A DNA stretch of 22,265 nt from a virus. The notes under the pieces are model-generated. The model was not told the origin of the DNA and ran no database searches. It was given only the letters and a program-made list of their open reading frames with translations. The stretch spans positions 1 to 22,265 of IMG/VR virus record IMGVR_UViG_3300006947_000094. The stretch is one strand, 5' to 3'. The position numbers were made by a program, and so were the translations under genes. The number at the start of each line of letters is the position of its first letter. Position 1 is the stretch's first letter. Shown one piece after another: positions 1 through 22,265 of this stretch.

Positions 1-468
1 ACACCAGGAACACCAGCAGAACCAGTAACACCAGCACAGCCACAAGCAGGTGAACAACCAGCACAACTTAAACCAGTACCAGGTCCTACTACAGCAGAAC
101 TAAAAGCATTACAATCTAAGACACTACAAGGTGACTTAGCATCTGCAAAAGCATTGGTTGCTAAATTAAGTGAACTAAAAACTAAAGGATATGATGCAGA
201 TAACTTTATCCAATCAGCCGCACCTGCAATGAAACGAGGTGGCCTAGCAAAAACAGATCCACAAGCATACGCAAACTTTGTTAAGATGGCAAGAAGTATG
301 AGAGCAGAAGCATACGAACACATGTGTTCTATACTAGAACATGCAGGACTTACTTGGGCAGACATAGGATATGAAGTATTAATATCAGAAAGTGTAACAT
401 CACATGTTATGCTAATACCAACTGACGTTGTTCAAATGTCAGAAATGAAAAAGTTAGCAGGTATATAA
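1..468 (+). CDS. unknown protein, 5' truncated, Pro/Ala-rich N-terminal part
   Basis: The reading frame is open from base 1, so the true start lies outside the window; the TTG at 154 is not a convincing start because the frame upstream is open and protein-like. The first ~30 visible residues are a Pro/Ala/Gln/Thr-rich linker (repeats such as TPGTPAEP and TPAQPQAG). A helical region of about 125 residues follows, with Lys/Ala-rich amphipathic stretches. It ends at TAA 466-468, which overlaps the next ATG by one base, implying translational coupling. I do not recognise the family. Its position in a block of late genes suggests a virion or assembly protein, which is inference. Confidence 0.75.
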   Translation, partial: TPGTPAEPVTPAQPQAGEQPAQLKPVPGPTTAELKALQSKTLQGDLASAKALVAKLSELKTKGYDADNFIQSAAPAMKRGGLAKTDPQAYANFVKMARSMRAEAYEHMCSILEHAGLTWADIGYEVLISESVTSHVMLIPTDVVQMSEMKKLAGI

Positions 469-1763
469 TGCGATTTATAGAAATATCTAAACCCCTAGTT
501 ACTAGAATATTAAGTGAGAGCTTAATGCTAGAAGCAGACGGCAAGAACACCCACATGGAACATCTAGAAGATAACATTTTCAACAAAGGTTATCAAGGTG
601 CTAAAGAAGCAGTGGACTATTTGTACAGTTTACATCAAATGTTAGAAGGCTCAGCAAAGGGTGCGTTTGATATGACAGTTAAGTGGGACGGTTCGCCTGC
701 ATTAGTATGCGGAAAAGATCCGCAAACTGGTAAATTCTTTGTAGGTACTAAGGGTGTGTTTGCAGGAAAAGCAAAACTTAACTTCACAGACGAAGACATT
801 GATAACTACCACGCAGACCAAGCCGGGAAAGAAGGTAGCGGCTTACGAAAAAAATTAAAAGTAGCACTTAGAACGTTAGGTAAACTACAGTGGGACACAG
901 TTGCACAAGGCGACATGATGTTTATGAAAGGCGACATCAAAGAATTAAATCATGATGGCGAAGCACTTATATATTTTAAGCCTAACACTCTTGCTTATGC
1001 TTTACCAAAGGACAGCGACTTAGCAAAGCAAATGTTGGCAGCTGAAATTGGTATAGTATGGCACACAGAATATGCAGGCGGCCCAACACTAGCAGATACA
1101 ACAGCAACATTTGGATTTGATTCATCTAGATTAGGTGATGGCAGTAATGCCGGTGTTTGGCAAACTGATGCAAACATCAAAGATGTATCAGGTACAGTAA
1201 CAATGACTGCTCAAGAATCAGCAGAAGTACTAGCAACTATCAAAGCCGCTGACACTTACACTAAACAAATTAGTGGAGAAGTATTTAATTGGTTAGAGAA
1301 AGGCAACGACTTAGTAGGCAAAGATTTCTTACAACAACTAAAAGCCACAGTAAATAATAAGATTAGAGCAGGAGACTTTGGCTCCCCTGAAAGTTTAGCA
1401 AAAGAATTTGTTGTAAAATGGATTGACAAGTCTACAAAAGAAATTGACAAAGTAAAAATGCAAAAGACTAAAGATGCCAAAACTGATAGCATGGTTAAAA
1501 CTGTAGCATTTATTAAACAACATGCTAAAGAAATAACAGCAGTGTATGATTTATACTTGATGTTAATTAAAGCAAAACTTGTAATCATAGACAAGTTAGG
1601 AAAATTACAAAGCACACAAACGTTTGCTGCAGATGGTGAAGGATTTAAAGCCACAAGCGGAGAAGGGTTTGTTGCAATTGATCGAATAGGCAACGCTCTT
1701 AAACTAGTTGATAGAATGGAGTTTAGTAGATTAAACTTTGGAACAGGAAAACCTACATCATAA
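468..1763 (+). CDS. nucleic-acid-ligase/nucleotidyltransferase-like phage protein (DUF6267-like)
   Basis: A 431-aa protein resembling a family common in marine T4-like phages that I remember as DUF6267. Seen in the sequence: VKWDGSP (71-77), matching nucleotidyltransferase motif I (KxDG, candidate adenylated lysine K72); GTKGVF (93-98); QGDMMF (147-152), resembling motif III with Asp for Glu; and near the C-terminus EGFVA (399-403), followed 13 residues later by K412 in ALKLVDR. That pair resembles motifs IV and V of RNA ligases such as T4 RnlA. Between QGDMMF and EGFVA lies about 250 residues of helical insert, longer than in small ligases. The first 17 residues end in ILSE, a possible T4-type head-protease site. 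Starts in a TAATG overlap with the previous gene. Ligase activity is inferred from motifs only. Confidence 0.8.
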   Translation: MRFIEISKPLVTRILSESLMLEADGKNTHMEHLEDNIFNKGYQGAKEAVDYLYSLHQMLEGSAKGAFDMTVKWDGSPALVCGKDPQTGKFFVGTKGVFAGKAKLNFTDEDIDNYHADQAGKEGSGLRKKLKVALRTLGKLQWDTVAQGDMMFMKGDIKELNHDGEALIYFKPNTLAYALPKDSDLAKQMLAAEIGIVWHTEYAGGPTLADTTATFGFDSSRLGDGSNAGVWQTDANIKDVSGTVTMTAQESAEVLATIKAADTYTKQISGEVFNWLEKGNDLVGKDFLQQLKATVNNKIRAGDFGSPESLAKEFVVKWIDKSTKEIDKVKMQKTKDAKTDSMVKTVAFIKQHAKEITAVYDLYLMLIKAKLVIIDKLGKLQSTQTFAADGEGFKATSGEGFVAIDRIGNALKLVDRMEFSRLNFGTGKPTS

Positions 1764-2563
1764 TGGAATTTGAATTTATAGATCAAGAAATATCAGAAAG
1801 TAGATTGTACAGATCTTCTGGTAACATGCGCCAACTCACAGGTAGAGACGTTGCTGACTTGCTATATCTCAACACTATTGCATTATATTTAATGGTGCAA
1901 GATGATGTACAACATAGGTATGCAAGTAACTATGCAAAGCAAACTACCCAATACGGTGGTTACAATACTTTTAGAACAAGTGCTACTGATTTATATCTAC
2001 TAGGATACATGCTAAATCAACCCAAGAGTGATAAAATAAGTTTAAAGAATAGAATGTCGAGTGTTTCTTTCCTACAAGGATTAAACTTTGATAGTCGTAA
2101 GCACTTTATGTTTATGAAAAAGATAGCAAATGGATCAGATAGAAAAAACGAAGCAGTGGGCTACTTCTTTAGATTAGAATCACAACTTAAGATTAAAGAT
2201 TCTAAATTTAAACAATACCGTAGATATATCACTGACTGGGGTAACTTAAAATTTTCAAGTAGACAATTAGTTGTAACTAAACTATTACAAACAATGCGTT
2301 ATTTAGGTAGAGGCAGTGAACTTATAAGTCCAATGACAGCTATGGTTAAATACAAAGCATTTACTTCTGAGCCAGCATACAGTGTACCTAGAACTAGTTT
2401 TGCAAAAAAAGTTGGTGGTGCAGCTCTTGGTGCAGTTGCAGGAAGATATGCCGCTAAGAAACTAACAAAACTTGCAAAAAATAAACCAGATACACTTAAA
2501 AAAGCAGGCACAGGTATAGGTGCAATTGCAGGCTATTGGGCAGCTGGCAGGAAAAAGAAATGA
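1763..2563 (+). CDS. unknown phage protein with C-terminal glycine-zipper segment
   Basis: A 266-aa protein, starting in a TAATG overlap with the upstream gene. Residues ~25-200 are Tyr/Leu/Arg-rich and mostly helical, without a motif I recognise. The C-terminal ~55 residues contain two small-residue segments, GGAALGAVAGRYAAKK and GTGIGAIAGYWAAG, separated by a Lys-rich linker and ending in RKKK. Such glycine-zipper hairpins often insert in or contact membranes, so a membrane-active or membrane-associated role is possible. It sits between the ligase-like gene and a gene for a head-targeted-looking protein, and is probably co-translated with both. Function unknown. Confidence 0.8.
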   Translation: MEFEFIDQEISESRLYRSSGNMRQLTGRDVADLLYLNTIALYLMVQDDVQHRYASNYAKQTTQYGGYNTFRTSATDLYLLGYMLNQPKSDKISLKNRMSSVSFLQGLNFDSRKHFMFMKKIANGSDRKNEAVGYFFRLESQLKIKDSKFKQYRRYITDWGNLKFSSRQLVVTKLLQTMRYLGRGSELISPMTAMVKYKAFTSEPAYSVPRTSFAKKVGGAALGAVAGRYAAKKLTKLAKNKPDTLKKAGTGIGAIAGYWAAGRKKK

Positions 2564-3090
2564 AGATAAATGAAATTATTCTTTTAGAAAACGATGCTGA
2601 ACTAAGAGATAGATTAGGACAGGAATTTGATGACGAGTATGGAAATCCAAAACTACCCCAATTCATAATGTTAGACAAATCAAGTGTTGTTGCATTAGCA
2701 GTAGGTTATATTAAAAGACCTAAATGGAGCCCGGGTATGGCATTAAAGTTTGCTGTAAAACAAAGATACCCAGACTTTAAAGTAATATATACTGGTATGT
2801 CTGATGAACAAATTGACACGGTTAAAAATGCTAAACCGGATACAAAGCCAGACGACAGCGTTCAGGCTAGAATCAAGAACGATATGAAAAGAAAAGCTGA
2901 TCAACCTACCGGAACTGTAGGCGGGCAAATAGGTAATACAAATAGATTAGGTACCGGATCAGGTAACACTAGTAGATTTAATCCTCTTGCCGGCACCGAT
3001 CAATCAAGTTTAAGAAAAGCAGTCGGCAGCGGTTTAGCAAAAGCAAAGCGTAACTTTAAAAATTCAGACATATTTAAGGTCGGGAAGTAA
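2560..3090 (+). CDS. unknown protein with capsid-targeting-like N-terminus
   Basis: I place the start at ATG 2560, which forms an ATGA overlap with the upstream stop (2561-2563). An in-frame TTG at 2536 would overlap the previous gene by 28 bases and has no advantage. The product is 176 aa. It begins MKINEIILLE, close to the T4 internal-protein leader (MKTYQEFIAE) and ending in L-L-E, a possible cut site for a T4 gp21-type prohead protease. Residues ~30-85 look like a compact domain (around AVGYIKRPKWSPG and the DFKVIYTGMSDEQ region). The rest is a Gly/Asn/Thr-rich linker with a basic C-terminus. Candidate internal head protein; the domain itself is not recognised. Confidence 0.8.
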   Translation: MKINEIILLENDAELRDRLGQEFDDEYGNPKLPQFIMLDKSSVVALAVGYIKRPKWSPGMALKFAVKQRYPDFKVIYTGMSDEQIDTVKNAKPDTKPDDSVQARIKNDMKRKADQPTGTVGGQIGNTNRLGTGSGNTSRFNPLAGTDQSSLRKAVGSGLAKAKRNFKNSDIFKVGK

Positions 3091-3099
3091 AGAAAAAAA

Positions 3100-3107
3100 G
3101 GTAAATA
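3100..3107 (+). promoter_or_regulatory. T4-type late promoter (GGTAAATA)
   Basis: GGTAAATA matches the NNTAAATA core seen upstream of many genes here and resembles the T4 late consensus TATAAATA. With T4 spacing (-13 to -6) transcription would start at 3113, the first base of a stem-loop. Confidence 0.6.
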
Positions 3108-3112
3108 TACGC

Positions 3113-3133
3113 ATAGAGCAATTAGCTCGCTAT
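3113..3133 (+). promoter_or_regulatory. 5'-terminal stem-loop in the leader of the first MAQ gene
   Basis: GAGC (3116-3119) pairs with GCTC (3125-3128) around loop AATTA. Outer ATA/TAT pairs extend it past a two-base bulge. It starts at the predicted +1 of the promoter at 3100 and lies before the ribosome binding site TTAGGAG (3136-3142). A 5' mRNA stabiliser is the likely role (inference). Confidence 0.45.
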
Positions 3134-3149
3134 ATTTAGGAGAATTAAC

Positions 3150-3410
3150 ATGGCACAAACAGATAGAAGATCAGTAGCAGCAGCAGAATTTATCGGCAAG
3201 GACGTATTTTTAAAGTCTTTCCAACAGCAATCAGGAAACATCTCAGCAACTCAACTAACAGCATTAGTTAGCTCAGTTCAAAACTTAAACTTATCAGTAC
3301 TTAAAGTTGGAACAGTAACAACAGATACAGTTAAAATGATAGTAGAAGGCGCTGATAACTTAGCAAATGGCGACATTGTAGGACACGTTATTGCTGACGC
3401 AGCATTCTAA
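3150..3410 (+). CDS. small MAQ-family protein 1 (probable abundant virion protein)
   Basis: An 86-aa protein starting MAQTDRRS, preceded by a strong TTAGGAG site. The N-terminal half is helical; the second half alternates hydrophobic residues (LSVLKVGTVTTDTVKMIVEG), suggesting beta strands. The stretch from VQN to VEG matches the spacing in the 98-aa protein at 3877-4173 (VQN...YEG, 25 versus 26 residues), and all three neighbours start MAQ, so they look like diverged paralogues. The gene has its own late promoter and leader stem-loop and is followed by a terminator, which fits a small protein made in large amounts late, such as a decoration or tail component. That role is inference; no catalytic motif is present. 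Confidence 0.8.
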   Translation: MAQTDRRSVAAAEFIGKDVFLKSFQQQSGNISATQLTALVSSVQNLNLSVLKVGTVTTDTVKMIVEGADNLANGDIVGHVIADAAF

Positions 3411-3431
3411 GTTTACATAAACTTATGTATT

Positions 3432-3457
3432 AAAAGGCAGTTTTACTGCCTTTTTTT
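3432..3457 (+). terminator. intrinsic terminator after the first MAQ gene
   Basis: AAAAGGCAG (3432-3440) pairs with CTGCCTTTT (3446-3454) around a 5-nt loop, and a run of seven T begins at 3451. A second small hairpin (AAGTTT/AAACTT, 3409-3424) overlaps the stop codon. Confidence 0.85.
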
Positions 3458-3468
3458 ATGAGTGTAAT

Positions 3469-3476
3469 GATAAATA
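3469..3476 (+). promoter_or_regulatory. T4-type late promoter (GATAAATA)
   Basis: GATAAATA lies just after the terminator and 48 nt before the ATG at 3525. With T4 spacing the start would be 3482, one base before a perfect 6-bp stem. Confidence 0.7.
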
Positions 3477-3482
3477 AGTACA

Positions 3483-3502
3483 TAGAGTAAAAATTAACTC
3501 TA
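3483..3502 (+). promoter_or_regulatory. 5'-terminal stem-loop in the leader of the second MAQ gene
   Basis: TAGAGT (3483-3488) pairs perfectly with ACTCTA (3497-3502) around an 8-nt loop. It begins at about +2 of the predicted transcript and is separate from the ribosome binding site TTAGGAG (3511-3517). Confidence 0.5.
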
Positions 3503-3524
3503 CATTATATTTAGGAGAATAACA

Positions 3525-3767
3525 ATGGCACAAGCAAACCCAAACGCAGCAGTAAGAGCAGCAAACGGATTCGTAGGAACAACATTCATCTTAGAAGTAG
3601 ATGACGTAACAGCAGTAACAGTTGCGGCCGCAGTAACAGAAGCACAAGTAGAAGGCTTCATCGTTGTAGCAGTTGAAGGTATAGTAAGTGGAAGTCACAT
3701 CGCTTTACAAGGCGCAGGCGCAACACCATCTATCGGCGGAACTACATTAATCGCAACATTTGATTAA
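3525..3767 (+). CDS. small MAQ-family protein 2 (probable abundant virion protein)
   Basis: An 80-aa protein starting MAQANPNAAV, rich in Ala, Val and Gly, with strongly alternating beta-type segments (VEGFIVVAVEGIVSG). No catalytic motif, signal peptide or clear membrane helix. The leader shares TATATTTAGGAGAAT and the codons ATGGCACAA with the gene at 3150, evidence that the cassette was duplicated. The VEG..VEG pattern also recalls the IEGFVVDV segment of the third copy. It has its own late promoter, stem-loop and terminator. Probably a small structural protein made in quantity; its place in the virion cannot be told from the sequence. Confidence 0.8.
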   Translation: MAQANPNAAVRAANGFVGTTFILEVDDVTAVTVAAAVTEAQVEGFIVVAVEGIVSGSHIALQGAGATPSIGGTTLIATFD

Positions 3768-3785
3768 TATTTAACGTTTATGTTT

Positions 3786-3815
3786 AAAAATCCTCACTAA
3801 GTGGGGATTTTTTTT
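3786..3815 (+). terminator. intrinsic terminator after the second MAQ gene
   Basis: AAAAATCCTCAC pairs with GTGGGGATTTTT (one T-G wobble) around loop TAA, followed by further T residues up to 3815. Confidence 0.85.
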
Positions 3816-3826
3816 GGGTATAATTT

Positions 3827-3834
3827 GATAAATA
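3827..3834 (+). promoter_or_regulatory. T4-type late promoter (GATAAATA)
   Basis: GATAAATA lies 42 nt before ATG 3877 and directly after a terminator. The predicted start is 3840, three bases before the GGGC/GCCC stem at 3843-3856. Confidence 0.7.
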
Positions 3835-3842
3835 TTAGCATA

Positions 3843-3856
3843 GGGCAACAAGGCCC
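3843..3856 (+). promoter_or_regulatory. 5'-terminal stem-loop in the leader of the third MAQ gene
   Basis: GGGC (3843-3846) pairs with GCCC (3853-3856) around a 6-nt loop. It starts at about +4 of the predicted transcript, upstream of the binding site GGAGAG (3866-3871). The stem is short but GC-only in an AT-rich region. Confidence 0.4.
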
Positions 3857-3876
3857 GAACAATTTGGAGAGATAAA

Positions 3877-4173
3877 ATGGCACAAACAAGAGTACATGGT
3901 TTTACTGAAGACTTAAATGCTTTCGGTAGAGAACTACACGTTGCAACAGCAACAGTTTCAACAAACATGACGCAGGTGAAGATGGATGCTTTAATAGCAG
4001 CAATCACAGTGCAAAACTACACTGTTACTGGAATCGAAGGATTTGTAGTAGACGTAGCAACAGCAGTTCACGTAGCATACGAAGGCGGACCAGCAATTGC
4101 TGATGATGCATCGGATGCGTTTAGCGTAGCTGGTTGTGCATGGGCAGCAGTGATTTCATTTAACGCAGGCTAA
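3877..4173 (+). CDS. small MAQ-family protein 3 (probable abundant virion protein)
   Basis: A 98-aa protein starting MAQTRVHGFTEDLNAFGREL. The centre (TVQNYTVTGIEGFVVDVATA) aligns by pattern with the 86- and 80-aa proteins upstream. The C-terminal part, with an acidic segment and a single Cys in AGCAWAAV, is an extension they lack. It is the third tandem unit with its own late promoter, leader stem-loop and strong terminator. Likely a beta-rich structural or decoration protein. The paralogy call rests on pattern and context, because sequence identity is low. Confidence 0.8.
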   Translation: MAQTRVHGFTEDLNAFGRELHVATATVSTNMTQVKMDALIAAITVQNYTVTGIEGFVVDVATAVHVAYEGGPAIADDASDAFSVAGCAWAAVISFNAG

Positions 4174-4216
4174 ACTAATTCCTTACTACCTTAGGGATCG
4201 TGCTTAGTTGCACACT

Positions 4217-4244
4217 AAAAGCACTCTTCGGAGTGCTTTTTTTT
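4217..4244 (+). terminator. strong intrinsic terminator with UUCG tetraloop
   Basis: AAAAGCACTC (4217-4226) pairs perfectly with GAGTGCTTTT (4231-4240) around TTCG, closed by a C-G pair (the very stable cUUCGg loop), then more T residues to 4244. Confidence 0.95.
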
Positions 4245-4284
4245 GACTATCGGAATATTTTTAGATACATGTTATTAGTTTGAT

Positions 4285-4292
4285 GATAAATA
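4285..4292 (+). promoter_or_regulatory. T4-type late promoter (GATAAATA)
   Basis: GATAAATA ends 19 nt before ATG 4312. With T4 spacing the start is 4298, the last base of the GTGTGT arm of the hairpin at 4293-4311. This promoter's own RNA would therefore lack the hairpin. Confidence 0.7.
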
Positions 4293-4311
4293 GTGTGTAT
4301 AGGAGACACAC
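4293..4311 (+). promoter_or_regulatory. hairpin enclosing the ribosome binding site of the 134-aa gene
   Basis: GTGTGT (4293-4298) pairs perfectly with ACACAC (4306-4311). The loop ATAGGAG holds the Shine-Dalgarno sequence, and the stem ends directly against the ATG. It can form only in RNA that started upstream. This resembles the arrangement known for T4 genes e, soc and 49. Confidence 0.5.
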
Positions 4312-4716
4312 ATGACTTTGAATAGATCAGGCGCAATGAACAGCCAAGAAGTTGTTACAGGAAACATAGAATTCTACACACTATTTACATCACTAGATAT
4401 TACACATACTGGTGATTTTACAGATGAAACGCAGAAGGATTTTGAAAGTGTTGTTCAGGTTATTGGATTAAGAGCTATGCCAATTATCATGAATAGACCA
4501 GTTGAGTTAAATGGTGTTGGTGCTAACGTATTAGAAGGTTACGGCGCTCCAAGTATAACAGGCGCAGGCTGGATTTTTAAATTTGCTTTTGAACGTGAAA
4601 GTGTGCATAGCATTACTACATTACAAGACGAACTTAACGGTATTGTATTAAATGGTGGCACAATAGATACAAAAACTACTGTGAACATGGAGTTCACTAA
4701 ACAGGATTTATTATAA
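4312..4716 (+). CDS. unknown conserved-type late protein, 134 aa
   Basis: ATG 4312 is chosen because AGGAG lies 6 nt upstream, inside the leader hairpin. The product begins MTLNRSGAMNSQEVVTGNIE and has alternating hydrophobic segments typical of a mixed alpha/beta domain, with a stretch around VEGYGAP-like turns near residues 78-85 and a Thr/Asn-rich C-terminus. No motif, signal peptide or membrane helix is visible. It lies downstream of a very strong terminator, so its main expression should come from its own late promoter. The next gene starts 2 nt after its stop, so the two are probably co-translated. Likely structural; the family was not recognised. Confidence 0.8.
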   Translation: MTLNRSGAMNSQEVVTGNIEFYTLFTSLDITHTGDFTDETQKDFESVVQVIGLRAMPIIMNRPVELNGVGANVLEGYGAPSITGAGWIFKFAFERESVHSITTLQDELNGIVLNGGTIDTKTTVNMEFTKQDLL

Positions 4717-4717
4717 A

Positions 4718-4969
4718 ATGGTCAAGAAATCAAAACCAGAGTTAGATATAGCAGCCGATGCATTGCCTGCATATTCTGGAAATATCGAAGCACATATTAT
4801 TGCTGACATGCTTCGTATAGAAGCTATTACTACAGAAGTGCGTGAATTTAAAGAAGATACTAAACAGCGATTGAATAGAATAGAAGGATGGGTTATTGCT
4901 ATAGTCGGTGTTACTATTACTACCTTGTTAGGCACAATTGCAGTACTAGTACAGAGTCTATTAAAATGA
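4718..4969 (+). CDS. small C-terminally anchored membrane protein, XhlA/holin-like
   Basis: An 83-aa protein. Residues 1-55 are charged and soluble, with a short helical heptad-like stretch (IEAITTEVREFKEDTKQRLNRIE). Residues ~57-82 form one strong hydrophobic helix (starting GWVIAIVGVTITTLLG). A coiled-coil N-terminal region plus a single C-terminal membrane helix in ~80 aa is the layout of the phage XhlA-type haemolysin/holin-associated family, so a lysis role is plausible. An inner-membrane protein with another function is equally possible. It starts 2 nt after the previous stop and overlaps the next gene as ATGA. Confidence 0.75.
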   Translation: MVKKSKPELDIAADALPAYSGNIEAHIIADMLRIEAITTEVREFKEDTKQRLNRIEGWVIAIVGVTITTLLGTIAVLVQSLLK

Positions 4970-5247
4970 AGCTTGACGAAGTAACAGGCGGCGAATTAGT
5001 TGAGGCCCGCATGGTATGGCGTCGAATGGGTAACAAGATCAAACGTGCTGTACGTTGCACTAGTGGCCCAAGAGCAGGCAGAGTTGTAAAAAATTCTAGC
5101 CAGTGTGCAAAGCCGATAGACCTTAAAAAACGTATGACGCTTAGAAGAACAAAAGCCAAAATGGGCAAGCGAATGATTCGTAAGGCTCGCAGAACAAAAA
5201 GATTTAATCCAGTTGCAAAACGATTAAAAACACTTAATAAGCGGTAA
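4966..5247 (+). CDS. small very basic protein, candidate DNA-binding internal head protein
   Basis: I place the start at ATG 4966, which overlaps the upstream TGA as ATGA; the open frame extends to 4888 but that part reads as a Tyr/Cys-rich shadow. The 93-aa product starts MKLDEVTGGELVE, ending in L-V-E, a possible head-protease site. It then has VRCTSGPRAGRVV with C31, a second cysteine at C47, and about 45 residues dominated by Lys and Arg (LRRTKAKMGKRMIRKARRTK). Such a tail almost certainly binds nucleic acid. Similar proteins occur in marine T4-like phages, as far as I remember. A packaged DNA-condensing or core protein is the likeliest role. It ends 10 bp before the giant gene. Confidence 0.8.
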   Translation: MKLDEVTGGELVEARMVWRRMGNKIKRAVRCTSGPRAGRVVKNSSQCAKPIDLKKRMTLRRTKAKMGKRMIRKARRTKRFNPVAKRLKTLNKR

Positions 5248-5257
5248 TAATAAAGAT

Positions 5258-8200
5258 ATGAAGTCTAAAGATATACGCACAATAAAATCGTTAATCTCTG
5301 AGTACGGAATGAATAGCGGAGTTAGTACTCCTAGTTCTCAACAACAAACTGGGTCAACTGCTAAAGCAACAGCAGCCGCTAAGCCGGCGAAGTCAGGTGT
5401 AAATAAACCACAGGTTAGTCCTAGCAGTCAGCAAAATAAAACTAACACTGATGGACCAGCACCGGTTGAACCAATTATATCAAAAGCAAAAGAGTTAGCA
5501 CAAGACTTTGAATACCTAGACGACAAAGGCGATACTGTTAAAGTAATGAGCCCTGTAAACAACGGTCTAAACAAAAATGCAGTTGTTGTACAAAATCAAA
5601 AGAACAAAGAATTTTATACATTAGATCCTGACGATGATATTACAACGTCAGCTGGCGAACCAGTTACAGAAAAAGCAAAACTACCTAACAATGTTAAACG
5701 TAAGCATAACTTATCTAACAAGATTAAAAGATTACTCAGAGCACAGAAGCATATACAACAAGGTGATCCAATATTTGAACTAAACTTTAATAAGCCAGAC
5801 TTAGCAAAGCAAGCATTAAGTGCTCCGGTTAAGTGTGGATTTGAAGCAGAAACAGTTTGGAATGATTTATCCGGCTCCGATGGAGATGAAGATTGGTTAG
5901 ATGGCAACAACTGGTACGATATTAGCTCAAAGCTAGAAGATCAAGAAGGGGATCGCGGTGTAGAGTCAGTAGAAGAAGGATTCAGAGAATGGATTCAGGA
6001 AACTGATTATTTCTACGATGCAGAAAGAGAAATAATAGATGATCTAGTACGCGACCGTAAAGATGATGAAGACTATACTGACCGTTATGTAGATGATAAA
6101 GTATCTATGGACGATGTTGACGAATATAAAGAAATGATTATGTCAAATTTAGCCAAAGGCAGCTCAGACACTGACGAAGCCGCTGCCGAAGAGACCGAAG
6201 AACGCAAATCATGGGAAGACGATGCCTGGGCTAGAGAATATGTTGAAATAAATGAAGATGACGCATTTGAAGAATGGCTAATAGATGATATTAGAGATAA
6301 CGGCGAAGCATTTGATGATGCATGGAGTAACGTACTAGACAACCATGACCCAGAGACCTGGTGTGATGACGAGTACAGAGGGAATTGGAATGCCCTACTA
6401 GGTGATCTCGATATATTTTTGTACAATGAGCAAGGCGGTGGACAAGAAGAAGTTGCTCAATATTTAACCCAATGGGCAGATAAGAATAGCTTTAGATCAG
6501 AAGTTGAAGCAGGAGAATATCACAGCGGCACAGCAGTTGATAATGCCTACTGGCGTGTAGAAGATGATAGTTCAATTGACGGCTCTGGATTAGGTTCTGA
6601 ACTTATTAGTCCTGTATACGATACACCGCAAGACATGCTTAAAGAAATAAAAAGTTTGTTTGATTGGATGAGCGAAGAACACGCCGTAGAAACAAATAGC
6701 TCAACTGGTTTACACATTACAATGAGCATGGCTGACAGTGGCTCAGGCGAAACAAACAAATTAAAAATGGCTTTACTGCTAGGTGATCAATACTTGTTAA
6801 AACAGTTTAACAGAGCAGATAATAGTTATACAGCAAGCCAACAGGCACGAATTAAAAAGTATGTAGAGGATTTAACTAAAGATCAAAAGGCTGAAAAGAG
6901 TCTTGCAGGTCTAGAAGAGATACTAAGCAGTGGTATTAGTTCTGGTAAGTTTAGTAGTATCAACTTCAAGGAACAGAAAAACAGCGAAGGAAATAAACTA
7001 ATAGAATTTCGTGTTGCAGGCGGATCAGATTATACTAAAGATGTAGACTTAATTGTTAAAACGGTTATTCGTTATGCGGCAGTAATGCAAGCAGGACATG
7101 ACAAAGATGCATACAGAGCAGATTATATTAAAGCATTATTCCGTATGCTAAATTCAGTAGACGAAATTGACCCAGACACTGTAAAGAATGCATCGTCATA
7201 TATTGACCCTTCTGTTGCTGATGCTAAAGTAATAGATGCATTTAAAGATTTAGCAAGTAAACGATCCTACAAAGATGCACTAGAATACTTAGGTATGGCG
7301 TATACTGCATTAGGACGTTACACGCAGATGGCATCAGCAGACATGCAAGGTGACTTATTTCAAGAAAATGAAGCAGAAGATGAGACACCTGAAGACGAGT
7401 CATTGCAACAAAGTCGTCAACGTCAGCAAGCATATTTAGATCATGCTAAAAAATACTTTAGTAAAGCATTTGCAATGATTATTAGTGACTTAGCAAATGG
7501 AAACAATCGCACTGAGCCTAAAGTAAAACAAATTGCAGGTTTTAGAAAAGGATTTAAAGATTTTGGTATTCCGGGTGCAGAACTTTGGGATATGCTGAAA
7601 AAAGAAAAATTGTTTACTAACTCACCGACAACCGTACATCAAAAAGAAATAGACTGGGCTGAAGGATTTAATAAGCTATTAAACGTAAACGTAGCTAAAG
7701 CAAGAGTTGCAGACTTTAACGTTAATTTCGATGCTAATAACGATGCACTGTTTATGACTGGTACATACCGAAATTACATACAGAAAGACGCTGGGTTAGA
7801 TTTATTCAACGATGACAAAGCCACAGGCGAAGACCCTGGTGATATACTAAACCCAGAAATGTTTACAGTTGTACCTGACAAAGAGTTAACCGCAGTAGAA
7901 AGAACTGTATACGATTACGACGAAGCCGTAATAGATTACAAAAATGATGTAGAAAGGGCAGACAACATGCAACGTGAGTTAGATACAAAGGATTCGGATA
8001 GTTATAATGATCCATCTACTCTTAGTAATAAAATGGCACTTCGAATGGCACAAGAAGATTATCCTAACTATAAAAAAATGTGGGACGGTGGATTTGGCTT
8101 GTTTATGGCTGATCCAAACATTAATGCTGTAAAACTAGCAAGATGGATTAACAACTTAGAAACAAGTAATAATGCAAAACAAGATGTTCTAAATGCACTA

Positions 8201-10129
8201 GTATACAACAAGGAAAACAATGGCAATCCTGTACAGTGGGATGAAATATCATCAATGGTACAAGCATACAAAGCAGGCGGAGTTGATACTACAGACTTAA
8301 TAGACGCTGATCACCCTGCACATGCACAAGGAAGTAGAACTAACGAAAATAGTGTCGAAGATACAGAGCGAGCCATTAGTAAAATGCGTGGCAGTGCAGA
8401 CATGAATATGCGGTTATTAAATGGAAAGAAACAAGAATTAGATGCGTTTGAAAAGAAGTATGGCTTTGTTCCTAGTAGTGTTAGATATGGATCAACCGGA
8501 TACTCTGTGGGCGATATGGCTAGAGTAAATACAGAAATGCAACGTCACATTGCTAACAAATATAACGTTAGTTTTAGTAAGATAAAAGAGAGTAAAAACA
8601 TGTTTGAGAATTTTAATAAACTACCATTGCGTAAGCAGTTAGAAATAGTTAGTAAAGTTGATGCTAATAAGATAAACGAAGCACTAATAGTATCTAAGAA
8701 AAAGTTAAATGAAACTATTGAAGCAGAACAAGATATGACTGCATTATTAACTACTTACGGTACGCCTAGTAAAAAGAAAAAGAAAGGCAAAGGTTTTGAA
8801 CATCCTAACAAGTCTGGCTCAGGCAGAGCAGCAAAATATACAGAAGGTGCTGTACCAGACAACTCCCCTGTAAAGAAAATACGTCAGTTATTAAATGTTC
8901 CTTTACTTGCTAGTGATTTAAAATCTCAAATGGAAGCATACTTTGTGGTTCCTGATCCAAGCATGATTAGAGCATTCAGAGAAGCAGCCAGCGGTGGCGG
9001 ACCAGACACAGATTTGCGTACTATATTCAAAGGCTTTGTACAAAATAAAGTACATCCAGAAATTAAAAAGAAAGCAGGATTAACCGAAAGTAAATCTGAT
9101 CTAATTAAAAAATTAGAAGAACTACCAGACGATGACAAAACTAATAAATTAATTAACTACATTGAACAACTGTTAAACGATATGGGTGTTGGTGGCAAAA
9201 TACAAAGTTTAAGTAACATGTTAGGCGAAGTGCCGGATGAGGATGTTAAGAAAGCAATTAAACAAATTGCAAAGATTGTAGCAAGTATAGAAATGACACC
9301 AGCAGAAAGAGCAAAACTTTTCATGGACTGGAAACAAGATAAATTAATTCGAGTTGATACATTGTTGTCTACATCAACTGATACTATGGCTGAAATATTT
9401 GTTGGCTACGGCATGGAAGGAAACGAACATATAACAGAATTAGTTAATGACTTAAATGAAGTTGTACAGTACGGTATCGGGCCAGGTGAGTTTGCACTGT
9501 CAGTATTGTCACAGAGAATTGGCGGCATGGGAGCATCATCGGGTGCTGACGATGGCAAAGGTGACTTAATGATTGACGGTCAACCAATTGAATTGAAGAC
9601 AACAAGAAAAAATTCTGCTAGATTTAATGACAGGCAAGTTACTGTGTCAGATTCATACAAGACTATGGTAACAGCATTCTTTACAAAGTATGCTGAGAAA
9701 TTCAAAGAACTAGAAGCACAGGGTGCAGTGTTAAGAGTTAAATCAGGTATGCAACAAAATCATGTTGCGGCTTTCTTAAAGTTAGTACCTGAGGCAGAAA
9801 AAGAAGTAGCAGATATTATTTCAAATATCTTTACAGAACTACCTAACGCAGGTACTGAGATAGCACAATACTTAGCACAAAATAACATTAACGGAGCAAT
9901 GCAGACCATAGCCCAATCTAATGTTAATAACTACCTTGCCGCAAAAAGAGGCGGAGGCAATCTTAAAGGAATACTTTTCTTAGATCTTAAAAAGCAGACG
10001 TTTACCTTTATACAAGACGTCAAGGATTTAGCCGGTTCCGGCTTAAGACTACATGCAAAGACAAACTATCTTGTGACAACAAATGAAAATCCATTTGCAA
10101 ATACATCAATAGTAGACAGTAGTAACTAA
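5258..10129 (+). CDS. giant late protein: amidoligase-like domain plus PD-(D/E)XK-like nuclease motif
   Basis: A 1623-aa protein. Residues 1-15 (MKSKDIRTIKSLISE) resemble a capsid targeting leader ending in I-S-E. Residues ~16-75 are a Ser/Gln/Lys/Pro-rich linker. Residues ~190-620 resemble the phage amidoligase family (ATP-dependent carboxylate-amine ligase of glutamine-synthetase type): CGFEAE (193-198), SELISP (447-452), TGLHITM with H486, and IEFRVAGG near 580. A long Asp/Glu-rich insert (~200-400) splits the first two motifs. Residues ~620-1150 are helical with no motif I know. Towards the C-terminus, GDLMIDGQPIELKTTRK gives D1436, E1445 and K1447, the D-x8-E-x-K pattern of PD-(D/E)XK nucleases. 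A KKKKKGKG linker precedes the C-terminal part. It is probably a virion protein; both activities are inferred from motifs. Confidence 0.85.
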   Translation: MKSKDIRTIKSLISEYGMNSGVSTPSSQQQTGSTAKATAAAKPAKSGVNKPQVSPSSQQNKTNTDGPAPVEPIISKAKELAQDFEYLDDKGDTVKVMSPVNNGLNKNAVVVQNQKNKEFYTLDPDDDITTSAGEPVTEKAKLPNNVKRKHNLSNKIKRLLRAQKHIQQGDPIFELNFNKPDLAKQALSAPVKCGFEAETVWNDLSGSDGDEDWLDGNNWYDISSKLEDQEGDRGVESVEEGFREWIQETDYFYDAEREIIDDLVRDRKDDEDYTDRYVDDKVSMDDVDEYKEMIMSNLAKGSSDTDEAAAEETEERKSWEDDAWAREYVEINEDDAFEEWLIDDIRDNGEAFDDAWSNVLDNHDPETWCDDEYRGNWNALLGDLDIFLYNEQGGGQEEVAQYLTQWADKNSFRSEVEAGEYHSGTAVDNAYWRVEDDSSIDGSGLGSELISPVYDTPQDMLKEIKSLFDWMSEEHAVETNSSTGLHITMSMADSGSGETNKLKMALLLGDQYLLKQFNRADNSYTASQQARIKKYVEDLTKDQKAEKSLAGLEEILSSGISSGKFSSINFKEQKNSEGNKLIEFRVAGGSDYTKDVDLIVKTVIRYAAVMQAGHDKDAYRADYIKALFRMLNSVDEIDPDTVKNASSYIDPSVADAKVIDAFKDLASKRSYKDALEYLGMAYTALGRYTQMASADMQGDLFQENEAEDETPEDESLQQSRQRQQAYLDHAKKYFSKAFAMIISDLANGNNRTEPKVKQIAGFRKGFKDFGIPGAELWDMLKKEKLFTNSPTTVHQKEIDWAEGFNKLLNVNVAKARVADFNVNFDANNDALFMTGTYRNYIQKDAGLDLFNDDKATGEDPGDILNPEMFTVVPDKELTAVERTVYDYDEAVIDYKNDVERADNMQRELDTKDSDSYNDPSTLSNKMALRMAQEDYPNYKKMWDGGFGLFMADPNINAVKLARWINNLETSNNAKQDVLNALVYNKENNGNPVQWDEISSMVQAYKAGGVDTTDLIDADHPAHAQGSRTNENSVEDTERAISKMRGSADMNMRLLNGKKQELDAFEKKYGFVPSSVRYGSTGYSVGDMARVNTEMQRHIANKYNVSFSKIKESKNMFENFNKLPLRKQLEIVSKVDANKINEALIVSKKKLNETIEAEQDMTALLTTYGTPSKKKKKGKGFEHPNKSGSGRAAKYTEGAVPDNSPVKKIRQLLNVPLLASDLKSQMEAYFVVPDPSMIRAFREAASGGGPDTDLRTIFKGFVQNKVHPEIKKKAGLTESKSDLIKKLEELPDDDKTNKLINYIEQLLNDMGVGGKIQSLSNMLGEVPDEDVKKAIKQIAKIVASIEMTPAERAKLFMDWKQDKLIRVDTLLSTSTDTMAEIFVGYGMEGNEHITELVNDLNEVVQYGIGPGEFALSVLSQRIGGMGASSGADDGKGDLMIDGQPIELKTTRKNSARFNDRQVTVSDSYKTMVTAFFTKYAEKFKELEAQGAVLRVKSGMQQNHVAAFLKLVPEAEKEVADIISNIFTELPNAGTEIAQYLAQNNINGAMQTIAQSNVNNYLAAKRGGGNLKGILFLDLKKQTFTFIQDVKDLAGSGLRLHAKTNYLVTTNENPFANTSIVDSSN

Positions 10130-10136
10130 TAAAAAC

Positions 10137-10144
10137 GGTAAATA
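10137..10144 (+). promoter_or_regulatory. T4-type late promoter, leaderless arrangement (GGTAAATA)
   Basis: GGTAAATA is followed by CTAAT and then the ATG at 10150. The T4 start position would fall exactly on the A of the ATG. No Shine-Dalgarno sequence lies at a normal distance. Confidence 0.5.
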
Positions 10145-10149
10145 CTAAT

Positions 10150-10527
10150 ATGAAGATCAATGACATTATACAAGAAACAACTAGTGCAGGCGGTATTGCT
10201 ACCGTTGCAGCTCCATTAGGCGGTATGCAAAAAAGACCTAATGCAAGTGTGTTTGCTAATGCAACTCCCAAAAAGAAAAAGAAAAAAGCAACTGAGAACA
10301 CTAAAGACGAAGTACTTCCGAAATGTGAACTTTGTAAAGGCGAAGGCTGTGATGCTTGTGGTGGTACTGGTGAAGAAGATGGCTACATTCACAGAGAAGG
10401 TAAGAGCCCACATAAAAAAGGTACTAAGAAATATAACAAGCACATGGCAGCAATGCATGCCGAGGCTACTCTACAAACAGGTGGATACGGCAAGTCTAAA
10501 AAGTCAAGACATCAGCAAAACATTTAA
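10150..10527 (+). CDS. zinc-knuckle protein with capsid-targeting-like N-terminus
   Basis: A 125-aa protein. Residues 1-9, MKINDIIQE, match the T4 internal-protein leader pattern (acidic, hydrophobic, I-x-E). Then comes TSAGGIATVAAPLGG, a lysine run (41-46), and a DnaJ-type zinc motif with C59, C62, C67 and C70 spaced CxxCxGxGCxxCxGTG. The C-terminus is basic with several His and Lys residues. One pair of CxxC units is enough for a single zinc site, whereas DnaJ has four such units. A nucleic-acid- or protein-binding cargo protein is likely. It follows the giant gene by 20 bp and carries a late promoter immediately before its ATG. Confidence 0.8.
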   Translation: MKINDIIQETTSAGGIATVAAPLGGMQKRPNASVFANATPKKKKKKATENTKDEVLPKCELCKGEGCDACGGTGEEDGYIHREGKSPHKKGTKKYNKHMAAMHAEATLQTGGYGKSKKSRHQQNI

Positions 10528-10548
10528 CACACAGAACAGGTAACATAG

Positions 10549-11460
10549 ATGGCAAAAATAGATGACCGTTGGTCTCAAATGCATGGGCCTACCGCCAAGC
10601 ATTTAGACAAGCAGGAACTGCTTAAAACAAGCAGAGACACAATAAAGAAAACAATTGAGCATAGTTCTACTGCTCCGTATATACATCGATTTAACAATCA
10701 ACAACTCAGTGCAATGGGCATTGAACAATTCCAAGAAGATGACTACAACGTATGTAACTGGCATCCTTACGAATTTAGAATGAACGAAACTGGTTTTTCT
10801 AACAGACAAAAGAAACAACTTAAATTTTATGGCTGGTGGGATAACAGTACTGATCAACTTGTTGATGTATGGTATAAAACAAACAAGCAAGGCTTCCGTG
10901 ATACGCATTTTAGTGATGCACCAGGCATAGCATGTTTTGGTTGTAGTCATACATATGGCTCAGGAATACATGCTAATCAATCTTGGCCATCACAACTTGC
11001 TGAACTTACAGGTGAGACTACATATAATTTAGGAACTCCTGCATGCTCATTAGAGACAAGCATATGGTATGCATTAAACTTTTTAGACGAAGACTTGCCT
11101 AACTTAACAGCCATAGCTGTACTTTTACCGCCTATGGGTCGAACACATGTTGCAATGGTGCAGGATGATTTTTACTTAGTATCAACTATGAGGACAGAGT
11201 TGTTAGAAAAAACATCATCTGAATTAGATGCTGATACCATAAACAAGTATATAGATATAATTACTTCTACTTCGCAAATAAATTATGATATGCACATAAA
11301 AACATTAGAATTAATTGCTAAAGCCAGAGGCATTCCTTTAGTTGTAACGCAATTATCTGAAATATCTCCTTCAGACTGGGCTAGAGATATGATACATACT
11401 GGTCCTCAAACACAGTTAGACATTGCAAAGTTAACTATGCAAAAATTAGGTAAATACTAG
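10549..11460 (+). CDS. SGNH/GDSL-type hydrolase
   Basis: A 303-aa protein. About 110 N-terminal residues precede the catalytic domain. NKQGFRDTHF leads into GIACFGCSHTYGSG, where G131-C132-S133 replaces the GDS of block I and S133 is the candidate nucleophile. NLGTPACS (160-167) gives the block II glycine G162. D280-x-x-H283 in ARDMIHTGPQTQ matches the block V Asp/His. A Ser-His-Asp triad is therefore present. The family covers esterases, lipases and sugar deacetylases, so the substrate could be a surface glycan or lipid, but nothing here decides it. No signal peptide is visible, which fits a virion-borne or cytoplasmic enzyme. The ATG at 10549 follows a weak binding site; the frame ends in TAG 11458-11460, inside the next gene's promoter motif. 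Confidence 0.85.
   Translation: MAKIDDRWSQMHGPTAKHLDKQELLKTSRDTIKKTIEHSSTAPYIHRFNNQQLSAMGIEQFQEDDYNVCNWHPYEFRMNETGFSNRQKKQLKFYGWWDNSTDQLVDVWYKTNKQGFRDTHFSDAPGIACFGCSHTYGSGIHANQSWPSQLAELTGETTYNLGTPACSLETSIWYALNFLDEDLPNLTAIAVLLPPMGRTHVAMVQDDFYLVSTMRTELLEKTSSELDADTINKYIDIITSTSQINYDMHIKTLELIAKARGIPLVVTQLSEISPSDWARDMIHTGPQTQLDIAKLTMQKLGKY
11449..11456 (+). promoter_or_regulatory. T4-type late promoter, leaderless arrangement (GGTAAATA)
   Basis: GGTAAATA overlaps the last codons of the SGNH gene and is followed by CTAGT and then ATG 11462, the same 5-nt spacing as at 10137. The predicted start equals the A of the ATG. Confidence 0.45.
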
Positions 11461-11461
11461 T

Positions 11462-11683
11462 ATGAGAGCAGTTAAATGTAAAGACAATCAGTTAAGTTTA
11501 ATTAACAAGTTTGAATCAGAGCTATATGCTCAGGTAGAAACACTTGGTAAATTAACCACAGCAGAGCTATCAGAACGTGATGCACACCTTGCAGATGAGA
11601 TGCATAAAAAGAATATCTTTCAAAAAGAAGTAAAAAATGGGTCTGAGTGTTATACTTTATACTCAGCAAAACAAAAACTTTAG
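11462..11683 (+). CDS. unknown small protein, 73 aa
   Basis: The product starts MRAVKCKDNQLSLINKFESE and is largely charged and helical, with ELSERDAHLADEMHKKN in the middle and a short C-terminal ECYTLYSAKQ. It has two Cys residues but no recognisable motif, signal or membrane segment. The ATG lies 1 nt after the SGNH stop and 5 nt after a late-promoter motif, with no ribosome binding site. Translation would therefore need coupling to the upstream gene or a leaderless transcript. Family not recognised. Confidence 0.65.
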   Translation: MRAVKCKDNQLSLINKFESELYAQVETLGKLTTAELSERDAHLADEMHKKNIFQKEVKNGSECYTLYSAKQKL

Positions 11684-11693
11684 CACATCTGTT

Positions 11694-11701
11694 CATAAAT
11701 A
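11694..11701 (+). promoter_or_regulatory. T4-type late promoter, leaderless arrangement (CATAAATA)
   Basis: CATAAATA is followed by CCTGT and ATG 11707: the third case in this window of exactly 5 nt between the motif and a start codon, again without a Shine-Dalgarno sequence. Confidence 0.5.
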
Positions 11702-11706
11702 CCTGT

Positions 11707-12096
11707 ATGAACAAACAAAAACTTACAAAACAGTTAGATACTATAGCAAAGAACGTTGCTAAGAAAGGCGTTTATGTTGTAACTAAAAAAGATGATCACT
11801 TTGTAATACAAGAACATATATCAAAAGCTATTGTGGCGTCAGAATTACCTATGAAATGTGTTGCCTCTTACTTATGTAGGTTGCGTAACAAAGGTTTAGC
11901 TGTGAGTTTAGGAAATAAAATTAAATTAGAAGGCTTAATAACTCAATATTTTAGATGTAGAAATGACATTATGTTCTATAGGCACACTATCAAAACCACA
12001 AAAGACTTTACTAAGCTACAAATAACAGAAGCAAGACTGCTTGATACCATATGTAAGTTTAATTATACTAAAGAAGAACTAAAACGGTTTAGCTAA
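11707..12096 (+). CDS. unknown protein, 129 aa, possible winged-helix type
   Basis: The start is ATG 11707; an upstream in-frame TTG at 11647 lies inside the previous gene. The product begins MNKQKLTKQLDTIAKNVAKK. The segment ASELPMKCVASYLCRLRNKG followed by short strands (LAVSLGNKIKLEG) resembles the helix-helix-wing pattern of small DNA-binding winged-helix domains. That likeness is by eye and weak. The C-terminal half is helical and Lys/Thr-rich. There are four Cys residues, not spaced like a zinc site. No partner gene identifies its role. Confidence 0.75.
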   Translation: MNKQKLTKQLDTIAKNVAKKGVYVVTKKDDHFVIQEHISKAIVASELPMKCVASYLCRLRNKGLAVSLGNKIKLEGLITQYFRCRNDIMFYRHTIKTTKDFTKLQITEARLLDTICKFNYTKEELKRFS

Positions 12097-12110
12097 AAGT
12101 GTACAAAGAT

Positions 12111-12118
12111 GATAAATA
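12111..12118 (+). promoter_or_regulatory. T4-type late promoter (GATAAATA)
   Basis: GATAAATA lies 37 nt before ATG 12156. The predicted start is about 12124, giving a 32-nt leader with TAGGAAA as binding site and no clear hairpin. This is the ordinary case. Confidence 0.7.
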
Positions 12119-12155
12119 ACAGTAATAGAGAATTTAATACCTAGGAAATAAAAAA

Positions 12156-13454
12156 ATGTTTTTAAAAGAATTCAATCAAAAAGGCGCAAGTAGAATTGCC
12201 AAAGTTAATAAAATGCTCAAGGAAGAATTCGGTGTGTCTTTAAAGACTACTGGATTTCCTAGGAAAGCAAAGTTAAACGGTTTATTAGAAACTGCTTTAA
12301 AAAGTATAAATCTAATAAAAAGTAATAACACTAAGTTTCAGCAAAAACCAGAATACGCAAAGTTTTTAGGCATCAAGGATGTTGTCGAAACTATGATTGC
12401 GGAAGGCTACTATGCTGAATCACCTGCACATGGTGACATGAAAGAGATGATCAACGCAAGTGTTTGCAGTTTAATGGACAGTGGCTACACAATGGATGAG
12501 GCTTGTGGCGAGTGCATGAATCAATACAGAATGGATTCACGTTTTGCATATGATGACGAACACGTTATGCCAATTATCCTTTCAGCAGCAAAAAGCTATG
12601 TAGAATCATGTGGCAGTAAGCATGAAAGTATTGAAGAGGAAGGCGAGTATATCCCAGAAACAGACCTTAACGATTCGTTGCTTAGAGAACTTGCTAAAGA
12701 GTGTGGTGTTGAATTATCAGGTACAGAAAGCCTAGAAGCAATTGAAGAGAAGTTAGAATCTTTTGCTAAAGTAACAGAAAAAAGCAGAGATGCAGTTGTT
12801 GGTTTCTTAAACGGTTTAGAAGAAGATGCAGTTGGTAGCGGTATTAAAATGTTTGGTGCTAAAGTAGCAGAACAAAACAAATTTACTGGTGCTAGACGAG
12901 ACGCTATTGCAAAAGGCGAAAAGAAATTTACAGTAGGCGGAAAAGAGTTTGACGTCACTGGCGAAGAAGACGAAAAGAAAAATGAAGGAACAATGTTTGA
13001 CTCTATCGTAGACGATATGATTAACGAAGAAGTCGAAGGCACTACAGTAGAAGAAGCAGAAGTTGTAATGGCAGTAAGAGCATTAGCAGATGACATCCAG
13101 GATCATGTTGAAGAAATTGGACGTATGATGAACGAAAGTTTACCAGCAATTGCAGATCAAATGCGTGGCGAAATGGGTGCTCAAGCAGCAGCTACTTTTG
13201 CAGACAGTGTTCAAGGCTTATTAGGAACATATATTGAATCATCTAAAGGTGCTAAATTAGGACTTGATAATTCTATAGCAACATTAATTGGTGCAAGTAC
13301 AGTTGTAGGCTCAGATGATATGGGATTAGGTGATACTGCTGATTTAGGCGGCGCACCAGACGTAGGATTAGAAGAGCCAGTAATGGACGTTAATGAACCT
13401 GCAGCAGCTGGGCCTGAAGAAGAGCCACTAGGTAGAAACCCTGTAGAGGTCTAA
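12156..13454 (+). CDS. prohead/virion-type protein conserved in marine T4-like phages
   Basis: A 432-aa acidic protein starting MFLKEFNQKGASRIAK, weakly like a head-targeting leader. Residues ~70-150 are helical with DSGYTMDEACGECMNQY. Near residues 247-271, FTGARRDAIAKGEKKF plus TVGGKEFDVTG forms a short motif that I recall, in variants, from many phage proteins. Residues ~305-390 are Met/Ala/Glu-rich helices (EEIGRMMNESLPAIADQMRG) similar to what I remember from cyanophage structural proteins. The last ~45 residues are an Asp/Pro/Gly-rich tail. The helical, acidic character fits a prohead core or internal protein. Expressed from its own late promoter and followed after 1 nt by the next gene. 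Confidence 0.8.
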   Translation: MFLKEFNQKGASRIAKVNKMLKEEFGVSLKTTGFPRKAKLNGLLETALKSINLIKSNNTKFQQKPEYAKFLGIKDVVETMIAEGYYAESPAHGDMKEMINASVCSLMDSGYTMDEACGECMNQYRMDSRFAYDDEHVMPIILSAAKSYVESCGSKHESIEEEGEYIPETDLNDSLLRELAKECGVELSGTESLEAIEEKLESFAKVTEKSRDAVVGFLNGLEEDAVGSGIKMFGAKVAEQNKFTGARRDAIAKGEKKFTVGGKEFDVTGEEDEKKNEGTMFDSIVDDMINEEVEGTTVEEAEVVMAVRALADDIQDHVEEIGRMMNESLPAIADQMRGEMGAQAAATFADSVQGLLGTYIESSKGAKLGLDNSIATLIGASTVVGSDDMGLGDTADLGGAPDVGLEEPVMDVNEPAAAGPEEEPLGRNPVEV

Positions 13455-13455
13455 A

Positions 13456-13794
13456 ATGTTAATCAACGAAGTAATATCAGAAGGATATTTTTCCGACTTA
13501 ATTCTAACAGTGCAAGATTTGCTAACAAAACTAGCAGCCAAAGGTGTACAAGACATTCCTACTGAAAAATTTAGATCATTATTAGCCAAGCAAGGCTATG
13601 TTACTACAACAGACGAACTTATTACAGCAATTGATAAGAGCGGACATGCCAGTAGTGTAAACAGAGATATAATTAAACCTAACAATCAATTACCTGCAGA
13701 AATAAGCACAGGCGATGACGAAACAGCGGCAGACACAGTATCTGATTTAGCAAAAGGTGCCGCAACAACTGCAATGAATACGGAGATAGTATAA
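13456..13794 (+). CDS. small head-targeted-looking protein, 112 aa
   Basis: The product begins MLINEVISE, matching the acidic-hydrophobic-I-x-E leader of the other candidate internal proteins. Residues ~18-75 form a small helical domain (DLLTKLAAKGVQDIPTEKFR, then LLAKQGYVTTTDELITAIDK) like a compact helix-turn-helix. The C-terminal part is acidic and flexible, with GDDETAAD. Only 1 nt separates it from the upstream structural gene, and the following ATG is 1 nt after its stop, so three genes run as a tight late operon from the promoter at 12111. Exact function unknown. Confidence 0.75.
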   Translation: MLINEVISEGYFSDLILTVQDLLTKLAAKGVQDIPTEKFRSLLAKQGYVTTTDELITAIDKSGHASSVNRDIIKPNNQLPAEISTGDDETAADTVSDLAKGAATTAMNTEIV

Positions 13795-13795
13795 C

Positions 13796-14113
13796 ATGCC
13801 CGGCATATTCATAAATGCTAAAACAGCAAGAAGCAGCACTAGAAATAATACTGTGATCCACAACGAAGTAACTGCTATTGAAAACGCAGTATATGCTAAT
13901 GTTGATGCTGGTGTGCTTTACGCAAATGTAAACAATTCTACAATGACTAACAGTAATGTGTACTACTATGTATATAACAGCATTACAACAGATCCTACTA
14001 AATTAGATCAACTTAACTATGTAAAAAACTACTTCACTAAGTTAGGCTACGGTGTTAGTATTATCACAGATCCTGACAATGCAACTGCATTACAATGGAA
14101 TGTTAGCTGGTAA
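13796..14113 (+). CDS. small conserved-type virion protein, 105 aa
   Basis: The product starts MPGIFINAKTARSSTRNNTV. The pattern from residue ~55 onward, YYYVYNSITTDPTKLDQLNY, then YFTKLGYGVSIITDP and a final LQWNVSW, resembles a small family that I remember from T4-like marine phages, where it is annotated only as structural or hypothetical. Aromatic- and Asn-rich composition suggests a compact beta-alpha fold. No catalytic residues can be proposed. It is the last gene before a terminator, which closes the late operon begun at 12111. Confidence 0.75.
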   Translation: MPGIFINAKTARSSTRNNTVIHNEVTAIENAVYANVDAGVLYANVNNSTMTNSNVYYYVYNSITTDPTKLDQLNYVKNYFTKLGYGVSIITDPDNATALQWNVSW

Positions 14114-14132
14114 TAACGTAAGTTATTGAAAC

Positions 14133-14157
14133 AAAAGGCATTTTTATATGCCTTTTT
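14133..14157 (+). terminator. intrinsic terminator closing the late operon
   Basis: AAAAGGCAT (14133-14141) pairs with ATGCCTTTT (14148-14156) around a 6-nt loop, with a run of six T ending the 3' arm. It separates the late genes from the sigma70 promoter just downstream. Confidence 0.85.
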
Positions 14158-14159
14158 TA

Positions 14160-14188
14160 TTGACAACAATATCACTATGTGTTATACT
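14160..14188 (+). promoter_or_regulatory. sigma70-type promoter for the exonuclease gene
   Basis: TTGACA (14160-14165), a 17-bp spacer and TATACT (14183-14188), with TG one base before the -10 box (extended -10). Transcription should start near 14195, about 20 nt before the ATG. This is a host-polymerase early promoter inside a late gene region. Confidence 0.85.
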
Positions 14189-14215
14189 ATTGTTTAAATT
14201 ATAAAGGCTTATTAC

Positions 14216-14890
14216 ATGCTAGTAGAAAAGTTCACTTACCCAACTCTTAAAAGAGTAACAGCAAAAAACGGACAACGCCAGTACACCGGCGAAGACAATC
14301 AACCAGTACCTAGTGTAACTACGGTGCTTTCGGATACCGGTGATAAGACAGCTCTTATTAATTGGCGTAAACGTGTAGGCGATGCTGAAGCTACTCGCAT
14401 CAGTCAAGAAGCCGCTGGGCTAGGCACTAAGGTGCATAATGCATTAGAAAAGTATGTACTAGTAGAAGATTACGAAATCAAAGGTAATAATGTTGTAAGC
14501 GTAATGGCTAGAGACATGCTAAATGTAATGATTGCAGAAGGGTTAAGCCAAGTAGATGAGATATGGGGTGTTGAAGTAGCTCTGTTAGCAAAAGGCTTAT
14601 ACGCAGGTACAAGCGATGCTGTGGGTATGTTTAACGGTGTTGAAAGTATTATTGACTTCAAGACTTCTAAAAAGATCAAGAAACGTGAGTGGATTGAAGA
14701 TTACTTTATGCAAGGATGTGCATACGCACTTGCACATAATGAAATGTTTGGTACAAACATCAAGCAGGTTGCCATCCTAATGGTAGACCGTGAAGCTAAC
14801 TATAAAGACTTTGTTATAGAAGGCGACGAATTTGAAGAATACTGCACTAAATGGGCAAGAAGACTAGCGGACTATTATAATAAAGTTTAG
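14216..14890 (+). CDS. PD-(D/E)XK exonuclease (RecB/Cas4-like fold)
   Basis: A 224-aa protein. After PSVTTVLSDTGDK (32-44) the nuclease motifs appear in order: GTKVHNALEKY with H74; a glutamate at E120; SDAVG with D134; IDFKTSKK with D147 and K149; and QGCAYALA with Q166 and Y170. This H/D/D-x-K/Q-x3-Y order matches RecB-type and Cas4-like exonucleases, metal-dependent enzymes that process DNA ends. Phages use such enzymes in recombination, replication or host DNA breakdown. Start ATG 14216 has AAAGG at 14203-14207. It is expressed from its own sigma70 promoter, so probably early, unlike its structural neighbours. There is no terminator after it, so its transcript should run into the tail gene. 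Confidence 0.9.
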   Translation: MLVEKFTYPTLKRVTAKNGQRQYTGEDNQPVPSVTTVLSDTGDKTALINWRKRVGDAEATRISQEAAGLGTKVHNALEKYVLVEDYEIKGNNVVSVMARDMLNVMIAEGLSQVDEIWGVEVALLAKGLYAGTSDAVGMFNGVESIIDFKTSKKIKKREWIEDYFMQGCAYALAHNEMFGTNIKQVAILMVDREANYKDFVIEGDEFEEYCTKWARRLADYYNKV

Positions 14891-14902
14891 TTAGTTCAAA
14901 GT

Positions 14903-14910
14903 GATAAATA
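14903..14910 (+). promoter_or_regulatory. T4-type late promoter (GATAAATA)
   Basis: GATAAATA lies 27 nt before GTG 14938. With T4 spacing the start is 14916, inside the 5' arm of the hairpin at 14911-14938, so late RNA would lack that hairpin. Confidence 0.7.
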
Positions 14911-14938
14911 CTGTTAAGTAATAAGAGAGGCTTAACAG
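14911..14938 (+). promoter_or_regulatory. hairpin enclosing the ribosome binding site of the tail gene
   Basis: CTGTTAAG (14911-14918) pairs perfectly over 8 bp with CTTAACAG (14931-14938). The 12-nt loop contains the binding site AGAGAGG, and the last paired base is the G of the GTG start. It can form only in RNA made from upstream, such as the exonuclease transcript. Confidence 0.6.
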
Positions 14939-17448
14939 TGGCAGAAGAAACAACAAAAATCGTACGAATGCAACAACGCAGAGGTCAGAAACAAGACCTC
15001 CCTAAGCCGTTGCGACCAGGTGAAATAGGGTTTGCTACAGATAGCAGACAAATTTATATTGGTGCAGACACAACCGATGCTGTATCTGACATTTACAATA
15101 AGACAGGCAACTTTGAAAAGACTGCAAGTGCCCAGAGTACTACAGCAAATTTAGCCAATGTGCAAATGATTAAATTCATTGTGCCTCACAAGGTATACGA
15201 CAAAGGTGAGTTCGATGGTGTTACAGATAGTATAAGTTGGACACCAGCAACTAATGTTGCAACATCCTCTGAAGCAAATGAGTACGGAAGGCTTGGTAGC
15301 GTATTTACAAACATTGCAAGTACAGCAGCTTTCCAAAACAACATAACAGGTGATGCTTTTGTACCTACAGATTTAACAGTTCTCAAAAACGGTACAGCAC
15401 TTAGTCCATCTAATGTAGCCACAATAGCATCCGGTAATGATTACTTTTTCTCACAGACAGGTACCCTTGCAGCAGCAGCTAATACCCACACGCTCTCACT
15501 TAGAACATCGCCGAGTGGTGCTGATGAAATTTCAGTATCATACTATGCTAACACAGCAATTATTGAAGCTCTAGGAAATACCACAATCGGTAAAACAGGC
15601 AAGCCTGGTTTTTACTCAGACAAAGGAATAACTACTTATAGGCAACTATCTAATGACAATGTTAGAGTTGCAGGCGGAATTGGCATTGGTTATATTGGTA
15701 TGCAGTTTAAGCATATTCAAGTTGCAACCGATGTAAAGCATACACCAAACACTGCTTCGTATGCAGAAACATTGGGCACATTATACTTAACAAAAACTGA
15801 TACAGCCAGAGCTGGCGTTGTATCAACCGCAGGCGCAAGTTCTCTTGCGTTAGCAGGAAATTTATTAACAGGCAGTTATTCAATTGACAGTGACGGAGAT
15901 TACGATCCAGCTGGTTACTACAATCATGTATATGTTAAAGGTGGCAACGACTGGTTGGCAACTGGTAAAGTATTAGCAGTAACAGCATATTCATCGGCCG
16001 GCGCAACAATAACTGCAACATTACCAAATAATGCTTCAAGTATAACAAGACAAATATCAACGGTTGCTAATGACAGTGGTAACATTAAAATCTCAGTTGA
16101 AAATGTTGAAAACACAGAAATTGATGATGTTATTTATTTCTTATATGACCATGCAACAGATTCATCACAACTATCCGGTACCCAAGGAAATGTTACTGCT
16201 ATTGATTCAACAAATAATACAATTACAGTTGCAAAAGATTATGCAGACTATAGCTCGAGTGCTGACTTAAACCTATTAACATTTGTAACATACAAAGATG
16301 GCGTAGCAGGTAATGTAGTTATACAAAGCCCAAGGCACGGTAACCTAACAGGCAATAGTGTTGTACTCGCCTCCGGCGCTGGTGGATTATCGGGTAATCA
16401 TGTTGTTAATGCCGTTACAGGTAATACATTTATAACAGCTACTACCGATAGTACAAGTGCTAACTCAACCTCACTAACATCTAAACCAATTGTGTCAAGT
16501 GCAACAATCGAAGCAACACCAGTTGCATCATATGATCTATCAGCAGCTAGTACATCTGTAGCAGTGCAAACAACAGTTAACGGTGCTAATTTATGGCCTA
16601 AGATTTCTACTATTCCTGGTGAGACTAATAAAATGTATATTACTCACTCTGAAGCAGTACAAAAAACACCATTTAAATTTGCATTACATAATGATACAGC
16701 GGACACAGTAACAGCATTAGGTCTCACAGCAGACGAATACGATCGTACAGATTCAACTGTTAAAGCAAAATTAGAAGATTGGCTATTTGCAACAAAGGCG
16801 TACGATGATGTAAACATATTCTCAACTATATATGTAAACACAGAATTTAACAGTGCTGAAGCAGCAAGTCCGGGTAACGGACGTTTCCCTGATAAATGGG
16901 ATACCAAAATCAACGGCGCAGTTGGTGAGATGAATTTCGAAGAACGAACCCAAGCAAGAGATTTTACTAGAATATTAAACAATCTATACTTTGAATCAGT
17001 TAACACTGACATCAGAGGATTGATGAATATTAAAACAAACATTGAGTTCCTCACATCAGAAGCACTAGCGGCAGGTACAGCAATAACAGCATATACTGCT
17101 CCAGAGCAATTAACCATACTAACAGGCAATACAACAGTGTCAGAATTAGATATACCGTTTGGTGGTGCTAATCCTGTCAACACGCAATTTGTAGAATACA
17201 GTATGCAAGCCACAACAGGTTTAGGTAGTTATAGGCGTGTTGGTACGTTAACATACTCAGGTGATAGTACCATTGACGATGTTATATTTGCAGACAATTA
17301 CACAGATGCACGTTCAGGTACGTTAACAGGTAATGTAAATTTTGAAGCAAACTTCACTAGTGAAAACGGAGCTATAACAGTAAGTAATACACTAACTCCT
17401 GCCACATCGGTAACAGTGAAATATATCGTAAGAAGATGGGCTGACTAA
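14938..17448 (+). CDS. tail/fibre protein with Mtd_N-type N-terminal domain
   Basis: An 836-aa protein with a GTG start, fixed by AGAGAGG 7 nt upstream. The first ~50 residues (VRMQQRRGQKQDLP, then RPGEIGFATDSRQIYIG) match the Mtd_N-like module at the N-terminus of many phage fibre and receptor-binding proteins, where it attaches to the baseplate or tail. The bulk is Thr/Ser/Asn/Gly-rich with many short beta segments (SVVLASGAGGLSGNHVV), as in trimeric fibres. Near residues 675-710, FTRILNNLYFESVNTDIRG resembles a conserved segment that I recall from cyanophage tail proteins. Likely a baseplate-attached fibre or adhesin. It has a late promoter and an RBS hairpin that should block translation of early read-through RNA. 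Confidence 0.85.
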   Translation: MAEETTKIVRMQQRRGQKQDLPKPLRPGEIGFATDSRQIYIGADTTDAVSDIYNKTGNFEKTASAQSTTANLANVQMIKFIVPHKVYDKGEFDGVTDSISWTPATNVATSSEANEYGRLGSVFTNIASTAAFQNNITGDAFVPTDLTVLKNGTALSPSNVATIASGNDYFFSQTGTLAAAANTHTLSLRTSPSGADEISVSYYANTAIIEALGNTTIGKTGKPGFYSDKGITTYRQLSNDNVRVAGGIGIGYIGMQFKHIQVATDVKHTPNTASYAETLGTLYLTKTDTARAGVVSTAGASSLALAGNLLTGSYSIDSDGDYDPAGYYNHVYVKGGNDWLATGKVLAVTAYSSAGATITATLPNNASSITRQISTVANDSGNIKISVENVENTEIDDVIYFLYDHATDSSQLSGTQGNVTAIDSTNNTITVAKDYADYSSSADLNLLTFVTYKDGVAGNVVIQSPRHGNLTGNSVVLASGAGGLSGNHVVNAVTGNTFITATTDSTSANSTSLTSKPIVSSATIEATPVASYDLSAASTSVAVQTTVNGANLWPKISTIPGETNKMYITHSEAVQKTPFKFALHNDTADTVTALGLTADEYDRTDSTVKAKLEDWLFATKAYDDVNIFSTIYVNTEFNSAEAASPGNGRFPDKWDTKINGAVGEMNFEERTQARDFTRILNNLYFESVNTDIRGLMNIKTNIEFLTSEALAAGTAITAYTAPEQLTILTGNTTVSELDIPFGGANPVNTQFVEYSMQATTGLGSYRRVGTLTYSGDSTIDDVIFADNYTDARSGTLTGNVNFEANFTSENGAITVSNTLTPATSVTVKYIVRRWAD

Positions 17449-17465
17449 CGTTACTAGTTTAATAT

Positions 17466-17897
17466 ATGTTTAACAAAAACCAAACGTCATCGGATCGGTT
17501 GAATGCCTGGCGAGCAGTTAGGCAGGCAGAGTATCTAACTGTAGAACCTTTATTAGAAGCATTCGCTGACATCAAACCTATACCTAGGTACATAGATTAT
17601 TATACTCCCAAGGACTGGCCTAATGTGTTCGAAATAGTATCTGAAGGCTATTTTTGCCAATCCGGAATCACCCTTATATTAGCGGCAACATTAGCCAACA
17701 AAGGATTCATAACAGCTGATGAATTGTACTTTGAAGTGATAAGTAATCATATAAATGGAAATGATGGACTAGTGCTAATTCATGAACAAGTGGCTTATAA
17801 TTTCATACCAGGCGAGACTGCAAGCCTACAATACGTTATAGACAATAGCACACGATTTAACTCACATAAGATTAAAACTTCCTCACTTTTCAGTTGA
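17466..17897 (+). CDS. conserved-type marine phage protein, 143 aa
   Basis: The product starts MFNKNQTSSDRLNAWRAVRQ. Its middle (TPKDWPNVFEIVSEGYFCQS, then GITLILAATLA) recalls a small protein of T4-like marine phages with a similar W-P-x(3-4)-E-I/L pattern; I know no function for it. It is globular and mixed, with one Cys and no signal or membrane helix. It lies 17 bp after the tail gene and probably shares its late transcript, suggesting a tail-assembly or related role (inference). Its stop TGA (17895-17897) lies inside the -35 box of the nrdA promoter. Confidence 0.8.
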   Translation: MFNKNQTSSDRLNAWRAVRQAEYLTVEPLLEAFADIKPIPRYIDYYTPKDWPNVFEIVSEGYFCQSGITLILAATLANKGFITADELYFEVISNHINGNDGLVLIHEQVAYNFIPGETASLQYVIDNSTRFNSHKIKTSSLFS

Positions 17898-17922
17898 CAT
17901 TAACGTAGTTTTAATGTATAAT
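17894..17922 (+). promoter_or_regulatory. sigma70-type promoter for nrdA-nrdB
   Basis: TTGACA (17894-17899), a 17-bp spacer and TATAAT (17917-17922): a perfect consensus. The start should be near 17929, giving a leader of about 54 nt before ATG 17983. The -35 box overlaps the stop codon of the upstream gene. Confidence 0.9.
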
Positions 17923-17930
17923 TTGCTTCT

Positions 17931-17938
17931 GGTAAATA
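17931..17938 (+). promoter_or_regulatory. possible T4-type late promoter upstream of nrdA (GGTAAATA)
   Basis: GGTAAATA lies 9 nt after the sigma70 -10 box. The predicted late start, 17944, is the first base of a CTAAA/TTTAG stem-loop (17944-17957). It may keep nrdA-nrdB on late in infection. Confidence 0.4.
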
Positions 17939-17982
17939 CTACACTAAACAAATTTAGAAACAAACAGACAACGGAAGAACAC

Positions 17983-20256
17983 ATGCAAGTACAAAAACGA
18001 TCTGGGCAACTCGAAGACATTAATATAGATAAGTTGCACAAGGTAGTACAATATGCCTGCGATGGCATAACAGGCGTTAGTCCTAGTGAAGTAGAAATTA
18101 ACAGCCAGATACAGTTGTACACTGGGATTACTAGTACTGATATTCAAGAGACACTTATCAAAAGTGCCGCAGATTTAATCAGCGAAGAAACACCAAACTA
18201 TCAATATGTAGCAGGCAGGCTAATCAACTATCATTTGCGTAAACAAGTATACGGTAAATTTAGCCCACCGTGCTTATGTGATATTATAGATAAAAATGTT
18301 AAGAAAGGCTTCTACGATAGAGAAATTTTAATAGCATACACAAAAGACGAAATTGACGAACTAAGTAACTACATTAGGCACGACAGAGATGAGGGTTTAA
18401 CTTATGCGGCTATGGAACAATTCCGTGGTAAGTACCTTGTACAAAACAGAGCAACTGGTGAGATATTTGAAACACCGCAAGTAGCATATATAATGATTGC
18501 TATGACATTGTTTAGTAAGTATGACAAAGAAACAAGACTACAATATGTTAAAACATACTATGATGCAATTAGTACATTTGAAATAAGTTTACCTACACCT
18601 GTTATGGCCGGTGTGCGTACACCACAAAGACAGTTTAGTAGTTGTGTACTTATTGAGACAGATGACAGTTTAGATAGCATTAATGCTACTACAAGTGCTA
18701 TTGTTAAGTATGTTAGCCAAAAGGCAGGCATTGGCATTGGTGCAGGTAGTATTAGAGCAATTGGCTCGCCTATTAGGAGTGGAGATGCAACCCACACAGG
18801 AGTTATCCCCTTCTATAAACTATTCCAGAGTGCTGTAAAAAGTTGTTCACAAGGTGGAGTAAGAGGCGGCGCAGCCACATTATACTATCCCATCTGGCAT
18901 GCTGAAATTGAAGACATGCTAGTATTAAAGAACAACAAAGGCACTGAAGAGAATCGTGTACGACACATGGACTATGGTGTACAGTTTAACAAACTAATGT
19001 ACGAAAGACTGCTAACTGGCGGAGATATTACATTGTTCTCACCACACGATGTGCCTGGATTATATGAGACATTTTTCCAAGACCAAGACAAGTTTAAAGA
19101 AATATATGAATGTGCTGAACGTAACACTCGTATTAAGAAGAAGACTATTAAAGCAATGGATTTGTTTAGTGCATTTGCTACTGAAAGAAAAGATACAGGT
19201 AGAATTTACCTAATGAATGTTGATCATGCTAATACGCATAGTTCATTTAGAGAAGATGTTGCACCGATTAAGCAGAGTAATTTATGTTGTGAAATTAACT
19301 TACCTACTAAGCCTTTAACTAGCATTAATGACCCTGACGGAGAGATTAGTTTATGTACTTTAAGTGCAATTAACTGGGGTATTATTAAAGACTTCAAACA
19401 GATGGAGCGAGTATGTAATCTTGCTGTAAGGGGCTTAGACGCACTCTTAGACTACCAAAGTTACCCAGTACTAGCGGCACAGTTAAGTACAATGAAACGT
19501 AGACCGTTAGGCATTGGTATTATTAACTTTGCATATTGGTTAGCAAAGAATGACTCAACATATCAAGATCCTAACTTAGAGTTAGTAGACGAATGGGCCG
19601 AAGCATGGAGTTACTTTTTAATTAAAGCAAGTGCAGACTTGGCAATAGAAAAAGGCGAATGCCCTGGTACCGTAGAAACAAAATACGGACAAGGAATTAC
19701 ACCTAATCAAACATATAAGAAAGATGTAGACGAATTAGTTAAGCACAAAGAAAGACAAGATTGGAAAGGATTGCGTAAGCAACTTAAAGAAACTGGCATC
19801 CGTAACTCAACACTAATGGCACTTATGCCAGCAGAAACATCAGCACAGATTAGTAACAGCACAAACGGTATTGAGCCGCCACGCAGTTACATCAGTGTTA
19901 AACAAAGCAAGCATGGTATACTTAAACAAGTAGTGCCAGGCTACCCTAGACTTAAAAACAAGTATGACTTACTGTGGGATCAGAAGTCACCAGAAGGCTA
20001 TTTAAAGATTATGGCTGTTCTACAAAAGTATATTGACCAAGGTATTAGTGTCAATACAAGTTATAACCCAGAGCACTTTGAAGATGAAAAGGTACCAATG
20101 AGTGTACTAATCAAAGATATAATTACATTTTACAAATACGGCGGAAAGCAATTGTATTACAATAACACCAACGATGGTCAAGGAGAACTAGATACAACCG
20201 AGGCATTAGAACTTAGCGAAATAGATGAAGAGGATTGCGAGTCCTGCAAAATCTAA
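17983..20256 (+). CDS. nrdA: class Ia ribonucleoside-diphosphate reductase, large subunit
   Basis: A 757-aa alpha subunit that reduces ribonucleoside diphosphates to deoxyribonucleotides for phage DNA synthesis, paired with NrdB just downstream. ATG 17983 is chosen, with GGAAGA upstream; an ATG at 17914 overlaps the promoter itself. An N-terminal ATP-cone-like region (VQKRSGQLEDINIDK, ~3-90) suggests allosteric activity control. Active-site residues by comparison with E. coli NrdA: C221 (its C225), N433, C435 and E437 in SNLCCEI (N437, C439, E441), C458 (C462) and the tyrosine pair Y725-Y726. The tail ends CESCKI with C752 and C755, a CxxC pair two residues tighter than the CESGACKI of E. coli, and needed for re-reduction. 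Expressed from a perfect sigma70 promoter. Confidence 0.97.
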   Translation: MQVQKRSGQLEDINIDKLHKVVQYACDGITGVSPSEVEINSQIQLYTGITSTDIQETLIKSAADLISEETPNYQYVAGRLINYHLRKQVYGKFSPPCLCDIIDKNVKKGFYDREILIAYTKDEIDELSNYIRHDRDEGLTYAAMEQFRGKYLVQNRATGEIFETPQVAYIMIAMTLFSKYDKETRLQYVKTYYDAISTFEISLPTPVMAGVRTPQRQFSSCVLIETDDSLDSINATTSAIVKYVSQKAGIGIGAGSIRAIGSPIRSGDATHTGVIPFYKLFQSAVKSCSQGGVRGGAATLYYPIWHAEIEDMLVLKNNKGTEENRVRHMDYGVQFNKLMYERLLTGGDITLFSPHDVPGLYETFFQDQDKFKEIYECAERNTRIKKKTIKAMDLFSAFATERKDTGRIYLMNVDHANTHSSFREDVAPIKQSNLCCEINLPTKPLTSINDPDGEISLCTLSAINWGIIKDFKQMERVCNLAVRGLDALLDYQSYPVLAAQLSTMKRRPLGIGIINFAYWLAKNDSTYQDPNLELVDEWAEAWSYFLIKASADLAIEKGECPGTVETKYGQGITPNQTYKKDVDELVKHKERQDWKGLRKQLKETGIRNSTLMALMPAETSAQISNSTNGIEPPRSYISVKQSKHGILKQVVPGYPRLKNKYDLLWDQKSPEGYLKIMAVLQKYIDQGISVNTSYNPEHFEDEKVPMSVLIKDIITFYKYGGKQLYYNNTNDGQGELDTTEALELSEIDEEDCESCKI

Positions 20257-20305
20257 AGCCAGGTATTTTATTGAATTAACTGAAGGAACACATGAATTGC
20301 AAAAT

Positions 20306-21406
20306 ATGAAATCAGTACTAAACACAAACAAAGCGTATAACCACATGGAAGCAAAAATGTTTCTTGACCCTAACGGTGGCGTGTGTATGCAACGTTACGA
20401 TACAATTAAGTATCGTCAATTTGAAAAGCTCACTGACAAGCAGTTAGGATTTTTCTGGAGACCTGAAGAAGTTGATATCGTAAAAGATGCCAAAGACTTT
20501 AAGGATTTAGAGCCACATGAGCAACACATCTTTACATCTAACTTAAAAAGACAAATACTCTTAGACAGTGTTCAAGGGCGTTCGCCTAACTTAGTGTTCT
20601 TGCCTATTGTTAGTCTACCAGAATTAGAAACCTGGATTGAGACTTGGGCATTCAGTGAAACTATTCACAGCAGAAGTTACACACATATTATCAGAAATAT
20701 ATATCCTGACCCGAGCAAGGTTTTTGATGAGATGAGCAGTATCGAAGAGATTGCAGATTGTGCTGATAGTATCACACAATGCTATAACGACCTATACGAG
20801 TATAACGATCTAATGCGTAAAGGCAGTGCAAAGTATAGTTTATACGAGCACAAGAAGAAATTATGGAAGTGCATAATGAGCGTAAACATCCTAGAGGGTG
20901 TGCGTTTTTATGTATCGTTTGCATGTAGTTGGGCGTTTGCTGAAGTTAAAAAGATGGAAGGCAATGCAAAAATTATTAAGTTAATTGCTAGAGATGAGAA
21001 TGTTCACTTAGCAAGTACACAGCACATGTTAAAATTATTACCAAAAGAAGATGAAGACTTTGCAAAGATTGCAGAAGAAACAAAAGAAGAATCAAAGCAA
21101 ATGTTTATTGATGCTGTAGAGCAAGAGAAAGCATGGGCAAAGTACTTGTTTAAAGACGGTAGTATTATTGGATTAAATGCACAGTTACTAGAACAGTATG
21201 TAGAATGGATTGCAGCTAAACGCATGACTAACATTGGCTTAGAGAAAGTTTACACAGCAGGTTCTAATCCATTACCATGGACACAAAAGTGGATTGGAGG
21301 CAGTGACGTACAAGTTGCTCCACAAGAAACTGAAATAACAAGTTACGTTAGTGGCGGCACAAAACAAGACGTAACACACGACACATTTAAGGGAATGACC
21401 CTTTAG
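20306..21406 (+). CDS. nrdB: class Ia ribonucleoside-diphosphate reductase, small subunit
   Basis: A 366-aa beta subunit that carries the diiron-tyrosyl radical used by NrdA. All ligands are visible: D87, E118 and H121 in AFSETIHSRSYTH, E197, E231 and H234 in ARDENVH; Y125 is the radical tyrosine. It is very close to E. coli NrdB, with the same ELETWxETWAFSETIHSRSY core. The start is uncertain. ATG 20306 gives MKSVLNTNKAYNH and overlaps the stop of a tiny ORF (ATG 20292, MNCKI) as ATGA. The only good binding site, AAGGA at 20283-20287, suits that ORF or an in-frame TTG at 20297 better. ATG 20225 would overlap nrdA by 32 bases. The C-terminus, which docks to NrdA, ends TFKGMTL. Confidence 0.95.
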   Translation: MKSVLNTNKAYNHMEAKMFLDPNGGVCMQRYDTIKYRQFEKLTDKQLGFFWRPEEVDIVKDAKDFKDLEPHEQHIFTSNLKRQILLDSVQGRSPNLVFLPIVSLPELETWIETWAFSETIHSRSYTHIIRNIYPDPSKVFDEMSSIEEIADCADSITQCYNDLYEYNDLMRKGSAKYSLYEHKKKLWKCIMSVNILEGVRFYVSFACSWAFAEVKKMEGNAKIIKLIARDENVHLASTQHMLKLLPKEDEDFAKIAEETKEESKQMFIDAVEQEKAWAKYLFKDGSIIGLNAQLLEQYVEWIAAKRMTNIGLEKVYTAGSNPLPWTQKWIGGSDVQVAPQETEITSYVSGGTKQDVTHDTFKGMTL

Positions 21407-21415
21407 GAGACACAC

Positions 21416-21715
21416 ATGTATAATTTAGAAGATCTATCAGGGGAAGTTATTACCCTTAAATTAATTAGCGGTATCGAAGTACTTGCACAACTGTATGGCG
21501 TCAATAAGGACGAAGGCTTGTTTACTGTTGGCGAACCAAAAATAGTAGTTATCAATGGTGCAGATCTAGCACTAATTCCTTACATCTTTACAGGGCCGAC
21601 TGAAGAGGTTACTATGCCCTTGTCAGCTATTTTAAGCGTCTGTAAAGCAAGCGATGAGAGCAAGGCAGACTATGAAGCACTTAACATCGAAGAAGTAGAA
21701 ATAAAAGAAGTATAA
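21416..21715 (+). CDS. small conserved-type phage protein, possible Sm-like beta fold
   Basis: A 99-aa protein starting MYNLEDLSGEVITLKLISG. The opening VITLKLISGIEVLAQLYGV followed by FTVGEPKIVVI has the strand-turn-strand pattern of small Sm-like barrels. Similar short proteins in marine T4-like phages also carry a LxSGxExxA turn, as far as I remember; function is unknown there. The C-terminus is strongly acidic (NIEEVEIKEV). ATG 21416 has AGGAG 6 nt upstream. The 15-base start region TAGGAGACACACATG is identical to that of the gene at 4312. A 5-bp stem (AAGGG/CCCTT, 21389-21403) at the end of nrdB sits just before it. Probably co-transcribed with nrdA-nrdB. Confidence 0.75.
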   Translation: MYNLEDLSGEVITLKLISGIEVLAQLYGVNKDEGLFTVGEPKIVVINGADLALIPYIFTGPTEEVTMPLSAILSVCKASDESKADYEALNIEEVEIKEV

Positions 21716-21734
21716 TTTCACCCGGAGCATATAC

Positions 21735-21908
21735 ATGGACGTTAGAGATGCAACACCAGAAGAAGTAGATGAATGGATGAAGTCTGACTTCTTTATGAAG
21801 GGAGACTTCAGTGCAATGCAACTGTTTGTAGTGGTTCCAGCAATTATACAACTTACAGTGTTTGGGTTAATGCTTATATCCTTTGCATTAACTGATGTAC
21901 TCTATTGA
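21735..21908 (+). CDS. small membrane protein, 57 aa
   Basis: ATG 21735 with GGAG at 21723-21726; stop TGA 21906-21908. The product starts MDVRDATPEEVDEWMKSDFF; residues 1-27 are acidic and soluble-looking. Residues ~28-55 are strongly hydrophobic (LFVVVPAIIQLTVFGLMLIS), giving one membrane helix with the N-terminus probably inside. It is short and easily missed by gene callers, but has a good binding site and overlaps the next small membrane gene, so a pair acting together is plausible. A lysis-related or membrane-adaptor role is possible; no family recognised. Confidence 0.6.
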   Translation: MDVRDATPEEVDEWMKSDFFMKGDFSAMQLFVVVPAIIQLTVFGLMLISFALTDVLY

Positions 21909-22084
21909 TAGCTCTTTTGATAGCAGACGCAATTAAAGCAGTAATAGGCATAGGTAAAAAGTCCGAAGGTAAGTTTGAAATAAAGCCACTTGCTATAGTT
22001 TGGTTTGCAATATTAGTTGCATTTTTCTTCTTAGGTACTATTAGTGGACTACTTCTATTAACTAGCCTAATTATAAACGGATAA
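21905..22084 (+). CDS. small membrane protein, 59 aa, TTG start
   Basis: The open frame runs from TTG 21905, overlapping the upstream TGA (21906-21908), to TAA 22082-22084; the previous in-frame stop is at 21893, so no ATG start is available. A TTG at 21917 is an alternative. It begins with a short hydrophobic stretch (IALLIADAIKAVIGIG), then a charged loop (KKSEGKFEIK), then a long membrane helix (IVWFAILVAFFFLGTISG). The clean open frame, hydrophobic pattern and start-stop overlap support a real gene translated by coupling. Its end overlaps the late promoter of the PAAR gene. Confidence 0.5.
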   Translation: MIALLIADAIKAVIGIGKKSEGKFEIKPLAIVWFAILVAFFFLGTISGLLLLTSLIING

Positions 22085-22087
22085 ATA
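22080..22087 (+). promoter_or_regulatory. T4-type late promoter, leaderless arrangement (GATAAATA)
   Basis: GATAAATA is followed by ATACT and ATG 22093: the fourth case of exactly 5 nt between motif and start codon. No Shine-Dalgarno sequence fits between them. Confidence 0.55.
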
Positions 22088-22092
22088 ATACT

Positions 22093-22265
22093 ATGGCAGA
22101 CATAGCAAGAGTAAAAACAGATACAGCAAAAGGTATAATACTAGGACCCGGCGCAAGCACAGTATTTGCTGATGGTAAAAAAGTTTCGTTAATAGGAGAT
22201 AAGGTTGCTGCACACGGTAAATCACCTCATACTGCTCCTACATTAGTTTCAGCTGGTGCTAGTAC
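22093..22265 (+). CDS. PAAR-motif spike-tip protein, 3' truncated
   Basis: The frame is open to the end of the window. It starts MADIARVKTDTAKGIILGPG, continues with a FADGKKVSLIGDKVAAHGKS segment, then PHTAPTLVSAGAST. The order of a short Gly-rich turn, GDxVxxHG, a downstream PH and a G-A/S-S/T turn matches PAAR proteins. These cap the membrane-piercing spike of contractile tails (T4 gp5.4) and sharpen it with a metal held by His/Cys; H at AAHG and H at SPH are the visible candidates. Late promoter directly before the ATG. The rest, including any C-terminal extension, is outside the window. Confidence 0.85.
   Translation, partial: MADIARVKTDTAKGIILGPGASTVFADGKKVSLIGDKVAAHGKSPHTAPTLVSAGAS

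What the first reader, a model, noticed from the sequence alone, without database searches (positions are those of the whole stretch)
5258..10129. Giant protein combining an amidoligase-like domain and a PD-(D/E)XK-like nuclease motif
Seen: CGFEAE, SELISP, TGLHITM and IEFRVAGG in the order of the amidoligase family, split by an Asp/Glu-rich insert; then D1436, E1445 and K1447 in a nuclease-type pattern; and a targeting-like leader. Amidoligases form peptide-type bonds, and a virion-delivered version next to a nuclease motif is an unusual pairing. It could modify a host or virion protein and cut host DNA. The second His of the common GLHxH motif is Thr here.
Basis: partly seen in the sequence, partly recalled or inferred. 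Interest (0 to 1): 0.75.

Follow-up and report, generated by a model that had tools for sequence, protein, structure and literature searches.

The report
Phage giant protein: amidoligase plus nuclease-like domain
A large marine bacterial virus encodes one giant protein that joins a bond-making enzyme (amidoligase) to a DNA-cutting-type domain behind a short tag of the kind T4-type phages use to load proteins into their heads; it is probably a packaged, injected effector of a new design, but no step has been tested at the bench.

Summary
In detail: one 1,623-aa ORF at 5258-10129 with every motif at the stated residue. The amidoligase is real: PF12224 above its cutoff, catalytic residues kept in 33 relatives, and a model whose 50 best PDB matches are all glutamine synthetases. 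The D/E/K pattern alone is chance-level in this protein, but in 44 relatives down to 14% identity E1411, E1445 and K1447 never change and D1436 is kept in 42. The predicted strand order suits a PD-(D/E)XK nuclease; fold and profile searches do not confirm it. Both domains occur elsewhere as stand-alone genes. Nearly all giant proteins and most stand-alone ones start with a leader ending in (I/L)xE, the T4 gp21 cleavage motif; two long relatives encode T4-type portal, gp21-family protease and gp23 capsid. A ~77-aa module between the domains, present in 36 of 43 complete amidoligase ORFs, is flanked by gp21-like sites. Best reading: a head-packaged, injected two-enzyme effector, possibly cut during head maturation; a new variant of injected multidomain phage proteins. 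Virion location, processing and activities are untested.

The parts
5258..10129 (+). giant ORF, 1,623 aa: leader, linker, amidoligase, variable middle, M module, nuclease-type domain
   Evidence: homologues with the same layout
5258..5302 (+). residues 1-15, MKSKDIRTIKSLISE: T4-type capsid-targeting propeptide candidate; predicted cut after E15 (ISE|Y)
   Evidence: [LI]xE at this place in all five full-length proteins of A1; list of leaders; statistics; gp21 consensus L/I-X-E from PMC9026906
5315..5482 (+). residues 20-75, low-complexity S/T/P/Q/K linker
   Evidence: sequence
5780..7327 (+). residues 175-690, amidoligase (Amidoligase_2, glutamine-synthetase-type core)
   Evidence: Pfam PF12224 over cutoff; AlphaFold pLDDT 85.7, pTM 0.57; the 50 PDB fold matches shown are all glutamine synthetases
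5852..6547 (+). residues 199-430, acidic helical insert splitting the amidoligase after its first strand
   Evidence: 32% D+E; helices in the model; shorter insert in the Atu_ph07 homologue
8843..9073 (+). residues 1196-1272, conserved M module (EGAVPDNS...PLLASDLKSQMEAYFVVPDPSMIRAFR...)
   Evidence: HMM found it in 36 of the 43 complete amidoligase ORFs tabulated; gp21-like sites flank it in 22/26 (upstream) and 23/26 (downstream) vs 7.0% and 4.9% background
9080..9088 (+). residues 1275-1277, LTE|S: candidate prohead-protease site at the border of the nuclease-type domain
   Evidence: [LI]xE in all five full-length proteins of A1; stand-alone homologue L095 becomes similar just after this point
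9089..10126 (+). residues 1278-1623, nuclease-type domain with GPGE1411, D1436, E1445-x-K1447
   Evidence: 44-sequence alignment; AlphaFold pLDDT 84.8, pTM 0.79; PDB fold search inconclusive
10150..10527 (+). neighbouring 125-aa ORF with a leader of the same kind (MKINDIIQE|T)
468..1763 (+). neighbouring DUF6267 protein (PF19782), leader-like start; relatives mostly in cyanophages, best matches in Methylophilales phages

Best explanation
The gene encodes a virion-internal effector of a large myovirus with a T4-type head. Residues 1-15 act as a capsid-targeting propeptide; the protein is taken into the prohead, and the phage's S77 (gp21-family) protease removes the leader after ISE15. The giant protein, or pieces of it cut at conserved (L/I)xE sites flanking the M module, is packaged with the genome and injected. 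In the host the amidoligase uses ATP to form an amide bond on a host protein, peptide or wall precursor, and the C-terminal PD-(D/E)XK-type domain cuts DNA. Shown here: the two-domain ORF, the amidoligase family and its GS-type core, conserved catalytic-type residues in both domains, the conserved leader, T4-type head and protease genes in two relatives, and both domains as separate genes elsewhere. Inferred: nuclease fold and activity, packaging, cleavage, injection and substrates.
For: PF12224 over cutoff, and in 23 of 33 members. GS-only PDB fold matches, prob 0.77-1.0. E435, D437, E448, H486, E583 and R585 invariant and E196, E198 at least 90% in A5. E1411/E1445/K1447 44/44 and D1436 42/44; predicted order helix(E)-strand-strand(D)-strand(ExK). 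Leader motif in 47/51 amidoligase ORFs and 32/41 stand-alone nuclease-type ORFs. Peptidase_S77 in 4 of 9 long relatives; gp20, S77 and gp23 side by side in two relatives that also have a giant gene. Stand-alone versions: Atu_ph07, L095-L155, both domains apart in one contig. In Atu_ph07 the homologue lies in CDS 170-215, a gene cluster rich in proteins found in the virion by mass spectrometry (PMC6102473).
Against: No PDB fold match for the C-terminal domain better than E=0.7 and prob 0.10. No Pfam match beyond weak, chance-level hits; DUF4420, a putative PD-(D/E)XK family, in 4 members with best E 0.073. hhalign finds no likeness to the window's own exonuclease. No virion proteomics could be read for any member. 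43% of other large ORFs in these loci also have [LI]xE near the start, so the leader is not unique to these proteins. The window holds no recognised protease gene itself (it is a fragment).
Confidence: 0.5

Rival explanations
1. It is a polyprotein-like cargo carrier: the prohead protease cuts it at (L/I)xE sites around the M module, so the amidoligase and the nuclease-type domain act as separate proteins in the head or host.
For: Sites flank the M module in 22/26 and 23/26 proteins against 7.0% and 4.9% background; LTE1277|S is [LI]xE in all five full-length proteins of A1; the domains exist as separate leader-bearing genes; L027 and L067 end right after the downstream site.
Against: Conserved Glu may be structural; the sequences are related, so counts are not independent, and the motif classes were drawn after seeing the sequences; other conserved [LI]xE sites lie inside the amidoligase (E463, E583).
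Confidence: 0.35
2. It is a morphogenesis protein of the head (core or scaffold type) whose enzyme domains work during assembly, for example cross-linking or trimming, and it is not injected.
For: In T4, gp21 also processes core proteins that do not act in the host (PMC9026906); the M module also occurs in other phage proteins; the homologue in Atu_ph07 sits two genes from the portal gene.
Against: Conserved catalytic-type residues and different C-terminal modules in relatives look more like an effector than a structural part.
Confidence: 0.2
3. The amidoligase part is a metabolic or wall-modifying enzyme made during infection, as proposed for other phage amidoligases, and the C-terminal domain is a non-catalytic part; no packaging.
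For: Known phage amidoligases sit in wall-modification or early-gene cassettes (PMC10580990, PMC3890496, PMC5498523).
Against: No partner genes of those cassettes were recognised among the window proteins scanned; leader and head-type context; E/D/ExK kept in 42-44 of 44.
Confidence: 0.15

Closest known systems
Polyvalent proteins (Iyer et al. 2017, PMC5512222), e.g. P1 DarB, N4 virion RNA polymerase
   Same: giant multidomain phage proteins carrying several enzyme domains, many expected to be packaged and injected
   Different: the word amidoligase does not occur in that paper's text; a T4-type leader, amidoligase and M module were not found described there
T4 Alt and internal proteins IPI-IPIII
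   Same: short N-terminal propeptide ending in (L/I)xE, cut by gp21, protein injected with DNA (PMC9026906)
   Different: smaller; Alt is an ADP-ribosyltransferase; no amidoligase or nuclease-type domain
Amidoligase_2 (PF12224) of phages such as LUZ24-like and OM43 phages
   Same: family match and core residues
   Different: those are free-standing enzymes in early or metabolic cassettes; here fused with leader, acidic insert and nuclease-type domain, and Thr for the second His
phiKZ and SPN3US head proteins processed by gp175/gp245
   Same: large-phage head proteins cut by a diverged gp21-type protease (PMC10052503, PMC9026906)
   Different: SPN3US site is AXE; other protein families
Agrobacterium phage Atu_ph07 AUZ94978.1 (gp196 by numbering)
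   Same: nearest homologue in a named phage, 500 aa, PF12224 30.2 bits
   Different: no M module and no nuclease-type domain found

Membership tests
Amidoligase_2 (PF12224) | Pfam match above curated cutoff | tested here: met
   25.7 bits vs 22; 28.5 for the domain alone
Amidoligase_2 (PF12224) | glutamine-synthetase-type core | tested here: met
   50 PDB matches shown are all glutamine synthetases, best E=1.4e-3, but TM-scores about 0.2, which I ascribe to the helical insert
Amidoligase_2 (PF12224) | GFExE, E, GxH, EFR residues | tested here: met
   E435, E448, H486, E583, R585 invariant; E196, E198 at least 90%
Amidoligase_2 (PF12224) | second His of GxHxH | tested here: not met
   T488, kept in at least 90% of 33 relatives; that the His is general in the cellular family is from memory and was not tested, so this is not treated as excluding membership
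Amidoligase_2 (PF12224) | ATP-dependent amide bond formation | not testable with these tools
   needs purified protein
PD-(D/E)XK nuclease superfamily | D and ExK signature conserved in homologues | tested here: met
PD-(D/E)XK nuclease superfamily | alpha-beta-beta-beta-alpha-beta core | tested here: inconclusive
   order of elements in the model fits; Foldseek top hit is a restriction endonuclease (3ndh) but E=0.7, prob 0.10
PD-(D/E)XK nuclease superfamily | profile-level match to a known family | tested here: not met
   only weak DUF4420 and BstXI hits in a few members; none
PD-(D/E)XK nuclease superfamily | metal-dependent DNA cleavage | not testable with these tools
   needs purified protein
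T4-type capsid-targeted internal protein | short leader ending in (L/I)xE | tested here: met
T4-type capsid-targeted internal protein | phage encodes S77 prohead protease | tested here: met
   in relatives only: 4 of 9 records, with gp20 and gp23 in two; the window is a fragment
T4-type capsid-targeted internal protein | present in the virion, leader removed | not testable with these tools
   Atu_ph07 homologue lies in a virion-protein gene cluster, but its own detection is in a supplement that could not be read
Polyvalent proteins | several enzyme domains in one phage-delivered chain | tested here: inconclusive
   two domains shown; delivery not shown

The most novel reading that the evidence does not exclude
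A modular delivery system in T4-headed large phages: one gene encodes a chain of enzymes behind one capsid-targeting leader, the conserved M module serves as a connector with protease sites on both sides, and the C-terminal module differs between phages (GPGE/ExK type; SSK type in L018/L052/L059; SIK type in L033/L036/L057; Cu/Zn superoxide dismutase added in L093). The head protease then releases the separate effectors inside the prohead.
Probability: 0.3. Interest if true: 0.8.

Novelty: new variant of a known kind. Interest (0 to 1): 0.6.

Why it matters
It would add protein ligation plus DNA cutting to the short list of activities that T4-type phages inject with their DNA, and would show a head protease being used to process multi-enzyme cargo. 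The nuclease-type family is found in dozens of viral contigs, had no match in PHROGs or Pfam for the members scanned beyond weak hits, and now has defined residues to mutate. The leader rule offers a sequence-only way to list candidate injected proteins in uncultured large phages.

Tried and rejected
tblastn of the C-terminal domain and of two stand-alone versions against named phages: no match. Genome-collection scans with both alignments: no relatives, so no cellular reference for the GxHxH motif. Plasmid search for amidoligases: none. PDB sequence search with both profiles: nothing meaningful. hhalign between the nuclease-type domain and the two other C-terminal types or the window exonuclease: no similarity, so the other types are called nuclease-like only by residue pattern. 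Considered and rejected: the D/E/K pattern as evidence by itself (chance level); a frameshift or assembly artefact (five other contigs matched over most of the length; many complete ORFs of the same layout).

Full report
What is there. The window is a 22,265-base virus record, a fragment. Neighbours are a DUF6267 protein whose relatives are mostly in cyanophages, small leader-bearing ORFs, an exonuclease, and both subunits of ribonucleotide reductase.

Amidoligase. Pfam PF12224 matches residues 427-557 at 25.7 bits, over the cutoff of 22. An alignment of 33 sequences (24-67% identity to the window) keeps E435, D437, E448, N480, H486, E583 and R585 in all rows and E196, E198 in at least 90%; 23 of the 33 match PF12224 on their own. 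The AlphaFold model of 175-690 has pLDDT 85.7 and pTM 0.57, and the 50 PDB matches shown are all glutamine synthetases, best E=1.4e-3. TM-scores are low, about 0.2, which I ascribe to the acidic helical insert at 199-430. So the glutamine-synthetase-type core is supported. Thr488 in place of the usual second His is conserved in the family.

Nuclease-type domain. A pattern D-x(8-20)-E-x-K turns up about as often in shuffled versions of this protein (12.4 starts on average) as in the real one (15), so the motif alone proves nothing. Conservation does the work: in an alignment of 44 sequences, the others 14-74% identical to the window, G1408, E1411, L1414, E1445 and K1447 never vary and D1436 is kept in 42. 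The model of 1278-1623 (pLDDT 84.8, pTM 0.79) puts E1411 at the start of a helix, D1436 just before a strand and E1445-x-K1447 in the next strand, as expected from general knowledge of PD-(D/E)XK enzymes. Yet the PDB fold search is inconclusive: its first hit is a restriction endonuclease, 3ndh, at E=0.7 and probability 0.10; the viral library gives only uncharacterised phage proteins at significant E-values. Pfam scans of all 44 members give no solid match. I therefore call it PD-(D/E)XK-like and do not file it as a proven member.

Separate genes and architectures. The nuclease-type domain is a stand-alone ORF of about 280-470 aa in some 40 distinct viral ORFs, and the amidoligase is without it in Agrobacterium phage Atu_ph07 and in L069. 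The 321-kb contig behind L151 has both as separate genes, roughly 120 kb apart. Of the 43 complete amidoligase ORFs tabulated, 25 carry the nuclease-type domain and 36 carry the M module; the 7 without M are Atu_ph07 (L010), the L053 736-aa ORF, L069, L079 and three paralogues in L084. In L053 the M module sits in the next ORF, which overlaps the first by 8 bases and may be a frameshifted continuation. The M module also occurs in phage proteins that lack an amidoligase, such as those in L100, L106 and L140. Other giant proteins carry different modules near their ends: a GE..GP..VDS..SSK type, a D..SIK type, or nothing after M; L093 has a Cu/Zn superoxide dismutase domain after the nuclease-type domain. 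These types are not detectably related to each other by profile comparison.

Leader and head context. T4 gp21 cuts after L/I-X-E, and the first ten residues of IPIII suffice for head targeting (PMC9026906). In the amidoligase set, 47 of 51 distinct starts have [LI]xE within residues 2-22, as do 32 of 41 stand-alone nuclease-type ORFs, against 43% of other large ORFs in the same loci and 17% of internal stretches. Those other ORFs may include head proteins, which would raise the comparison value; on the other hand the sequences are related and the counts are not independent. Four of nine long relatives have a Peptidase_S77 gene. In G001 and G008, which also encode giant amidoligase proteins, T4-type portal, S77 protease and gp23 lie together. 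The gp23 homologues carry LQE|S and LSE|A near residue 40, plausible maturation sites, not mapped here.

Possible processing. Around the M module, [LIVMY]xE[GSNAD] upstream and [LIM]xE[SWKNG] downstream occur in 22 and 23 of 26 clustered proteins, against 7.0% and 4.9% of random stretches of the same proteins. The motif classes were drawn after looking at the sequences, so these figures favour the idea. In the five-way alignment the window's LTE1277|S is [LI]xE in every row. This fits a chain cut into separate enzymes, but a structural role of these Glu residues is not excluded.

Virion evidence. None could be read directly. Atu_ph07 has a published virion proteome (PMC6102473). Counting from its capsid gene gp215 (AUZ94997) and portal gp198 (AUZ94980), the amidoligase AUZ94978 is gp196, inside the cluster CDS 170-215 that the authors describe as rich in virion proteins. 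Whether gp196 itself was seen is in a supplement not open to me.

Verdict. The finding is real and broader than a single odd protein: it is a family of modular giant proteins in uncultured large phages, with T4-type heads where this could be checked. The most likely working is packaging, injection and action on host targets by two enzymes; activity, delivery and processing are inferences. The literature library gave phage amidoligases as free-standing enzymes and no such fusion was found; the polyvalent-protein survey does not mention amidoligases in its text. New variant of a known kind.

Noticed in passing
L093:2610-10028 and L094:2772-9986: Giant proteins of 2,472 and 2,404 aa; L093 has a Cu/Zn superoxide dismutase domain (PF00080, E=6.9e-44) after the nuclease-type domain. 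L094 has the same layout and length range but its end was not scanned.
   Followed up: partly
L079:4362-12899: 2,845-aa protein with an amidoligase at about 1006-1467 and an N-terminal FFFGRLNPPHFGHQG stretch that looks like a nucleotidyltransferase motif.
   Followed up: no
L084:5791-11410: Three amidoligase-family ORFs in a row in a 375-kb contig; none has the M module or a leader of the usual kind.
   Followed up: no
L100:1542-3440, L106:273-1667, L140:1-1215: M-like module inside 404- to 632-aa proteins of phages with the stand-alone nuclease-type gene; the module is not confined to amidoligase proteins.
   Followed up: partly
L053:7488-12165: Amidoligase ORF (736 aa) and an 824-aa ORF with M and an SSK-type end overlap by 8 bases: split gene or frameshift.
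   Followed up: partly
window 2560-3090, 10150-10527, 13456-13794: Three small ORFs of unknown function with leader-like starts ending in (I/L)xE.
   Followed up: no

Follow-up and report, generated by a model that had tools for sequence, protein, structure and literature searches.

What could keep a tail gene silent on RNA that enters it from the gene directly upstream? The question is raised by an exonuclease gene and a tail gene lying 47 bases apart in the window, the whole 22,265-nucleotide stretch of viral DNA analyzed here. The gap between the two genes contains a T4-type late promoter element (GATAAATA), an inverted repeat, and a Shine-Dalgarno (SD) sequence. The features of the locus are as follows:

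14122..14167, + strand: terminator-like inverted repeat followed by T's (arms 14122-14141/14148-14167, 75%)
14160..14188, + strand: sigma70-like promoter, TTGACA-17-TATACT with TG before the second hexamer (11 of 12)
14216..14890, + strand: exonuclease gene, 224 aa (phrog_298 match, E 9.9e-56)
14903..14910, + strand: predicted T4-type late promoter element GATAAATA, at the same position in relatives' leaders
14910..14918, + strand: hairpin 5' arm ACTGTTAAG, from an inverted-repeat search
14916, + strand: predicted late transcription start (motif start + 13, from the initiator and the leaderless ATG peak)
14919..14930, + strand: hairpin loop, 12 nt, with the SD sequence AGAGAGG at 14924-14930
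14931..14939, + strand: hairpin 3' arm CTTAACAGT, taking in the first two bases of the GTG start
14938..17448, + strand: tail/virion structural gene, 836 aa, GTG start, Mtd_N-like N-terminus

The genome carrying the hairpin is that of a marine T4-like phage, a relative of GAP32-type jumbo phages. The tail gene product matched phrog_15647 (E 2.1e-4) and scored 23.0 bits against PF18454, under the cutoff of 26.3; its homologue in PA5oct has a structural annotation from mass spectrometry. Elsewhere in the window, a 1623-aa open reading frame (5258-10129) matched the Amidoligase_2 domain (PF12224, 25.7 bits, cutoff 22).

Hairpin and predicted late start

The first-pass annotation had described a perfect 8-bp stem at the ribosome binding site of the tail gene. 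The perfection of the stem held, but its length did not: the inverted repeat (14910-14918/14931-14939) has arms of 9 nt that are 100% complementary and 12 nt apart, and RNA folding gave 11 pairs (14909-14919 with 14930-14940), of which the outermost and innermost are U-G. AGAGAGG was found inside the loop as described, and the GTG that had been placed at the foot of the stem occupies 14938-14940, its G and T paired within the 3' arm. Folding of 14890-14960 gave -13.3 kcal/mol (z -3.26; 1 of 200 dinucleotide shuffles equally good), and the leader folded alone gave a z of -4.1 (1 of 300 shuffles equally good). The predicted cost of opening the region from the SD to the start was 9.7 kcal/mol in read-through RNA versus 2.3 kcal/mol in late RNA. 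The SD and start are therefore sequestered in silico in a helix of the longer transcripts, as in the T4 e, soc, 49, and I-TevI type.

The 5' arm of the hairpin begins inside GATAAATA, which lies immediately 5' of the stem, where a late promoter had been claimed. The number of late motifs in the window was rejected as promoter evidence because it showed no excess (8 ATAAATA sites versus 10.2 expected). The predicted activity of GATAAATA as a late promoter is instead based on position and comparison. Across the window plus five related contigs (82-99 kb), 26 of 111 GATAAATA sites had, at a distance of exactly 13 nt counted from the start of the motif, an ATG with an open frame of at least 50 codons, as did 23 of 105 other NATAAATA sites. 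No such ATG was found at 9-12 nt and few at 14-21 nt, and three permuted motifs, used as a control for this spacing, gave no peak at 13 nt. At 59 leadered (SD-bearing) late sites, T was present at +12 in 71% and A at +13 in 78%. Together, the TA initiator and the leaderless ATG peak predict transcription to start at motif start + 13, here 14916, the same position that the first-pass annotation had proposed. Because this position is within the 5' arm, late RNA would be unable to form the full stem; from the predicted +1, the promoter directly upstream would yield transcripts without the 5' strand. PMC2988020 describes T4 late promoters as an 8-bp box located roughly one helical turn before the transcription start. 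A gp55-type sigma factor (phrog_234, E 7e-24) is encoded by a related contig of 339,794 bases, the only one of 10 contigs searched, mostly fragments, in which it was found.

Judged from sequence, a large number of late genes in these phages appear to be leaderless. In the window, 22080-22095 and 11694-11709 each contain a late motif whose start is followed at exactly 13 nt by an ATG, with no SD, and the genes behind the variants GGTAAATA, with ATGs at 10150 and 11462, likewise appear to be leaderless. In five further contigs, the leaderless pattern had 40 matches, compared with a single match for the reversed pattern. In one group of relatives, such a start is also found at the tail gene, where GATAAATAGTTGTATGG, with no SD, replaces the hairpin (L048:4721-4734, with the same leader in L046, L049-L052, L054, L055, and L071). 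Seven loci of this group lie directly behind the exonuclease, with the ATG at motif +13. A leaderless start may follow the same logic by another route, as read-through RNA would offer ribosomes no SD at this gene and only RNA from the late promoter would have the start at its 5' end. We tentatively suggest, as the less probable reading of these patterns, that an SD-hiding hairpin and a leaderless start are two interchangeable devices that restrict late genes to RNA from their own promoters, and that the tail gene has switched between them.

Small stems were also seen at other genes. At 4285-4314 of the window, a GTGTGT/ACACAC stem surrounds ATAGGAG before a 134-aa gene at 4312; it is identical in one related contig (G001) and weaker in two others (G002 and G003), and 16 of 300 shuffles folded equally well. 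Hairpins covering the SD and start lie behind GATAAATA at G002:12485 (-) and G003:82335 (+), with differing sequences, before a gene starting MYEYR-K-LK-VDGDTVDVD. Several relatives also carry a small stem in the leader of the MFLKEF/MFIRDF gene (window 12111; L059:1959, L086:1928, and others); it lies between the late motif and the SD and leaves the SD uncovered.

Conservation and compensation in relatives

Searches by DNA similarity in a phage collection matched only cyanophage exonuclease fragments, so relatives were taken from protein searches. The loci came from tail-protein and exonuclease searches and comprised 11 loci, the best 80 of 275 exonuclease relatives, and the best 80 of 190 tail relatives. 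As some contigs had been fetched twice, all counts refer to unique leaders; one locus (L011) was dropped because its N-terminus was missing. These best-match loci yielded 54 unique tail leaders including that of the window, of which 52 bore an SD and 2 were leaderless, the latter being excluded from the hairpin statistics. Among the SD-bearing leaders, 40 were directly behind the exonuclease, 11 followed an insert of about 460-1080 bases, and 1 was cut off upstream.

The arms were compared in 36 unique arm pairs (324 cells), with leaders lacking a hairpin included. Pairing was found in 75.6% of the cells versus 63.6% in shuffles, and in 25-57% when the register was slid. When arms were permuted among leaders, the mean was 205 pairs and the maximum over 20,000 permutations was 228, against 245 of 324 observed. 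Double changes were seen in 46 cells versus 19.8 +/- 3.6 in shuffles, none of 500 shuffles reaching 46, and seven of the nine stem pairs were altered on both sides. The double changes include A-U to U-A, G-C to A-U, and wholly new stems (CACGGA/TCCGTG); compensated arms are exemplified by GTTAAG/CTTAAC versus GTTATG/CATAAC and by ACTACTAT/ATAGTAGT. As the sequences are related, these figures are not clean probabilities, and the double changes would be hard to explain without selection for pairing. Loops ranged from 3 to 14 nt, and 45 of 49 stems reached the start region. In the covariation check that the first-pass annotation had set as its refutation test, the arms of the structure were thus found to be conserved and compensated.

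The hairpin was then compared with the leaders of other late genes. A lax criterion (one hairpin of at least 6 pairs enclosing the SD) was abandoned because it did not discriminate, passing 49 of 52 leaders including most with an insert of about 1 kb, and a shuffle test was used instead. Folding was better than 95% of shuffles in 33 of the 40 exonuclease-adjacent leaders (median z -3.5), with 7 failing, but in only 5 of 53 other late leaders (median z 0.0), among which one gene may recur from several contigs (P = 1e-11, Mann-Whitney test, kinship ignored). The median difference in opening energy between read-through and late RNA was 5.2 kcal/mol for the 40 adjacent leaders and 1.4 kcal/mol for 60 other late leaders. 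Three of the adjacent leaders have an exonuclease stop that overlaps the late motif and lies 5 nt ahead of the arm; a ribosome terminating at this point might disrupt their stems.

Leaders behind an insert of about 1 kb (n = 9) had a median opening-energy difference of 2.6 kcal/mol, and only 1 of 9 had a significant hairpin in the shuffle test; the shorter-insert leaders L003 and L148 kept theirs. In the insert locus that was studied closely (L025:4672-5688), a 338-aa gene, labeled dehydrogenase-like from reading of its sequence, lies between the exonuclease and tail genes. As this gene overlaps the exonuclease stop and no + strand terminator was found at the locus, read-through is still expected there. 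Hairpin loss in this group was accordingly rejected as a natural read-through experiment; it only shows that with such an insert the hairpin is dispensable or read-through is weaker. In L003 and L004, an insert of about 490 bases upstream of the tail gene is followed by a repeat of the exonuclease end before an intact late promoter and hairpin.

In cultured jumbo phages, too, the exonuclease gene and the tail-gene N-terminus are adjacent or separated by a single gene, and pairing around or over the SD was predicted in 13 of 15 cultured records. GAP32, CBB, XbC2, Kaldavass, SNUABM_47, and BF have a common ACTAAATA...AGGAG...TTTAGT. Another pair of stems is found in slurp01, IA-38, and SD-1, a third version in Munch and fENko, a 9-bp TTGCATAAA/TTTATGCAA stem overlapping its CATAAATA in SCTP-2, and yet another stem in Vibrio 2.275.O. 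The leaders of PA5oct and Phosso, which have the same tail-gene N-terminus, showed no hairpin. Among nine cultured leaders in the shuffle test, four were below 5% (GAP32, slurp01, Munch, and SCTP-2) and three were at 5-8%; those four are predicted to share a like arrangement with different sequences. As a late element of GAP32, CTAAATA is suggestive only (3 of 8 forward copies in upstream stretches). PMC5259590 reports that structural genes of CBB are preceded by an ATAAATA late motif and that this phage has a gp55-like sigma factor.

Proposed translational lock and its alternatives

We propose, with a probability of about 0.8, that the hairpin is a cis-acting translational lock that silences the tail gene on read-through RNA until its own late promoter fires. 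Polymerase from the sigma70-like promoter of the exonuclease would run on into the tail gene because no terminator lies between the two; as had been claimed, the terminator scan found no terminator-like site between the exonuclease stop (14890) and the tail start. Read-through RNA, having both arms, would fold and hide the SD and GTG start from ribosomes. When the late promoter fires, RNA starting at about 14916, inside the 5' arm, would retain at most the 4 innermost pairs, and the open start site would allow the tail protein to be made. This silencing had been suggested from the window alone, and the compensated arms, the predicted +1 within the arm, and the opening energies all support it in silico.

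Whether the silenced RNA is early is less secure than the rest of this proposal. The sigma70 promoter that had been ascribed to the exonuclease was recovered as the 11-of-12 site at 14160-14188, and the terminator-like repeat at 14122-14167, which the terminator scan missed, divides the upstream gene from the exonuclease. Sites of at least 10 of 12 were found upstream of the exonuclease in 20 of 51 unique regions from relatives, compared with 150 of 2,000 random windows, so early read-through may not be general. In relatives without such a promoter, long late transcripts may run into the exonuclease. It is conceivable, though the less likely case, that the hairpin provides general insulation rather than early/late timing, blocking translation of whatever RNA comes in from upstream, chiefly long late transcripts, and leaving the dose of tail protein to the local late promoter alone. 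This would agree with the 31 of 51 unique regions of hairpin relatives scoring below 10 of 12, and with the exonuclease lying close behind an upstream gene where no sigma70 promoter is recognizable. However, the promoter and terminator-like repeat before the exonuclease in the window favor early read-through, and other relatives may have early promoters that were not recognized.

The inverted repeat could also be a palindromic DNA operator, at which a repressor controls the late promoter and the RNA hairpin is incidental. The repeat does overlap the late promoter, as in the T4 I-TevI operator described in PMC2988022, but the arm spacing varies with the loops and the arm sequences change freely while complementarity is kept, unlike a site for one protein. 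In addition, the SD lies between the arms, and nearly all stems touch the start region; G-U cells by themselves are not decisive. We consider an operator improbable. Bacterial hairpins at RNA ends often serve in processing or stability, and an RNase III or RNase E site or a 5' protective element could have been expected on these general grounds. The predicted late RNA lacks the 5' arm, however, so that the stem could not protect it, the SD and start codon lie within the stem-loop in most leaders, and Rfam 15 gave no match at the gathering score anywhere in the window, which makes this role slightly more improbable still. Chance overlap between two conserved elements, the tail of the promoter (ATACT) and the context of the start (AGTG/AGTATG), would account for the two nearly invariant outer pairs but hardly for the seven inner pairs altered on both sides, with shuffles and slid registers far lower, and is very improbable.

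The translational lock proposed here is of a known kind. PMC3014915 documents a read-through hairpin lock for T4 e, soc, 49, and I-TevI, the first three of which the first-pass annotation had also named, and the mechanism is described as established for e (PMC3014915) and I-TevI (PMC2988022). As in T4 e and soc, the SD and start lie in a helix of the longer RNA and a nearby upstream late promoter gives RNA without the 5' strand (PMC3014915); unlike e, the gene here is a tail/virion gene behind an exonuclease, and its late start is a prediction. As in T4 gene 49, whose expected hairpin was recovered by the same folding procedure, the stem extends to the start codon and its 5' arm overlaps an AATAAATA late element, but no sequence relation was seen to that gene, which encodes a recombination endonuclease. 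I-TevI, I-TevII, I-TevIII, segB, and Aeh1 mobE are likewise late genes within early or middle transcripts whose ribosome binding site is hidden unless transcription starts late (PMC2988022); they are mobile homing endonuclease genes, whereas the gene here is a conserved virion gene. The new elements are the gene, the lineage of phages, and how widely the compensated structure is conserved. A literature search, covering most papers at listing level and subscription papers thinly, turned up no description of either the hairpin or leaderless late genes for these phages.

According to PMC3014915 and PMC2988022, the T4 read-through hairpin has so far been limited to a few cases in T4-related phages and homing endonucleases, the structure at lysozyme gene e being shown only in T4-related phages (PMC3014915). 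The same architecture, with rewritten arms, precedes a virion gene across uncultured marine phages, and a like form is predicted in cultured jumbo phages of Enterobacterales, Xanthomonas, and Salicola, thereby indicating that the arrangement is a rule conserved for this one gene pair and not an isolated curiosity. The relatives offer many natural variants for testing, and the architecture predicts the position of the late start. The leaderless class may represent a second way to tie translation to late initiation. If the two devices are indeed interchangeable, the position of the start codon would, as a general rule, set the timing of much of the late genome.
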